This document shows positions 1 to 64,000 of a stretch of 64,000 bases of DNA, one piece after another. Under the pieces are notes generated by a model, which ran no database searches, had not been told where the DNA came from, and saw only the letters and a program-made list of their open reading frames with translations. The DNA comes from Burkholderiaceae bacterium. Its GTDB lineage: Bacteria > Pseudomonadota > Gammaproteobacteria > Burkholderiales > Burkholderiaceae_F. The stretch is from contig JALHMQ010000011.1 of NCBI GenBank assembly GCA_022843955.1, forward strand, positions 62,001 through 126,000. The letters run 5' to 3'. Numbering within the stretch: the stretch's first letter is position 1; each line of letters begins with the position of its first letter. A program made the position numbers and the translations under genes.

Positions 1-68
1 CGTGATCGCAGCGTTGCGTAGGGCAGCGCAGCGTCGTGGCCGAAGCCCAGCGGTAAGGACCGGCGTGA

Positions 69-467
69 TCAGCGACGTCGGCGCAGAAAACGGCCGCGCC
101 GGCGCGTGCTCGACTCGTCGCGACCGCGCACCGCACGGTTGCGATCAGGCTGGTCGGTACTGTCTCGCTCGTCTACCTCGGTGCCGCCGCCACCGGCGGC
201 GGCAGGTCCGGATGTATCTGCGGGGGCATTGCTCGGTTCCCCGCTTTCGTCGCCGCCCTTCGAGCGCTGGCGTCCGATCTCCTCGGCTCGCTTCATGTCG
301 GCTGCTTCGGCGGCATCGCGCGGCTTGGCTTCGCGCGCCAGTCGCTCGCGCTCCCGCTCATCGTGTTCACCAACGAACTGGCGCTGATCTTCGTTGTAGC
401 GCTTGGCCGACTCGCGGTCGCCTTCGCCCTGGTTCTCGGGGTTCGTGGGGTTCTTGGGAGTCGTCAT
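69..467 (-). CDS. Charged hypothetical protein, probably disordered
   Basis: A 132-residue hydrophilic protein that I do not recognise. It is rich in Glu, Asp and Arg, has a Gly/Ala/Pro-rich stretch in the middle third and ends in a run of arginines. There is no signal peptide, membrane segment or known domain, so it is probably intrinsically disordered. The ATG is preceded by a GGAG ribosome-binding site about nine bases upstream, which supports real translation. It lies 150 bp beyond the BON-domain lipoprotein gene on the same strand and may belong to the same stress-related cluster; that is inference from position only. Confidence 0.6.
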   Translation of the reverse strand: MTTPKNPTNPENQGEGDRESAKRYNEDQRQFVGEHDERERERLAREAKPRDAAEAADMKRAEEIGRQRSKGGDESGEPSNAPADTSGPAAAGGGGTEVDERDSTDQPDRNRAVRGRDESSTRRRGRFLRRRR

Positions 468-619
468 CTGTACATCTCCAAAGTGCGGCGGACGGTCCGC
501 CGACCGTGTCGCTGTGCAAAAACGAGGCGCGACTTCTCGTGTGGGGGCGAGCGCGTCTGCGCAGTTGCGCCACGAGCCGGTGATCTGCGGTACGCCGTTA
601 ACGTGACACAGCGTCCGGC

Positions 620-1054
620 TTACTTCTTCATCGTGGTGCCACTGCCGTTTGCAGGCGTGACCGGGCCCCGCGCAACCGTGATGTCGTTGCGCACGCTGCG
701 CACGCCCGCGACACTCGTTGCCAGTTGCTCGGCGCGCTGCTTCTCGGCGGCGGTCTGGGCAGAGCCGGTCAGCGTGACCGAACCACTGCTGGTATCCACA
801 TTGATCGACAGGCCCTTGACCTGATCGTCGGCAAGCAGCGACGACTTCACCTTGGCGGTGATGCCTGCATCGTCGATCGCCTGGCCGGTGCGTTCGGCCG
901 CCTTCTCCGCGCCTGCGGCGGCACTGCCGGCGGCCTGCGACGTCTCCGTGCGCGCCCCCTGACGATCAGTCGGACTGCAGGCCGCGAGTGCGGCAACAAT
1001 CGACGCAGACAGGAACACGCGTGGCAGGGTGAGGGTCGGGGTGGATCGCTTCAT
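620..1054 (-). CDS. BON-domain lipoprotein (OsmY-like)
   Basis: A 144-residue secreted lipoprotein. The N-terminus is a lipoprotein signal peptide with a lipobox ending in Cys26 (ALAAC), so the mature protein should be lipid-anchored in the envelope. A single BON domain follows, roughly residues 60-130, recognised by the 'D..I...V...L..D' opening and the 'GSVTLTG' beta-turn typical of OsmY-type proteins. BON domains are thought to bind phospholipid membranes and are common in osmotic-stress proteins. The start was chosen because AAGGAG lies just upstream and the signal peptide begins there; the open frame extends further upstream without a better start. A candidate sigma54 promoter on this strand lies at 1307-1322. 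Confidence 0.85.
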   Translation of the reverse strand: MKRSTPTLTLPRVFLSASIVAALAACSPTDRQGARTETSQAAGSAAAGAEKAAERTGQAIDDAGITAKVKSSLLADDQVKGLSINVDTSSGSVTLTGSAQTAAEKQRAEQLATSVAGVRSVRNDITVARGPVTPANGSGTTMKK

Positions 1055-1306
1055 GACAACTCCTTGCGGAAAGAGGAAAGGACGGAGCGCACTCGCAACG
1101 GTGCTCTCGCGCTGTTGCGTTGGGTGTAGGGGAGGCGGTACCGGTGGCGGATCCTGAATCGGCCTGGGCGGCACGTCGCCAGGGTCACGCACGCCGGGAG
1201 GGTGCGGCTGGGGAATCGGATCAGCCGGGTCGGCGGGTGGCATCCAGCCAGGAGGGACCTGTTGCATCGACGGCGCCCTTGCGTGATCTGTAAGAGAAGC
1301 CAAGTC

Positions 1307-1322
1307 GGCAATACGCATGCCC
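1307..1322 (-). promoter_or_regulatory. Candidate sigma54 promoter (minus strand)
   Basis: On the minus strand the sequence reads GGCATG-CGTA-TTGC. It keeps the invariant GG and GC pairs at sigma54 spacing (GGCACG-N4-TTGC) with one mismatch. It points toward the BON lipoprotein gene but would leave a leader of about 240 bases, which lowers confidence. Confidence 0.35.
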
Positions 1323-1388
1323 GTGCAGCGATCCATGCCGGCAAGCGGTGTTGGGTGGGTGGGTGGCAGAACCAAGTGTTGCAGCGGC

Positions 1389-1404
1389 AGGCACACACGA
1401 TGCT
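1389..1404 (+). promoter_or_regulatory. Candidate sigma54 promoter upstream of ferritin-like gene
   Basis: The sequence reads GGCACA-CACG-ATGC, with GG and GC at correct sigma54 spacing and mismatches at two less conserved positions. The predicted transcript start would be about 50 bases before the ferritin-like ATG. A sigma54-dependent regulator is encoded less than 2 kb away. Confidence 0.4.
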
Positions 1405-1467
1405 GTGATTGCTTTTCCCCGCTTACCTTGCGAGCCGGCGTCACGTCGGCCGATTGGAGTCCCCCTC

Positions 1468-2076
1468 ATGGCAATCACGAGCAGCATCGATCAGGAGCCG
1501 CAAGGCAGTACTCAGGCACCGGCTCACCCGCCCGTCTCCGCGCCGGGTCAGCTGAGCGATGTCGCCACGCTCAGGCAGCGTGCACGGCAGTCGATCGAAG
1601 AGGGCGCGGTGACGCCTGGCTACGACGCCGATCGCGGCACCGTGCTGCGCCTGTTGAACGAGGCGCTGGCGACCGAACTGGTGTGCGTGCTGCGCTACAA
1701 GCGGCACTACTTCACTGCGAAGGGCGCCGATGCGCAGGCGGTGGCAGCCGAGTTCCTCGAGCATGCCAAGGAGGAGGAAGAGCACGCCGATCGGATTGCC
1801 GAGCGCATCGTGCAACTGGGGGGCGAGCCGGACTTTTCGCCGCACGGCCTGGCGGAGCGCAGTCACGCCGAGTACGTGGCCGGCAACACGCTGCGCGAAA
1901 TGATCCGCGAGGATCTGGTGGCCGAGCGCATCGCAATCGAAAGCTATCGCGAGATCGTGCGCTACCTCGCGGATCGTGACCCGACCACGCGACGCATGAT
2001 GGAAGACATCCTCGCCACCGAGGAAGAGCACGCCGATGACCTGGCCGACCTGCTGACTGGGCGCGACCTGCGCTGA
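1468..2076 (+). CDS. Ferritin-like (bacterioferritin/Dps-type) protein
   Basis: A 202-residue soluble protein with a ferritin-like four-helix bundle. The first 45 residues are a low-complexity extension. The bundle from about residue 55 carries the di-iron type ligand pattern: a Glu in 'NEALATELV', an E..H pair in 'EFLEHAKEEEEHAD', and a second E..H pair in 'EDILATEEEHADDL' near the C-terminus. Such proteins oxidise and store iron or protect DNA from oxidative damage; which role applies cannot be decided here. The ATG was chosen for a GGAG box eight bases upstream; the open frame extends 40 codons further without a good start. A possible sigma54 promoter precedes it. Confidence 0.85.
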   Translation: MAITSSIDQEPQGSTQAPAHPPVSAPGQLSDVATLRQRARQSIEEGAVTPGYDADRGTVLRLLNEALATELVCVLRYKRHYFTAKGADAQAVAAEFLEHAKEEEEHADRIAERIVQLGGEPDFSPHGLAERSHAEYVAGNTLREMIREDLVAERIAIESYREIVRYLADRDPTTRRMMEDILATEEEHADDLADLLTGRDLR

Positions 2077-2085
2077 TCCGGCTGA

Positions 2086-2113
2086 CGGTGCCCACGGGTG
2101 CCCACGGGTGCCC
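2086..2113. repeat. Short tandem repeat CCCACGGGTG
   Basis: The 10-base unit CCCACGGGTG occurs twice in a row (2091-2110), with partial copies on both sides. It sits between the ferritin-like stop codon and the convergent regulator gene. No function is evident. Confidence 0.6.
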
Positions 2114-2116
2114 GCC

Positions 2117-2138
2117 CATGCGCGCAACCGCGCGCATG
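2117..2138. terminator. Hairpin between convergent genes
   Basis: A perfect 9-bp inverted repeat (CATGCGCGC / GCGCGCATG) with a 4-base AACC loop lies 40 bases after the ferritin-like stop. It has no T-tract, so it may be only part of a terminator or an mRNA-end stabiliser. Confidence 0.4.
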
Positions 2139-2148
2139 CCGATTGATC

Positions 2149-2169
2149 GGGGCGCCGCAGCAGCGCCCC
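2149..2169 (-). terminator. GC-rich hairpin after response regulator gene
   Basis: A 7-bp perfect stem (GGGGCGC / GCGCCCC) with a 7-base loop lies just beyond the stop codon of the leftward response-regulator gene. It probably ends that transcript, although a clear T-run is lacking. Confidence 0.45.
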
Positions 2170-2172
2170 GCT

Positions 2173-3552
2173 CTAGACCTCGCTTGCCTCGTGTCTTGCC
2201 GATTCCTCGGCGTACTCCTTGAGGCGGTTGTAGAGCGTCTTCAGGCTGACCCCGAGCGTGGCGGCGGTCTTTTCCTTGTGCCCACCATAGTGGTCGAGCG
2301 TGGCGTAGATCATCATCCGCTCGACCTCGGCCAGCGACATGCCGACATGCACGCTGAGCGAGCGGCCGCTGCTGGGTGAGGGGATCGGCGTGTCGGGGTC
2401 CGCCTGCGGCAACCACTCCTCGGAGATCAGCCCGCCCTCGGTCATCACATAGGCGCGATGCACGGCATTGCGCAGCTCCCGCACGTTGCCGGGCCAGGGG
2501 TACGACGCCATGCGCCGCATTCCCCCGGGCGTGAAGTTCTTGCTCTTGCCCTCGCTGTGCGAGATCTCGTCGACGAAGTGCTGCGCGAGCAGTTCCACGT
2601 CCTCCAGGCGGTCGCGCAGCGGCGGCAAATGGATCGGAAACACGTTCAGGCGGTACAGCAGGTCCTCGCGCAGCTTGCCGCTGGCGACCGCGTCGAGCGG
2701 CTTGCGATTGGTCGCGGCGATGATGCGCACGTCGGCCTCGACGACGTCGGTGGAGCCGATGCGCATGAAGGTGCCGGTTTCGAGCACGCGCAGCAGCTTG
2801 ACCTGCAGATCGAGCGGCATCTCGGTGATCTCGTCGAGGAACAGCGTGCCGCCGTGGGCGCGCTCGAAGAAGCCCTGGTGCTGCCGCTGCGCGCCGGTGA
2901 AACTGCCCTTCTCGTGGCCGAAGACTTCGCTCTCGATCAGGTGCGGCGAGATGGCGCCGCAGTTGACCGCGAGGAAAGGATTGTTCCGGCGCCGCGACAG
3001 CTGGTGGATGGTCTGTGCCACCACTTCCTTGCCGGAGCCGCTCTCGCCGGTGATGAAGACCGTCACCCCGGTGCCAGCCACGCGCGCGACCTGCTCGTAG
3101 ACCCGCCGCATCGGTTGCGAGCGGCCCCAGAGCATGCCGAACTTGCCGGTGTCATCCAGCTCGCTCTTGAGCGTCTTGATCTCCGCATGCAGGGCGGAGG
3201 GGCGCATCAGGCGCGACAGCACGCCGCGCAGATGCTTGATGTTGATCGGCTTGACGAGATAGTCGGCGGCACCCATGCGCAGCGCCTGCACGCTGGTCTC
3301 GACACTGGCGTGCCCGGTCATCAGCACGACCTCGCTGTTGCGCATGACCTCGGCGTCTTCCACCAGCTCCATGCCGTTGCCATCCGGCAGCATGAGGTCG
3401 AGCAGGATCACGTCGGGTTGTTGCAAGGCGAGATTGCGCCTGGCATCGCGCAGCGTGTGCCCGACGGCGACCGTAAATCCTTCAGATGCGATCAGCTCAG
3501 ACAGCATCGCGGTCGAATCGACATCGTCATCGACGATGAGCGCGTGGCCCAT
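2173..3552 (-). CDS. Sigma54-dependent response regulator (NtrC family)
   Basis: A 459-residue transcription activator with the NtrC layout. The N-terminal receiver domain has acidic residues D8/D9, phospho-acceptor D52 and K101. The central AAA+ domain has a Walker A motif at about 169-176, a GAFTGA-type loop that reads GSFTGA here (216-221), and Walker B LFLDE near 237-241. The C-terminal Fis-type helix-turn-helix covers roughly 420-455. The GSFTGA variant still keeps the threonine that contacts sigma54. The ATG has a strong GGAGGAA box. No histidine kinase gene is adjacent, so it is an orphan regulator. It is divergent from the small-membrane-protein operon, which has a near-consensus sigma54 promoter and is therefore a likely target (inference). 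Confidence 0.92.
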   Translation of the reverse strand: MGHALIVDDDVDSTAMLSELIASEGFTVAVGHTLRDARRNLALQQPDVILLDLMLPDGNGMELVEDAEVMRNSEVVLMTGHASVETSVQALRMGAADYLVKPINIKHLRGVLSRLMRPSALHAEIKTLKSELDDTGKFGMLWGRSQPMRRVYEQVARVAGTGVTVFITGESGSGKEVVAQTIHQLSRRRNNPFLAVNCGAISPHLIESEVFGHEKGSFTGAQRQHQGFFERAHGGTLFLDEITEMPLDLQVKLLRVLETGTFMRIGSTDVVEADVRIIAATNRKPLDAVASGKLREDLLYRLNVFPIHLPPLRDRLEDVELLAQHFVDEISHSEGKSKNFTPGGMRRMASYPWPGNVRELRNAVHRAYVMTEGGLISEEWLPQADPDTPIPSPSSGRSLSVHVGMSLAEVERMMIYATLDHYGGHKEKTAATLGVSLKTLYNRLKEYAEESARHEASEV

Positions 3553-4092
3553 GTATTCCTCCCCAGTAGCCGAGACAAACCCGCCGGCTCTCGTTCCAGA
3601 TCCTCGGCCTGATGACTTCGACCGTTCTGCGAACCGCTCCTGCAAGTGCAATCTAAACCGCGTCCGCGCAACAACGTGGCGCGTGCGTCATGGTTCACGA
3701 AAATAAGTGCGACCGTCGAGTTCTTGTACAGCAATCGACACGGACGCGCTCGCGTCCAATGGTAGTTGCGTGCACAGCTGCCCCACGACTGATAGACGCG
3801 AGTTTCTCCATCAGCCCGTCCCGCTTCGCGGGGAGCGTTCGACGGCCCCGCGCTGACAGGCTGCGCCGCGCACGTAGGTGCCCGTACGCATTCGACACGT
3901 ATGCGAGCGCGATAGATCGAGGTGTTCAGATGTCAGTAGGTGACGCTGACCAGCGCCTGTTTCGACCTGCGGCAAGCACCCACCAGGTGCGTACGGGCCT
4001 GACGTTTCGGAAACGGGGCACGCGGGTTGCCTGCACTGATCGCACAGGTCGCCGCTGTTCGGCGCGTCTGCCAACCATCGGGAAAAGCAACC
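3553..4092. other. Divergent regulatory region, regulator / stress operon
   Basis: A 540-bp region between the sigma54-dependent regulator and the GlsB-type gene, with no convincing coding sequence. It contains a sigma54 promoter at 4016-4030. An imperfect inverted repeat, CGCAT-N9-ATGCG, near 3886-3904 could be an upstream activator site, but that is a weak guess. Confidence 0.5.
4016..4030 (+). promoter_or_regulatory. Strong sigma54 promoter of the stress operon
   Basis: The sequence reads GGCACG-CGGG-TTGC, matching the sigma54 core exactly with correct spacing. The predicted transcription start is near 4042, about 50 bases before the first gene of the operon. It lies between that operon and a divergent gene for a sigma54-dependent activator, which makes function plausible. 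Confidence 0.7.
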
Positions 4093-4362
4093 ATGATCAA
4101 TTTCATCTTATGGCTCATCGTCGGCGGCATCGTCGGCTGGCTCGCCAGTCTCGTCATGCGCACCGACGCACAACAGGGTCTGATCCTCAACATCGTCGTC
4201 GGCATCATCGGCGCTGCGCTCGCGGGCTGGATCATCTCGCCGATGGTGGGCGTGCCGAGCATCAATGACCAGTTCAGCATCGCTTCGCTCATTGTCTCGC
4301 TGGTCGGGGCCATCATCCTGCTGGCGATCGTCAACCTGTTCCGACGCGGCCGCGTGCGCTGA
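4093..4362 (+). CDS. GlsB/YeaQ/YmgE-family stress membrane protein
   Basis: An 89-residue inner-membrane protein with three hydrophobic segments (about 3-21, 30-50 and 61-84) separated by glycine-rich turns. The opening 'WLIVGGIVGWLAS' and the 'GIIGAALAGW' segment are typical of the transglycosylase-associated (GlsB/YeaQ/YmgE) family. Family members are induced by general stress in several bacteria; their biochemical role is unknown. The ATG fits the family length and lies 63 bases after the sigma54 promoter. The next gene follows after 46 bases on the same strand. Confidence 0.88.
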   Translation: MINFILWLIVGGIVGWLASLVMRTDAQQGLILNIVVGIIGAALAGWIISPMVGVPSINDQFSIASLIVSLVGAIILLAIVNLFRRGRVR

Positions 4363-4408
4363 CGCGCCTCGTCCGCCCCAACTCAACTCAAGCCTACGGA
4401 GAACATTC

Positions 4409-4720
4409 ATGGAAAGCAGCTACCCAAGCTCGGACACCGCCAACGTTGGCAATCGCAATGGCGAGGGCATGGTCGATCGCCTGGCAAGCACCGCACACTC
4501 TGCGGTCGACCGCGTGGCGGCGACCGCCGGCCCGGCGCTGGATCGCATGCGCGAGACCGCTCAGCACACGGCCGACAGCCTGCACTCGCGCGTCGGCAAC
4601 ATGGGCGAGATGCAGACGCGCGCCATGACCACGGCACGCGACTACGTGCGCGAGCGGCCAATCACATCGATTGCCTTGGCGATGCTGGCCGGCATGGTGA
4701 TCGCTCGCTGGATGCGTTGA
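4409..4720 (+). CDS. YqjD/ElaB-like (DUF883) ribosome-associated membrane protein
   Basis: A 103-residue protein. A long hydrophilic helical region of heptad-like Ala/Arg/Asp-rich sequence ends in 'RDYVRERPITSIALAMLAGMV', the hallmark of the DUF883 (ElaB/YqjD/YgaM) family, followed by one C-terminal membrane anchor (about residues 83-101). In E. coli these proteins are stationary-phase factors that tether ribosomes to the membrane; transfer of that role is inference. A GGAG box precedes the ATG. Its stop codon overlaps the next start (TGATG), so translation is coupled. Confidence 0.85.
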   Translation: MESSYPSSDTANVGNRNGEGMVDRLASTAHSAVDRVAATAGPALDRMRETAQHTADSLHSRVGNMGEMQTRAMTTARDYVRERPITSIALAMLAGMVIARWMR

Positions 4721-5283
4721 TGGTGGAGCGCGAGCCGCACGCGGCCGCGGCGGCCGCCCCGGGTATGCGTGCAGCGGACGGCGAGGTGCCGCCCGGCGCA
4801 TCAGCGCCCGGCGCTGATCCGCTCGCGGCCGGGGCCGACGCACCGGCACGCGCCGGGCACGATCCCTCGTTGATGGAGATCGGCCGGCAACTGATCGACG
4901 ATCTGCGTGGTGCGTTGCAGGCGCGCTTCCACCTGCTGGCACTCGAGGCGCGTCGCGCCGGCTTGGCGTTGACGATGATGGCGTTGTACGCCGTGCTCGC
5001 CGCGCTGCTGGCGCTGACCGCCTGGGTCTGCGGCTGGGTGCTGGCGATCACGCTGGCCATGGCCGCGGGTATGCCATTCGGCGTGGTGCTGGGCATCGCG
5101 CTGGTGCTCTCCGCCGTCGGTGTCTGGATCCTGCTGCGCATGGCGCGTGCCGAGGCGCAGCACCTGCTGTTTCCCGCCACCGTCAGGCAACTGGCGCCGA
5201 GCCGCACGCCGGAAGGCGATCGGGGTCCATCGCCGGCGCAGCCGCCGGTCGCAACTGCCCACCCGGCGTCAGCGGCCCGCTGA
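4720..5283 (+). CDS. YqjE-like phage-holin-family membrane protein
   Basis: A 187-residue protein with an Ala/Pro-rich hydrophilic N-terminus of about 50 residues. The conserved region follows: 'QLIDDLRGALQARF', then a helix and two long membrane segments at roughly 82-108 and 112-145. This matches the putative Actinobacterial holin-X/phage holin III superfamily that includes E. coli YqjE. The name reflects topology only; a lytic role is not implied. The ATG overlaps the stop of the YqjD-like gene, giving the same yqjD-yqjE order as in enterobacteria. Confidence 0.82.
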   Translation: MVEREPHAAAAAAPGMRAADGEVPPGASAPGADPLAAGADAPARAGHDPSLMEIGRQLIDDLRGALQARFHLLALEARRAGLALTMMALYAVLAALLALTAWVCGWVLAITLAMAAGMPFGVVLGIALVLSAVGVWILLRMARAEAQHLLFPATVRQLAPSRTPEGDRGPSPAQPPVATAHPASAAR

Positions 5284-5315
5284 CGGTCGGTCGTCAATCT
5301 CATTTCGGGAGCACC

Positions 5316-6173
5316 ATGGCATCACCCCTTGCCGGCGGTCTCATGCTCGATGCCGAGATCAGGCATGCCGAAGTGTCGTTGCAGCAGTCGACCCACCGGC
5401 TGCGCAACCACCTCGCGCGCGGGCGCGCGCAGGCGGGCGCCAAGGTCCAGTCACTGAAACCGAAGGTGATGATCGGCGTCGCAGCGGCGGCGATCGGCTG
5501 GGTGCTGGTGGGCTCGCGCCGGCCGCGTGTGATGGCGCCGCCGCGCACCAGTCCGCGGGCGGCCGCCATTGTTGCGCCGCTGGCACTGCGGCTGCTCACG
5601 CCCACGCTGGGACGCGAGCTGGCTACGCTGGTGGCCACGGTCGCGGTGCCGCTTGCTTTCACCAAAGGCCCACCGCCGCCACAGACGGCACCGACCGTTC
5701 GCCTGCAGTCTTACGCCGGGCGATGGTTCGAACTGGCGCGCCTGTCGAATCCGTTCGAGGCGGTGTGCGATCACAACGTCACCGCGACCTACGTGCCGCA
5801 GCCCGATGGTCGCTTTGAGGTGACCAACCGCTGCGAGTCGCGCCGCGGCCGCCTGCGCCAGGCGCAGGGCATCGCGCGGGTGGTGCGAGGCAGTGCCAAT
5901 GCCAAGCTCAAGGTGACCTTTGCGCCGCGGGCGCTGCGCTGGCTGCCGTTTGCGTGGGCCGACTACTGGATTCTCGATGTCACGCCCGACTATTCGGCGG
6001 CGCTGGTAGGAACGCCGGGTCGCAACGCGCTGTGGATGCTGGCTCGCTCGCCGACGATCCCGCAGTCGACGCTGGAGCGCCTGCTGGCGCGCGCGGCGGC
6101 ACTGGGGTACGACGTCGCCGCCCTGAAGTTCACGCCGCAGACCGGACGCGAACCCGGAAACGTGGGAGCTTGA
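5316..6173 (+). CDS. YqjK-like N-terminus fused to a lipocalin domain
   Basis: A 285-residue protein in two parts. Residues 1-115 have an amphipathic helix, a hydrophobic segment 'VMIGVAAAAIGWVLVG' and a second one near 85-115; by position after yqjD- and yqjE-like genes this part resembles YqjK. Residues 125-270 form a bacterial lipocalin (Blc/apolipoprotein-D type): 'YAGRWFELAR' is the G-x-W signature and 'WADYWILDV..DYSAALVGTP' the later strands. Bacterial lipocalins bind lipids in the envelope and usually carry their own lipobox; here the membrane segments seem to provide the anchor. The ATG has a GGGAG box. Lipocalin assignment is firm; the YqjK label is tentative. Confidence 0.8.
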   Translation: MASPLAGGLMLDAEIRHAEVSLQQSTHRLRNHLARGRAQAGAKVQSLKPKVMIGVAAAAIGWVLVGSRRPRVMAPPRTSPRAAAIVAPLALRLLTPTLGRELATLVATVAVPLAFTKGPPPPQTAPTVRLQSYAGRWFELARLSNPFEAVCDHNVTATYVPQPDGRFEVTNRCESRRGRLRQAQGIARVVRGSANAKLKVTFAPRALRWLPFAWADYWILDVTPDYSAALVGTPGRNALWMLARSPTIPQSTLERLLARAAALGYDVAALKFTPQTGREPGNVGA

Positions 6174-6245
6174 CGTCGCTTGACGTCGGGCGCCGGGCAG
6201 CACAGTGAGTAAGATGCAACGCTTCGGTTCACAGCATCGGCCGGC

Positions 6246-6806
6246 ATGAGCAAAGCGTTCGTCAAGGAAAGCAGCGAAAGCGAAGACGATGACGACGATC
6301 TGGAGGTGGTGGGACTGCCGACCGGATCGCGCAACTACATGACCCCGGCGGGCTACGCGCGACTCAGAAGCGAACTCGTCAACCTGCTCAACGTCGAGCG
6401 ACCGTCGGTGGTGCAGACGGTTTCCTGGGCGGCCTCCAACGGCGACCGCTCGGAAAACGGCGACTATATCTACGGCAAGAAACGCCTGCGCGAGATCGAT
6501 CGCCGTTTACGTTTCCTCACGCGCCGGCTCGACAACGCCGAAGTCGTCGATCCGGCCTCGCGCGCGGCGACAGACCAGGTGTTCTTCGGTGCGACCGTGC
6601 GCTACGCCAACGGTGCCGGCGACGAACTGCAGCTTGCCATCGTGGGGATCGACGAGGTGGATCTTCCGCGCGGGCGGGTAAGCTGGATCTCGCCGATCGC
6701 GCGCGCGCTGATCAAGGCGCGCGAGGGCGACATGGTGCAGTTGCGCACGCCGGCCGGCGTCGAGACGATCGAGATCATCGAGGTCACGTACCAGGCGCTG
6801 GACTGA
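6246..6806 (+). CDS. greB: Transcription elongation factor GreB
   Basis: A 186-residue GreA/GreB-family factor that rescues backtracked RNA polymerase by stimulating transcript cleavage through the secondary channel. An acidic N-terminal extension (about 30 residues with a run of Asp) is followed by the coiled-coil domain starting 'YMTPAGYARLRSEL'. The tip region is 'ENGDYIYGKKRLREIDRR', containing the acidic pair that holds catalytic Mg2+; 'SENGDYIYGK' is characteristic of GreB rather than GreA. The C-terminal FKBP-like domain ends in 'ETIEIIEVTYQ'. It is convergent with spoT, with 34 bases between the stop codons. Confidence 0.95.
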   Translation: MSKAFVKESSESEDDDDDLEVVGLPTGSRNYMTPAGYARLRSELVNLLNVERPSVVQTVSWAASNGDRSENGDYIYGKKRLREIDRRLRFLTRRLDNAEVVDPASRAATDQVFFGATVRYANGAGDELQLAIVGIDEVDLPRGRVSWISPIARALIKAREGDMVQLRTPAGVETIEIIEVTYQALD

Positions 6807-6840
6807 CCGGCGGCCGCTCTGGCGGCGCCAGTGAACGCGC

Positions 6841-9165
<2,325 letters not shown>

Positions 9166-9237
9166 GGGGGGCCACGTGGTTCAGCGTTGCCGGACCGGTG
9201 GTTCCCCGAAGGTGTGGCGGGATGCCACGGCGCTCGA

Positions 9238-9441
9238 TCAGGTGGGCACTTTGCGAAGCATCTCGATGCCGACCTTGGCGGCAGCGATTTCCCGCAAGGC
9301 GGCCACGGGCGGCTTGTCCTTCGTTTCGATCTTCGGCGAATGCCCCTGCGCGAGCTGGCGCGCGCGATACGCCGCTGCCAGCGCGAGCTGGAAGCGGTTG
9401 GGGATGTGCTTGAGGCAATCTTCGACGGTGATGCGGGCCAT
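9238..9441 (-). CDS. rpoZ: RNA polymerase omega subunit
   Basis: A 67-residue protein beginning '[19 protein letters not shown]', the signature of RpoZ, with the conserved 'AAYRARQL' helix and a shortened C-terminus ('REIAAAKVG'). It helps beta-prime folding and, with DksA, forms part of the ppGpp response at RNA polymerase, which fits its place between gmk and spoT. Confidence 0.95.
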
Positions 9442-9506
9442 GGCGGATTCCTGGGAAAAGTTGCGCCGATTCTACCTGCCGCAGCGTCTGCGGACCGGTC
9501 CTGCCG

Positions 9507-10166
9507 TTACTGGGGGATGCCGAGAGCGGCAAAGAGGTCGTGGTGGCGCGCGGCCTGGCAGCCGTAGCGCAGGCGCGTGGCGGTGACGATCGCAGTCATC
9601 TGCGCCAGCGCCAGTTCGAAGTCTTCGTTGATGATGACGTAGTCGGCCTCCGGCGCGTGGGCGATCTCGCTGCCGGCTGCGAGCAGCCGCCGGTTGATCA
9701 CCGCCTCGCTGTCCTGACCGCGCTTGTGCAACCGCTGGGCGAGCGCCTCGATCGACGGTGGCAGGATGAAGATGCCTACCGAGTGTGGAAATGCCGACTT
9801 CACCTGACGCGCGCCCTGCCAGTCGATTTCCAGCAGCACGTCGCCGCCGGCCTGCATGCGCTCGTCGATCCACACCCGGCTGGTCGCGTAGAAGTTGCCG
9901 TGCACCTCGGCGCTTTCGAGAAACTCGCCGCGCGCACGGCGTTCCTTGAACTCGTCCACGCCGACGAAGTGGTATTCGCGGCCGTTCTCGTCACCGCGGC
10001 GTGGCGGGCGGGTGGTGTACGAGACCGACAGGGCAATCGCCGTGTCGCGCGCCAGCAGCGCGTTGACCAGTGTCGACTTGCCGGCACCCGATGGCGCGAC
10101 GACCAGGAACAGGTTGCCGGCGGTCATGTCCGCGAGGACGGGGCTGATGGTGGGAGTCAGGGGCAT
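9507..10166 (-). CDS. gmk: Guanylate kinase
   Basis: Phosphorylates GMP to GDP with ATP, linking purine salvage to GTP and ppGpp supply. The P-loop reads APSGAGKS, and the GMP-binding region has '[20 protein letters not shown]' with the Arg, Tyr and acidic residues expected. Later segments '[13 protein letters not shown]' and '[12 protein letters not shown]' match the family. The frame gives 219 residues; an internal ATG 13 codons in (at 10127) gives 206, nearer the usual 205-210, and may be the true start. Neither start has an obvious ribosome-binding site. The yicC stop is seven bases upstream, so translation may be coupled. Confidence 0.95.
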
Positions 10167-10172
10167 GGCGGA

Positions 10173-11072
10173 CTATTCGAGATTCTGGATCTGTTCGCGC
10201 ATCTGTTCGATCGCCAACTTGAGCTCGACCGCAGCCTGGGTGAGATCGATCGCCGACGCCTTGGATCCGAGCGTGTTGGCCTCGCGATTCAACTCCTGCA
10301 TCAGGAAATCGAGTCGACGCCCGACGGCGCCACCGGCAGCAAGCACCCGCCGCACTTCGTTGACATGCGTGGCCAGTCGCTTCAGTTCCTCGTCCACGTC
10401 GGCACGCAGGCCGTAGAGCGTGACCTCCTGGCGGATGCGGTCGATGATCTCGTCGCGCGAGACCGTGCCGCCTTCGAGCGCCGGCGTGAGCGCCTGGTCC
10501 AGGCGCTCGGTGAGTTTCTTCTCCAGCGCGGCGAGGATCTCCGGCACGCGCGGTCGCAGGCTGGTGACGATGCTGTCGATCGCGTCGCAGCGCTCGATCA
10601 GGATCGCGCGCAAGGCATCGCCTTCGCGCCGCCGCGTTGCCAGCAGTCCGGCCAGGGCTTCGTCCAATGCGCCCTGCAGCGCCGCGCGCAGTGACTCGTT
10701 GTCGAGTACGGCGGTTTCAACCACCCCGGGCCACGCGAGGATATCGGCAACCGACAGAGGTTGCGTTTGCGGCACCGCTGAGCGCAGCCGGTCTGCCAGC
10801 GCGGCGAACTGGCGCAGCGCCTCGTCGTTGACCGTCGGCGCCAGCGGTTGTGACTGGCGCTGCATCCACAGCCGGCAATCGACCTTGCCGCGCGCCACGA
10901 CGCCGCCAACCGATTCGCGCAGCTGCGGCTCAAAATTGCGAAGTTCATCGGCCACGCGCAGCGACAGGTCCAGGAAACGGCTGTTCACGGACCGCAACTC
11001 CACGCTGAGCAACCCCAGCGGTGTGGGGCGGGAGGCGGCGGCAAAGCCGGTCATGCTGGCAACTGAGCCCAT
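10173..11072 (-). CDS. yicC: YicC-family endoribonuclease
   Basis: A 299-residue member of the YicC/YloC family. The N-terminus 'MTGFAA', the 'ELRSVNSRFLD' motif and the C-terminal 'GGAVGRRLDFLMQELNREANTLGSK' region are all characteristic. E. coli YicC is an RNase reported to act with PNPase in small-RNA decay. The longer start gives six residues before the usual 'MTGFA'. The gene heads the leftward yicC-gmk-rpoZ-spoT string, divergent from the kinase gene; a TAGAAT element near 11136 could serve the rightward gene. Confidence 0.92.
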   Translation of the reverse strand: MGSVASMTGFAAASRPTPLGLLSVELRSVNSRFLDLSLRVADELRNFEPQLRESVGGVVARGKVDCRLWMQRQSQPLAPTVNDEALRQFAALADRLRSAVPQTQPLSVADILAWPGVVETAVLDNESLRAALQGALDEALAGLLATRRREGDALRAILIERCDAIDSIVTSLRPRVPEILAALEKKLTERLDQALTPALEGGTVSRDEIIDRIRQEVTLYGLRADVDEELKRLATHVNEVRRVLAAGGAVGRRLDFLMQELNREANTLGSKASAIDLTQAAVELKLAIEQMREQIQNLE

Positions 11073-11220
11073 GCGGGAGTGCTTTTCAGGCGATTGGTGG
11101 AGCGAACTCGACGCGGCGAAACGCGGCTACTTGGATAGAATCGGGCGCTCGATGCGGGCACTGACAACACGCCGCATACCTCCCGGCCCCGTATTCACGA
11201 ACCTCTTCTGACTGACCCCG

Positions 11221-12216
11221 ATGGCGGCGCAAAACAATGCTTCATTGCCGGAAGGTCTCGAGGTCGGCGGCTACCGCATAGTAAAGAAGATATCGAGCGG
11301 AGGCTTCTCGATCGTCTACCTGTCCACTGACGAGGCCGGTCAGTCGGTGGCGATCAAGGAATACATGCCGGCCGCGCTGGCCCAGCGCAAGGCCGGCGAG
11401 TTCTCGCCCTATGTGGCGCCGGAGAACCTCAACACCTACCGCATCGGCCTGAAGTGCTTCTTCGAGGAGGGCCGGGCGCTCGCGTCGATCTTTCACCCGA
11501 ACATCGTGCGCGTGCTCAACTTCTTCCGCGCCAACGATACGGTATACATGGTGATGACCTACGAATCGGGTCGCTCCCTGCAGGAGCACGTGATTCGCAA
11601 CCGCAGCAAGGAGCAGAAGGACGTCTTGTCCGAGCGCTTCATCCGCCGCGTCTTCACCCAGGTGATGAACGGCCTGCGCGAGGTCCATTCCAACCGGCTG
11701 CTTCACCTGGACGTGAAGCCGGCCAACATCTACCTGCGCATGGACGGCACGCCGATCCTGCTCGACTTCGGTGCCGCTCGTCAGACGCTCCAGCGCGACA
11801 TCAGCAAGACCTATCCGATGTACACGCCGGGCTTCGCTGCGCCTGAGTTGTACAAGCGCGACGCCGAACTTGGTCCTTGGACCGATGTGTATTCGATCGG
11901 GGCCTGCATCTACGCGTGCATGTCGGGCATGCCGCCGCAGGAGTCCGACCAGCGGCTGAAGGACGACCGGATGCCGCAGGCGCTGCGCTCGTTCCGGGGT
12001 TTGTACTCGGCCCAGATGATCTCGATGGTCGAGCGCTGCCTGCGCCTGAACTCGCTCGAGCGGCCGCAGACGGTCTATGCGGTGCAGAAAGAACTGGTCA
12101 ACAATGTGCCTGAAAAGCCGGAGTTCAGCGTCATGGAGCGCACCGGCGCCCGCGTGCGGCACATGCAGGAACGGTTCATGCGGTTCATGAAGGACCACAA
12201 CATCACCTGGTTCTAG
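11221..12216 (+). CDS. Hanks-type Ser/Thr protein kinase, non-RD
   Basis: A 331-residue cytoplasmic kinase with no transmembrane or sensor domain. It has a glycine-rich loop (GYRIVKKISSGGFSIVYLS), the ATP-anchoring Lys in 'VAIKEYMP', a C-helix Glu, a catalytic loop 'HLDVKPANIYL', a DFG motif ('LDFGAARQ') and an APE-like 'FAAPE'. The canonical HRD arginine is replaced by Leu, so it is a non-RD kinase whose activation loop is probably not controlled by classical phosphorylation. The PP2C phosphatase gene follows after 134 bases, forming a reversible phosphorylation pair. Substrates are unknown. Confidence 0.9.
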   Translation: MAAQNNASLPEGLEVGGYRIVKKISSGGFSIVYLSTDEAGQSVAIKEYMPAALAQRKAGEFSPYVAPENLNTYRIGLKCFFEEGRALASIFHPNIVRVLNFFRANDTVYMVMTYESGRSLQEHVIRNRSKEQKDVLSERFIRRVFTQVMNGLREVHSNRLLHLDVKPANIYLRMDGTPILLDFGAARQTLQRDISKTYPMYTPGFAAPELYKRDAELGPWTDVYSIGACIYACMSGMPPQESDQRLKDDRMPQALRSFRGLYSAQMISMVERCLRLNSLERPQTVYAVQKELVNNVPEKPEFSVMERTGARVRHMQERFMRFMKDHNITWF

Positions 12217-12350
12217 CCCAACCTGAAGGGCCAAGACGCTTCTCTTGCGCGCAAGACAGTGAAAGAATCGGCGCCCGTGACCGCAGTACCGGTCTGAAAC
12301 ATGCTTCCGCGGCTTAGCGCGGAACATCCGCCCAGGCGATTTGAAACCCC

Positions 12351-13289
12351 ATGCGCTTTTCGATCTACCAGGAGAGCAAGAAAGGCGGGCGCAAGGTCAA
12401 CCAGGACCGCATGGGGTACCTGTACACGCGCGATTCCCTCCTGATGCTGGTGGCCGATGGCATGGGCGGTCATGCGCGGGGCGAAGTCGCCGCCCAGTTG
12501 ACGATGCAGACCATGGCGTCGATCTACCAGCGCGATGCCGCACCGCTGCTGGCCGACCCAGCACGCTACCTCGAGGAGTCAGTGCTGGCGGCGCATCGCG
12601 AACTGCATCGCTATCGCGCCGAGCACAGCCTGCCCGAAGCACCGCGCACCACGGTCATCGCCTGCGTGATCCAGCACGGCATGGCCACCTGGGCGCATGT
12701 CGGTGATTCGCGCCTGTACCTGCTGCGCAGCGGGCGCATTGCCGAGCGCACCACCGATCACTCGCGCGTTCATCATCTGGTCGCTGCCGGCCTGATCAAG
12801 GCCGAGGAGGCCAAGGATCATCCGGAGCGCAATCGCATCTTCAACTGCATCGGCGCGTTCGTTGCACCGACGGTCGAAGTGAGCCGGCCGACCGCGCTGC
12901 GCAATGGCGACACGCTGCTGCTCTGTTCCGACGGCTTGTGGGGAGCACTGACGGATCGCCAGATTGCCGAAGGCTTTTACGGCAACACGGTGATGCGCGC
13001 CGTACCTGACCTGATCGAGACGGCGCTCGCCAACGCCGGCACCGACGCCGACAACTGCACAGCAGTGGCGATGACCTGGGCCGGCACCGAGTCGGTCGAA
13101 ATGGTGCCGCCGACCGATGCGCCGGTATCGACGCTCGTGATGCCGGATGGCGCAGTGGCCTCGACCATCCAGATTCCGCGCTCGGGTGAGTTCACCGACA
13201 TCGGCCTGACCGAAGATCAGATCGATGAAGCAGTCGCGGAGATCAACAAGGCGATCGCCCGCTCGACTAAGCTTATCGATAGCAAGTAA
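12351..13289 (+). CDS. PP2C-family Ser/Thr protein phosphatase
   Basis: A 312-residue metal-dependent phosphatase of the Stp1/PrpC type. The metal-binding motifs are visible: 'NQDRMG' near residue 21, 'LVADGMGGHARGE' near 43, 'THVGDSR'-like 'AHVGDSRLYLL', 'LLLCSDGLWG' and the late 'DNCTAVAM'. The catalytic core ends near residue 245; the remaining 65 residues are a low-similarity tail with no membrane segment. It probably reverses phosphorylation by the kinase encoded just upstream. The rph start follows after 51 bases. Confidence 0.92.
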   Translation: MRFSIYQESKKGGRKVNQDRMGYLYTRDSLLMLVADGMGGHARGEVAAQLTMQTMASIYQRDAAPLLADPARYLEESVLAAHRELHRYRAEHSLPEAPRTTVIACVIQHGMATWAHVGDSRLYLLRSGRIAERTTDHSRVHHLVAAGLIKAEEAKDHPERNRIFNCIGAFVAPTVEVSRPTALRNGDTLLLCSDGLWGALTDRQIAEGFYGNTVMRAVPDLIETALANAGTDADNCTAVAMTWAGTESVEMVPPTDAPVSTLVMPDGAVASTIQIPRSGEFTDIGLTEDQIDEAVAEINKAIARSTKLIDSK

Positions 13290-13340
13290 CTGCAGTCGGT
13301 ACGATTGCCGTTGCTTCGCCTTCCAGGCACCGAACCCACC

Positions 13341-14066
13341 ATGACTTCGATCCGCGCCGAAGGGCGCGCGGCCGCCGCGCTGCGCCCCGTCCGTCTGACC
13401 CGCAACTACACCCGCCACGCCGAAGGATCGGTGCTGGTGGAATTCGGCCACACGCAGGTGATCTGCACCGCCTCGGTCGAGGACAAGGTGCCCGGCTTTC
13501 TCAAGGGCAAGGGGCAGGGTTGGCTGACCGCCGAGTACGGCATGCTGCCGCGCGCCACCCACACCCGGGCCGACCGTGAGGCCGCCAAGGGCAAGCAAAG
13601 CGGGCGCACGCAGGAGATCCAGCGCCTGATCGGCCGCAGCCTGCGCGCGGTGGTCGATCTGTCCAAACTGGGCGAACGCACGCTGCAGATCGACTGCGAT
13701 GTCATCCAGGCCGACGGCGGCACGCGCACCGCATCCATCACCGGGGCTTTCGTTGCGGTTCACGATGCCTTCGGCAAGCTGCGGGCGGCCGATGTGCTTC
13801 CCACCTGGCCGATCCGGGACTTCGTCGCCGCGGTTTCGGTCGGCATGCACGCCGACCAGGCGCTGCTCGACCTGGACTACGCCGAGGACTCGACCTGCGA
13901 GACCGACATGAACGTGGTGATGACCGGTGACGGTCGCTTCGTCGAAGTGCAGGGTACCGCCGAGGGCACGCCGTTCACCGAGCAGCAGATGCAGCAGATG
14001 CTCGCCTATGCGCGCCAGGGGATTGCCGAACTGGTGGCTGCACAGCGCCGCGCGCTCGGATTGTGA
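13341..14066 (+). CDS. rph: Ribonuclease PH
   Basis: A 241-residue phosphorolytic 3'-5' exoribonuclease that trims tRNA 3' ends. Family signatures: '[20 protein letters not shown]', '[15 protein letters not shown]', '[18 protein letters not shown]', and '[19 protein letters not shown]' with the phosphate-site residues. The ATG was chosen because the protein then begins like known RNase PH and has the usual length. Its stop codon overlaps the rdgB start (TGATG), so the two are translated together. Confidence 0.96.
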
Positions 14067-14662
14067 TGCGTCGTCTCGTGCTCGCCTCGGGCAATGTGGG
14101 CAAGCTGCGTGAGTTCCGCGCGCTGCTGGCACCGCTGCAGATCGAGGTGATCTCGCAGGCCGAACTGGCCATTGCACCCGCCGACGAACCGTATGCGACC
14201 TTCGTCGAGAACGCCTTGACCAAGGCGCGACACGCGGCATCTGCCAGTGGTCTGCCGGCCTTGGCCGACGACTCCGGCTTGTCTTGCGCGGCACTGGGCG
14301 GCCAGCCCGGCGTGCGGTCGGCGCGCTTCGCGGGCGATGGCGCGTCGGACGCCGACAACAACGCCGAACTGCTGCGTCAGCTGCGCGGTGCAGCTGACCG
14401 CAGCGGCCATTACACCTGTGTACTGGTTGCGCTGCGCGCGGCTGACGATCCGGAGCCGCTGATTGCCGAAGGGCGCTGGCAGGGCGAGGTCATCGAGGTG
14501 CCACGCGGCGCGCACGGGTTCGGCTATGACCCGCACTTTCTGCTGCCGGGACTGGGTTGCACTGCCGCCGAACTGGAGCCCGAGCACAAGAATCGGATCA
14601 GCCATCGTGGCCTGGCGATGGCGGAACTGGCACGCAAGCTGGTTTCACTGGGTCATTGGTAG
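14066..14662 (+). CDS. rdgB: Non-canonical purine NTP pyrophosphatase (RdgB/HAM1)
   Basis: A 198-residue house-cleaning enzyme that hydrolyses dITP, ITP and XTP to monophosphates and keeps them out of DNA. The N-terminal 'LASGNVGKLREFRALL' motif, the metal-binding 'ADDSGLSC', and 'GARSARFAG'-like and 'GFGYDPHFLLPG' segments are diagnostic. It follows rph with overlapping stop and start codons and precedes hemW by 27 bases, the common proteobacterial rph-rdgB-hemW order. Confidence 0.96.
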   Translation: MRRLVLASGNVGKLREFRALLAPLQIEVISQAELAIAPADEPYATFVENALTKARHAASASGLPALADDSGLSCAALGGQPGVRSARFAGDGASDADNNAELLRQLRGAADRSGHYTCVLVALRAADDPEPLIAEGRWQGEVIEVPRGAHGFGYDPHFLLPGLGCTAAELEPEHKNRISHRGLAMAELARKLVSLGHW

Positions 14663-14689
14663 GCGACTGGCGACGCAGCAGATCCTGCC

Positions 14690-15919
14690 GTGGGCACGAT
14701 TCCGATCCACCCGGAGAGCGCGGCGGCGGTTGCCGACGTGTCGCACTACCTGCGCCCGGGGACGCTGCGACTGCCGGCACTGCCGCCGCTATCGCTGTAC
14801 ATCCACTTTCCCTGGTGCGTGCGCAAGTGCCCCTATTGCGACTTCAATTCGCATGAGCAGGCGGGCGGGGTCGGGGCGATTCCCGAGGTGGCGTACCTGG
14901 ACGCGCTGCGCGCCGACCTCGAATCTTCCCTGCCGCTCATCTGGGGGCGGCGCGTCCACTCGGTGTTTATCGGCGGCGGCACGCCAAGCCTGCTCAGCGC
15001 TCCCGGTCTCGACCGGCTGCTGTCAGACGTGCGCGCCTTGCTGCCGCTGGAAGCCGATTGCGAGATCACGCTGGAAGCGAACCCCGGCACGTTCGAGGCC
15101 GAGCGGTTTGCCGCATACCGGGCGTCCGGCGTCAATCGCCTGTCGATCGGCATCCAGTCGTTCGACCAACAGCAACTGCGCCAACTGGGCCGCGTGCATG
15201 ACAGGGCGCAGGCACTTGCAGCGGTGCAGATTGCGCAGCGGCACTTCGACACGTTCAATCTCGACCTGATGTACGCGCTGCCAGGGCAAAGCCTCGCGCA
15301 GGCCCAGGCCGACGTCGACCTGGCGCTGTCACTGTCACCGCCGCACGTGTCGCTGTATCAGCTGACGATCGAACCGAACACCGTGTTTGCCAAGTCGCCG
15401 CCCGTGCTGCCCGATGAAGACAGCGCTGCGTTGATCCACGAATGGATCGAGCAGCGCATGGCCGATGCAGGTTATCGGCACTACGAGGTCTCGGCGTATG
15501 CGCGGCCAGGGCACGCCTGCCGCCACAACCTCAACTACTGGCATTTTGGCGACTACCTCGGGATCGGTGCCGGCGCGCACGGCAAGCTGTCCTTTCCTCA
15601 TCGGGTGGTCAGGCAGACTCGCTTTCGTCAGCCGCGCTCCTATCTCGAGCGGGCAGCGCAGCAGCAGTTCGTGGCCGAGAGCACCGAAGTCACGCGGGCC
15701 GACCTGCCCTTCGAGTTCATGCTCAACGCACTGCGCCTGAACGATGGCTTTCCCGTCGCGCTCTTTGGCGAACGCACAGGACTGCCGATCTCAACGCTGG
15801 AAGCCGCTTTGGCGCAGGGCGAGGCGCGCGGCCTGGTGCAGCGCAGCCTGGATCGAATCACTCCGACCGCGCTCGGCCGGCGTTTCCTCAGCGACCTGCA
15901 GACGCTCTTTCTGCGCTGA
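14690..15919 (+). CDS. hemW: HemW-like radical SAM heme chaperone
   Basis: A 409-residue radical SAM protein with the cluster motif CVRKCPYC (CxxxCxxC) in the opening 'LYIHFPWCVRKCPYCDFNSH', followed by 'GGGTPSLL' and the HemN-C-like C-terminal domain. HemW carries heme for delivery to membrane cytochromes and is often mislabelled coproporphyrinogen oxidase; the true HemN has an extra cysteine (CxxxCxxCxC) that is missing here. The start is GTG, about 40 residues before the motif, slightly longer than usual, so a later start is possible. Confidence 0.93.
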   Translation: MGTIPIHPESAAAVADVSHYLRPGTLRLPALPPLSLYIHFPWCVRKCPYCDFNSHEQAGGVGAIPEVAYLDALRADLESSLPLIWGRRVHSVFIGGGTPSLLSAPGLDRLLSDVRALLPLEADCEITLEANPGTFEAERFAAYRASGVNRLSIGIQSFDQQQLRQLGRVHDRAQALAAVQIAQRHFDTFNLDLMYALPGQSLAQAQADVDLALSLSPPHVSLYQLTIEPNTVFAKSPPVLPDEDSAALIHEWIEQRMADAGYRHYEVSAYARPGHACRHNLNYWHFGDYLGIGAGAHGKLSFPHRVVRQTRFRQPRSYLERAAQQQFVAESTEVTRADLPFEFMLNALRLNDGFPVALFGERTGLPISTLEAALAQGEARGLVQRSLDRITPTALGRRFLSDLQTLFLR

Positions 15920-15948
15920 AGTGCGCGTTGCCCCAGATCGGCGCAGTA

Positions 15949-15965
15949 CGCACCAAAGAGGGGCA
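15949..15965. promoter_or_regulatory. Candidate NtrC site 1 (distal), glnA
   Basis: CGCACC-N5-GGGGCA matches the NtrC dyad TGCACC-N5-GGTGCA at 10 of 12 positions. It lies 107 bp upstream of a second, better site, both in front of the glnA sigma54 promoter. Paired sites favour NtrC oligomerisation. Confidence 0.5.
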
Positions 15966-16055
15966 TAATGCCCACAAACGGCGCTTTCCAAACACTTTCC
16001 AAACACCTAAGCGCGCGACCTGCCATCTTGCCGGGTCTTGGCGCTAAACCCCTGA

Positions 16056-16072
16056 TGCACAAGGCCGGTGCG
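16056..16072. promoter_or_regulatory. Candidate NtrC site 2 (proximal), glnA
   Basis: TGCACA-N5-GGTGCG keeps TGCAC and GGTGC, the core of the NtrC dyad, at exact spacing. Its centre is about 60 bp upstream of the predicted sigma54 transcription start of glnA. Confidence 0.65.
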
Positions 16073-16097
16073 ATTTGGGCCGGCGCGGCGCAACAAA

Positions 16098-16113
16098 CGG
16101 CACGGTTCATGCT
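16098..16113 (+). promoter_or_regulatory. Sigma54 promoter of glnA
   Basis: GGCACG-GTTC-ATGC matches the sigma54 core GGCACG-N4-TTGC with one mismatch and correct GG/GC spacing. Transcription should start near 16124, giving a leader of about 76 bases before the glnA ATG. NtrC dyads lie upstream and ntrBC downstream. Confidence 0.7.
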
Positions 16114-16199
16114 TTTAACGCCATCGGTTGATCGCTTACGCGGCACTACGGGGCGCGCGTGCGACAGCAAAAACAGCCTTCACTCACCGAGGAGTTCTC

Positions 16200-17612
16200 A
16201 TGGCGACCCCCAAAGAGGTCCTGAAAATCATTGCGGACAACGAAGTCAAGTTCGTCGACTACCGCTTCACCGATACCAAGGGCAAGGAGCAGCACGTCTC
16301 GGTGCCGGCCAAGACTGTCAGCGAAGGCACGTTCGAGCATGGCCATCCGTTCGACGGTTCGTCGATCGCCGGCTGGAAGGGCATCGAGGCGTCCGACATG
16401 CTGCTGATGCCGGATGCGGCCAGCGCCCGCATGGACCCGTTTCGCGAAGAGAACACGTTGATCATCACCTGCGACGTGCATGAGCCGTCGACAGGCAAGG
16501 GCTATGAGCGCGATCCGCGCTCGCTGGGCGGCCGCGCCGAGGCGTACCTGAAGTCCACCGGCCTGGGCGACACCGCCTACTTCGGTCCGGAGCCCGAGTT
16601 CTTCATTTTCGACAGCGTGACCTGGAACGTCGACATGTCGGGCTGCTTCGCGAAGATCAAGTCGGAAGAGGCATCCTGGTCCACCGGCATCGACTACGAA
16701 GCCGGCAACCTGGCGCACCGTCCGTCGATCAAGGGCGGCTACTTCCCGGTCCCCCCGGTCGACTCGCTGCAGGATATTCGCTCCGAGATGTGCCTGCTGC
16801 TGGAGCAGCAGGGTGTGGAGGTCGAGGTTCATCACCACGAGGTCGCTGGCCCCGGTCAATGCGAGATCGGCACCAAGTTCTCGACGCTGGTCAAGCGCGC
16901 TGACTGGCTGCAGATCCTCAAGTACACCGTGTGGAACGTCGCTGCCAGCTACGGCAAGACGGCCACCTTCATGCCCAAGCCCGTGGTCGGTGACAACGGT
17001 TCCGGCATGCACGTGCACCAGTCGATCTGGAAAGACGGCACCAACCTGTTCGCCGGCGACGGCTACTCGGGCTTGTCCGATTTCGCCCTGTTCTACATCG
17101 GCGGCATCATCAAGCACGCGCGGGCGCTCAATGCGATCACCAACCCGGGCACCAACAGCTACAAACGACTGGTGCCGGGCTTCGAGGCGCCGGTGAAGCT
17201 GGCCTACTCGGCGCGCAATCGTTCGGCGTCGATCCGCATTCCCTACGTGTCGAATCCGAAAGGTCGTCGTATCGAGGTGCGCTTCCCGGATCCGACCGCC
17301 AATCCTTACCTCGCGTTCGCGGCGCTGCTGATGGCTGGCCTCGACGGCGTGCAGAACAAGATCCATCCGGGCGAAGCCGCCGACAAGAACCTGTACGACC
17401 TGCCGCCGGAAGAAGACGCCAAGATCCCGACCGTGTGCTCGTCGCTCGAAATGGCGCTTGAGCACCTGGACAAGGACCGCGAGTTCCTGACGCGCGGAGG
17501 CGTGTTCACCAACGACCTGATCGACGCCTACATCGATCTGAAAATGGAGGAGGTCACGCGCTTCCGCATGACCACGCATCCGGTCGAATTCGACATGTAC
17601 TACTCGCTGTAA
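16200..17612 (+). CDS. glnA: Glutamine synthetase type I
   Basis: A 470-residue GSI subunit that joins ammonia to glutamate using ATP. Family features: the opening '[21 protein letters not shown]', the '[14 protein letters not shown]' loop, metal-ligand strands near '[11 protein letters not shown]', the latch 'NRSASIRIP' and the adenylylation site 'NLYDLPPEE' with Tyr399, equivalent to E. coli Tyr397. Activity is therefore probably under GlnE control. The ATG has a GAGGAG box. Upstream lie a sigma54 promoter and two NtrC dyads; downstream a strong terminator. Confidence 0.97.
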
Positions 17613-17632
17613 TCGGGCACTGTGCCGATCGA

Positions 17633-17656
17633 CAAGGGGCGGGCGACCGCCCCTTG
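17633..17656 (+). terminator. glnA rho-independent terminator
   Basis: A perfect 10-bp GC-rich stem (CAAGGGGCGG / CCGCCCCTTG) with a GCGA tetraloop lies 21 bases after the glnA stop. The T-run is weak (TTG), but the stem is very stable. It would limit readthrough from the strong glnA promoter into ntrBC. Confidence 0.7.
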
Positions 17657-17820
17657 TTGCATCCGACACCCGCCTCGGGCCAGCGACGTGAGCGTAAAGG
17701 CAGCCCACAAAATGCCGGCGCATCAGCCGTTAATTGGGTCGATCCGCGGGATGCGGCGAGTGACGACGCGGCCTTACACTGCGCCGCATTGCCTCGTGCG
17801 TCACGCCTGCGCGCATCTCC

Positions 17821-18330
17821 ATGCGATTCCTCGCCCTGATCTGTTCTTCGTTGCTGTCGCTCCTGCACGCGCCTGCGTTCGCACAGGCCGACATCTTCCT
17901 GTGCACCGACGACGCAGGCCGCAAGACCTTCCAAAACACCGGCGCCGGCAAGGGTTGCAAGCGGCTGGACGTGCAGCCTCTGGTGACGGTGCCGGCGCCG
18001 CGCCTGCCGCCTGTTTCTGCCAACAGCAATCCGGTGCGGCCCGCGATGGATCAGCGCGCCGCCGCGAGCTTTCCGCGGGTCGAGGCCGAGACCCAGCGCG
18101 CCCGCGATGGCGATCGTCGGCGCATCCTCGAAGACGAACTGAAGAGCGAGGAAGACAAGCTGGCGCGTCTGCGCACCGACTTCAACAGCGGTCAGCCCGA
18201 GCGCAACGGCGACGAGACGCGCAACTTCGCGCGCTACCAGGAGCGTGTGGCGCGCATGCAAGACGACATCCAGCGCAGCGAGAGCAACGTCGCGGCCCTG
18301 CGTCGCGAACTGGCGCTGCTGCGCAACTGA
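17821..18330 (+). CDS. Secreted DUF4124-type protein with coiled coil
   Basis: A 169-residue exported protein. A Sec signal peptide (residues 1-21, cleavage after AFA) is followed by a short DUF4124-like segment 'IFLCTDDAGRKTFQNTG' with a second Cys in 'GKGCKRLD'. The C-terminal half (about 85-168) is a predicted coiled coil rich in Glu/Arg. Genes of this type are frequent between glnA and ntrB in Burkholderiales; the function is unknown. No link to nitrogen control is visible in the sequence itself. Confidence 0.82.
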   Translation: MRFLALICSSLLSLLHAPAFAQADIFLCTDDAGRKTFQNTGAGKGCKRLDVQPLVTVPAPRLPPVSANSNPVRPAMDQRAAASFPRVEAETQRARDGDRRRILEDELKSEEDKLARLRTDFNSGQPERNGDETRNFARYQERVARMQDDIQRSESNVAALRRELALLRN

Positions 18331-18391
18331 CGCGCCGGGCGCGCACGCGCCCGCATCGGTGGTGGTGCGGCGCTCTGCACAAGAGGGCGCC

Positions 18392-19477
18392 ATGACCGGC
18401 GGCGAATACGGCTTCTCGGCCGACCTCGAGCGCTTCCAGGGACTCGATCTCCTGACAACCGCGGTGCTGGTGCTCAACTGGCGCGGGGCGGTGGTGTTCG
18501 CCAACCAGTCGGCCGAACAGTTGTTCGAGACCTCACGCGTCAAGCTCATCGGCCAGCAGGCGCATCGCCTGTTCAGCGGTGAGCATCCGATCGAACAACT
18601 GCTGACCGACGCCAGCGCCAACGCGCTCGGCCAGCGCCGTCAGGTGCTCGAACTGCGGCGCGCCATGCGCGAGCCGCTGGCAGTGCAGGCCACGGCCTCG
18701 GCGCTGTACTCGCGCGAGACACCGCTGGTGATCGAGCTGTCCGAGATCGAGCAACAATTGAAGGTCAGCCGCGAGGAGCGTCAGCTCGACCTGACCGAGG
18801 CCAACCGCCAGCTGCTGCGCAATCTCGCGCACGAAATCAAGAACCCGCTGGGCGGCATCCGCGGCGCGGCGCAACTGCTCGAAAGCGAACTTCACTCTCC
18901 TGAGCAGCGCGAGTACACGCGCGTGATCATCGACGAGGCGGACCGTCTTCAGGCACTCGTCGATCGCCTGCTCGCACCTCACCGCAAGCCGCGCGTCATC
19001 GCCCGCTTCAGCATTCACGAGGTGCTGGAGCGTGTGCGCGTTGTGATGGCGGCGGAGTTTCCCCGTGGGCTTGAGTTCGTGCGCGACTATGACGCCTCGG
19101 TGCCGGACGTCGAGGGAGACAAGGAGCAGTTGATCCAGGCCTTGCTCAATGTCGTGCGCAATGCCGCCGAAGCGCTCGAAGGACGCATCGCTGCCGGTGA
19201 CGCTCGGATCACGTTGCGGACACGGGTGACACGACACGTGACCATCGCGCGCCGCCACTTTCGTCTGGCACTGGACTTGCATGTGATCGACAACGGTCCC
19301 GGGATTTCGGACGAGTTGCGCGATCACGTCTTCTATCCGCTGGTATCCGGCCGTGAAGGCGGCAGCGGCCTGGGGCTCACGCTGGCACAGACGTTCGTGC
19401 ATCAGAACGACGGCGTGATCGAGTTCGAATCGCGGCCAGGGCGCACGGATTTCCGGATCCTGCTGCCCCTGCCATGA
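18392..19477 (+). CDS. glnL: Nitrogen regulation histidine kinase NtrB
   Basis: A 361-residue cytoplasmic sensor kinase/phosphatase that controls NtrC according to PII status. An N-terminal PAS domain (about 15-110) is followed by the dimerisation/phospho-acceptor helix 'NLAHEIKNPLGGIRGAAQLL' with His147, then an ATPase domain with the N box ('NVVRNAAEAL'), G1 'DNGPGIS' and G2 'GSGLGLTLAQ'. No membrane segments are present, as expected for NtrB. The ATG follows an AGAGGG box. ntrC starts 81 bases downstream. Confidence 0.95.
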   Translation: MTGGEYGFSADLERFQGLDLLTTAVLVLNWRGAVVFANQSAEQLFETSRVKLIGQQAHRLFSGEHPIEQLLTDASANALGQRRQVLELRRAMREPLAVQATASALYSRETPLVIELSEIEQQLKVSREERQLDLTEANRQLLRNLAHEIKNPLGGIRGAAQLLESELHSPEQREYTRVIIDEADRLQALVDRLLAPHRKPRVIARFSIHEVLERVRVVMAAEFPRGLEFVRDYDASVPDVEGDKEQLIQALLNVVRNAAEALEGRIAAGDARITLRTRVTRHVTIARRHFRLALDLHVIDNGPGISDELRDHVFYPLVSGREGGSGLGLTLAQTFVHQNDGVIEFESRPGRTDFRILLPLP

Positions 19478-19558
19478 CGTGGTCGCAACGATGCGGTATC
19501 GGTTGGAACGAGAAGGGCAGGTCGACGTGAATTGCGCAGCTCATTGCTTGGGGTCCCG

Positions 19559-21028
19559 ATGAAGCCGGTCTGGATCGTCGATGACGACCGCTCGATCCGC
19601 TGGGTGCTTGAAAAGGCACTCACGCGCGAGAACATCCCGTGCAAGGCGTTCGGTGGCGCCCAGGAGGTGCTCAACGAGCTGGAGGTCGACAGTCCCCAGG
19701 TGCTGGTGTCCGACATCCGCATGCCGGGTACGGGTGGATTGGATCTGCTGCGGCGGGTCAAGAGCAAGCATCCGGCGCTGCCGGTGATCATCATGACGGC
19801 GTTCTCCGACCTGGAGAGCGCGGTGTCGGCGTTCCAGGGCGGTGCGTTCGAGTACCTGCCGAAGCCGTTCGACGTCGACAAGGCGGTAGAACTGATTCGC
19901 CGCGCGGTCGACGAGAGCCTGCGCGAGTCGGCGGTCGACGATGCGCCGGTCGAACTGCCCGAGATCCTCGGCCAGGCACCGGCGATGCAGGAGGTCTTCC
20001 GCGCGATCGGGCGACTGGCGCAGTCCAATGTGACGGTGCTGATCACCGGTGAGTCCGGCAGCGGCAAGGAGGTCGTCGCGCGTGCCTTGCACAAGCACAG
20101 CGGGCGCAAGGGCGGACCGTTCATTGCGCTGAACACGGCGGCGATTCCGCGTGATCTATTGGAGAGCGAACTGTTCGGGCATGAACGCGGTGCCTTCACT
20201 GGCGCGCAGGCCATGCGGCGTGGTCGCTTTGAACAGGCTGAAAGCGGCACGCTGTTTCTCGATGAGATCGGCGACATGCCGGCGGAACTGCAGACGCGCC
20301 TGTTGCGCGTGCTGTCCGACGGGTTCTACTACCGCGTCGGTGGCCATCAGCCCATCAAGGCCGACGTCCGCGTGGTTGCCGCAACCCACCAGAATCTCGA
20401 GGAGCGGGTGCGGCAGGGGTTGTTTCGGGAAGACCTGTACCACAGGCTGAACGTGATCCGCCTGCGCCTGCCGTCGATGCGCGAGCGGCCCGAGGACATT
20501 CCGCTGCTGGCACGACATTTTCTAGCGAAGAGCGCGCGCGAGCTCGGCGTCGAAGCCAAGAAGCTCGCACCCGAGGCACTGAAGTACATCCAGGGTCTGC
20601 CGTTCCCCGGCAACGTGCGCCAGTTGGAGAACCTGTGCCATTGGCTGACCGTGCTGGCGCCGGCGCAGGTGGTGAAGATCGACGACTTGCCGCTGGAGAT
20701 CCGCAACGAGATGGCGGGCATGAACTCGCTCGCGCCGCTACCGCTTTCCACTGCCTCGACGCCGACAGCGGCAGCGGCAGTCGCTGCACCGGCAGCGGTG
20801 GCGCCGCTGCCAGGTGACTGGCTGACGCTGCTGGTCGACGAGGTCGGTCGGCGTCTCGGCGCCGGCGAGCGTGAGGTGATGGACCAGCTGGTGCGCCAGT
20901 TCGAGGCTGCCGTGATCCGCACGGCGCTGCGCCACACGCATGGTCGCCGGATCGAAGCCGCGACCAAGTTGGGCGTTGGCCGCAACACGATCACGCGCAA
21001 GATCCAGGAACTCGGCCTGGAAGACTGA
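19559..21028 (+). CDS. glnG: Nitrogen regulation response regulator NtrC
   Basis: A 489-residue sigma54-dependent activator. The receiver domain has D8-D10, phospho-acceptor D52 and K102. The AAA+ domain has a GESGSGKE Walker A motif, a canonical GAFTGA loop and 'GTLFLDEIGDMP' Walker B. An Ala/Pro-rich linker (about 395-425) joins the C-terminal Fis-type helix-turn-helix 'GRRIEAATKLGVGRNTITRK', which is diagnostic of NtrC. It should bind the two dyads upstream of glnA. The ATG was chosen to match the start of the receiver domain. Confidence 0.96.
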   Translation: MKPVWIVDDDRSIRWVLEKALTRENIPCKAFGGAQEVLNELEVDSPQVLVSDIRMPGTGGLDLLRRVKSKHPALPVIIMTAFSDLESAVSAFQGGAFEYLPKPFDVDKAVELIRRAVDESLRESAVDDAPVELPEILGQAPAMQEVFRAIGRLAQSNVTVLITGESGSGKEVVARALHKHSGRKGGPFIALNTAAIPRDLLESELFGHERGAFTGAQAMRRGRFEQAESGTLFLDEIGDMPAELQTRLLRVLSDGFYYRVGGHQPIKADVRVVAATHQNLEERVRQGLFREDLYHRLNVIRLRLPSMRERPEDIPLLARHFLAKSARELGVEAKKLAPEALKYIQGLPFPGNVRQLENLCHWLTVLAPAQVVKIDDLPLEIRNEMAGMNSLAPLPLSTASTPTAAAAVAAPAAVAPLPGDWLTLLVDEVGRRLGAGEREVMDQLVRQFEAAVIRTALRHTHGRRIEAATKLGVGRNTITRKIQELGLED

Positions 21029-21089
21029 GCGCCGCGCAGTCGAACGCTCCCGCCTGAGACCCCGGCTGGTGCGGTTTGTCGGTCCGGTT

Positions 21090-21110
21090 CGCGCTTCGTC
21101 GCAAAGCGCG
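21090..21110 (+). terminator. Possible terminator after ntrC
   Basis: A 7-bp stem (CGCGCTT / AAGCGCG) with a 7-base loop lies 60 bases after ntrC. There is no T-run, so termination is uncertain. Confidence 0.3.
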
Positions 21111-21196
21111 GGCGGGTGACCCGACCCGTCCCGATAATCCGCCCCCATCAAGAACGATCCGTCCGGCTGCCGTGGCCGCTGGGCTTCGGGGGACCG

Positions 21197-22369
21197 ATGA
21201 AGACTCGAACCAAGCTCGGCGTGGCGCTCGCCGTGGTTGCGCTGGTTGCCGCAGGTAGCGCCCTGGGTTTGCGCGCCAGCAAGTCGCAACCGGAGGAGGT
21301 CGCAAAGAAGGCGGCGCCACCCCTCGAATTCGTTGCCGCCGACCTGGTTGCTTTGCGCGCTGCGCCGCTGGTGACGGAGTTGGTGATGCCGGGCTCGGTG
21401 CAGGCGCTTTCGCAGGCCACCGTGCGCGCCAAGCTTTCCGCTGAGGTTCGCGTGGTGCGCGTGCGGGAAGGAGAGAAGGTCCACGCCGGGCAGGTGCTGG
21501 CCGAGTTCGACACCGCCGCACTTAGGGTGCAACTGGCCGAACGCGTCGCCACCCTCGAGTCGGCGCGTGCTCAGCTGGCCCAGACGGAGCGCACCCGGCA
21601 GGCCAACGCGCAATTGGTCAAGCAGAACTTCATCTCGCAAAACGCGTTCGACACGGCTGATGCGGCTTTCCGCGCGCAAGCAGCTGCGGTCGAGGCAGCG
21701 CAGGCGCAGCTGGCGCAGGTCCAGCTGCTGCTGTCCGACGCCGTGGTCCGGGCGCCCATCGCCGGGCACATTGCCAAGCGGCATGTGCAGCCCGGGGAGA
21801 AGGTGGGGTTCGATGCACCGCTGATCGGCATCGTCGACCTGAGTCGGCTGGAAGTCCAGGCGCAAGCGCCGGTATCCGACGTGGCCAGCATTGCACCGGG
21901 CGCGCCGGCGGTGGTGGCGATCGAAGGATTGCCGGACCGGCCGTTCGAGGGCCGGGTGGAGCGCGTCAATCCGAGCACCGAGCCGGGCACGCGATCAATC
22001 AACTTCCATGTGTCGCTACCGAACGCGGCATCGGTACTGCGAGCTGGCATGTTCGCGAAAGTGCGGCTGGGCGTGGGAGGTCAGCCGGTGCCGGCGCTGC
22101 CGGTTTCTGCGGTGCGCAGCGAGGCAGGCGAGCACTTCGTGTGGGTTCTGGCCGACGGCGCGCTGCGCCGGCAACCGGTGACCCTCGGCCGCCGCGACGA
22201 GCGCGCTCAACTGATCGAGATCCGCAGCGGCCTGACCCGCGCGGACCGGGTGATTGCGACCAAGTTCGACAACCTGCGCGATGGCCTGGCGGCGCGAGTG
22301 ATCAGTGGTGCGGCTGGTGAAGCACGCGTGGCTGATCGCGACGCGCCTCGTCCTGCGGCTGCGAACTAA
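21197..22369 (+). CDS. RND efflux periplasmic adaptor (MFP)
   Basis: A 390-residue membrane-fusion protein linking an inner-membrane RND pump to an outer-membrane channel. It has an N-terminal signal/anchor (about 7-26) without a lipobox, a lipoyl half-motif 'GSVQALSQATVRAKLSAEV', a coiled-coil hairpin (about 105-190), a second lipoyl half ('VVRAPIAGHIAKRHVQPGEKV'), a beta-barrel and a membrane-proximal domain. The start follows 'GGGGGACCG'. The pump gene begins 11 bases after its stop. No outer-membrane factor gene is adjacent, so a TolC-like partner must lie elsewhere. Confidence 0.9.
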   Translation: MKTRTKLGVALAVVALVAAGSALGLRASKSQPEEVAKKAAPPLEFVAADLVALRAAPLVTELVMPGSVQALSQATVRAKLSAEVRVVRVREGEKVHAGQVLAEFDTAALRVQLAERVATLESARAQLAQTERTRQANAQLVKQNFISQNAFDTADAAFRAQAAAVEAAQAQLAQVQLLLSDAVVRAPIAGHIAKRHVQPGEKVGFDAPLIGIVDLSRLEVQAQAPVSDVASIAPGAPAVVAIEGLPDRPFEGRVERVNPSTEPGTRSINFHVSLPNAASVLRAGMFAKVRLGVGGQPVPALPVSAVRSEAGEHFVWVLADGALRRQPVTLGRRDERAQLIEIRSGLTRADRVIATKFDNLRDGLAARVISGAAGEARVADRDAPRPAAAN

Positions 22370-22379
22370 GGGGCGTCGC

Positions 22380-25300
22380 ATGTGGATGACGCGCGTATCC
22401 ATCAATCACCCGGTGTTCGCCACGATGGTGATGGTGGCGCTGCTGGTCTTGGGCCTGTTCTCGTACAACCGGCTCGGCGTGGAGGCAATGCCCGATATCG
22501 AGTTGCCGATGGTGCAGATCTATGTCGGTTACCCAGGCGCCTCTCCCGAGCAGGTGGAGAACGACATCACCAAGCCGATCGAGAATGCCGTCAACACCGT
22601 GGCGGGCGTCAAACGTATCCTGAGCCGCTCCGACGAAGGGCGTTCGTTCACCTGGGTGGAGTTTCGGCTCGACGTCGACACCACCCAGGTCTTGCAAGAG
22701 ACGCGCGACAAGCTGGCGCAGATCCGCGCCGGCTTTCCACGCGATGCAAAGGACCCGGTGGTCCAGCGTGCCGGGGGCGGTGAGAACGAGCAGCCGGTGG
22801 CGACGTTCGCCTTGATGGGCGAGGGGCTGTCGCAGCGTTCGCTCACGCTGGTTGCCGAGCAGGTGGTGCAGAAGGCATTCGAACGCGTCAACGGCGTCGG
22901 GCGCGTGGATCTGGGTGGCACCGTGACGCGCCAGATTCTCGTGCAGATCGATCCCGCCAAGCTGGTGGCCTTCGGCGTCAGCGTCGATCAGGTGGTGCAG
23001 GCGTTACGCAACGCGAATGTGAGCGTGCCGGTCGGCACGATCACCTCGACGACGGCCGATGCGATCGTGCGGGTGGATGGCCGCATGGGTTCGGCGGCGG
23101 ACTTCGGCCGCATCATCGTGGCGCGCAAGGGGGGCGTGCCGATCCAACTGCTTCAGGTGGCCGAGATCCGCGACACCGAGAAGGAGCGCAACACGATCTC
23201 GCGCGTCGACGGTCAGCCGTCGATCGGTGTCTGGATCTACAAGACGCAGGATGCGAATCTGATCGAGGTCGGCGCCGCGTTGAAGCAGGCTGCGGCCGAC
23301 CTCAAGTCGCTGCTGCCACCGGGCGCCGAGTTGAAGTTCATGTGGGCGATGGCCGACTTCGTCGAGCGCTCGGTCAACAACGTCAAGCGCACCATCGTGG
23401 AGGGCGCGCTGCTGACGGTGCTCATCGTGTTCCTCTTTCTCGGAAGCTGGCGCAGCACCGTCATCACCGGCCTCACGCTGCCGATCTCCGTGATCGCCAC
23501 GTTCATCGCGCTCCATGCGTTCGGCTTCACGCTCAATTACATGACGCTGATGGCGCTCAGCCTGTGCATCGGGTTGCTGATTGACGACGCCATCGTCGTG
23601 CGCGAAAACATCGTGCGCCATGTGCACATGGGCAAGGACCATTACACCGCAGCGCGCGAGGGCACCGACGAGATTGGCCTGGCGGTGCTGGCGACCACGC
23701 TGTCAGTGGTGGCGGTGTTCGTGCCGATCGCATTCATGGGCGGGATCGTCGGCAAGTACTTCTATTCGTTCGGTGTCACCGTGGTGGTCGCGGTGCTGGT
23801 GTCGCTGTTCGTCAGTTTCACACTCGATCCGATGCTGTCGGCCGTATGGCGCGATCCCCCTGAGGGTGCGCGCCGCCTGCCGGTGATCGGCGCGGTGCTG
23901 CGTGTCTTCGAGGGCTGGGTCGAACGCTGGCACGTGTGGTATGGCGCGCTGCTGGGCTGGGTGCTGTCGGATCGCCGATGGGCGCTCGGCGTGAACCTGC
24001 CCGGCTTGCGATGGCGCGTGGGGCTTCCGGCATTCGGCATCTGGCGTGCGCTGCGTCATCGAGACTGGCGCCTGCTTGCCCCGCGTCTGGCCACCATGAC
24101 GCCGCGCGGCGTGGCGTTGTGGCTGGCAACGGCGAGCTTCTTCATCGGCATCGGCCTGCCGATGACCGGCATCATCGGCACCGAGATGCAGCCGCAAGTG
24201 GACGAGAGCTTCACCCGCGTCCAGCTGACGATGCCGGTCGGTTCGAGCCTCGACTACTCGAACCGACGCGTCAAGCGCGTCGAGGAGGCGCTGCGCGAGT
24301 TTCCCGAGGTCCGCACGCTCGATACGCTGATCGGCAATGACGGTCGCAACACGGCCCGCATCAACGTACGCCTGGTCCCGCCCGACCAGCGCTCGCGCAG
24401 CCAGAAGCAGGTGGAACAAGCGATCCGCGCGCGCATGGCGCGCATCCCCGGGGTGGAGATGAAAGTGGGCGGCAATACACCGATCTACGTGGCGCTGCTG
24501 GGGAACAACGACGCCGAGATGAATCGCGTCATTGCCGATCTGAAAGTCAAGGTTGCGCAGATCCGCGGCATCACCGACATCGAGACGTCGGTCAAGGAAG
24601 GCACGCCGGCGCTGTCGGTTCAGCTTAAACCGGAGCTGGCTGCGGAGTTCGGCATCACCCACGCGCAACTGGGATCGACGTTGCGCGCCTTCGTTGGGGG
24701 TGAACTGTCGGGCTACTGGCTGGCGCCGGATGGCCAGAACTACGAAGTCATCACGCAGGTGCCACGCGCCAGTCGGTCGGTGGTCGATGACATCTCGGGG
24801 CTCAACATCGCCACCGGCAGGGCACTAGCCGATGGCGGCGCCGAGGTTGTGCCGCTGCGCGCGATCGCCACCGTCGAATCAACGTTCAATCCGCAGAACA
24901 TCCGCCGGCAGGACCTGACGCGCCGGGTGGCGCTGTTTGCGAACGTCCAGGGTCGACCGTCCGGCGACGCCGGCAAGGAGGTGCAGGCGCTGGTGAAGGA
25001 CTACCCGCTGCCCGCGGGGCTGCGATTCGATGTCGGTGGCCAGATCAAGGACCAGGAAGAAGTGTTCGGCGCGATCTTCGGCGCCCTAGCGCTGGCAGTG
25101 ATCTTCATCTACATCGTGCTGGCCTCGCAGTTCGGCAGTTTCATCCAGCCACTTGCCATCATGGTGTCGCTGCCGCTGTCGGTCGTCGGCGTGATGCTGG
25201 CGCTGCTCGTCACCAATACGACGCAGAACATCTTCTCGATGATCGGCATCGTGTTCTTGATGGGCTTGGTCACGAAGAATGCGATCCTGCTGGTCGACTT

Positions 25301-25628
25301 CGCCAACCAGGGGCAGCGCAATGGGCTGTCACGCGCAGAGGCGCTGCTGGCTGCCGGACAGACGCGCTTGCGGCCGATCCTGATGACCACTGCGGCGATG
25401 ATCTTTGGCATGTTGCCGCTCGCACTGGGCCTGGGAGAGGGCGCCGAGCAGCAGGCGCCAATGGGGCGGGCGATCATTGGCGGCGTGATCACGTCGACGT
25501 TGTTGACGCTGGTCGTGGTGCCGGTCATCTATTCCTACCTCGACGCGCTCGACCGTCGGTGGTTCCGGCGTCCCCCCGCCTCTGGCGGCGTGGTTCTGGC
25601 CGCGCAGCCGGCCGATCGGCAGCACTAG
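22380..25628 (+). CDS. RND multidrug efflux transporter (HAE1/AcrB type)
   Basis: A 1082-residue inner-membrane proton-drug antiporter. Twelve membrane segments are arranged as one N-terminal helix, a large periplasmic domain, six helices, then the repeat. The start '[13 protein letters not shown]'-type sequence, the RND motif '[14 protein letters not shown]' with the proton-relay aspartate pair, and the C-terminal '[16 protein letters not shown]' are typical. The loop between helices 6 and 7 (about 497-580) is some 40 residues longer than in AcrB. It forms a two-gene unit with the adaptor. The substrate cannot be predicted. Confidence 0.92.
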
Positions 25629-25702
25629 GCTTGCCCGTCTTTCCCCCGACGCATTGTTGGGATCAGGGCTGCAGTCGGTATCGGCGGGGCACAATCGGCG
25701 AC

Positions 25703-26293
25703 GTGAATCGTCCGAATGATCCTGCCCGACGGATTGCCGCCCTTGATCCCGATGCCCGGTCCGTCAAGGCGGTCTGGATCGCCTGGGGCATCGCGGTGCT
25801 GGTGTTTGTGGCTCTCCTGGCCGTCACGCCGAGAGAGCGCCTGCCACTGATGCTCATCGGCGCCTCGCTGCTGCTGCTGTGGCCACTGTGGCGCGGCGGC
25901 CGACTGCTCTGGGACCAGATGTTGGACGCGTCGATGCAGCCATGGCAGGGCAGCTACTACGAGTACAACGGCCGCCAGGTCCGCGTCCTGGTGGATGATC
26001 TCGACGGGCTGTGGTTTTGCGCGGCCGATGTCTTCGATGCCCTCGGGCTTGATGGCAAGGCGCGGGACGTGGGCCGTGCTCGCCTGGCTGCCGGACGCGA
26101 GGGCCTGCGCGCGGCACCCGGCGAACGGATGCTCTGCTTCACTGAGCGCGGCCTGAGTGCGTTTCTGGAACGCCGCTCCGACGCGCGTTCGGCGTCGTTC
26201 CAGCGCTGGCTGCAGACGCAGGTGCTCCGGCCGCATCATCGCCGCCTCGAGATCGCGTCAGCGTCTGCGCCAGCGCAAAATCCGCCCACCTGA
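25703..26293 (+). CDS. Membrane-anchored Bro-N domain protein
   Basis: A 196-residue protein starting at GTG. Residues 23-42 and 48-66 are two membrane helices. The remainder (about 85-185) resembles a Bro-N domain: 'RQVRVLVDDLDGLWFCAADVFDALGL' in front, and 'CFTERGLSAFLERRSDARSASFQRWL' with 'VLRPHH' at the end. Bro-N domains normally occur in soluble phage antirepressors and baculovirus DNA-binding proteins; a membrane-attached form is unusual. No phage genes are nearby. It starts 74 bases after the RND pump and may be co-transcribed. The domain call is by pattern recognition and needs a profile search. Confidence 0.65.
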   Translation: MNRPNDPARRIAALDPDARSVKAVWIAWGIAVLVFVALLAVTPRERLPLMLIGASLLLLWPLWRGGRLLWDQMLDASMQPWQGSYYEYNGRQVRVLVDDLDGLWFCAADVFDALGLDGKARDVGRARLAAGREGLRAAPGERMLCFTERGLSAFLERRSDARSASFQRWLQTQVLRPHHRRLEIASASAPAQNPPT

Positions 26294-26323
26294 GGCCGGC
26301 AGACTTGCATGGGGAGGCAAGCG

Positions 26324-27478
26324 ATGAACAAGGTAGCAACCAAGCCTAGAGCGAGTTCGAAGACCCGCAGCGGCGAACAGGCGAAAGCCGACGCCGCAGT
26401 GGCCCGCAGTCGGCCAGCGGCCAAGGGGAGCCGGTCCGCCGCGCGTGCGGTGGAGCGCGGCGACACCGCACCGGTGCTCCGGTCGGCGGCGGTCGACGCC
26501 TTTGTCGTGCAGGAGGCCACGAACGCAGCCAACTTGCATGAGGCTGCTGCGCTCACGGACATTCTCACTGGCGAGGCGCCGGCCGATCGGCGTGCGCTCA
26601 TCAAGGCCCTCCTGGCCGAACCGGCCCCTCAACGATCGGGGATCGATCCTGACGAGGAACTTGCCGACGACTGGCGCCAGGGCGGCTATCCGTACAAGAA
26701 CCTGATGGCTCGTAAGAACTACGAGCGGCTCAAATACGGCTTGCAGGTCGAATTGCTGAAGCTGCAGGCCTGGGTCAAGGCGACCGGACAAAAGGTCGTG
26801 ATCGTCTTTGAAGGACGTGATGCCGCCGGCAAGGGCGGTGCGATCAAGCGCTTCATGGAGCACTTGAATCCCCGCGGTGCACGCGTCGTTGCGCTGGAAA
26901 AGCCGAGTGAGGTTGAGCGCGGTCAGTGGTATCTGCAGCGCTACGTGCAACACCTGCCTACCGCCGGCGAGATCGTGATGTTCGACCGCTCCTGGTACAA
27001 CCGTGCCGGGGTCGAGCGCGTGATGGGTTTCTGTACCAACGACGAGTACGTCGAATTCATGCGGCAATGCCCAGAGTTCGAGCGCAACCTTGTGCGCAGC
27101 GGCGTGCACCTGATCAAGTTCTGGTTCTCGGTCAGCCGCAAGGAACAGCGCCGCCGGTTCAAGGAACGCAAGGTGCACCCACTCAAGCAGTGGAAGCTGT
27201 CACCGATCGACATGGCATCGCTCGACAAGTGGGACGAGTACACCAAGGCCAAGGAAGCGACTTTCTTCTATACGGACACAGCCGATTCTCCGTGGACCGT
27301 CATCAAGAGCGACTGCAAGAAGCGCGCACGCCTGAATGCGATGCGCTATGTTCTCCATAAGCTGCCGTACACAAACAAGGACATCGATCGCATCAGCGCG
27401 ATCGACCCACTGCTCGTTGGTCGCGCCAACCTCGTCTACGAACGTGGCGAGAGGCAGGACGGCACGCTCGGCCTCTAG
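26324..27478 (+). CDS. ppk2: Polyphosphate kinase 2 family protein
   Basis: A 384-residue PPK2-type phosphotransferase. After a basic, low-complexity N-terminus of about 100 residues comes the P-loop kinase core: Walker A 'GRDAAGKGGAIKR', lid region 'KPSEVERGQWYLQRY', Walker B 'VMFDRSWYNRAGVERVMGFC', and 'KFWFSVSRKEQRRRF'. These match class I PPK2 enzymes, which transfer phosphate between polyphosphate and nucleoside diphosphates. The ATG follows a GGGGAGG box and replaces an upstream in-frame start. It is the last gene before the putative island; a hairpin terminator follows. Confidence 0.9.
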   Translation: MNKVATKPRASSKTRSGEQAKADAAVARSRPAAKGSRSAARAVERGDTAPVLRSAAVDAFVVQEATNAANLHEAAALTDILTGEAPADRRALIKALLAEPAPQRSGIDPDEELADDWRQGGYPYKNLMARKNYERLKYGLQVELLKLQAWVKATGQKVVIVFEGRDAAGKGGAIKRFMEHLNPRGARVVALEKPSEVERGQWYLQRYVQHLPTAGEIVMFDRSWYNRAGVERVMGFCTNDEYVEFMRQCPEFERNLVRSGVHLIKFWFSVSRKEQRRRFKERKVHPLKQWKLSPIDMASLDKWDEYTKAKEATFFYTDTADSPWTVIKSDCKKRARLNAMRYVLHKLPYTNKDIDRISAIDPLLVGRANLVYERGERQDGTLGL

Positions 27479-27498
27479 CACCGAAGCGTTCACAAGCA

Positions 27499-27534
27499 CA
27501 AAGGGCTGCGAACCGAGCGGTGCGCAACCCTTTG
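27499..27534. terminator. Hairpin terminator between ppk2 and tRNA fragment
   Basis: Two 12-base arms (CAAAGGGCTGCG / CGCAACCCTTTG) pair with one mismatch around a 12-base loop. It could end ppk2 on the plus strand, and on the minus strand it is the probable terminator of the original tRNA-Asn gene, whose 3' remnant lies immediately to the right. Confidence 0.6.
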
Positions 27535-27540
27535 ATTGTC

Positions 27541-27585
27541 TGGCTCCCCGACCTGGACTCGAACCAGGGACCTGCGGATTAACAG
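27541..27585 (-). repeat. Displaced 3' end of tRNA-Asn (putative att copy)
   Basis: These 45 bases match the 3' part of the tRNA-Asn gene at 35176-35220 at 43 of 45 positions, in the same orientation, and similarity stops just after the anticodon. The copy cannot fold into a tRNA because the 5' half is missing. Such a half-tRNA duplicate facing an intact tRNA gene is what integration into a tRNA 3' end leaves behind. Confidence 0.8.
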
Positions 27586-27640
27586 CCCCACCACCGAACG
27601 GGCTGGAAACCCGCGCCATTGCTCGATTTCCGGGGTTTTG

Positions 27641-27715
27641 CTGTCTGATATTTCCGCCAAGTTCCTTGCAACTTCGCCCGGGTTCCGGCGGGTTCGGTAG
27701 GCAAATATCAGACAG
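27641..27715. repeat. 13-bp inverted repeat carrying island-end motif (left)
   Basis: CTGTCTGATATTT at 27641-27653 and its exact complement AAATATCAGACAG at 27703-27715, separated by 49 bases. The core TGTCTGATAT is shared with the right-end repeat at 35085-35106. Confidence 0.7.
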
Positions 27716-27836
27716 TTCATGGGCTCGAAATCGGTGGTCTCGGCTGAGCGTGCGAGAAGGGTAGGGCAGAGTGCCGCGGACTGCAAATCCCTCTGGCTTT
27801 CGATCGCCTTGCAGGGTGTGATCCGGCCGCTCGCGC

Positions 27837-28250
27837 TCAAGCCTTGGGCGTCTTGAACGGGTTCAGGACCTGCACGTCGAAGTTCGCAAAGTCGGCAACG
27901 TTGCGCGTCACCACCGTGAGCTTGTGAACAGTGGCGGTGGCCGCGATCATCGCGTCCTCGTACAGCGTGTCCGAACGGCGGTGCATCAGGCGAGCCCATC
28001 TCCGAAACGTCGCGCCGTCCATAGGTAGCACGTTGTAGGACTGGGCGACGAGATCGAGCCACGCCTCGATCTCGGCAGCCTTGGTGGCATCCTGATCTCG
28101 GGTCAGTTCGACGCCGGCCTGGATTTCGCCGAGCGTGACAGCGGACAGATGAAGATCGGCATCGTCGACCGACTGAAGCCAGGCGACCACGCCACCATGC
28201 GGGCGCGGCTTGCGGAGTTCGGAGACGATGTTGGTGTCGAGCAGGTACAT
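27837..28250 (-). CDS. PIN-domain toxin, VapC/FitB family
   Basis: A 137-residue PIN-domain ribonuclease toxin. Acidic active-site residues are in place: D5 in 'LLDTNIVSEL', E42 in 'TLGEIQAG', D99 in 'YEDAMIAATA' and D120 in 'VTRNVADF'. Family members cleave tRNA or rRNA and are held inactive by their antitoxin. The antitoxin gene lies five bases upstream on the same strand. Location at the island's left end suggests a role in retaining the element (inference). Confidence 0.9.
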   Translation of the reverse strand: MYLLDTNIVSELRKPRPHGGVVAWLQSVDDADLHLSAVTLGEIQAGVELTRDQDATKAAEIEAWLDLVAQSYNVLPMDGATFRRWARLMHRRSDTLYEDAMIAATATVHKLTVVTRNVADFANFDVQVLNPFKTPKA

Positions 28251-28255
28251 GCTCG

Positions 28256-28513
28256 TCAGCCCACCGCGGTGACCTTGCGCCTACGGGCGGAGCCTCGTGC
28301 AGGAATCAGGAGATTGGCGCGGGCCTCATCCGAGAGAAGCAGTTGCTTTAGCGATGGGCGGGCAGCGGCCTGCAGCCGGCGCCACTCGTCAACCGGCACC
28401 AGAACCGCGGCTTCGGCACCCCGCTTGGTGACCATCTGGGGTCCCTCAACCATGCAGGCATCGAGGAACTCGCTGAATCGTGCCTTCGCGTCTTGAACAG
28501 GCCATGTTTGCAT
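28256..28513 (-). CDS. Phd/YefM-family antitoxin
   Basis: An 85-residue antitoxin with the Phd/YefM N-terminus 'MQTWPVQDAKARFSEFLD' and 'QMVTKRGAEAAVLVPVDEW', the DNA-binding and dimerisation fold of the family. The C-terminal basic region should bind and block the adjacent PIN toxin. Phd-type antitoxins autorepress their operon; direct repeats of ATGACTAGT just upstream are a likely operator. Confidence 0.9.
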   Translation of the reverse strand: MQTWPVQDAKARFSEFLDACMVEGPQMVTKRGAEAAVLVPVDEWRRLQAAARPSLKQLLLSDEARANLLIPARGSARRRKVTAVG

Positions 28514-28525
28514 CTTGATCTCTGT

Positions 28526-28546
28526 ATGACTAGTGCAATGACTAGT
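28526..28546. promoter_or_regulatory. Probable antitoxin operator
   Basis: Two copies of ATGACTAGT (28526-28534 and 28538-28546), 12 bp apart and each containing the palindrome ACTAGT, lie 13 bases upstream of the antitoxin start. Spacing of about one helical turn fits cooperative binding by antitoxin dimers. Confidence 0.55.
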
Positions 28547-28983
28547 CTATCATGATGGTATTCCAGCGGCTGCTGGTCGACTCATTCCCCGAAGTGGGTT
28601 CGCGCTGGACCGCTCTGAACCCGCCGCTGGCCAGCGTCAAGGGTCGGCCACTTCCGGTCGCACGCCCGTCAAGAATCTCGTGCTGACAACGACCGGTTTC
28701 CAATTGCAGAGGACGTAGCTCGGCGACAGATCGCAGCGACCAATCCTCCAGAGCAGTCGCTCGACGCGTTTGTCACCGCGAGCCGGCATCCGGGACCGGC
28801 GCTGTGCCTGCTGGACACGGACTTGAACTGACCCTGGCGACCCCGGGCAGGCACCGGCGCAACGAAGTGACTGACGTTGACCGAAAGAGGCCACGGCATC
28901 GCAGGTATCCTGGGCACGCTGATCAGCGTCGTGGATGACCTGCTGGCACGCCGGCGCGGATGAGCCGGCCGCGCTGCCAACCG

Positions 28984-28997
28984 TTGATTCAATCCAA
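28984..28997. promoter_or_regulatory. FNR/Dnr-like box (distal)
   Basis: TTGAT-TCAA-TCCAA matches the FNR/Dnr consensus TTGAT-N4-ATCAA at 8 of 10 positions. It lies 23 bp upstream of a second such box in front of the ECF sigma operon. Confidence 0.35.
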
Positions 28998-29006
28998 GCT
29001 GCGCGC

Positions 29007-29020
29007 GTGATCCAGGTCAA
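29007..29020. promoter_or_regulatory. FNR/Dnr-like box (proximal)
   Basis: GTGAT-CCAG-GTCAA matches TTGAT-N4-ATCAA at 8 of 10 positions. A TAGAGT element at 29044-29049 is placed as expected for a class II promoter in which this box is centred about 41.5 bases before the transcript start. Confidence 0.45.
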
Positions 29021-29138
29021 GCAAGCCACCCCCACCCGGGCCCTAGAGTGAGTCGTGCCGGGGTTCTCCCGCAGTGAGGCGCGGCAGGCGGAACATCTGC
29101 CCGCTTCGTTCGTTTATCCGCTGATAGTGGCGCCGAAC

Positions 29139-29693
29139 GTGTCCGACACCGGGCGACCGGAATCTGAACTGATTGTCCTCGCGCAGAGGGGGGATCAGGC
29201 TGCCTTTGGCGTCCTCGTGCGCCGCCACCAGGATCGCATCTATCGGCATCTGCTCAACCTGACCGGGTCGCGGGAGGAAGCGTTGGAGCTCGCGCAGGAA
29301 GCATTCATCAAGGCATGGCAGGCGCTACCGACCTGGCGGCCGGATGCGCAGTTTCACACCTGGGTCTACCGCATCGCCTCGAATGCGGCCCTCGACGTCC
29401 TGCGCCGGCGCAAGGTGGTGCAGTTCGTTCCGCTGGACGACGACTACGATGCCCCGGCGAACCAGCCCAGCCCCGAGGCGCAGTTGCAGGCCCGGCAGGG
29501 CCTGCGGGCGTTGGACGCGGCACTGGCACGCCTGCCCCCGGAGCAGCGCCAGATCGTGCTGCTGCGCGAAGTGGAGGGATTGAGTTATGACGAACTGGCG
29601 ACCACGCTGGGGATCGACGAGGGCACCGTGAAATCCAGGCTGGCCCGGGCGCGTGCCGCCCTGGCCGCGCTTTACGACGGAACAGGCAAATGA
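29139..29693 (+). CDS. ECF-family RNA polymerase sigma factor
   Basis: A sigma-70-family extracytoplasmic-function factor of about 184 residues. Region 2 contains 'RRHQDRIYRHLLNLTGSREEALELAQEAFIKAW' (split here only for description) and region 4 the 'LPPEQRQIVLLREVEGLSYDELA' helix-turn-helix with 'EGTVKSRLARAR'. The GTG giving 'VSDTGRPESEL' was chosen because ECF factors normally begin a few residues before the first helix; in-frame GTGs at 29055 and 29127 are alternatives. The anti-sigma gene overlaps by an ATGA, so the pair is co-translated. FNR-like boxes upstream suggest redox-linked control. Confidence 0.9.
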   Translation: MSDTGRPESELIVLAQRGDQAAFGVLVRRHQDRIYRHLLNLTGSREEALELAQEAFIKAWQALPTWRPDAQFHTWVYRIASNAALDVLRRRKVVQFVPLDDDYDAPANQPSPEAQLQARQGLRALDAALARLPPEQRQIVLLREVEGLSYDELATTLGIDEGTVKSRLARARAALAALYDGTGK

Positions 29694-30148
29694 ACGATCG
29701 AACACAGGCGGAATGCCCGCGCACTGAAGCCATCTCGGCGTTGATCGACGGCGAGCTCGGCGAATCCGCCGCCCTGGAACTGAGGCTGCATGCGGCGCAG
29801 TGCGCGCACTGCGGTTCGGCCTTGCTCGCGTTCACCGGAATGCGTGCGGATCTCCGGGCGCTGCGTGAGATCCGCAGCGACGTCGACATCGCCGCGCTGG
29901 TCCTGCCACGACTGCCCAAGCGGGCAGTGCCCCGGCGCGAACCTGCGCGCCCATGGGGCGGCCTGTGGCACATCGGACCGCGCGCCCTGGGCGGGGTCGC
30001 GGCGCTGGGCGTCGGTGCCTACCTCGGGCTGATGCTCGTCGCTGGCGGCGGGGTCGCCCTGCGGCCCGCGTCGATGTCCGTCTTCTCCGGCGAGCCGCCC
30101 GGCGCGTATTGCGCGGGGCTGCCGTCGTGTTCTGCACGAGGAAGATGA
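29690..30148 (+). CDS. Zinc-finger (zf-HC2) anti-sigma factor
   Basis: A 152-residue membrane anti-sigma factor. The N-terminal domain 'AISALIDGELGESAALELRLHAAQCAHCGSAL' (described as a whole) carries the H-x3-C-x2-C zinc signature; a single membrane helix lies at about 103-123, followed by a short periplasmic tail with two Cys. Such proteins hold the cognate ECF factor at the membrane until a signal arrives. It overlaps the sigma gene and is followed one base later by the sensor-like gene. Confidence 0.85.
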   Translation: MNDRTQAECPRTEAISALIDGELGESAALELRLHAAQCAHCGSALLAFTGMRADLRALREIRSDVDIAALVLPRLPKRAVPRREPARPWGGLWHIGPRALGGVAALGVGAYLGLMLVAGGGVALRPASMSVFSGEPPGAYCAGLPSCSARGR

Positions 30149-30149
30149 C

Positions 30150-30602
30150 ATGCAAAACCGCGGACTCGTTTCTGCCCTGATCCTTTCGGTGCTTCTCAAT
30201 CTGGGCGTGGTCGGCGCCGCCGGTTACCGCTCGCTGGTCCAGGATCGCTCGGGTGCGACCGACCTTGCCTCCCGGCTCGAACTGGACGCGGCGCAACGCA
30301 CGCGCTGGCACAGCCTGGAGCAGAACTTCGTGCGCGAGCTCGACGCCGGCTGGGAGGAGATTGCCCGCCATCGCGAGGCGCTGGTACGCGATGTGTTCTC
30401 CGAGCAACCCGACCCGACGCGCATCGAAGCCGCACGCGCCCGCATCGCCGAGGTGCAGATGCAGCAGCAGCAGCGCGTGATCGCTCAATTCCTGCAGGAG
30501 CGGGAGATCCTGAACGCCGATCAGAGGCGCAAACTGGTCGACGTGTTGCTTCGCGAGGAGCCGGCCGCGCCGCGCGAGCGGCAATTGCACGGGGGGCAAT
30601 GA
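30150..30602 (+). CDS. Periplasmic sensor, CnrX/Spy-like (heavy-metal sensor family)
   Basis: A 150-residue protein with an N-terminal membrane anchor or signal (about 6-26) and an all-helical periplasmic domain. The 'LELDAAQRTRWHSLEQNF' and 'LNADQRRKLVDVL' segments resemble the paired LTxxQ-type helices of the Spy/CpxP/CnrX (metal-resist) family. In Cupriavidus, CnrX senses Ni/Co together with anti-sigma CnrY and sigma CnrH; the same three-part layout occurs here. The actual signal is unknown, and clear metal-ligand clusters are not visible. Confidence 0.75.
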   Translation: MQNRGLVSALILSVLLNLGVVGAAGYRSLVQDRSGATDLASRLELDAAQRTRWHSLEQNFVRELDAGWEEIARHREALVRDVFSEQPDPTRIEAARARIAEVQMQQQQRVIAQFLQEREILNADQRRKLVDVLLREEPAAPRERQLHGGQ

Positions 30603-30630
30603 TTCACCGGAGATTCGGCCAGCAGGTGCT

Positions 30631-30658
30631 GGAACATTCGGCTCTTCCGATCGTTCAA
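30631..30658 (+). promoter_or_regulatory. Candidate ECF-type promoter
   Basis: GGAACAT at 30631-30637, 15 bases, then GTTCAA at 30653-30658 resembles the sigmaE/ECF pattern GGAACTT-N15-GTCTAA. It lies about 60 bases upstream of the DUF6448-like gene and could be a target of the sigma factor encoded just before it. Confidence 0.35.
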
Positions 30659-30715
30659 GCATGCAGGGGGCGGCAATGGTGCCGACTTCCAACCGCTGAA
30701 CCGGAGAATCCCGAC

Positions 30716-31372
30716 ATGTTGACCGTGAATCGCAACACCTTCCGCCGCTACCTCACCCTCGTCGCCGGCGCCGTGGCCCTCTCGTGGGGCGCCGCGGCCC
30801 AGGCTCACTGCGATACCCTGGACGGACCTGTCGTCACCGATGCGCGCAAGGCGCTCGACACCGGCAACGTCAACATGGTGCTGGGCTGGGTGCAGAAGAA
30901 GGACGAGGCGGAAATCCGGGATGCATTCCAGAAGTCCGTCAGCGTGCGCAAGACCGGCGCCACCGGCAAGGAACTGGCCGATCGCTACTTCTTCGAGACC
31001 TTGGTGCGCGTGCACCGCGCGGGCGAGGGTGCGGCGTACACGGGGCTCAAGCCCGCTGGCGAGATCGAGCCGGCCATCGCCGCCGCCGACAAGTCGATCG
31101 AGACGGGCAAGCTGGAGCCCGTGGCCAAGCTCGTAAAGGAACAAGTGGAGCACGGACTGCACAAGCAGTTCGAAGCAGTCGCCTCGAAAAGGAAGTTCAA
31201 CCCGAACGACGTGGAGGCAGCGCGCTCCTACGTCGGTGCCTACGTAGAGTACGTGCACTATGTCGAGGGGGTGTACAACGCGGCCGGCCGCGCGAAGTCC
31301 GAGCATGCGGGTCATGCATCGGCGGCTTCGACGACGACGGCTGCCGCCAAGCCAACGGGGCATCAACACTGA
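30716..31372 (+). CDS. Secreted DUF6448-like protein with His-rich tail
   Basis: A 218-residue exported protein. A Sec signal peptide (about 1-30, cleaved after AQA) is followed by 'HCDTLDGPVVTDARKALDTGNVNMVLGWV', which places it with DUF6448-type proteins. The helical body contains conserved 'ADRYFFETLVRVHRAGEGA' and ends in a His-rich tail (EHAGH and GHQH) that could bind metal. Function is unknown. The ATG has a GGAG box. It follows the sigma/anti-sigma/sensor genes and precedes the reductase operon; the family name is from memory of sequence pattern. Confidence 0.7.
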   Translation: MLTVNRNTFRRYLTLVAGAVALSWGAAAQAHCDTLDGPVVTDARKALDTGNVNMVLGWVQKKDEAEIRDAFQKSVSVRKTGATGKELADRYFFETLVRVHRAGEGAAYTGLKPAGEIEPAIAAADKSIETGKLEPVAKLVKEQVEHGLHKQFEAVASKRKFNPNDVEAARSYVGAYVEYVHYVEGVYNAAGRAKSEHAGHASAASTTTAAAKPTGHQH

Positions 31373-31662
31373 CGCGCAGGCCAGCGTCGCGGCTCTACCC
31401 GCCCGGCGCTGGTGGACAAACCGGCAGCCGGGGCTGGGCCGGTGTCAACACCGGATCACACGTCCCCGGCGACATGCCGGCCCGCGCATGGCTGCGAAGC
31501 GTGGCGCACGCTGGGCCTCGGCCATTGGGGTCCAGGAATTCTGAGCTGCCGCCCTTGGCGGTCCAGCCATTGAGGCCCGTCAAGGAGCCGATGCTGCCGG
31601 GACCTGAAAATCGTCTCTTGTGATGTACGTGCTGGGCATTGCTCTGTCTGCCCTCGACATCG

Positions 31663-32907
31663 ATGACCGCCACCGAACTTCTCGCCTTGATTTCTGCCGC
31701 GCTGCTCTTGCAGCTGGCGGCGGGGATCGGCTGGACAGTTTGGCGGCGTCGCGCCGCACAGGTCACCGCCAAGTCGTTGGCGCCGGCCGCGAAGCCCGCC
31801 AAAACCGACGCGGCGTGGTCGGGTTGGCGCGAATTTCGTGTCGCTCAGCGTGCGTTCGAGGACGCAGCGCAGTCGCATTGTTCGTTCTACCTGCAGCCCG
31901 TCGACGGCCAGCCGCTGCCTCCGTTCAAGCCTGGCCAGTTCCTCACCTTCGCGCTGGATGTCACGCCTCGCAGTGCGGATGCGGCGGCAACGGCGCGTGT
32001 GATTACCCGCTGCTACTCGCTGTCGGATCGACCCGAATCCGCGCACTACCGGGTGACGATCAAACGTGTGCCTGCACCGGCGGAACAACCCGAGTTCGAC
32101 CCCGGCCTGTCGTCCAACCATTTCCACGATCGTGTGCAGGTCGGCGACGCCCTGCGCGTCAAAGCGCCGGCTGGGCACTTCTTCATTGATCCTGATCCGA
32201 CCGTGCCTGCCGTGCTGATCGGCGGCGGCATCGGCATCACGCCGATGATGAGCATGCTGCGATGGTGTGTCGCCCAGCAGCCGCAGCGCGTGGTTCACCT
32301 GTATTACGGCCTGCGCAACAGCGGCGAGCACGCCTTCAAGAAACAGCTCGAGGAACTTGCCGCGTCGCACCCGGCACTGCGTCTGAACATCGTCTACAGC
32401 CGCCCCGGAGAGTCCGACCACCAGGGGCGCGACTATCAGCACCAAGGCCACGTGGACGTCGAGCTTCTGCGGCGCACGCTGCCGCACGGGCGCCACCAGT
32501 TCTACGTCTGCGGGCCGCCCATGATGATGCAGGCGCTTGTTCCGGCACTGGCCGCGTGGGGTGTTCCGGTCGCCGACATCCACTACGAGGCTTTCGGTCC
32601 GGCCTCCGTCAAGCTCCCGGGCGCGCCCGAAGTCACCGCATCGGCCGTCGCCGCGGTCGAAGTACGGTTCCAGCGTTCCGGTCGCACATTGACCTGGAAT
32701 GGACGGGACGCGTCGTTGCTGGACTTTGCGGAGCGGCACGGCGTCGCGGTCGAGTCCGGCTGTCGCTCGGGCGGCTGCGGGAGCTGCGAGACCCGATTGC
32801 TGGAAGGCACCGTGCAATACGAGCACGCGCCAGACCACGACGTGGCGGCGGGGCATTGCCTGCTCTGCGTGGGCCGTCCCTCGTCACCGCTGGTGCTTGA
32901 AGCCTGA
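31663..32907 (+). CDS. Membrane-anchored FAD/NAD(P) reductase with C-terminal [2Fe-2S] domain
   Basis: A 414-residue flavoprotein reductase. Residues 4-26 form an N-terminal membrane anchor. The FAD-binding domain has RCYS (115-118), and the NAD(P) domain has 'LIGGGIGITPMM' (about 184-195) and CGPPM (282-286). A plant-type [2Fe-2S] domain at the C-terminus has ligands C366, C371, C374 and probably C401. This order is that of phthalate-dioxygenase-reductase or Hcr-like electron-transfer proteins. Its stop overlaps the start of the next gene (TGATG), so it is likely the electron entry point of a complex with the following membrane protein and decaheme cytochrome (inference). Confidence 0.88.
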   Translation: MTATELLALISAALLLQLAAGIGWTVWRRRAAQVTAKSLAPAAKPAKTDAAWSGWREFRVAQRAFEDAAQSHCSFYLQPVDGQPLPPFKPGQFLTFALDVTPRSADAAATARVITRCYSLSDRPESAHYRVTIKRVPAPAEQPEFDPGLSSNHFHDRVQVGDALRVKAPAGHFFIDPDPTVPAVLIGGGIGITPMMSMLRWCVAQQPQRVVHLYYGLRNSGEHAFKKQLEELAASHPALRLNIVYSRPGESDHQGRDYQHQGHVDVELLRRTLPHGRHQFYVCGPPMMMQALVPALAAWGVPVADIHYEAFGPASVKLPGAPEVTASAVAAVEVRFQRSGRTLTWNGRDASLLDFAERHGVAVESGCRSGGCGSCETRLLEGTVQYEHAPDHDVAAGHCLLCVGRPSSPLVLEA

Positions 32908-33491
32908 TGCCCGCGCCTGCAAGACTCCTCAGCCGCGAGGTGCTGCCCTTCCTGGGCAGCTTCGCCGCGCTGGTACTCGTCGCACTGGCGCTGGACGGCT
33001 TGCTGCATCTATTCGACCTGCTGTGGATCGGCCGCTGGCTTGGCATCCCCGGCACGTTGCTGATCATCGGGTCGACCGCCTATTCGCTGCGCAAGCGCAA
33101 GCTCATTCAGAGCGGGTATCCGGCCACGCTGCTGCGCTGGCACGAGGTGCTGGCCTGGCTCGGTTCGCTACTGGTGCTGGTGCATGCCGGCGTGCATTTC
33201 AACGCCATTCTCGGCTGGCTGGCCGTGGGGGCCATGCTGATCAATGTCGGCAGCGGGCTGACCGGCAAGTTCCTCCTGGACCGCTCGCGGCGGCGCATGG
33301 AGGAGGCACGCCAGCGCATGCGCGAGCGCGGCCTCAGCGATGCCGAACTCGATGACCGCCTGTACTGGGACAGCTTGACCTTCGACGTGGTCAAGAAGTG
33401 GCGCGTCGTGCACTTCCCCATCACGCTGGCCTTCACCGTGCTGGCCTTGGCGCACATCGTGGCAATCTTCCTGTTCTGGGGCTGGAAGTGA
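32907..33491 (+). CDS. Four-helix membrane protein, probable cytochrome b-like electron carrier
   Basis: A 194-residue inner-membrane protein with about four membrane segments (roughly 12-35, 45-60, 79-115 and 170-192). Histidines H79, H93, H97, H169 and H183 lie in or at the ends of helices, a distribution suited to binding b-type heme, as in cytochrome b561 or ferric-reductase-like proteins. A basic cytoplasmic loop (about 121-165) separates the last helix. I do not recognise a named family with certainty. Both neighbouring genes overlap it by a few bases, which implies a complex with the reductase and the decaheme cytochrome. Confidence 0.75.
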   Translation: MPAPARLLSREVLPFLGSFAALVLVALALDGLLHLFDLLWIGRWLGIPGTLLIIGSTAYSLRKRKLIQSGYPATLLRWHEVLAWLGSLLVLVHAGVHFNAILGWLAVGAMLINVGSGLTGKFLLDRSRRRMEEARQRMRERGLSDAELDDRLYWDSLTFDVVKKWRVVHFPITLAFTVLALAHIVAIFLFWGWK

Positions 33492-34363
33492 AGAAGCCCC
33501 CCATCTTGCTGATCGTCATCGCGCTGAACCTGCTCGTGCTGGTGGCGCTGGCCTTCGTCTATCCCCACCTCATGGTCAGCCCGGGACCGTTGGTGAAGGG
33601 CCATGCGGAACTCGCCACCGACTGCTTTGCGTGCCACGCCGCTTGGCGGGGGGCGTCGTCGCGGCAATGCATCGCCTGCCATGCGGTTGCAGATGTGGGC
33701 CTGAAGACGACTAAGGGCGTGCCCATCGCTGCCGGAACCATCAAGGGCTCGTTCCACCAGGAACTGATCGAGCAGGATTGCATCGCCTGCCACAGCGACC
33801 ATCAGGGGCCGAAGCTCACCAAACGCAGCCGCAAGCCGTTCTCCCACGAGCTGCTGAAGGTTGCTGTGCGAGACACCTGCTCTTCATGCCACGCTGCGCC
33901 CAAAGACACCGTGCACCGCGGGCTCAAAGTTGAATGCTCGAAATGCCATGAAAGCAAGGCCTGGAAGCCCGCGCACTTCGACCATGCCCTGCTGGCCAAG
34001 GCCGAGCTGGACCGCTGCGAGAGCTGCCACAACGCGCCGACCGACCGGCTGCATCGGCAGATCCAGGGCAGCTGCAAGTCGTGCCACAAGACCGAGGCCT
34101 GGAAGCCGGCGACCTTCGACCACAACAAATACTTCGTGCTCGATCGTGACCACGAGGCGACTTGCGAGACCTGCCACAGGAACAACGACTACAGCCGCTA
34201 CACCTGCTATGGCTGCCACGAGCACTCGCAGGCAAAGATCCGCGCCGAGCACGTCGAGGAAGGCATCCAGAACTTCGAGAACTGCGTGGAGTGCCACCGT
34301 GATCCGCGCGTGGAGCCCGAAAAGCGCGGGGGGCGGGAACGGGGCCAACGGGAGCGAGACTGA
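33488..34363 (+). CDS. Membrane-anchored decaheme c-type cytochrome
   Basis: A 291-residue protein with an N-terminal membrane anchor (about 5-25) and ten CxxCH heme-binding motifs at about 46, 61, 98, 131, 150, 177, 196, 226, 240 and 266. Two repeated units (H-x8-CxxCH...WKPA.FDH) show cytochrome c3/c7-like organisation with extra His ligands. The heme domain should face the periplasm and depend on Ccm maturation. The GTG start overlaps the upstream stop (GTGA). With the two preceding genes it could form a route from NAD(P)H through a membrane heme protein to periplasmic hemes. The acceptor is unknown. Confidence 0.9.
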   Translation: MKKPPILLIVIALNLLVLVALAFVYPHLMVSPGPLVKGHAELATDCFACHAAWRGASSRQCIACHAVADVGLKTTKGVPIAAGTIKGSFHQELIEQDCIACHSDHQGPKLTKRSRKPFSHELLKVAVRDTCSSCHAAPKDTVHRGLKVECSKCHESKAWKPAHFDHALLAKAELDRCESCHNAPTDRLHRQIQGSCKSCHKTEAWKPATFDHNKYFVLDRDHEATCETCHRNNDYSRYTCYGCHEHSQAKIRAEHVEEGIQNFENCVECHRDPRVEPEKRGGRERGQRERD

Positions 34364-34741
34364 GCGCTTGCTGCGTGGTCGCCCGTGATCGCGGTCCGTG
34401 CAGCTCCCGCTTGAGCTCGACCCCCGGCGGGCCCAGGGCGGCCAGGACTGCGTCGTGGCCGACAGACCTGTTCGCGTGTCTGCTTTGCCGAGGTCCGCGC
34501 GGCAGCTGTGGGGTTGGCAGCGTCAATGCGCCACTCTAGGACGCAGTCGTTCGGCTGCGAGCTCTTAGCGGTGGTCGGGCGGCACGCGCGAACTACCGCT
34601 GTCTCCAACCCTGTCTTCACCACGGCCTCGGCGAATGTCAAGTTCCATGGCGGACCGGTACTTCGCACAGAGATTCGCGACAGGTTCCTTTGGGTCGTCA
34701 GGCGGCCTTCGGCTCGCCGGTTGGACCGCTGCAAAGCGGTC

Positions 34742-34776
34742 AGCGAGCGCCGGACGAAAATCGTCCGACGCTCGCT
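34742..34776. repeat. 16-bp inverted repeat (hairpin)
   Basis: Arms AGCGAGCGCCGGACGA and TCGTCCGACGCTCGCT pair over 16 bp with one mismatch around an AAA loop. No coding gene surrounds it. It could be a terminator, a recombination site or the trace of a mobile element. Confidence 0.6.
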
Positions 34777-35084
34777 CAATCAGGATCCCCGTTTCGAGTC
34801 CTGGACGCGTGGTCTGCGACGCTGAGATGCGCGCCGTCGCCTCAAAAAGCGCCGGAACAGTGACTCGGTGCAACCACGACTGGGGAAGTGACGCTCGATG
34901 GCGCGGCGCGACTGTTGGACGCTTGCTCGGCGCGTTGAGGCCCTATCGCCGCTGGCTGCATCTTCGCTCGGCGGCTGTGCAAAAACTTGTCGACTTCCCC
35001 GACGGCGTCCGACGCTCGCTTCGCAGTTCACGTCGCCTGTCTCCCTCGGCCCGTGGCCTCCGGCGTGGACCCACTTTCCGATGG

Positions 35085-35106
35085 ATATCAGACAAGTGTC
35101 TGATAT
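35085..35106. repeat. 10-bp inverted repeat carrying island-end motif (right)
   Basis: ATATCAGACA and TGTCTGATAT form a perfect inverted repeat with a 2-base spacer (AG), 70 bases beyond the tRNA-Asn 3' end. The same 10-mers occur as a pair near the left island end. Confidence 0.7.
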
Positions 35107-35117
35107 TCGCAGGGTCG

Positions 35118-35158
35118 AAAAATAGAGAAGGGGTTAGGTTTTATGAACCTAACCCCTT
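35118..35158 (-). terminator. Terminator of tRNA-Asn
   Basis: A perfect 13-bp stem (AAGGGGTTAGGTT with its complement) and 5-base loop, followed on the minus strand by CTCTATTTTT, lies 18 bases downstream of the tRNA 3' end. It is a strong intrinsic terminator. Confidence 0.85.
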
Positions 35159-35175
35159 GATCTGCTTGGAGTTTT

Positions 35176-35251
35176 TGGCTCCCCGACCTGGGCTCGAACC
35201 AGGGACCTACGGATTAACAGTCCGTCGCTCTACCAACTGAGCTATCGGGGA
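35176..35251 (-). tRNA. tRNA-Asn (GTT)
   Basis: A complete 76-base tRNA with encoded CCA. The acceptor stem pairs TCCCCGA with TCGGGGA, the D-loop reads AGCTCAGTTGGTAGAGC, the anticodon loop is CTGTTAATC giving anticodon GTT (Asn), and the T-loop is GGTTCGAGCCC. A terminator follows. Its 3' half is duplicated near 27541, marking it as the integration site of the adjacent island. Confidence 0.97.
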
Positions 35252-35309
35252 ATGAAAGCGCGCGAGTATACCGAGACGATGCGTGCCTGATCAAACGAAG
35301 AACGGTCGC

Positions 35310-36518
35310 TTATGCCTTGAGGACCGCGGCAATGGCATCGCAGGTGTAATCGATGTTGCGCGAGTTCAGCGCCGCGACGCAGATGCGGCCGCTGGACACG
35401 GCATAGATACCGAACTCGCTGCGCAGACGCTCGACCTGAGCGGCCGAGAGGCCGGTGTACGAAAACATGCCGCGCTGCTTGGCGACGAAGCCGAAGTCGC
35501 GCGCAACGCCTCGCGACTTTAGGCCTTCGACGAATCGAGTACGCATCGACTTGATGCGATCACGCATCTCGCCCAGCTCTTTTTCCCATTGTTCGCGCAG
35601 CGCCGGCGTGGTGAGAACCGCAGCCACGATCGTGCCGCCATGGGTTGGCGGGTTCGAGTAGTTCGTGCGGATGACCCGCTTGAGTTGGCTCAGGACACGT
35701 GCCGCTTCGTCCTTGTCAGCTGCCACGATCGACAGCGCACCAACTCGCTCGCCGTACAGCGAGAACGACTTGGAGAAAGAACTGGCCACGAAGAACGTGA
35801 CTCCGGCATCAGCGAACAGGCGCACGGCAGCGCCGTCGGCATCGATGCCATCGCCGAAGCCTTGGTAAGCGATGTCGAGAAACGGCAGTAATTGCCGCTC
35901 GCGCACCACATCGACGACTTGCTGCCACTGCGCCAGCGTGAGGTCGACACCTGTCGGGTTGTGGCAGCACGCATGCAGCACGACGATGCTGTGGGGCTCG
36001 GCGGCCCGCAGCGAGGCCAGCATGCCTTCAACGTTTACGCCTTGCGAGGTGGCGTCGTAGTAGGGATAGGTTGCGACGTTGAAACCCGCGCCTTCAAACA
36101 ACGCGCGGTGATTTTCCCAGCTGGGATCGCTGATGAGCACGCGGGCGGCGGGGTTGAAGCGCTTGAGGAAGTCAGCGCCGATCTTTAGGGCACCGGTACC
36201 GCCCAGTGCTTGCGCCGTGATCGCGCGCCCCGAACTGATCAGCGGACTATCGGCGCCGAAAAGCATCTTTTGGACTGCAGCGTCGTACGCCGCGATCCCT
36301 TCTATCGGTAGGTAGCCGCGTGGGGTGGCAGCTTCTACCCGTTGGCGCTCGGCCTCACGAACCGCCTTCAGGAGCGGGATCTTGCCTTCGTCGTTGCAGT
36401 ACACGCCCACCCCGAGGTTGACCTTGCCCGTGCGTGCATCAGCGTTGAAAGCTTCGTTGAGCCCGAGAATCGGGTCGCGCGGCGCGAGTTCGACGGTCGA
36501 AAACATCGTTTGGGGCAT
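35310..36518 (-). CDS. Aspartate/aromatic aminotransferase (class I)
   Basis: A 402-residue PLP-dependent aminotransferase transferring amino groups between aspartate or aromatic amino acids and 2-oxoglutarate. Family marks: 'LGVGVYCNDEGKIPLLKAV', 'HACCHNPTGVDLT', 'DIAYQGFGDGIDADGAAVR', and the PLP-lysine segment 'SSFSKSFSLYGERVG', with the substrate arginine near the C-terminus ('SSGRICVAALN'). Sequence resembles TyrB/AspC of subgroup I; substrate preference cannot be fixed. The ATG at 'MPQTMF' was chosen; 'MFSTVELAPRDPI' four residues later is also possible. It is divergent from uvrB. Confidence 0.92.
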   Translation of the reverse strand: MPQTMFSTVELAPRDPILGLNEAFNADARTGKVNLGVGVYCNDEGKIPLLKAVREAERQRVEAATPRGYLPIEGIAAYDAAVQKMLFGADSPLISSGRAITAQALGGTGALKIGADFLKRFNPAARVLISDPSWENHRALFEGAGFNVATYPYYDATSQGVNVEGMLASLRAAEPHSIVVLHACCHNPTGVDLTLAQWQQVVDVVRERQLLPFLDIAYQGFGDGIDADGAAVRLFADAGVTFFVASSFSKSFSLYGERVGALSIVAADKDEAARVLSQLKRVIRTNYSNPPTHGGTIVAAVLTTPALREQWEKELGEMRDRIKSMRTRFVEGLKSRGVARDFGFVAKQRGMFSYTGLSAAQVERLRSEFGIYAVSSGRICVAALNSRNIDYTCDAIAAVLKA

Positions 36519-36840
36519 GGCTCTTGGCTTCCGAGGGTTACTGCCGGTGTTGTGGTGCTGTTGCGGTGCAATCGGTGTCACAAAAAAGCGTTGCGTAGCG
36601 CCGACGCAGACCGTGAGGAGTCTACACGCCCGGCGTTGTTCGCCGATTTGTCAAGCCCTTTTTGGGCTGTCTCCGGCGCTCGTGCCGCGACTGCGTCGGG
36701 GGAGATGAAAATTTCGTAAGCCGTTGAAATATAGGCAAAAATCATTGCCGATCGGCAACGTGGGGCTAGGCTTTTGGAGGTTGCGTCTCTACAATCCGGC
36801 GCCTTGAAAGCGCTGCGTTTTGCGGTGCACCAGAGTCAAC
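36519..36840. other. Divergent promoter region, aminotransferase / uvrB
   Basis: A 322-bp region with no gene. It contains a perfect 14-bp palindrome (36745-36758) and a possible -10 element TACAAT at 36790-36795 in front of uvrB. I did not find a clear LexA box. Confidence 0.45.
36745..36758. promoter_or_regulatory. 14-bp perfect palindrome upstream of uvrB
   Basis: TTGCCGATCGGCAA reads the same on both strands and lies about 30 bases before a possible -10 element of uvrB. It could be an operator for an unidentified dimeric regulator. Confidence 0.4.
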
Positions 36841-38898
36841 GTGCTGCTGACCTTTTCCAACTCCCCGTTCGAGTTGCTTGAGCCCTTTGAGCCGGCCGGT
36901 GATCAGCCGACGGCGATCGCTCGCTTGGCGGAAGGTGTTGCCGATGGGTTGGCGTTTCAGACGCTGTTGGGCGTCACGGGGTCGGGGAAGACGTTCACCA
37001 TGGCCAACGTCATCGCGCGGACAGGAGCACCCGCAATCGTCCTGGCACCGAACAAGACCTTGGCTGCGCAGATCTATTCAGAGATGCGGGAGTTCTTTCC
37101 CAATAACGCGGTGGAGTATTTCGTCTCCTATTACGACTACTACCAGCCTGAAGCCTACGTCCCATCGCGCGATCTCTACATCGAGAAAGACAGCAGCATC
37201 AACGAGCACATCGAGCAGATGCGGCTGTCGGCGACCAAGAGCCTGCTCGAGCGGCGCGACACGATCATCGTGGCCACGGTGTCGGCGATCTACGGCATTG
37301 GCAATCCGAGCGACTATCACGCAATGGTGATGACCTTGCGTGTTCAGGACAAGTTGAGCCAGCGCGATGTAATTGCCCGGCTCACGGCCATGCAGTATCG
37401 GCGCAACGAAACGGAGTTCACTCGCGGCACCTTTCGCGTGCGCGGCGACACGATCGACATCTTCCCCGCAGAGCACGCGGAACTCGCGGTTCGCATCGAC
37501 TTGTTCGATGATGAAGTGGAGAGTCTTCAGTTGTTCGATCCGTTGACCGGCCGTGTACGCCAGAAGATTCCACGGTTCACGGTTTATCCATCGTCCCATT
37601 ATGTGACGCCACGCCAGACGGTCGTGAAGGCGATCGACGGCATCAAGGTGGAACTCAGGGAGAGGCTCGATCAACTGGTGGCGGCAGGCAAGCTCGTCGA
37701 GGCCCAGCGACTCGAACAGCGCACGCGATTCGACCTCGAGATGCTCAACGAACTCGGCTTCTGCAAGGGCATCGAGAACTACACACGCCACCTGTCAGGT
37801 GCACTGCCCGGCGAGCCGCCGCCGACGCTGATCGACTACCTGCCCGCCGATGCCCTCATGTTCATCGACGAGTCGCATGTCACCGTGCCTCAACTCGGTG
37901 GCATGTACAAAGGCGATCGTTCGCGCAAGGAAACCTTGGTTGATTATGGTTTCCGGTTGCCGTCTGCATTGGACAACCGTCCGCTGCGTTTCGACGAATT
38001 CGAGCGCAAGATGCGCCGCTGCATCTTCGTCTCGGCGACGCCAGCGGACTACGAATTGGCGCGTTCGTCGCAGATCGCCGAACAGGTCGTACGGCCGACC
38101 GGGCTGATCGACCCCCGACTTGAGGTGCGCCCAGCACGAACGCAGGTCGATGACATCCTGGGCGAGATCGGCTTGCGCGTGTCGCGTGGCGACCGCGTGT
38201 TGATCACCACGCTGACCAAGCGGATGGCAGAGGACTTGACCGCGTTCCTATCCGAGCATGGCGCCAAGGTCCGTTACCTGCACTCCGACATCGATACCGT
38301 CGAGCGCGTTGAGATCATCCGTGACCTGCGCGCTGGCGTATTCGATGTCCTGGTGGGCATCAATCTGCTGCGCGAGGGGCTGGACCTGCCAGAGGTTTCG
38401 CTGGTAGCGATCCTCGATGCCGACAAGGAAGGCTTCCTGCGCTCCGAGCGCTCATTGATCCAGACAATTGGTCGGGCCGCCCGGAACTTGAACGGCACCG
38501 CGATTCTCTATGCCGATACGGTGACCGATTCGATGCGCCGAGCCATCGATGAGACCAACCGTCGGCGTGCCAAGCAGATGGCGTTCAATCGTGAGCATGG
38601 TATCGAGCCGCGCGGCGTCAAGAAGGAAGTTCGAGAACTGATCGATGGTGTGTTCGATTCAAGCGCGGCGCGCAAGGCTGCGAAGGACGAAGGCGAGGCC
38701 GTCTCGTACGAGACGATGAGCGAGAAGCAACTGGCGCGCGAGATCAAGAGGCTTGAGAAGTTGATGTTCGAGCATGCCAAGAACTTGGAGTTCGAGAAGG
38801 CTGCCCGGGCGCGCGATCAACTCGCGCAACTGAGGCAGCAGGTTTTCGGTGCCGGTGGCGGAAACGTCACGGCACGGATGACGGAGAAGGCGGCTTGA
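36841..38898 (+). CDS. uvrB: Excinuclease ABC subunit B
   Basis: A 685-residue helicase-like subunit of nucleotide excision repair, which verifies DNA damage handed over by UvrA and recruits UvrC. Visible motifs: '[14 protein letters not shown]', Walker A '[10 protein letters not shown]', beta-hairpin region '[15 protein letters not shown]', motif II '[11 protein letters not shown]', motif VI 'QTIGRAARN', and a C-terminal UVR domain ('[18 protein letters not shown]'). No ATG is available; GTG at 36841 gives a normal N-terminus, while TTG at 36820 would add seven residues. Confidence 0.96.
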
Positions 38899-39116
38899 GC
38901 GGCGGGACGACTCAAGTCGTGAAGAGGCTTTAGATGCGGCCGGGCGGCCGACAAGCGGGCTGGCAGCGTTTTCTTGAACTTCTGCCCTTCACGCGTGTCA
39001 GCCGGTGGCGGTTGTCGGGACAATTCGGAAAACATGACAACGCGCGGATGAGTTCCGCCGTTGGTCAGTCAACGGGCAGCCAAAACGCGGGCCCGAACCA
39101 GAAAGGCGCGTTCGCT

Positions 39117-39605
39117 ATGACCAAGGTGTTATTTGTTTGCATGGGAAACATCTGCCGCTCGCCGACCGCTGAAGGCGTGTTCCGGAAGATGGTTGTCGAT
39201 GCAGGGCTATCCAACATTGTTCACGTGGATTCCGCGGGGACGCATGCCTATCACGTCGGCGAAGCGCCTGACCTGCGCGCCCAGCAGGCGGCGAAGAAAC
39301 GTGGATACGACCTCGCCGAACTTTCTGCGCGCCAAGTCACGCAGGACGACTTCCGTGACTATGACCTGATCCTGGCGATGGATTGGGAAAATCTGGCGTT
39401 GCTGCAGCAGCAGTGCCCCCGCGCGTTCAAACACAAGCTGCACCTGTTGATGCGGTTTGCCGGCGAGCACGATGCGGCGACCGTGCCGGATCCGTATTAC
39501 GGTGGACCGGAAGGTTTCAACACCGTGCTCGACTATGTTGAAGATGCGTGCCAGGGGCTCATCGATGTTGTGCGTAAGCGTGCCACGATGTACGCGGCAG
39601 CGTGA
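39117..39605 (+). CDS. Low-molecular-weight protein tyrosine phosphatase
   Basis: A 162-residue LMW-PTP. The catalytic loop is VCMGNICRS with Cys8 and Arg14 (C-x5-R), and the general acid is Asp125 in 'VPDPYYGG'. The bacterial enzymes act on phosphotyrosine, for example in exopolysaccharide tyrosine kinases, or on other small phosphoproteins. No tyrosine kinase or polysaccharide gene is nearby. It lies between uvrB and iscR, an arrangement common in Burkholderiales. The ATG matches the family N-terminus exactly. Confidence 0.93.
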   Translation: MTKVLFVCMGNICRSPTAEGVFRKMVVDAGLSNIVHVDSAGTHAYHVGEAPDLRAQQAAKKRGYDLAELSARQVTQDDFRDYDLILAMDWENLALLQQQCPRAFKHKLHLLMRFAGEHDAATVPDPYYGGPEGFNTVLDYVEDACQGLIDVVRKRATMYAAA

Positions 39606-40036
39606 AGCAGTGCCCTTTCGCACGTTGAGTTCGTTCGAAATGAGTCCGCGCGGGGCGTAACCTTCCCCGCCAGGTGGCTCGGCTTCATTCCCCCGAGTCA
39701 ACCTCGCTGCCCTCCGGCTCGGCCCGTTTTGACGCTGCCTAGCAGAAGTCGTTTTGCGGCCAGAGCGGCGTTGGTCAACTGCGCGACCCTGACTGTTGCC
39801 CCAGGCAGGATGTCATCTGGTCCATGCTTGGCGTAAAGCCATCTCTGGAATCCAAGACCGCGTCGCTACCCAAACAATTGTTGACTAAATCAGTTGGAAA
39901 TCGCTACATTCCCGATTGATGCGGTCGGGAATTATTTGAGCGCAGCGTGATCCTACGTGCACGGCAGCAAGGGGCTGCCCGCGCGACCCCACAGCGCTTG
40001 ACCACACTCAGTCATGCACACTCTGAGGCACTCACG
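39606..40036. other. Intergenic region upstream of iscR
   Basis: A 431-bp region without a gene between the phosphatase and iscR. The right half carries the iscR promoter and an overlapping IscR-type site; nothing is recognised in the left half. Confidence 0.5.
39877..39910 (+). promoter_or_regulatory. iscR promoter with IscR type-1 site
   Basis: A 25-bp sequence (39877-39901) containing GACT-AAATC-AGTT fits the IscR type-1 consensus (ATASYYGACTRWWWYAGTCRRSTAT) with about four mismatches. It overlaps the -35 hexamer TTGACT (39881-39886); TACATT at 39905-39910 is the -10 with an 18-base spacer. Holo-IscR binding here should repress the isc operon. Confidence 0.75.
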
Positions 40037-40549
40037 ATGAGACTGACCACCAAGGGCCGCTTTGCGGTAACCGCGATGATCGATCTGGCCCTTCGCCAGC
40101 ACAACGGGCCGGTGACGTTGGCCGGCATCAGTCAGCGCCAGAAGATTTCCCTGTCCTACCTCGAACAACTGTTCGGCCGCCTGCGCCGTCATGAACTGGT
40201 CGAAAGCACGCGCGGGCCGGGCGGCGGGTACACGCTCGGCAAGACGATGGTCGATATCTCTGTCGCCGACATCATCTACGCCGTGGACGAACCTCTTGAC
40301 GCGACGCAGTGCGGCGGCAAGGAAAACTGCGATAACGACCAGCGTTGCATGACCCACGATCTGTGGTCGAACTTGAACCGGGTGATGGTTGATTACCTGG
40401 ATTCAGTGACGCTTCACGATCTGGTGGAGCAGCAAAAGCAGCGCATGGCGCAGCAGGGTGTCAATGTCACGGTCCTGCACGATAATCGCCGCGACGGCGA
40501 GAGACGGTCCAGCCATAGCGGCTCAAAAGAACAGGTTTCCGTCGGTTGA
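40037..40549 (+). CDS. iscR: Fe-S cluster regulator IscR
   Basis: A 170-residue Rrf2-family repressor. The N-terminal winged helix starts '[19 protein letters not shown]'; the cluster ligands C92, C98, C104 and H107 sit at the E. coli positions. In its [2Fe-2S] form it represses the isc operon, apparently through the site in its own promoter. The ATG was chosen over an upstream extension by family alignment. iscS follows after 13 bases. Confidence 0.96.
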
Positions 40550-40562
40550 GGGGAGTGCGTTG

Positions 40563-41771
40563 ATGCAATTGCCGATCTATCTTGATTATTCAGCCACCAC
40601 GCCGGTTGATCCGCGCGTGGTGGACAAGATGATCCCGTACCTGCGGCAGAACTTCGGTAATCCTGCCTCGCGCAGTCACTCGTTTGGCTGGACTGCGGAA
40701 CAAGCGGTCGAGCAGGCGCGTGAACAGGTGGCGACCCTCGTCAACGCTGACCCGCGAGAAATCGTCTGGACCTCCGGCGCAACAGAGTCGATTAATCTCG
40801 CTCTCAAAGGTGTCGCCCACTTCTACAAGGACAAGGGCAAGCACCTTGTCACCGTCAAGACCGAGCACAAGGCGACCCTCGATACGATGCGCGAACTCGA
40901 GCGCGAGGGTTTCTCCGTCACGTACCTGGATGTTCAGGCGGACGGTCTGATCGGTCTCAACGCACTTGAATCCGCTCTGCGGCCCGACACGATCTGCGTG
41001 TCGGTGATGTACGTGAACAATGAAATCGGTGTCATCCAGGACATTCCGGCGATCGGCGAGATGTGTCGTTCGCGCGGCATCGTGTTCCACGTCGATGCGG
41101 CACAGGCGACGGGCAAGGTCGTGATCGATCTCGCATCGCTGAAGGTCGACCTGATGTCGTTCTCCGGGCACAAAACGTATGCGCCTAAGGGCATTGGCGC
41201 GCTTTACGTGCGTCGCAAGCCGCGGGTCCGGCTCGAGGCGCAGATGCATGGCGGCGGGCATGAGCGCGGCTTGCGCTCCGGCACGTTGCCGACGCACCAG
41301 ATCGTCGGCATCGGCGAGGCGTTCCGTATCGCGCAGGCAGAGATGGCCACCGAGAACGAGCGCATCCGCATGCTGCGTGACCGGCTGTGGAAGGGCCTGT
41401 CGCAGATCGAGGAGGTGTATGTCAATGGTGATCTCGAGCAGCGGGTCCCGCACAACCTGAACGTGAGCTTCAATTTCGTCGAAGGCGAGTCGCTGATCAT
41501 GGCGATCAAGGATGTCGCCGTGTCGTCGGGATCGGCCTGCACGTCGGCGAGCCTGGAGCCCTCCTATGTTCTGCGCGCGCTGGGTCGCAGCGATGAACTC
41601 GCTCACAGTTCTATCCGCTTCTCGATCGGTCGGTTCACCACCGAAGAAGAGGTCGACTACACAATCGACCTCCTGCAGCGCAAGGTTGCCAAGTTGCGTT
41701 CGATGTCTCCGCTGTGGGAGATGCACCAGGACGGTATTGATCTGAGCACGGTCCAATGGGCGGCGCACTAG
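40563..41771 (+). CDS. iscS: Cysteine desulfurase IscS
   Basis: A 402-residue PLP enzyme that takes sulfur from cysteine as a persulfide and passes it to IscU and other acceptors. The N-terminus '[16 protein letters not shown]', the PLP lysine K204 in '[10 protein letters not shown]' and the persulfide Cys326 in '[12 protein letters not shown]' are all present. The ATG is preceded by GGGGAG. Position between iscR and iscU is standard. Confidence 0.98.
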
Positions 41772-41810
41772 GGCAGACCGGCACAACTACTGAAGATCAG
41801 TGAGGCAGAC

Positions 41811-42218
41811 ATGGCATACAGCGAAAAAGTCATCGACCACTACGAGAACCCGCGCAACGTCGGTTCGTTCGACAAGGGCGACGACGCAGTCGGCACCGGC
41901 ATGGTCGGCGCACCCGCGTGCGGCGACGTGATGAAGCTTCAGATCCGCGTCAACGAGCAGGGCGTCATCGAGGATGCGCGCTTCAAGACGTACGGGTGTG
42001 GCTCCGCGATCGCCTCCAGTTCGCTAGTTACAGAGTGGGTCAAGGGCAAGACGCTGGATCAGGCGATGCAACTGAAGAACACGCAGATCGCCGAAGAACT
42101 TGCGCTGCCGCCGGTCAAGATCCACTGCTCGATCCTCGCCGAAGATGCGATCAAGGCGGCGATCGTCGACTATCGGCAGAAGCACGGCGCGACGGAGCCG
42201 CACAAAGCCGCCGCATAG
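41811..42218 (+). CDS. iscU: Fe-S cluster scaffold IscU
   Basis: A 135-residue scaffold on which IscS-derived sulfur and iron are assembled. The cluster residues C37, C63 and C106 and the adjacent Asp39 are present, as is the LPPVK motif (99-103) recognised by HscA. It starts 39 bases after iscS behind a GAGGCAG box. Confidence 0.98.
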
Positions 42219-42262
42219 TGCGGATGACGGCAGGCTGTTTGCAGGATTGGGAGGACGGGAAG

Positions 42263-42586
42263 ATGGCTGTCACGATGACGGAGCGCGCTGCCAAGCATGT
42301 GGCGGGCTTCCTCGAGAAGCGCGGCAAGGGACTTGGCTTGCGTGTGGGTGTGCGCACGACCGGCTGCTCCGGCATGGCATACAAGCTCGAGTATGTGGAC
42401 GCCGAGAGTCCGGAGGATCAGGCATTTGAGTGCCACGGCGTCAAGGTCTATGTGGACCCGAAAAGCCTTGCGTACATCGACGGCACTGAGCTGGACTTCG
42501 TGCGCGAAGGCTTGAACGAGGGCTTTCAGTTCAACAACCCTCGCGAAAAGGACCGCTGCGGCTGTGGGGAGTCTTTCCGCGTCTAG
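42263..42586 (+). CDS. iscA: A-type Fe-S carrier IscA
   Basis: A 107-residue A-type carrier. The three conserved cysteines C35 ('TTGCSG'), C99 and C101 ('RCGCGESF') match E. coli IscA. It receives clusters from the scaffold and delivers them to [4Fe-4S] targets. A strong hairpin terminator follows 14 bases after its stop, ahead of the hscBA-fdx part. Confidence 0.96.
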
Positions 42587-42600
42587 CGTTTCCGCGATGG

Positions 42601-42636
42601 CAAGCGGCTGCCATTTTGCAGCCGCTTGTCTTTTCC
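42601..42636 (+). terminator. Internal terminator/attenuator between iscA and hscB
   Basis: An 11-bp perfect stem (CAAGCGGCTGC / GCAGCCGCTTG) with a 6-base loop and a following TCTTTTCC tract. It meets the criteria of an intrinsic terminator yet lies inside the isc operon, 18 bases before the likely hscB start. It should lower expression of hscB-hscA-fdx-iscX relative to iscRSUA. Confidence 0.75.
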
Positions 42637-42654
42637 GCCTTCAGCTGCAACTCC

Positions 42655-43185
42655 GTGCCTGCCGCCCTCGATCACTTTGAGCTTTTTGGCCTGACGCCGT
42701 CTTTCGCAGTCGAGCTTGATGCATTGGAGACGGCTTACAAGCGTGTGCAAGCGCAGGTCCACCCTGATCGGTTCGCCACCGGATCGGCCGCGGAGCGCCG
42801 CGTGGCAATGCAATGGGCCACGCAGGCGAACGAGGCATACCGCACGCTGCGCGACCCCGGCAGACGTGCTGCCTATCTGTGCGAGCGGCAGGGCGTTGCC
42901 ATCGACGCCGAGTCGAACACCGCGATGCCTCCCGCATTCCTGTTGCAGCAAATGGCCTGGCGAGAGGCGCTGGACGAGGTACGAGTCGATGGTCGTAGCG
43001 CAGATGAGCTGTTGGCTGAGGTGGAACAGGCGCGTGCCGACACCACCGCTGCGCTGGCACAGGCAATCGATGTCGACGCTGACTACCCGCGCGCCGCGGG
43101 GCTGGTCCGCCAGCTGATGTTCATCGATCGCTTTCGCGCCGAGCCGGCTGCACACAGGGATGTGCACCAGGCGGCGGGGGGTTAG
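42655..43185 (+). CDS. hscB: Co-chaperone HscB (Hsc20)
   Basis: A 176-residue J-protein that brings IscU to HscA and stimulates its ATPase. The opening '[20 protein letters not shown]' and the HPD tripeptide (H36-D38) mark the J-domain; the C-terminal three-helix bundle binds IscU. GTG at 42655 gives the normal family N-terminus; an upstream in-frame TTG lies within the terminator hairpin and is unlikely. hscA starts two bases after its stop. Confidence 0.94.
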
Positions 43186-43187
43186 CC

Positions 43188-45059
<1,872 letters not shown>

Positions 45060-45072
45060 CGACAGACAAGCC

Positions 45073-45411
45073 ATGCCGAAGATCACCGTACTGCCCCACC
45101 CGCAGATCTGCCCGCAGGGCGCGACCATCGAGGCCGTGCCGGGGGAGAGCATTTGCCGCAATCTGCTCGACAACCATATCGAGATCGAGCATGCCTGCGA
45201 GATGTCCTGCGCCTGCACCACCTGCCACGTGATCGTGAAGCAGGGCCTTGCGCAGTTGAACCCGTCAAGCGAGGACGAGGACGATCTGCTGGACATGGCC
45301 TGGGGCCTGACACCGGCCTCGCGCCTGTCTTGTCAGGCGATCGTCGGCGAAGACGATCTGGTGGTCGAGATTCCCAAGTACTCGATCAACCACGCGCGCG
45401 AGAACCACTGA
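45073..45411 (+). CDS. fdx: ISC-type [2Fe-2S] ferredoxin
   Basis: A 112-residue ferredoxin that supplies electrons for cluster assembly. Ligands C42, C48, C51 and C87 sit at the positions of E. coli Fdx, in '[14 protein letters not shown]' and 'RLSCQAI'. It starts 13 bases after hscA, and iscX follows after 16 bases. Confidence 0.97.
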
Positions 45412-45427
45412 ACGAGGCACGAGACCG

Positions 45428-45622
45428 ATGAAGTGGACCGATACGCTCGACATCGCCATCGCCCTGGTCGAGGCCCACCCTGACATCGACCCCAAGACTG
45501 TGCGCTTCACCGATCTGCATCGCTGGGTGTGCGAACTGGATGGGTTCGGCGATGATCCAAATCGCTCCGGCGAGAAGATTCTCGAGGCGATCCAGATGGC
45601 GTGGATCGACGAGGCGGCTTAG
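45428..45622 (+). CDS. iscX: Fe-S assembly regulator IscX
   Basis: A 64-residue acidic protein starting '[22 protein letters not shown]' in the family style, with '[15 protein letters not shown]' and '[12 protein letters not shown]'. IscX binds IscS and adjusts its activity according to iron. It is the last isc gene; its stop codon lies in a short hairpin. Confidence 0.96.
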
Positions 45623-45630
45623 CTGCCTCG
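45610..45630. terminator. Hairpin at end of isc operon
   Basis: CGAGGCGGCT and AGCTGCCTCG pair over 10 bp with one G-T wobble and a minimal loop, overlapping the iscX stop codon. There is no T-run. It lies between convergent genes. Confidence 0.4.
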
Positions 45631-45683
45631 TCGCGTCGTCAAGGCCGCCCCGTCATGGTTGCGCAGTAGCGCGCAAGGCGCCC

Positions 45684-46238
45684 TCAGGGCCGCAAAATCT
45701 CCAGCAAGTCCACCACCGGTCGCTGATCGCAGTCGATCGTAGCCAGTCGACCGTACGCCGGCTGGTCGACCCGTCCGAAGCGCGCCACCAGCGGATCGTC
45801 CTGATCAAACCGCAGGAATGCATCGGCGACGACTCGTCGCAGGATGCGATGGCGGATCAGGATCTCGCCCAGCGGTGCGCCCGCCGCGGTGATCTCGTCG
45901 CGTACGCTGCCGCCGACCAGGGCGAGGTTGAAGATCATGATGCCGGTCATCACGGGTCGGTCATCGCCCTCGGCAAAGAGGTCGAGACGCCGACCATACA
46001 TGTCGCCCTCGCGTCGAATGCGGTAAGGCAGCACGCGCAAGGCCGCGCCGTGTCTTGCGTTCAACACCTGCGTCATGTGGCCATGGTGGGCCAGCAGGCG
46101 GCGGTACGGTTCCGGCAGGTCATCGGCGTGGATGCTGGCAGCGCGCGGGACCTCGCTGTCGCCGAAGAATGCCAGCATCAGCCGCACGACCTTCGCGGGA
46201 TCGATGGCGGCGGTGCGGTGTACGGCCACGGTCTGCAT
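45684..46238 (-). CDS. Chorismate-lyase-like protein of unknown function
   Basis: A 184-residue soluble protein. The pattern 'LLAHHGHMTQVLNARHGAALRVLPYRI', a Arg-rich middle and 'GAPLGEILIRHRILRR' suggest the chorismate lyase/UTRA-like fold (UbiC superfamily), but not the ubiquinone-pathway UbiC itself. The catalytic role is unknown. It starts 17 bases after the sbtB-like gene on the same strand and ends a long leftward gene string, so it is probably co-expressed with the bicarbonate-transport pair. The start is the ATG at 'MQTVAVHR'; its ribosome-binding site is weak. Confidence 0.65.
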   Translation of the reverse strand: MQTVAVHRTAAIDPAKVVRLMLAFFGDSEVPRAASIHADDLPEPYRRLLAHHGHMTQVLNARHGAALRVLPYRIRREGDMYGRRLDLFAEGDDRPVMTGIMIFNLALVGGSVRDEITAAGAPLGEILIRHRILRRVVADAFLRFDQDDPLVARFGRVDQPAYGRLATIDCDQRPVVDLLEILRP

Positions 46239-46255
46239 GCGAATGCGCCGGGCGC

Positions 46256-46558
46256 TCAGAACTTCTGTGGCCGGAACACGCCAACCTCCGCGGTGAACAA
46301 GGTGACGGCGAAGTTCGGGGCGTAGGTCTGCAGGACGTGCTCGGCCAGCCCGATGGCAACGCTGTCGTCGCAGATCACCTTCATCTCGATCAGCCGATCC
46401 GCATCCCACTGCGCCGCGCGCTCACCGGTTTCGCCGCCGCCGCGCACGTCGTAGATCGTGTAGCCGAGCGCGCCGAACCGGCGTGCATCGCGCACGAGTT
46501 GCTTCTCGAGTGCCGCCTCCGCAATGATGACCAGCAGCTTCTTGGCGTGTGTGAGCAT
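46256..46558 (-). CDS. sbtB: PII-like regulator SbtB
   Basis: A 100-residue PII-like protein with the ferredoxin-like fold: 'KKLLVIIAEAALEKQLVRDARRFGALGYTIYDVRGGGE' as first beta-alpha-beta unit (quoted in parts in the family) and a later 'AVTLFTAEVGVF' strand. In cyanobacteria SbtB binds adenine nucleotides, including cAMP, and controls the bicarbonate transporter SbtA. It lies just downstream of the sbtA-like gene. The ATG was preferred to a GTG four codons earlier because AGGTGA sits nine bases upstream of it. Confidence 0.82.
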   Translation of the reverse strand: MLTHAKKLLVIIAEAALEKQLVRDARRFGALGYTIYDVRGGGETGERAAQWDADRLIEMKVICDDSVAIGLAEHVLQTYAPNFAVTLFTAEVGVFRPQKF

Positions 46559-46618
46559 GTCAGTGTTCACCTGGGTGAGTCGGGAGCCTGGCGGGCGGCG
46601 CGTACGGCATGCTTCATC

Positions 46619-47551
46619 CTAGCCTCCGACCCAGCGCGCCATCATCAGGTACAACGGGATGCCGAGCGTGATGTTGAACGGGAACGTGACCCCGAGTGCC
46701 ATGCCGATCGACAGCGCCGGATTGGCCTCCGGCACGGCGATGCGCATCGCCGTGGGTGCAGCGATGTAGCTCGCACTTGCCGCCAGCGCCGCCAGCAGTG
46801 CCGTACCGCCCAGCGACAGGCCGATCAGATGGCCCACCAAGGCGCCGATCAGGCCCAGGGCGATCGGCGCGACGATGGCGAACACGACCAGGAATGGACC
46901 CGCGCGCCGCAGGTCGCCCAGTCGGCTGCCCGCCACCAGGCCCATTTCCAGCAGGAACAGTGCCAGGACCCCCTTGAACAGGCCCATGAAGAACGGCTCG
47001 ATCGGTGCGATCTGTTGCGGCCCGGCCACCACGCCGATGACGATGCCGCCGAGCAGCAGCAACACGCTCTTGCCGAACACCACTTCATGCGCCAACGGAC
47101 CCCAAGCCACGCGCTGGCGGCCGCCCATGCGGGCGAGCACGATGCCGGCGATGATGCCCGGCGCCTCCATCAGTGCCACCAGCAGCGGCATGTAGCTTTC
47201 GCTCGCGATGTTCTGCTTGAGCAAGTACGACAGCGCGACCGCGAAGGTCACCACCGACACCGAGCCGTAGTGCGCGGCGATGGCCGCGGCATCCGCCCGT
47301 GGCAGCTTGCCCAGTCGGCCGAGGACGGGAAACAGCAGGAACGGGATCAACCCACCGAGGGCCACGGCAGCCAAGGCCTGCGGCAGCACTGCGCCGATCG
47401 GCTGCTGCGCCAGCTCGACACCGCCCTTGATGCCGATCGCCAGCAGCAGATAGATCGACAGTGCCTCGTACATCGACTCGGGCAGTCGCAGGTCGCTCTT
47501 GGCAACCTTCGCCAGCAGGCCCAGCACGAAGAACAGGACGACCGGGTCCAT
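46619..47551 (-). CDS. sbtA: SbtA-type sodium-dependent bicarbonate transporter
   Basis: A 310-residue inner-membrane permease with about ten membrane helices in two inverted halves. The opening 'DPVVLFFVLGLLAKVAKSDLRLPE' and the core 'HYGSVSVVTFAVAL' and 'SASYIAAPTAMRIAVPEANP' are characteristic of the SbtA family (formerly DUF897), which takes up bicarbonate with sodium. It starts immediately after the NUDIX stop codon and is followed by its PII-like partner. No carboxysome or RuBisCO gene is in the window. Confidence 0.88.
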   Translation of the reverse strand: MDPVVLFFVLGLLAKVAKSDLRLPESMYEALSIYLLLAIGIKGGVELAQQPIGAVLPQALAAVALGGLIPFLLFPVLGRLGKLPRADAAAIAAHYGSVSVVTFAVALSYLLKQNIASESYMPLLVALMEAPGIIAGIVLARMGGRQRVAWGPLAHEVVFGKSVLLLLGGIVIGVVAGPQQIAPIEPFFMGLFKGVLALFLLEMGLVAGSRLGDLRRAGPFLVVFAIVAPIALGLIGALVGHLIGLSLGGTALLAALAASASYIAAPTAMRIAVPEANPALSIGMALGVTFPFNITLGIPLYLMMARWVGG

Positions 47552-48376
47552 CTAGCAGCGGCGCCGCAGGCCGTCCAGCAGGACGAGCGCAGCTTCAAGC
47601 GTGAACTCATCGTCGCGGATCGCTGCCAGGATCGCCTCGACATCGCGCTTCTCGATCGCCGCCACCTCGCCATCCTGGTTGGCCAACGAGATGCCCTCGG
47701 GCAGCACGACGTCGAATACCTGCACGATCTCGGACTGATAACCCTCGGGCACGATGCGCGTCACGTGCACGCGGCCGCCTCGCGTGACCGGCTGACCGGC
47801 CAGATCGAGCCCGGCTTCCTCCTGCGCTTCGCGCGCCAGCGCGGCTTCCTCGGACTCGCCCGCGGGCACCATGCCACCGACCAGGTTGTCCCACTTGCCC
47901 GGGTCGATCTGCTTGTGATCGGCGCGGCGCGCGACGATCACGTGGCCGTCCGGGGTGAACGCGTTCAGGTGCACCGCGGTGGTGGTGATGCCCAGCGTGC
48001 GGCAGACGGCGCGCTCCAGGGTGGCGACCGCCGGCTGATCCGGGTGCGGCCGCACGTCAAGCAGCTCGTCGCGCCAACCGTGGAGCAGGCCGGCATCGCG
48101 CAGGGTCTGGGCGGCGCGCGCGAGCAGGGCGCTGCGCCCGGCGGCATCGAGCCCAGCGTCTTCGAGCACCAGGCGATAGTCGAGCAGGACGAAGTGGTTG
48201 GCCTCGGTGCCGAGAAACGTGGCGACGTCCGGATGCGCGACGCCGACCTCGTGTCCGCCCACCACCACCGGCAGCCAGTCATCCGGCGGCGGGTCCGCCG
48301 CTCGCATCGCCAGCAAGGCGCGCAGGGCGTCGATCCGCGGCGCCAGCGTCAGGTCCGGCACGGGACGCGAGCTCAA
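47552..48376 (-). CDS. NUDIX hydrolase with DUF4743-like N-terminus
   Basis: A 274-residue NUDIX hydrolase. The NUDIX box '[24 protein letters not shown]' region (G-x5-E-x7-RE-x2-EE-x-G, about residues 168-190) is complete, so it should hydrolyse a nucleoside diphosphate linked to another group; the substrate is unknown. The first 120 residues match the DUF4743-type extension seen in thiamine-pyrophosphokinase-associated NUDIX proteins. The start is TTG, overlapping the lysS stop (TTGA), which implies coupled translation. Confidence 0.88.
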
Positions 48377-49878
48377 CGGTCCTCCGGCCGCATGTGCGGG
48401 AACAGGATCACGTCACGGATGCTTGGCGCATCCGCCAGCAGCATGATGAAGCGGTCGACCCCCACGCCGCACCCGGCGGTGGGCGGCAGCCCGTACTCCA
48501 AGGCGCGCACGAAGTCGGCGTCGTAGAACATTGCTTCTTCGTCGCCGGCGTCCTTGGCCTTGACCTGTTCGGCAAAGCGCGCGGCCTGGTCCTCGGCATC
48601 GTTGAGCTCCGAGAAGCCGTTGGCGGTCTCGCGGCCGGCGATGAAAAGCTCGAAGCGTTCGGTGATCTCGGGCCGCGTGTCGGAGGCACGCGCCAGCGGC
48701 GACACCTCCACCGGGTAATCGACGATGTAGGTTGGCTGGATCAGCTTGCTCTCGGCCACCTCCTCGAACAGGGCCAGCTGCAGGGCGCCCAGGCCGGCTT
48801 CCTTCGAGTGATTGCTGCCCAGGCGCGCCAGCTCGGCATGCAGGAAGTTGCGGTTGAGCAGCTGAGCGTCCGTGTACTGCGGCGCGTGCGCCTTGATCGC
48901 CTCGGCGCTGGTCAGGCGAGCAAACGGCTGCGACAGGTCGATCGTCTGTCCCTGGTAGTTGATCACCGCCGAGCCGGTGGCGGCGATCGCGCAGTGGCGC
49001 AGCAGGCGTTCGGTGAAGTCCATCATCCACTGATACTCGTGGTACGCGGCGTAGAACTCCATCATGGTGAACTCGGGGTTGTGACGCACGCTCAGCCCCT
49101 CGTTGCGGAAGTTGCGGTTGATCTCGAACACGCGCTCGAAGCCGCCCACCACCAGGCGCTTCAAGAAAAGCTCGGGCGCAATGCGCAGGAACATGTCGAT
49201 GTCGAGCGCGTTATGGTGGGTGACAAAGGGTTTGGCCGCCGCACCGCCCGGGATCACTTGCAGCATCGGCGTCTCGACCTCGAGAAAGCCCTCGCCGACC
49301 ATGAACTCGCGCATCGCAGCGATCGTCTTGCTGCGCACGATGAAGGCGCGGCGCGACTCTTCATTGACGATCAGATCCACGTAGCGCTGGCGATAGCGCG
49401 CTTCCTTGTCCTCCAGCCCGTGAAACTTGTCCGGCAGCGGCCGCAGGCTCTTGGTCAGCAGGCGCAACTGGCGGCAGCGCACCGACAGCTCGCCTTTCTG
49501 TGTCTTGAACAGCACCCCGCGGGCGGCAATGATGTCGCCCATGTCCCATTGCTTGAACGCCTCGTGCGCGGCGGCACCGGTGTCGTCATCTGCAACGTAG
49601 AACTGGATGCGACCGGAGCCGTCCTGGATCGTGGCGAAACTCGCCTTGCCCATCACGCGCTTGAGCATCATGCGACCCGCCAGCGCCACTTCTACCTTTT
49701 CCGCCGCCAGTGCTTCTCGGTCCATGTGGCCGTAGCGCACCACGAGATCGCCCGCATGGTGGGTGCGATCGAAGTCGTTGGGAAACGCCGGGCCCGCCTG
49801 TCGCAGGCGGGCCAGCTTGGCGCGCCGCTCCGCAATGATCTGGTTCTCGTCGGCGGGCGCCGGGGTGGTGTCGTTCAT
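48373..49878 (-). CDS. lysS: Lysyl-tRNA synthetase, class II
   Basis: A 501-residue synthetase. The N-terminal OB-fold anticodon-binding domain (about 65-175) is followed by the class II core: motif 1 in '[21 protein letters not shown]', motif 2 '[20 protein letters not shown]', and motif 3 '[18 protein letters not shown]'. It charges tRNA-Lys with lysine. It lies between an SDR gene and the NUDIX gene. Confidence 0.97.
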
Positions 49879-49889
49879 CTAAGGTCTCA

Positions 49890-50642
49890 TCAAGCGTCGC
49901 GCACATCGGCGACGGGGTTCTTGCCGAAATCGGCGCGTGCCAGGTACGCGAGCACCTTGGCGGCGGCGTCCGCCGGTGAAGCGAGCTGCGCCTTCGCGTG
50001 CAAGTCGAGGAAGCGCTGCTGGTCGGGAAAGCCATCGGCATCGGCGCTGCGCAGCTGGTTCTGCATGGCCGTGTCGATCACGCCGGGCGCCAGCGAAACG
50101 ATGCGTGCGCCGTTGGGCCGGCGCGCTTCGTCGAGCGCGGTGACGCGTGAAAAGTGATCCAGCCCCGCCTTGGCAGCGCAATAAGCCGCCCACCCGGCGA
50201 TCGGGTTGCGCCCGGCGCCGGATGAGATGTTGAGCACCCGCCGCTCGCTGCCCCAGGTTGACGTGGCGCGCAGGAAGGCGGCCGTGAGGTTCATCGGTGC
50301 CTCAAGACCTACGCGCAGCACGGTGGCGATCTCATCTGCGGCCGACCGATCTATTGGTCCGACCGTGCCGATGGCGCCGGCGTTGTTGATCAGCGTGGCG
50401 CGGGCGAACTGGTCGGCAGGCTGCTGGTGCAGCCAGGCTTCCAGGCGTGCCGCAACGCCGACATCATGGGCGACATCCAGTGCCCACTGCTCCAGTCGCG
50501 CACCGGCCTTGGCCGCCTCGTCACGCAGCGTGGCATCGGGCCGGCGTTCGATCGTCAGCAACAGGCCGTTTGCAGACAGCAGTTGCGACGCCATGGCGCG
50601 GCCCAAGCCGCGTGACGCGCCGGTGAGGATGGTCAGGATCAT
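49890..50642 (-). CDS. Short-chain dehydrogenase/reductase (SDR)
   Basis: A 250-residue classical SDR. Cofactor motif 'TGASRGLGRAMA' (TGxxxGxG), 'NNAGAIG', catalytic Ser in 'LNISSGAGRN' and Y-x3-K as 'YCAAK', plus 'LAPGVIDTAMQ'. The sequence is close to the sepiapterin-reductase/benzil-reductase-like group by its 'GVIDTAMQ' and overall form, but the substrate cannot be assigned. It starts three bases after the 61-residue ORF and ends 11 bases before lysS. Confidence 0.9.
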   Translation of the reverse strand: MILTILTGASRGLGRAMASQLLSANGLLLTIERRPDATLRDEAAKAGARLEQWALDVAHDVGVAARLEAWLHQQPADQFARATLINNAGAIGTVGPIDRSAADEIATVLRVGLEAPMNLTAAFLRATSTWGSERRVLNISSGAGRNPIAGWAAYCAAKAGLDHFSRVTALDEARRPNGARIVSLAPGVIDTAMQNQLRSADADGFPDQQRFLDLHAKAQLASPADAAAKVLAYLARADFGKNPVADVRDA

Positions 50643-50645
50643 GTC

Positions 50646-50831
50646 CTAGGGCTCCTGGAAGGCGGTGAGGGCGTGCGCGTCGCGCCACGCCGAGGACTCG
50701 TCCCAGCCGAGAGCGAAGCGCAGCAAAGTGCGCAACGTGCCGTGATGGTCCCGCGTGTCGTGCCGCATTGTCGCCTTCACGTCCGGCCGTGCGATCGGAG
50801 CGAAGGGTCCACCGGCATTGATCTGTGGCAT
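50646..50831 (-). CDS. Small hypothetical protein coupled to prfB
   Basis: A 61-residue ORF that I do not recognise. The ATG overlaps the prfB stop codon (TGATG) and the stop lies three bases before the SDR start. This tight packing is the main evidence for a real gene. The product is soluble, with His and Arg clusters in the middle and a Trp-containing helix near the C-terminus. It has no known domain, and a chance frame between two close genes is possible. Confidence 0.5.
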   Translation of the reverse strand: MPQINAGGPFAPIARPDVKATMRHDTRDHHGTLRTLLRFALGWDESSAWRDAHALTAFQEP

Positions 50832-51944
50832 CACACGCCTTGCTTCAGGCTCGCCTCGATGAAGCCGTCGAGGTCGCCGTCGAGTACCGACTGCGTGTTG
50901 CCGACCTCCACGTTGGTACGCAAGTCCTTGATGCGCGACTGATCCAGCACGTAGCTGCGGATCTGATGGCCCCAGCCGATATCTGACTTGCTCTCTTCGA
51001 GCTTGGTCTGCTCGACCTGGCGCTTGCGCAGCTCCTGCTCGAACAGCTTTGACTTGAGCATGGCCATCGCCTCGGCACGGTTACGGTGCTGGCTGCGGTC
51101 GTTCTGGCTGGCCACCACGATGCCCGAGGGCAAATGGGTGATCCGCACGGCCGATTCCGTCTTGTTGACGTGCTGGCCGCCGGCCCCGGAGGCGCGGTAG
51201 ACATCGATGCGCAGGTCGGCCGGATTGATGTCGACCTCGATCGAGTCGTCGACCTCGGGGTAGACGAACACGCTGGCGAACGACGTGTGACGGCGGGCGT
51301 TCGAGTCAAACGGCGACTTGCGCACCAGCCGATGGATTCCCGTCTCCGTGCGCAAGGTGCCATAGGCATAGCTGCCCGACAGCTTGATCGTGGCGCCCTT
51401 GATGCCGGCCACCTCGCCTTCGGACTCCTCCAGCAACTCGGCCTTGAAGTCCTTGCGCTCGGCGTAGCGCAGGTACATGCGCTCGAGCATGCCGGCCCAG
51501 TCCTGCGCTTCGGTGCCGCCGGCGCCGGCCTGGATCTCGATGAAGCAATTGCTGGGGTCCAGCGGGTTGTTGAACATCCGCTGGAACTCGAGATCCGCCA
51601 CTTCCTTGCCGAGCTTGGCCAGATCGGCCTCGACCGAGATCAGCATGCCGTCGTCGCCGCTGTCGCCATCGGCTTGCGCCATGTCGAACAGTTCGACCGC
51701 GTCGGTCAGGCTGCCGGTGAGTCGCTGCATGCGACCGACAACGTCGTCCAGCAGCTTCTTCTCGCGGCCCAGTTCCTGCGCGCGCTTGGGGTCGTCCCAG
51801 ATCTTCGGGTCTTCGAGCTCACTCGCTACGACCGCCAGCCGCTCCTCCTTGGTATCGACGTCAAAGATACCTCCGCAGCTCGGCCGTGCGCTGCGTGAGC
51901 GAGGCGGCGGTGGCGGCGATCTGGTTCAGTCGTTCGGCTTCCAT
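50831..51944 (-). CDS. prfB: Peptide chain release factor 2 (programmed +1 frameshift)
   Basis: RF2, about 370 residues after frameshifting, recognises UGA and UAA stops. The first 27 codons (51944 to 51864) end in 'ELRRYL' at an in-frame TGA (51863-51861); shifting +1 at CTT-TGA-C continues as '[19 protein letters not shown]' to 50831. The stop-codon-recognition motif SPF appears in '[19 protein letters not shown]', and the catalytic GGQ in '[18 protein letters not shown]'. RF2 scarcity raises frameshifting and so its own synthesis. It heads the leftward operon and is divergent from the cyclase gene. Confidence 0.96.
51860..51874 (-). promoter_or_regulatory. prfB programmed frameshift signal
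   Basis: On the minus strand a GGAGGT Shine-Dalgarno-like element is followed by ATCTTTGAC, nearly identical to the E. coli site. The in-frame TGA is read through by a +1 slip at CTT when RF2 is low. Confidence 0.95.
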
Positions 51945-52130
51945 GGCGGTCTCGAGGGCGGAAAGCCGCGGATTATAGGTAGCCGCGCGTGCGTTGCCGT
52001 ATGCAAGCGCGGCCATCCTGCACGGGACGCGGTCGACTGCTTGCGCCAATCGCTATGGTGAACCCGTGGGACTGCGCGGCGGCGGCGGCAGACACGTAAC
52101 ATCTCCATCGAGTCCTGAACCTGCCGCGCC

Positions 52131-54761
52131 GTGTCCGAGTCCTTTTCAGCCGTCACCTACCTGTTCTCCGACATCGAGGGCAGCACGCGGCTATGGGAGA
52201 CCGAACCCCAGCGCATCGGCCCGGCGCTGGCGCGCCATGACCGGCTGGCCCGCGACGTCGTGGAGCAGCTCGGCGGCCGGGTGGTGAAAATGACCGGCGA
52301 CGGCGTGCACGCCGCCTTCGACGACGCTGCCGCGGCCGTGGCTGCCGTGCTGCAGATCCAGCTGGCGATGGTCGATCCACCGGACGGCATGCTGCCGCTG
52401 AACCTGCGCTGCGGCCTTCACTTGGGCGTGGACCAGCGCCGCGACGGCGATTTCTTCGGGCCAGCCGTCAATCGTGCGGCGCGCGTGATGCAGGCAGCGC
52501 ACGGTGGCCAGGTGCTGCTGTCGCAGCCGGTGGCCGAGCGGATCGAGCAGCGCCTGCCGCAAGGCACATCACTGCGTGACCTCGGGGTGGTGCGCCTGCG
52601 CGACCTGACCACCCCCGAGCGCCTCTACCAGCTCGTGCATGTCAGCTTGCGCGCTGATTTTCCGGCCCTGCGATCCCTCGCCAGCACGCCGAACAACCTC
52701 GCCCAGCAGCTCAACTCGTTCATCGGTCGCGAGCAGGAGATCCAGGAGGTCAAGGCGCTGCTGAAGAAGAACCGCCTGGTGACGCTGCTGGCGATGGGTG
52801 GCATCGGCAAGTCGCGCTTGTCGGTGCAACTGGGTGCCGAGGTCCTCGACGATTACCCGGATGGCGTATGGCTGATCGAGCTGGCGCCGCTCACCGATCC
52901 GGTGGCTGTGGCGCAGGCGGTGGCCGGCGTGCTCGGCGTCAAGGAAGAAGCAGGTGGCAGCGTCATCGATGCGCTGCTGCGCTTCGTGCGCGAACGCGAG
53001 CTCTTGCTCATCCTCGACAACTGTGAACACCTGGTCCACGCCGCGGCGGATCTGACCAAGCGGATGCTGCAGGTGGGTCCGCGCGTCACCGTGCTGGCGT
53101 CCAGCCGGGATGCACTGCAAGTGGCGGGCGAACGCATTTTCCAGCTGCAGCCGCTGTCGGCGCCCACTCCCGATGACGTGGCGCTCGATCGGCTCACGCG
53201 GCACGAATCGGTGCGCCTGTTCGTCGATCGCGCCTCCGCCGTGCAGCCATCGTTTCACCTGTCGCCTCAGAACGCGGCGGCCGTGGCCGACATCTGCCAT
53301 CGGCTCGACGGCATCGCGCTGGCGATCGAACTGGCGGCGGCGCGCATGCGAGTGCTGTCGGCCGATGCGATCGCCAGCCGGCTGAACGACCGCTTCCGCC
53401 TTCTCACCACCGGCGACCGCACGGTGCTGCCGCGCCAGCGCACGCTGCGCGCGTTGATCGACTGGAGCTACGACCTCCTTACCGCGCCGGAGCGTTCGGC
53501 CTTCGGCCGGCTGTCGGTGTTTGCCGGCGGCTGGACGCTCGAAGCGGCGGAGGAGGTCGCTGCCGGTGAAGAAATAGAGCGCGACGACGTGCTCGACCTG
53601 CTGGCGCGCCTGGTGGAAAAGTCGCTCGTCTCGCTCGACGTTGCCGGTGATCGCTATCGCATGCTGGAAACGGTGCGCGAGTACGCGGCCGAGAAACTGG
53701 AGGCGGCCGCCGATGCCGCCGAGGTGCGCAGCAGTCACCTGACGTACTACCTGACGCTGGTCGAGCAGGCGCGGCCGCACTTGGTCGGCCCGGAGCAAGT
53801 GCATTGGCTAGCCAGGCTCGGGCTCGAGCGGCAGAACGTGCTGGCCGCGCATGCGTGGTGTGATCGCGCGGTCGACGGCGTGCAAGCCGGCTTGCGACTG
53901 AGCTCGGCGCTGCGCATCTATTGGCTGACCCAGGGCTTGCTCGACGAAGGCTTGCGCTTTGCGCTGGCCGCGCTGGCGCGCAGCGACCCGGCGGTCCCGG
54001 ACCTGAACCGCGGTCGCACCTTGTACGACGCAGGTCATCTATCTTATGAGTCGGGCCGGTATGCGGAGGCGCGCGATCTGCTGGCGCAGAGCCTCGAGGT
54101 ATTCCGCTCGATTGGCGACCGCACCCGTGCGGTAACCGTGCTGCAACTGCTCGGACTCGCGTGGGCCGGGCTGGGCGATCTCGCTGCGGCCCGCCGCTGC
54201 GGCGAGGAGGCGGTGGCAACCGCAAGGCAGCAGGCCAATCGTTACGCACTTGGCGTGGCGTTGGCGAACCTCGCTCAGTCCAAGCGGGCGGAGGGTGATC
54301 TTGCCGGCGCTGCAGCGCGGTGCGACGAAGCGTTGCCGATCTTCATGGACCATGGCGATCACTTGGCAGTCGCCAACGTGCAGTTCAACCAGGCGATGAT
54401 CGCCGTGGCGCAGAAGGATCCGGCAACGGCACTGGCGCGCGCCCGGCGTGCCAGCGAAGCGATCCTGGGACTGGATTCGCCGTTGGCGACCCAGTCGATG
54501 CTGTTCGTGACCGCCGCGGTGGCCGCTGCCCACCTGGCCTGGGAAGATGCCGCCAGCCTGCTGGCGGCTGCGGATGCGCAGGCCAGGGCGCGCAGCCTGC
54601 GTCGTGATCCGGCCGATCACCTGTTCCTGACCGACCTGGCAGCGCAGATCGCTGCTCAGGTTTCGGCTGAAGTCCTGATGCAAGTGCAGGCGCAAGCGAC
54701 TCAGTTGCCTGAAGGCGCACTGGCCGACAAGGCAATCCAATCGCTGTCTCGTTTCGCCTAG
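52131..54761 (+). CDS. Class III nucleotide cyclase fused to STAND ATPase and TPR-like repeats
   Basis: An 876-residue signalling protein starting at GTG. Residues 5-180 form a class III adenylate/guanylate cyclase domain with both metal aspartates, D14 in 'FSDIEGST' and D57 in 'KMTGDGVHAAF', and a Lys53 typical of adenine selection. Residues 195-500 form an AAA/NB-ARC-like STAND ATPase with a P-loop 'MGGIGKSRL', 'LLILDNCEHL' and 'RRLDGIALAIELAAARM'-type sensor (IAIELAAAR). The remaining 370 residues are helical TPR-like repeats rich in Ala. Such fusions are common in actinobacteria and rarer here. The trigger and the fate of the product are unknown. Confidence 0.88.
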   Translation: MSESFSAVTYLFSDIEGSTRLWETEPQRIGPALARHDRLARDVVEQLGGRVVKMTGDGVHAAFDDAAAAVAAVLQIQLAMVDPPDGMLPLNLRCGLHLGVDQRRDGDFFGPAVNRAARVMQAAHGGQVLLSQPVAERIEQRLPQGTSLRDLGVVRLRDLTTPERLYQLVHVSLRADFPALRSLASTPNNLAQQLNSFIGREQEIQEVKALLKKNRLVTLLAMGGIGKSRLSVQLGAEVLDDYPDGVWLIELAPLTDPVAVAQAVAGVLGVKEEAGGSVIDALLRFVRERELLLILDNCEHLVHAAADLTKRMLQVGPRVTVLASSRDALQVAGERIFQLQPLSAPTPDDVALDRLTRHESVRLFVDRASAVQPSFHLSPQNAAAVADICHRLDGIALAIELAAARMRVLSADAIASRLNDRFRLLTTGDRTVLPRQRTLRALIDWSYDLLTAPERSAFGRLSVFAGGWTLEAAEEVAAGEEIERDDVLDLLARLVEKSLVSLDVAGDRYRMLETVREYAAEKLEAAADAAEVRSSHLTYYLTLVEQARPHLVGPEQVHWLARLGLERQNVLAAHAWCDRAVDGVQAGLRLSSALRIYWLTQGLLDEGLRFALAALARSDPAVPDLNRGRTLYDAGHLSYESGRYAEARDLLAQSLEVFRSIGDRTRAVTVLQLLGLAWAGLGDLAAARRCGEEAVATARQQANRYALGVALANLAQSKRAEGDLAGAAARCDEALPIFMDHGDHLAVANVQFNQAMIAVAQKDPATALARARRASEAILGLDSPLATQSMLFVTAAVAAAHLAWEDAASLLAAADAQARARSLRRDPADHLFLTDLAAQIAAQVSAEVLMQVQAQATQLPEGALADKAIQSLSRFA

Positions 54762-54810
54762 CGCGCTGCGGCGGCGGCCCGTCGAACCGCGACCTTCTTC
54801 TGCGACGGCG

Positions 54811-55308
54811 CTACATATCGCCGTAGATCGTCGGATCGAGGATCTCGACCGGCTCCTTGCCATCAAGCGCGCTGACCGTGTACTTGGTCTGCCACTTGCC
54901 GCGCGGCGCGGTAAAGCTGCAGGAGAAGGTCTTCGCCTTCTCCCCTAGCTTGCACTCGACACCAGTCGGCACGATCGGCTGGTAGCGGGTGTCGCCGCCC
55001 ACCGGCTTCTGGAAGGTCACCGCGTTCTGCGGGAAGGTAATGCGGCTGGTGGCATCAAGCTGCCAGGTGAGCGTGACGCGCCCGTTGCTGACGTCTTCCT
55101 TGAACAGGCGGATCGGCTCCTGGTCGACCACGAGGAAGCGGTCGCGGTCGACGAAGACCTTCGGCAGCTTGGGATCTGGCCGGCGAACCGTCGTGGGATC
55201 GAAGCCGGCGGCCGGGTCGGTCCTGTGGATATTGACCACGCAGCCCGACGTGGCGATTGCCACCAATGTGGCGAGCAGCAGGCGGCGCTTCAGTGAACCG
55301 TGGCTCAT
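54811..55308 (-). CDS. Putative envelope lipoprotein
   Basis: A 165-residue lipoprotein of unknown function. The signal peptide ends in a lipobox with Cys23 (ATSGC). The mature part is beta-rich, with 'RVTLTWQL' and 'ITFPQNAVTFQKPVGG' strands and a pair of cysteines ('ECKLGEKAKTFSCSF') that may form a disulfide. I do not recognise the family. The ATG was chosen because it begins the signal peptide; the frame extends upstream. It is convergent with the cyclase gene, 49 bases apart. Confidence 0.75.
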   Translation of the reverse strand: MSHGSLKRRLLLATLVAIATSGCVVNIHRTDPAAGFDPTTVRRPDPKLPKVFVDRDRFLVVDQEPIRLFKEDVSNGRVTLTWQLDATSRITFPQNAVTFQKPVGGDTRYQPIVPTGVECKLGEKAKTFSCSFTAPRGKWQTKYTVSALDGKEPVEILDPTIYGDM

Positions 55309-55439
55309 GTCAATCCTGTCGTGTGGGCGCAGCGCCGGGATGGCGCGCAGACCGGCCGCGATCGTAAGCGACCCGTCATCTGGTTGCATCTGAAAATTGG
55401 ACACACCTGGCGCGGCGCGGTCGGGACACCGGCATCGTG

Positions 55440-57134
55440 CTAGGCCGCGTACTCGATGTGCAGGCTGATGCGGCGTTGCCCCTGGTATTCATCGATCGTC
55501 GGCCGGTAGGCCAGTCGCACCCGCGTCGGCAGCGTCTCGGTGTGGCGGAACCAGATCGCGCTGAAGCGGCGGCCGTCCAGTTCGAGGGTCAGCTTCAGGT
55601 GCGTGTCCTTGATCAGTCGCTGCTCGGCCACGGCGAACTCGTTGTCGAACAGCGGCGGCGGAAAGCCCTGGCCCCAGACCTGGCGCTCGATCGCCTCGAC
55701 CAGCGGCACGCCGACATCGCCCACCAGCAGCGGACCGTCGGTGGCGACGACGCGAGTGAACAGATGCGCGTCGCAGGTCTGGCGGGTGGCAGTCTCGAAC
55801 GCTCGCGTGAACGGCTCCAGCCCGTCGTGCCCAAGCGTGAGCCCGGCTGCCATGGCATGGCCGCCGAACTTATCCACCAGCGTCGGTGCCGCCTTGGTCA
55901 CGAGATCCAGCGTGTCGCGCAGATGCACCCCGTCGATCGAGCGGCCCGAGCCGCGCAAGGTGTGCGCGTCGGCGCGGGCGAAGGCGATCGTCGGACGATG
56001 GAACCTCTCCTTCACCCGCGCGGCCACCAGGCCGACCACGCCCTGATGCCAGGTCTCGTTGAACAGGGTGATGGTGCGCTGGGTCTCCACCGCAGCGGCG
56101 TCCAGTTCGGTCATCGCGTCGAACTGCATGTCGGCTTCGATGGCGCGGCGCTCGCGGTTGAGCTGGTCAAGCTGGCGTGCGAGCTCCAGTGCGCGATCGA
56201 AATCGTCGGTGGTCAGGCACTCGATGCCCACCGTCATGTCGGTCAGCCGGCCGGCGGCGTTGATGCGTGGGCCGATTGCAAAGCCGAGGTCGCCCACCTG
56301 TGCGGTTCGTGCCTCGCGTCCGGCCACCTGGAACAGCGCCGCCAGGCCCGGCTGCAGCCGGCCGCTGCGCATGCGCTCCAGCCCGGCGGACACCAGGATG
56401 CGGTTGTTGCGGTCGAGCCGCACCACGTCGGCCACCGTGCCCAGCGCCACCAGATCGAGCAGGCCATCGAGGCGCGGCTGGGTGGCCTCGGTGAAGCGGC
56501 CGCGCGTGCGCAGCTCCGCCCGCAGTGCCGTCAGAACGTAGAACATCACGCCCACCCCGGCCAGGTGCTTGCTGGGGAAGCCGCAGCCCGGCTGGTTCGG
56601 ATTGACGATCACTGCCGCAGCCGGCAACTGCGCGCCGGGAAGATGGTGATCGGTGACCAGCACCTGCATGCCGAGCGCGTTGGCGCGCGCCACCCCTTCC
56701 ACGCTGGCGATGCCGTTGTCGACGGTGATGATGAGGTCGGGTGCGCCGCCGCTGCGGCGCGCGGCCAGCTCGACGATCTCCGGCGTCAGCCCGTAGCCGT
56801 ACTCGAAGCGGTTGGGCACGAGGTAATCGACGCTCGCGCCCATCAGGCGCAAGCCACGCAGGCCGACCGCGCAGGCGGTGGCACCGTCGCAGTCGTAGTC
56901 GGCCACGATCAGCAGCCGCTTGCCGGCGGCGATGGCGTCGGCAAGCAGGCAGGCCGCCGCCTGCACCTGGGTCAGGCGGGCCGGTGCGAGCATGTCGCGC
57001 GTCAGCAAGGTCAGCTCGCTGATCGATGCGACGCCACGCGCGGCGAGGGCGCGAGCGAGCGGGGTGGCCAGGCCGGCAGCGACCAGGCGCTGCGCGGCGG
57101 CGGCGTCAAACGGGCGCTGCAGCAGGCGGGTCAT
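55440..57134 (-). CDS. recJ: Single-stranded-DNA exonuclease RecJ
   Basis: A 564-residue 5'-3' single-strand exonuclease of the DHH superfamily, used in recombinational and mismatch repair. Metal motifs: 'IVADYDCDGATA' (motif I), 'ITVDNGI' (II) and 'LVTDHHLPG' (III, DHH), followed by 'GVGVMFYVLTAL' and a DHHA1 domain with 'GGHAMAAGLTL'. The ATG overlaps the stop of the upstream gene (ATGA), so the two are co-translated. Confidence 0.96.
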   Translation of the reverse strand: MTRLLQRPFDAAAAQRLVAAGLATPLARALAARGVASISELTLLTRDMLAPARLTQVQAAACLLADAIAAGKRLLIVADYDCDGATACAVGLRGLRLMGASVDYLVPNRFEYGYGLTPEIVELAARRSGGAPDLIITVDNGIASVEGVARANALGMQVLVTDHHLPGAQLPAAAVIVNPNQPGCGFPSKHLAGVGVMFYVLTALRAELRTRGRFTEATQPRLDGLLDLVALGTVADVVRLDRNNRILVSAGLERMRSGRLQPGLAALFQVAGREARTAQVGDLGFAIGPRINAAGRLTDMTVGIECLTTDDFDRALELARQLDQLNRERRAIEADMQFDAMTELDAAAVETQRTITLFNETWHQGVVGLVAARVKERFHRPTIAFARADAHTLRGSGRSIDGVHLRDTLDLVTKAAPTLVDKFGGHAMAAGLTLGHDGLEPFTRAFETATRQTCDAHLFTRVVATDGPLLVGDVGVPLVEAIERQVWGQGFPPPLFDNEFAVAEQRLIKDTHLKLTLELDGRRFSAIWFRHTETLPTRVRLAYRPTIDEYQGQRRISLHIEYAA

Positions 57135-58177
57135 CGATCCACCGGTTCGCTGAAGGCAGCCACCACGGACTGGCGGCGCCACGGCCGCCAGCGATCGCCT
57201 GCCGCCAGGCGCAGCGTGCGCGCGTGCCGGCGTCCGCACAGCACCAGTTCGACCTCGGCGCCGGCGGCAAAGGCCCGCTCGGCGAAAGCGCTGAACCAGG
57301 CGTCAAGGCGCGCGATCTGCGGCAGCCAGGCGCCCCACGCGTCTGCCTTGAAGGTTTCGAATAGATGCGGCCAGTCGGTGAGCAAGTCGCCGTCGGCGCT
57401 TGGCGCCGTCTCGCCCGCGCGCACGCGATCCGGCAATACGCCTGTTGCCAGTGCCCAGCCGCGCACCACAGGATCGTCGCTGGTGACCTGCGCCAGACCG
57501 CTGGGCGGCAGCGGGCAGAGCGGGCCACCGCCATGCAGCCACAAGCCGTTGACCTCGACCGCACCGCGCGCCTCGCGCGCCTGGTTGACCGGATGCTGGT
57601 GCCAGGAGATCTGGATGTCAGTGAGCAACTTGCGCCAGCGGCCGCTGTCATCGCCTTCAGGCAGGTGATGCTGAACCGATTCGCCGAGCGCTGCGGCCAG
57701 TGGCGTGGTCTGCAGTGACCAAGGCGGGTTGAACGCAAGGAACCAGTGCGGGTCGACGACATGCAGGGTGGCGCCGGTCGCCTGCGTGCTGTCGCGCGCC
57801 TCGGCAGCCAGCGCATGCGCTTCGTCAGGCGCCAGATCGGTCAGCGAGGTCACCAGCATGTGGTCGCGGGCGAAAGCGAAGTGCACGGGGTCGGCTTGCC
57901 ACAGTGCGGCGTCGGCGGGCAAGACATCGGTCTGCAGTCCACGCCAGGCGTACGGGGCGGTGATCGGCGCGGTGTCGTGCCCGCTGAAGCGTTGCCATAG
58001 CCAGCCCAGGTGGGCGGCGCCGTCGCACGAGGCGTGCACTGTCTGCGCGTCGGCGCAGACGCTGCGCGACACCAGGCGGGCAAGCTGGGGCATGCTGGCT
58101 GCGCCGATGACGTCGGCCGCGAGCGGCGCGGGCACCAGCGCGCCGGGAACGACAACGGACCAACGCATGCGGCGCAT
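57131..58177 (-). CDS. RpfE/phosphoglycerate-mutase-like protein of unknown function
   Basis: A 348-residue protein with an N-terminus 'VVVPGALVPAPLAAD' and conserved 'ADPVHFAFARDHMLV', 'DPHWFLAFN', 'LTDIQISWHQHPVNQAR' and 'VNGLWLHGGG' segments. These resemble the RpfE-like proteins annotated as cofactor-independent phosphoglycerate mutase relatives, found next to recJ in many betaproteobacteria. No catalytic phosphoserine motif is visible, so enzyme activity is doubtful. It overlaps recJ by four bases. The start could be three codons later (58168). Confidence 0.7.
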   Translation of the reverse strand: MRRMRWSVVVPGALVPAPLAADVIGAASMPQLARLVSRSVCADAQTVHASCDGAAHLGWLWQRFSGHDTAPITAPYAWRGLQTDVLPADAALWQADPVHFAFARDHMLVTSLTDLAPDEAHALAAEARDSTQATGATLHVVDPHWFLAFNPPWSLQTTPLAAALGESVQHHLPEGDDSGRWRKLLTDIQISWHQHPVNQAREARGAVEVNGLWLHGGGPLCPLPPSGLAQVTSDDPVVRGWALATGVLPDRVRAGETAPSADGDLLTDWPHLFETFKADAWGAWLPQIARLDAWFSAFAERAFAAGAEVELVLCGRRHARTLRLAAGDRWRPWRRQSVVAAFSEPVDR

Positions 58178-58277
58178 TGTATGAGCGCGCCAGTCTGGCC
58201 ACGGGTATCGCGAGTGCACGGATAGAATCGCCCGCCTTGCTGCCGCACGCAGCGCCGAAGATCGCCGAGTCCATCGC

Positions 58278-59531
58278 TTGAGCCTGCCCTACGAATTCCG
58301 CATCGGCCTGCGCTACACGCGGGCCGGCCGCCGCGCCCGGCGCCGCAACGCCTTCATCTCGTTCATCTCGGCGATCTCGATGGCTGGCATCGCCCTCGGG
58401 GTGGCCGCGCTGATCATCGTGCTGTCGGTGATGAACGGCTTCACCAAGGAAGTCCGCGACCGCATGCTGTCGGTGCTGTCGCATGTGGAAGTGACCGCGT
58501 TTTCCGGTGCGCTGGAGGATTGGCAGCGCGTGGCCAACCAGGCCAAGGAAAACCCGAGCGTCATCGCCGCGGCGCCCTTCATCAACGCGCAGGGCATGTT
58601 CGCGCGCAACGACATCGTGCGTGGCGCGTTGATCCGCGGCATCGACCCAGTGGCGGAACCGACCGTGTCGGACATCGCCAAGCCGCCCGCGAGCGATGTC
58701 AGTGGCCTGGTGGATGGGGAGTTCAACATCGTGCTCGGCGGTGAACTGGCGCGCGCGCTGGCGGTGAGCATCGGTGACCGCGTGACGCTGATCGCCCCGC
58801 AGGGCAACGTGACACCGGCGGGGGTGGTGCCGCGGCTGCGTCAGTTCAAGGTGGTCGGCGTGTTCGAGTCGGGCCACTTCGAGTACGACAGCGCGCTGGC
58901 ACTGATCCACATCGGCGATGCGGCACGGCTGTTCCGCACCGAGGGGCCGACCGGCGTGCGGTTGAAGCTCGTCGACATGCAACGCGCGCCGCAGGTGGCC
59001 GCGCAGCTGGCCGAATCGCTCGAGGCCGGGCTGATGGTGCGCGACTGGTCGCGGCAGAACCGCACCTGGTTCGCCGCGGTGCAGACCGAAAAGCGAATGA
59101 TGTGGATCATCCTGACCCTGATCGTCGCGGTGGCCGCGTTCAATCTGGTGACCACGCTGGTGATGACGGTGACCGAGAAGCAGTCGGACATCGCCATCTT
59201 GCGCACCCTCGGCGCGCGGCCGGGCTCGGTGATGGTCATTTTCATCGTGCAGGGGGCGCTGATCGGCGTGATCGGCACCTTCCTCGGGGTCGGCGGCGGC
59301 CTCCTGGTGGCCAACAACCTCGACGTCATCGTGCCGGCGATCGAGTCGGTGCTGGGGGTGCAGTTCCTGCCCAAGGACATCTACGTGATCAGTGCGCTGC
59401 CGTCGGACCCGCGCGCCAGCGACATCGTGCCGATCACGGTGATCTCGCTGGTGCTGGCGCTGGCGGCCACGCTGTATCCGAGTTGGCGCGCGTCACGCAC
59501 GCGGCCGGCGGAGGCGCTGCGCTATGACTAG
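58278..59531 (+). CDS. lolC: Lipoprotein-releasing ABC permease LolC/E
   Basis: A 417-residue inner-membrane permease of the LolCDE system, which extracts outer-membrane lipoproteins from the inner membrane and hands them to LolA. One N-terminal helix ('[25 protein letters not shown]' region), a large periplasmic domain (about 50-270) and three C-terminal helices form the usual layout. The start is TTG; it gives the conserved '[15 protein letters not shown]' opening. A TAGAAT element at 58223-58228 may be the -10. lolD overlaps it by eight bases. A separate lolE is not present, so one permease may act as a dimer. Confidence 0.93.
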
Positions 59532-60204
59532 CGTGGTGATCGAGGCGCGCGGCATCAGCAAGGCCTACCGCGAAGGGCCGCTCGCCGTCGAGGTGCTGCG
59601 GGGTGCGGACCTGCAGGTGGTGCAGGGCGAGATCGTGGCGATCGTCGGCGCTTCGGGCTCAGGCAAGAGCACGCTGCTGCACTGCCTGGGCGGACTGGAC
59701 ACGCTCGATGCCGGCAGCGTGTCGATCCGCGGCAAGGATTTGGCCAGCATGAGCGATGTGGCGCGCGGCCAGTTGCGCAACGAGGCGCTCGGCTTTGTCT
59801 ACCAGTTCCATCATCTCCTGCCTGAGTTCACCGCGCTCGACAACGTGGCAATGCCGCTGACGATCCGGCGCATGGCGCTGGCCGACGCCCGCGCGCAGGC
59901 AGCCGAGACACTGGCGGCCGTGGGCCTGGCCCCGCGCGCGCAGCACCACCCGGCCGAGCTGTCGGGCGGCGAGCGTCAGCGCACCGCGATCGCCCGCGCG
60001 ATCGTTACCCGCCCGGCCTGCGTGCTCGCCGACGAGCCCACCGGCAACCTCGACCGTGACACCGCGCATGCGGTGTTCGAGGTGCTGGTGCAACTGGCCC
60101 GGCAACGTGCCGCTGCGATCATCATCGTCACCCACGACCTGGAAGTGGCGGGCAAGTGCGACCGGGTGCTGCGGCTCACCCACGGGCATCTGGCGCCTGC
60201 CTGA
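59524..60204 (+). CDS. lolD: Lipoprotein-releasing ABC ATPase LolD
   Basis: A 226-residue ATPase subunit powering lipoprotein release. Walker A '[10 protein letters not shown]', Q-loop '[18 protein letters not shown]' (typical of LolD), signature 'LSGGERQR', Walker B '[12 protein letters not shown]' and the switch His in 'ITHD'-type 'VTHDLEV' are all present. It overlaps lolC. Confidence 0.97.
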
Positions 60205-60233
60205 GCCGGGCGCGGCGACCGATCTGGCTGATG

Positions 60234-60617
60234 CTAGCGGGCCGGCGGATCGTCGTCGGACGGCGCTTCGCCGCTGCCGCGCGCCATGGCCCACAGTCCG
60301 CTGACCAGGGCGAGTGCAGCGAACGCCACCGCCGCGCACGCCAGCGTGATGCCGACGAACTGCTCGCCCAAGGGCTGGTCGAGCATGTCGTAGACCGTCA
60401 TGCCGACGATGGAGGCGAACACCGCCGCCATGAAGCCGAACGCCACGGCGGCGAACATGGCAAACGCGGCGAACTGCAGCGGCAGCGGTCGGCGAGCGAA
60501 CTTCATACCGACCCAGCAGGCGGCGCCGAACAGCGCCGCCGCAGGAATGCGGTCGAGCCCGAACACGTAGGCGGCGGCCAGCGCGACCAGCGGCGGCAGC
60601 AGCAGGCGAGCGTTCAT
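60234..60617 (-). CDS. Small hydrophobic membrane protein, unknown function
   Basis: A 127-residue protein with four hydrophobic segments (about 5-20, 25-40, 46-70 and 87-110) and an acidic, polar C-terminus. No family is recognised. It overlaps the stop of the DUF2062-type gene upstream on the same strand by four bases (ATGA), so both are probably co-translated. It is convergent with lolD. Confidence 0.65.
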   Translation of the reverse strand: MNARLLLPPLVALAAAYVFGLDRIPAAALFGAACWVGMKFARRPLPLQFAAFAMFAAVAFGFMAAVFASIVGMTVYDMLDQPLGEQFVGITLACAAVAFAALALVSGLWAMARGSGEAPSDDDPPAR

Positions 60618-61171
60618 CGGCGCGCGGCAGCGTAACGGCGCTGCCGCCCAGCCCAGGCGCGCCGCAGATAGGCGCTCCAGATCAGACGCACGACGACATA
60701 GCCGATCAGCGCCAGCAGGCAGGCAAGCAGGAACACGCCCGCTGCCAGTGGCGCGCCGAGCCCGAGCATCCATTGCCCCATCGCCTCGGCCGATGCGACG
60801 GGCTGAGACAACACCCAGTCTGGCGGCGGATCGGGCGGCGTGCCGCCGGCAGCGCCAAGCACGAACGCACCGATCCGATAGGCGACGAGATACAGCGGCA
60901 CGATCGTCAGCGGGTTGGTGTAGAGCGTGCCGAGGAGCGCCAGCGGCAGGTTCACGCGGAACAGGATCGCGATCAAGCCGGCGCCAACCATTTGCAGCGG
61001 GCCGGGAATCAGGCCGCAGAACAGGCCGGTCGCAATGCCACCAGCCGCTGACCGGCGGTTCAGGTGCCACAGGGCTGGATGGAACAGCGCATTGCCGAAC
61101 AGGCTCATGATCCGCACTTCGCGAACCTTGTCCGCACTGGGCATGTAGCGCTTGAAGAACTTGCGGGGCAT
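60614..61171 (-). CDS. DUF2062-family membrane protein
   Basis: A 185-residue inner-membrane protein with a basic N-terminus and the conserved 'FRVNLPLALLGTLYTNPLTIVPLY' segment, which is the centre of the DUF2062 family, plus 'ATGLFCGLIPGPLQM' before it. Two to four membrane helices are predicted. Function is unknown, though homologues often lie near comEC and lolCD in betaproteobacteria. The ATG at 'MPRKFFKRYMPSADKV' matches the family start; the frame upstream of it is antisense to tatD. Confidence 0.85.
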   Translation of the reverse strand: MPRKFFKRYMPSADKVREVRIMSLFGNALFHPALWHLNRRSAAGGIATGLFCGLIPGPLQMVGAGLIAILFRVNLPLALLGTLYTNPLTIVPLYLVAYRIGAFVLGAAGGTPPDPPPDWVLSQPVASAEAMGQWMLGLGAPLAAGVFLLACLLALIGYVVVRLIWSAYLRRAWAGRQRRYAAARR

Positions 61172-61282
61172 TGAGTGCAGTCGAATCTGCGGCGGTGTGC
61201 GCGGGAGGCGGAGTGTAGATTTGCCCGCGATCCGCCCGGTTTGGCGACGGCCGGTGTTTGCCCGCAGGCTGCCGAGTAGACC

Positions 61283-62086
61283 ATGCTGATCGACACCCAC
61301 TGCCACCTGGACGCCGACGAGTTCGACGCCGATCGCGATCAGGTGGTGTCGCGCGCCCGCGCCGGCGAGGTGGCGATGATGGTGCTTCCGGCCGCGCATG
61401 TATCGCACTTCGTCAAGTGCGCGGCTGTGGCGCATGAGTTCGGCCTGGCGTACGCGCTCGGTGTCCATCCGTTGTGGATCGAGCGCGCGCTGGAAACTGA
61501 CATCGAGCAGCTGCGGGCGACCGCCACCGCAGCCCTCGCCGATCGGCGATTCGTGGCGATCGGCGAGATCGGCATCGACCTGTACGCGCCGACCCAAGAC
61601 CTTGCGCGTCAGGAGTGGTTCTTCCGCGAACAGTTGAAAGTTGCGCGCGATCTGGGTTTGCCGGTGATCGTGCATGTGCGCAGGTCGGCCGACCTGCTGC
61701 TCAAGCACCTGCGTCGCATCGAGGTGCCGGGCGGGATCATCCATGCATTCAACGCGTCGCCACAGCAGGCGCAACCGTTTCTGGAGCGCGGCTTTCGGCT
61801 GGGGTTTGGCGGCGCCATGACCTACGCCGGTTCCCAGCGCATCCGCCGCTTCGCCGCCACGCTGCCCGACACCACCTGGGTGCTGGAAACCGATGCCCCC
61901 GACATTCCGCCGCAGTGGCTGCGCGATCGCGCCAGCGGGGTCGCGACGCGCAACGAACCCGGTGAGCTGCCGCGCATTGCCCAGGTGATGGCCGAACTGC
62001 GTGGCCAGTCGCTGGCGCAGATCGCTGCCCAGAACCGGATCAACGCCTGCGCGGCGCTGCCGCGACTGGCCACGCTGCTCGACTGA
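61283..62086 (+). CDS. tatD: TatD-family metal-dependent deoxyribonuclease
   Basis: A 267-residue TIM-barrel hydrolase. Metal ligands are visible in 'LIDTHCHLD' (H-x-H), 'AIGEIGIDLY' (Glu), 'LPVIVHVRRSADLL' (His), 'GIIHAFNAS' (His) and 'LETDAPDIPP' (Asp). Family members have 3'-5' exonuclease activity on single-stranded DNA. It lies eight bases upstream of comEC. Confidence 0.92.
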   Translation: MLIDTHCHLDADEFDADRDQVVSRARAGEVAMMVLPAAHVSHFVKCAAVAHEFGLAYALGVHPLWIERALETDIEQLRATATAALADRRFVAIGEIGIDLYAPTQDLARQEWFFREQLKVARDLGLPVIVHVRRSADLLLKHLRRIEVPGGIIHAFNASPQQAQPFLERGFRLGFGGAMTYAGSQRIRRFAATLPDTTWVLETDAPDIPPQWLRDRASGVATRNEPGELPRIAQVMAELRGQSLAQIAAQNRINACAALPRLATLLD

Positions 62087-62093
62087 CCGCGGC

Positions 62094-64000
62094 ATGACGG
62101 CGCTCGTCCTGGTGGCGTTCGTGGTGGGTGCTTTCCTGCTGCAGCAGCAGGCCGCGCTGCCGACGGCGGTAGGTGGCGCAGCGCTCGCCGCGGCGGGTGC
62201 CCTGGGTGGGCTGATCGCCTGGTGGCAGCGGCGCGCCAACGCAGGATGGCCGCGTGCTCTTGGCGTGGCAGCCGCGGTGGTCGCCGCCATCTGCGCCGGC
62301 TTCCTTCATGCCGCCTTGCGCGCCGACCTGCGCCTGGCCGATCAGCTGGACTTTGCCGACGAAGGCCGCGACGTCGTGGTGGTGGGCGTCATCGACAGCC
62401 TGCCGGCGCAACTGGAGCGCGGGCAGCGCTTCGAGTTCGCGGTCGAGCAGATCCATACCGCCGGTGTGCACGTGCCGGCGCGCCTGGCGCTGTCCTGGTA
62501 CGGCACCCAGGCCGGCGTGGTGCCGGCCGAGCGCTGGCAGTTCACGGTGCGGCTACGCCGCCCACACGGATCGATCAATCCCGGGGGCTTCGACCTCGAA
62601 GGCTGGCTGCTCGAACGCAACCTGCGCGCCACCGGTTACGTACGCGACGGACGCGTCACGCCGGAGCAGCCCGCGCCGCAGCGCCTCGCGGCACAGACCG
62701 GCGACATGGGCGCCAACATCGATCGCCTGCGCCACCACCTGCGCGCGTTGCTGGCGCAGCGCCTGGCCGGGGAGCGCTATGCCGGCGTGCTGATCGCGCT
62801 GGTGCTGGGTGACCAGCGCGCCATCAGCGAGGCCGACTGGCTGCTGTTCAATGCCACCGGCATCTCGCATCTCGTCTCCATCAGCGGACTGCACATCACG
62901 ATGATCGGGGGGCTGGCGGCCTGGCTGGCGGCAGCGCTGTGGCGTCGCTCAAGGTCGCTGCTGGCGCGGGCGCCAGCGCAGACCGCAGCGGCGGTGGCGG
63001 GCATGACCGCCGCGCTGCTCTACTGCCTGCTGGCTGGTTGGGGCGTGCCGGCGCAGCGCACCTTCTTCATGCTCGCCGTGGTCGCCGTGGCCCTGCTGGC
63101 GCGGGTGCCGTTGCGGTCGTCGCTGACGCTGGCGCTGGCGGCCGCGGTGGTCACGCTGATCGACCCGTGGTCGAGTGCGGCGCCCGGGTTCTGGCTGTCG
63201 TTCGGCGCGGTGGCGGCGATCCTGCTGGTGATGCGCGGCCGGCGGGCGGCGGTGACCGACTGGCGGGCCAAGCTGCGCGCGGCGGCGCATGTGCAACTGG
63301 CGGTCACGGTGGCGCTGGTGCCGATGACGATCGCGCTGTTCCAGCAGGTGTCGGTGGTTTCGCCGTTGGCCAACGCCGTGGCGATCCCGCTGGTGAGCTT
63401 CGTCGTCACGCCGCTGGCGCTGCTCGGCGGTCTGTTTGTCTTGCTGCCGGCGCCATTCGACTCGTTCGCGGTGCCGTGCCTGGCGATCGGCCACGCGGTG
63501 TTCGACGTGCTGGCCGCGGCGCTGCGTTGGGCCGCGAGCTTCGGCTGGGCTGCGCTGCCGTTGCCCGCGCCGCCGCCGTGGGCGCTGCTGTTTGCGCTGG
63601 CGGGCGTGCTGTGGCTGCTGATGCCACGTGGCTGGCCATTGCGCTGGTTGGGGCTGGTGTGGCTGCTGCCGCTTGTCGTCTGGCCGCCCGAGCGACCCGC
63701 CGCAGACGAGTTGTGGGTCACCGCACTCGACGTCGGGCAGGGCGCGGCGGTGCTGCTCGAAACGCGTGACCGGACCGTTCTGTACGACGCCGGGCCGCGC
63801 TATACGCCTCAAGCCGATGCCGGCGGGCGGGTGATCCTGCCGTACCTGCGCTGGCGCGGCATGGGTCGGCTCGATCTGCTCGTGGTGTCGCACCTGGACA
63901 GCGACCACTCCGGCGGCGTCGCCAGCATCCTGCGCGCGATGCCGGACACGCCGGTGGCAACGTCGGTTGATCTGACCCACCCGATGTTCACCGGCACGCG
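62094..64000 (+). CDS. comEC: DNA internalization protein ComEC/Rec2 (partial at right edge)
   Basis: The first 635 residues of a ComEC-type channel that carries single-stranded DNA across the inner membrane during natural transformation; the reading frame runs off the window. Visible parts: N-terminal helices (about 1-75), an OB-like periplasmic DUF4131 region ('GSINPGGFDLEGWLLERNLRATGYV', about 160-185), the competence core with 'LVLGDQRAISEADWLLFNATGISHLVSISGLHITMIGG' (in family order) and many helices, then the start of the metallo-beta-lactamase-like domain 'LDVGQGAAVLLET' and 'LDLLVVSHLDSDHSGGV' near residue 600. It follows tatD by seven bases. Confidence 0.93.
   Translation, partial: MTALVLVAFVVGAFLLQQQAALPTAVGGAALAAAGALGGLIAWWQRRANAGWPRALGVAAAVVAAICAGFLHAALRADLRLADQLDFADEGRDVVVVGVIDSLPAQLERGQRFEFAVEQIHTAGVHVPARLALSWYGTQAGVVPAERWQFTVRLRRPHGSINPGGFDLEGWLLERNLRATGYVRDGRVTPEQPAPQRLAAQTGDMGANIDRLRHHLRALLAQRLAGERYAGVLIALVLGDQRAISEADWLLFNATGISHLVSISGLHITMIGGLAAWLAAALWRRSRSLLARAPAQTAAAVAGMTAALLYCLLAGWGVPAQRTFFMLAVVAVALLARVPLRSSLTLALAAAVVTLIDPWSSAAPGFWLSFGAVAAILLVMRGRRAAVTDWRAKLRAAAHVQLAVTVALVPMTIALFQQVSVVSPLANAVAIPLVSFVVTPLALLGGLFVLLPAPFDSFAVPCLAIGHAVFDVLAAALRWAASFGWAALPLPAPPPWALLFALAGVLWLLMPRGWPLRWLGLVWLLPLVVWPPERPAADELWVTALDVGQGAAVLLETRDRTVLYDAGPRYTPQADAGGRVILPYLRWRGMGRLDLLVVSHLDSDHSGGVASILRAMPDTPVATSVDLTHPMFTGT

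Follow-up and report, generated by a model that had tools for sequence, protein, structure and literature searches.

A conserved reductase, membrane protein and multiheme cytochrome operon as a probable outlet from NAD(P)H to periplasmic hemes

Introduction

Quinol is the starting point of most known routes to periplasmic multiheme cytochromes. Three overlapping genes within a 64-kb window (the whole stretch of DNA analysed here, from a contig of a Burkholderiaceae bacterium) raise the question of whether NAD(P)H can supply such hemes directly. A first-pass annotation, made from the letters of the window, described an anchored flavin reductase, a membrane protein with histidines in its helices and an anchored decaheme cytochrome, and proposed that electrons pass through them in that order. 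We asked whether these genes form a conserved unit, which cofactors their products are likely to hold, where electrons may enter and leave, and how the unit relates to systems already described.

Results

Gene arrangement and conservation

The three genes, here called RED, MEM and CYT, and the two predicted promoter elements in front of them are as follows.

31570..31583, + strand: FNR/Anr-type box TTGAGGCCCGTCAA, 93 bp before the ATG of RED
31606..31611, + strand: probable -10 element gaaaat, 23-28 nt past the box, a moderate match to consensus
31663..32907, + strand: RED, ATG start, 414 aa, N-terminally anchored FAD/NAD(P)/[2Fe-2S] reductase
32907..33491, + strand: MEM, 194 aa, predicted diheme cytochrome b with five helices
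33488..34363, + strand: CYT, GTG start, 291 aa, N-terminally anchored decaheme c-type cytochrome

The gene boundaries given by the first-pass annotation were correct, as were both overlaps: RED and MEM share 1 nt (TGATG), and MEM and CYT share 4 nt (GTGA), with the MEM stop lying on the GTG start of CYT. Coding signal is strong throughout, GC at codon position 3 being 0.79 in RED, 0.88 in MEM and 0.84 in CYT.

A MEM-seeded scan of species genomes yielded 66 MEM loci (MEM identity 53-93%). Most come from alpha-, beta- and gammaproteobacteria, and one is from a Bacteroidota bin; laboratory strains with the operon include Leptothrix discophora and Hydrogenophaga aromaticivorans. RED lies directly upstream of MEM in 60 of them and CYT directly downstream in 65, the single exception being cut by a contig end. 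At each of the 65 loci whose contig spans the MEM-CYT boundary, the MEM stop shares bases with a possible CYT start (A/G/TTGA). In 40 of the 60 loci with RED, the aligned start of MEM likewise runs into the RED stop. Because this search was seeded with MEM, we ran a reciprocal test on 369 genomes of the class, sampled without bias. Orthologues of MEM (E at most 1.3e-75) were found in eight genomes and CYT orthologues in the same eight, adjacent to MEM, with weaker CYT matches elsewhere that include cytochromes of the PCC3 clusters discussed below. Seven of the eight also carry a RED orthologue, adjacent except in G268, where it sits at the end of a different contig from MEM. Four further genomes encode RED-like reductases (E 1e-86 to 1e-106) and no MEM. 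This test shows a real and coherent unit that is sparsely distributed, occurring in about 2% of the genomes sampled. Given the recurrence of the order in 60/66 loci and the identity of the MEM and CYT carriers, chance can be excluded as its source. The three families thus do co-occur, and the proposal that they are made together is supported by the overlapping frames and the recurrent order; RED, MEM and CYT are real genes forming one conserved unit.

Predicted cofactor sites of the three proteins

RED matches NAD_binding_1 (PF00175), Fer2 (PF00111) and FAD_binding_6 (PF00970) above Pfam cut-offs and begins with a hydrophobic helix (residues 6-24) followed by RRR, which bears out its description as an N-terminally anchored FAD-NAD(P)-[2Fe-2S] reductase. 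Across 61 aligned relatives, invariant residues mark the FAD site (R116, Y118, S119), the NAD site (G189, G191, T193, P194 and C283-G284-P285) and the [2Fe-2S] site (C367, C372, C375, C399). With all three domains present and their cofactor motifs intact, RED has the make-up of an FNR-type flavin reductase joined to a plant-type ferredoxin domain. The best NCBIfam match of its FAD/NAD part is the NO-detoxifying flavohemoprotein Hmp, at 247 bits against a cut-off of 432; the reductase parts are alike, whereas RED lacks the globin and adds the N-terminal anchor and the C-terminal [2Fe-2S] domain. By the positive-inside rule, the catalytic part of RED would be cytoplasmic and the hemes of CYT periplasmic.

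MEM had been described as a membrane protein with four helices and five histidines in or near them. The general description holds and both counts change. In an AlphaFold2 model (mean pLDDT 75, pTM 0.64), helices span residues 4-35, 46-61, 72-97, 101-140 and 156-190, so that MEM most likely has five transmembrane helices, and its histidines number six (H34, H79, H93, H97, H169 and H183). Histidine conservation had been named beforehand as a test of the heme-protein claim, and all six are invariant among 66-67 homologues. H79 and H93 lie on helix 3 and H169 and H183 on helix 5, forming two H-X13-H pairs whose 14-residue spacing corresponds in sequence to that of the ligands in transmembrane diheme cytochromes b. 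MEM has positively charged loops at 60-78 and 121-168, which would place H79 and H169 near the cytoplasm and H93 and H183 towards the periplasm. Helix 4 carries a conserved SGLTG motif (116-120). The invariant histidines and diheme-type spacing support the earlier claim of a membrane heme protein, and MEM appears built to hold b hemes across the membrane.

Family and fold searches were less informative. MEM reaches 24.6 bits against PF01292 (prokaryotic cytochrome b561 / Ni-Fe hydrogenase cytochrome b), below the cut-off of 30.1, and has no match to the ferric reductase membrane domain / MsrQ family (PF01794) up to E 0.1. With the MEM model as query, Foldseek returned nothing significant (best E 0.76), and the top rows from VIA-align were generic helical bundles (Z <=10.2, under the caution level for helical bundles). 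Because these fold matches are insignificant, we make no fold claim for MEM.

CYT has exactly ten CxxCH motifs and a single N-terminal helix (6-24), in agreement with the first-pass annotation, and scores above the gathering cut-offs of PF02085, PF14522 and PF14537 (class III, c7 and c3 cytochrome families). In most relatives the number of CxxCH motifs is eight; ten occur in the window copy and in many of its closest relatives. Eight hemes are common to all complete relatives and are invariant together with their accompanying histidines, and the two extra hemes sit in an insert at about residues 139-186. An MtrA-like assignment was rejected, as the MtrA/DmsE profile TIGR03508 scores 30.1 bits against a cut-off of 192.2. 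The predicted structure of CYT was of low confidence (pLDDT 67.5, pTM 0.44) and was left unused.

Loss of RED and the point of electron entry

Seven loci (L043, L050, L060, L066, L067, L072 and L095; six of the 66 plus L095) keep MEM and CYT with no RED next to MEM, and a search of the rest of these genomes turned up no RED orthologue; a completeness figure is available for the L095 genome, which is rated 100%. The absences need about five changes on a MEM tree that is only partly resolved. Upstream of MEM, the last 28 and apparently the first 59 RED residues remain at L043 (the N-terminal match alone is weak), and the last 21 remain at L072. These remnants indicate that RED was deleted from a three-gene operon at both loci, and RED appears to have been lost several times while MEM and CYT persisted. 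Since the pair persists, quinol or some other second electron entry is possible, or else MEM and CYT may be decaying at these loci.

This pattern bears on an alternative in which MEM and CYT act as a quinol dehydrogenase in the manner of CymA or CbcL, with quinol reducing the b hemes and RED being separate or modulatory. Besides the survival of the pair in the seven loci, it draws on the weak match of MEM to PF01292, a quinol-active cytochrome b family, and on PCC3 and PCC4. In these porin-cytochrome complexes, postulated for iron oxidisers, He et al. (2017; PMC5566968) read the inner-membrane proteins as holding two b hemes and perhaps trading electrons with quinone. We nevertheless consider it unlikely: about 90% of loci have RED next to MEM, in most cases with the two frames overlapping, the scraps at two of the RED-less loci point to loss from a three-gene ancestor, and anchored reductases of unrelated kinds are also seen at PCC3 loci and in one PCC4-like cluster, as set out below.

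A predicted FNR-type promoter and the direction of flow

The box upstream of RED is the only TTGAN6TCAA in the window and lies one mismatch off the stricter TTGAYN4RTCAA consensus. As 0.44 such sites are expected per window by chance, the case for it rests on position and conservation. Of 65 homologous operons, 34 have the motif within 300 bp upstream, whereas random stretches of the same loci give a mean of 0.46 per 65 (maximum 3) and other genes there 15 of 387. With the operons thinned to 80% MEM identity, 16 of 32 retain it; about half of the operons thus have no recognisable FNR box. Across the family sites, an A-rich cAGAAT element lies at positions 23-28 after the box, with 22 nt between the two, and this spacing is the rule for class-II FNR promoters. 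The host encodes an FNR with N-terminal cysteines, above the curated cut-off. Box, -10 spacing and host regulator together form a clear family pattern, and we predict a class II promoter of the FNR regulon.

This promoter also bears on whether electrons might run inwards, from a periplasmic or extracellular donor such as Fe(II) through CYT and MEM, ending at quinone or, by way of RED, at NAD(P)+. Both PCC3 and PCC4 have been proposed for Fe(II) oxidation (PMC5566968), and Leptothrix and Sphaerotilus are among the carriers of the operon (L046, L061). The operon nevertheless has neither porin nor outer-membrane cytochrome, and an FNR-type promoter fits the disposal of reductant at low oxygen. 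Moreover, NAD(P)+ reduction from Fe(II)-range donors by such a path would be uphill in redox terms and against the membrane potential. We therefore regard an inward route as improbable.

Host genome and neighbouring genes

Above curated cut-offs, the host has a complete MtrC-MtrA-MtrB set; it also encodes a second cytochrome of the OmcA/MtrC type and one further multiheme block. TTGAN6TCAA boxes precede cytochrome genes in the Mtr region as well as in the multiheme region. MtrA is enriched among operon carriers, with 12 of 50 versus 23 of 361 (Fisher p 3e-4, with taxonomy uncontrolled). An MtrA-family cytochrome above cut-off is absent from the other 38 carriers, and we therefore rejected the general view that the operon does no more than serve MtrCAB at the inner membrane. 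Mtr is a plausible acceptor in this host and cannot be the general one.

Among the genes of the operon and those called in the window we recognised no porin-like outer-membrane protein, and none recurs beside the 66 loci. The window likewise encodes no extracellular multiheme cytochrome, CYT being its only protein with multiple hemes. The block upstream of the operon (ECF sigma factor, anti-sigma factor, Metal_resist and DUF6448) does not recur beside homologues, apart from two weak sigma-factor matches, and was rejected as part of the system. A plasmid search gave no match.

Universal stress proteins, BON-domain proteins and cation P-type ATPases are among the proteins encoded next to the operon at various loci, and an AhpF-like/AhpC-like pair adjoins L046. 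Such company might suggest a periplasmic repair or stress role in the manner of MsrPQ, with electrons delivered to a dedicated periplasmic reductase or peroxidase and not to respiration; MsrQ, a membrane heme b protein fed by a cytosolic flavin reductase, offers a precedent. We consider this role very improbable, since no single reductase gene recurs in or beside the operon (the commonest adjacent family, P-type ATPase, accounts for 11 of 102 adjacent proteins) and eight to ten hemes exceed the need of a simple repair relay.

Discussion

Proposed electron path

Taken together, these observations make it probable that the operon encodes an FNR-controlled outlet running from NAD(P)H through FAD and [2Fe-2S] to two b hemes and on to periplasmic c hemes. 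It would be a compact inner-membrane electron outlet made at low oxygen. RED, held at the membrane by its N-terminal helix, would oxidise NAD(P)H at FAD and pass single electrons to its [2Fe-2S] cluster, which would reduce the inner b heme of MEM (H79/H169). From there an electron would move to the outer b heme (H93/H183) and into CYT, whose eight or ten hemes may act as a bis-histidine relay to periplasmic acceptors and, where present as in this host, to outer-membrane acceptors such as MtrCAB. Reductant would thus be discharged to periplasmic or outer-membrane acceptors.

The cofactor order of this chain, as the first-pass annotation had it, is well supported by motifs, ligands and gene order. 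We infer further that RED feeds MEM directly, that flow is outward and bypasses quinone, that NADH is used over NADPH, and which acceptors are served. The outward direction is suggested by thermodynamics and FNR control: NADH lies at about -320 mV, and the membrane potential helps electrons to exit. Independence of quinone is suggested by the presence of RED, tentatively in view of the RED-less forms. The first-pass annotation also allowed for an extracellular end, which can be no more than tentative given that the operon includes no porin or outer-membrane cytochrome and most carriers have no MtrA above cut-off. The operon offers a possible direct NAD(P)H line to hemes outside the inner membrane, and its three proteins are of a size that permits expression and reconstitution.

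Comparison with known systems

The annotation had known of no named system with this combination of genes. Our literature search, mostly outside subscription journals, found no description of the three-gene unit RED-MEM-CYT; it is not wholly without relatives, as MEM is homologous to the inner-membrane protein of PCC3 and RED to the reductase of a PCC4-like cluster.

Among better-known systems, Geobacter CbcL is a single fusion protein that takes its electrons from quinol and lacks a partner reductase for NAD(P)H. CbcL and the b/c-type quinol dehydrogenases resemble the operon, by description only, in pairing a multiheme c cytochrome with a diheme membrane cytochrome b. MsrPQ-Fre, the ferric reductases and NOX pass electrons from a cytosolic flavin reductase through membrane b heme to an outside acceptor. 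They differ from the operon in that MEM has no ferric reductase domain match and that the periplasmic partner here is a multiheme cytochrome.

The inner-membrane proteins of PCC3 and PCC4 each have five helices, an SGxxG motif and two WX3HX13H motifs (PMC5566968), and heme-binding H-X13-H pairs are described for the domains of ferric reductases as well (He et al., 2017; PMC5566968). Over helices 1-4, MEM shows homology to the PCC3 protein (hhalign 97.9%, E 6e-13), and it shares the features of that protein, with SGLTG and a WX3HX13H motif on helix 5; the HX13H of helix 3 lacks the W at -4. The loci of its distant relatives (L088-L091 and L111-L117) are PCC3 clusters, encoding the membrane protein, an 18-27-heme and an 11-43-heme cytochrome and, where the contig extends far enough, an outer-membrane-protein candidate. 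In 10 of these 11 loci a membrane-anchored FAD/2x[4Fe-4S] pyridine-nucleotide oxidoreductase divergently adjoins the membrane protein; the published descriptions of PCC3 that we consulted, among them PMC5566968, give four components, without this reductase. PCC3 is thus like the operon in three respects: its five-helix protein is homologous and carries SGxxG (helix 4) and H-X13-H pairs (helices 3 and 5), a multiheme cytochrome lies downstream, and an anchored flavin/Fe-S reductase stands next door. It is unlike the operon in that its membrane protein has 300 aa, with helices 4 and 5 set apart by a long insert, and in its cytochromes (18-27 hemes in the periplasmic one, 11-43 in the further one), its outer-membrane protein, and a reductase of a different family that is divergently transcribed.

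For PCC4, the closest link is through the reductase: RED is 45% identical over 365 residues (E 7e-115) to that of a PCC4-like cluster (L124), which also encodes a porin candidate, a tetraheme cytochrome, an Fe-S/cNMP protein and a membrane protein with both WX3HX13H motifs. Hhalign gives a probability of 12% for MEM against this membrane protein, so that any direct homology of the two is at most tentative. The shared plan is an anchored FNR-type FAD/NAD/[2Fe-2S] reductase, a membrane protein with two WX3HX13H motifs and multiheme cytochromes. PCC4 goes beyond this plan with a porin, an Fe-S protein and several further multiheme cytochromes. The PCC4 combination of a porin with three cytochromes of 4, 5 and 10 hemes was not found in the operon, the window or the surroundings of the loci. 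With no porin or outer-membrane cytochrome, the operon was rejected as a member of PCC3 or PCC4, and it stands as a self-sufficient version of the inner-membrane core of these complexes.

Reductases from two unrelated families, both of them membrane-anchored, thus adjoin membrane proteins of this kind, which makes it plausible that these proteins are wired to NAD(P)H; by analogy, this recurrence is the strongest comparative argument for such wiring. More tentatively, and with doubts that we think outweigh the case at present, the same core of reductase and diheme b protein may underlie PCC3 and PCC4, with the operon as a self-contained, horizontally spread, FNR-controlled and quinone-independent outlet from NAD(P)H to the periplasm. 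If so, PCC3 and PCC4, proposed for Fe(II) oxidation with quinone, would be NAD(P)H-wired and outward-running, and if flow is indeed outward, the working direction of these complexes needs revisiting. Their inner-membrane proteins in any case gain a testable partner in the membrane-anchored reductase.

Neighbourhood of the Operon

Across the homologous loci, the operon of anchored reductase (RED), predicted diheme membrane protein (MEM) and decaheme cytochrome (CYT) was most commonly neighboured by a cation-transporting P-type ATPase (about 20 loci, e.g., L008:3845-6586, L017, L023, L027, and L028), and more rarely by universal stress, VIT1, cation-efflux, and BON-domain proteins. This neighbourhood has the flavour of a stress or low-oxygen island.

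Several other genes surround the operon within the window:

29055-31372 (+), just upstream: consecutive genes for an ECF sigma factor, an anti-sigma factor, a CpxP-like protein (Metal_resist) and a protein with DUF6448
27837-28513: apparent PIN-domain toxin with Phd/YefM-like antitoxin (translation judged by eye)
39947-45411, downstream: apparent Fe-S cluster assembly (isc) block (translations judged by eye)

At two RED-less loci, both from binned genomes, scraps of RED directly precede MEM: at L043:7764-7986 they apparently come from both ends of the gene, and at L072:7546-7608 from the C-terminus. These scraps are marks of internal RED deletion.

Multiheme Systems of the Host

The host genome encodes a complete MtrCAB as well as a second OmcA/MtrC-family decaheme lipoprotein (contigs C6 and C27; L122:5269-11322 and L121:7848-10349), and the host is therefore a candidate metal- or electrode-respiring bacterium. 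Elsewhere in this genome, one block (L123:2922-7083) combines an 11-heme cytochrome with a cytochrome b561-like protein and an anchored protein carrying 6 hemes; it is accompanied by an FNR-type box (TTGAN6TCAA) at L123:7172.

A Reductase at PCC3 Clusters

PCC3 is a hypothetical porin-cytochrome complex (He et al., 2017) whose inner-membrane protein is homologous to MEM. The component genes in the published PCC3 descriptions that we examined do not include a FAD/2x[4Fe-4S] reductase. At 10 of 11 PCC3 loci, a divergent, membrane-anchored pyridine-nucleotide reductase of this type adjoins the inner-membrane protein.

PCC3-linked FAD/2x[4Fe-4S] reductases
L088:2054-3349
L089:351-1862
L090:9688-10983
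L091:9244-10545
L111:4223-5530
L113:3703-4992
L114:6303-7610
L115:4359-5666
L116:5377-6696
L117:3795-5093
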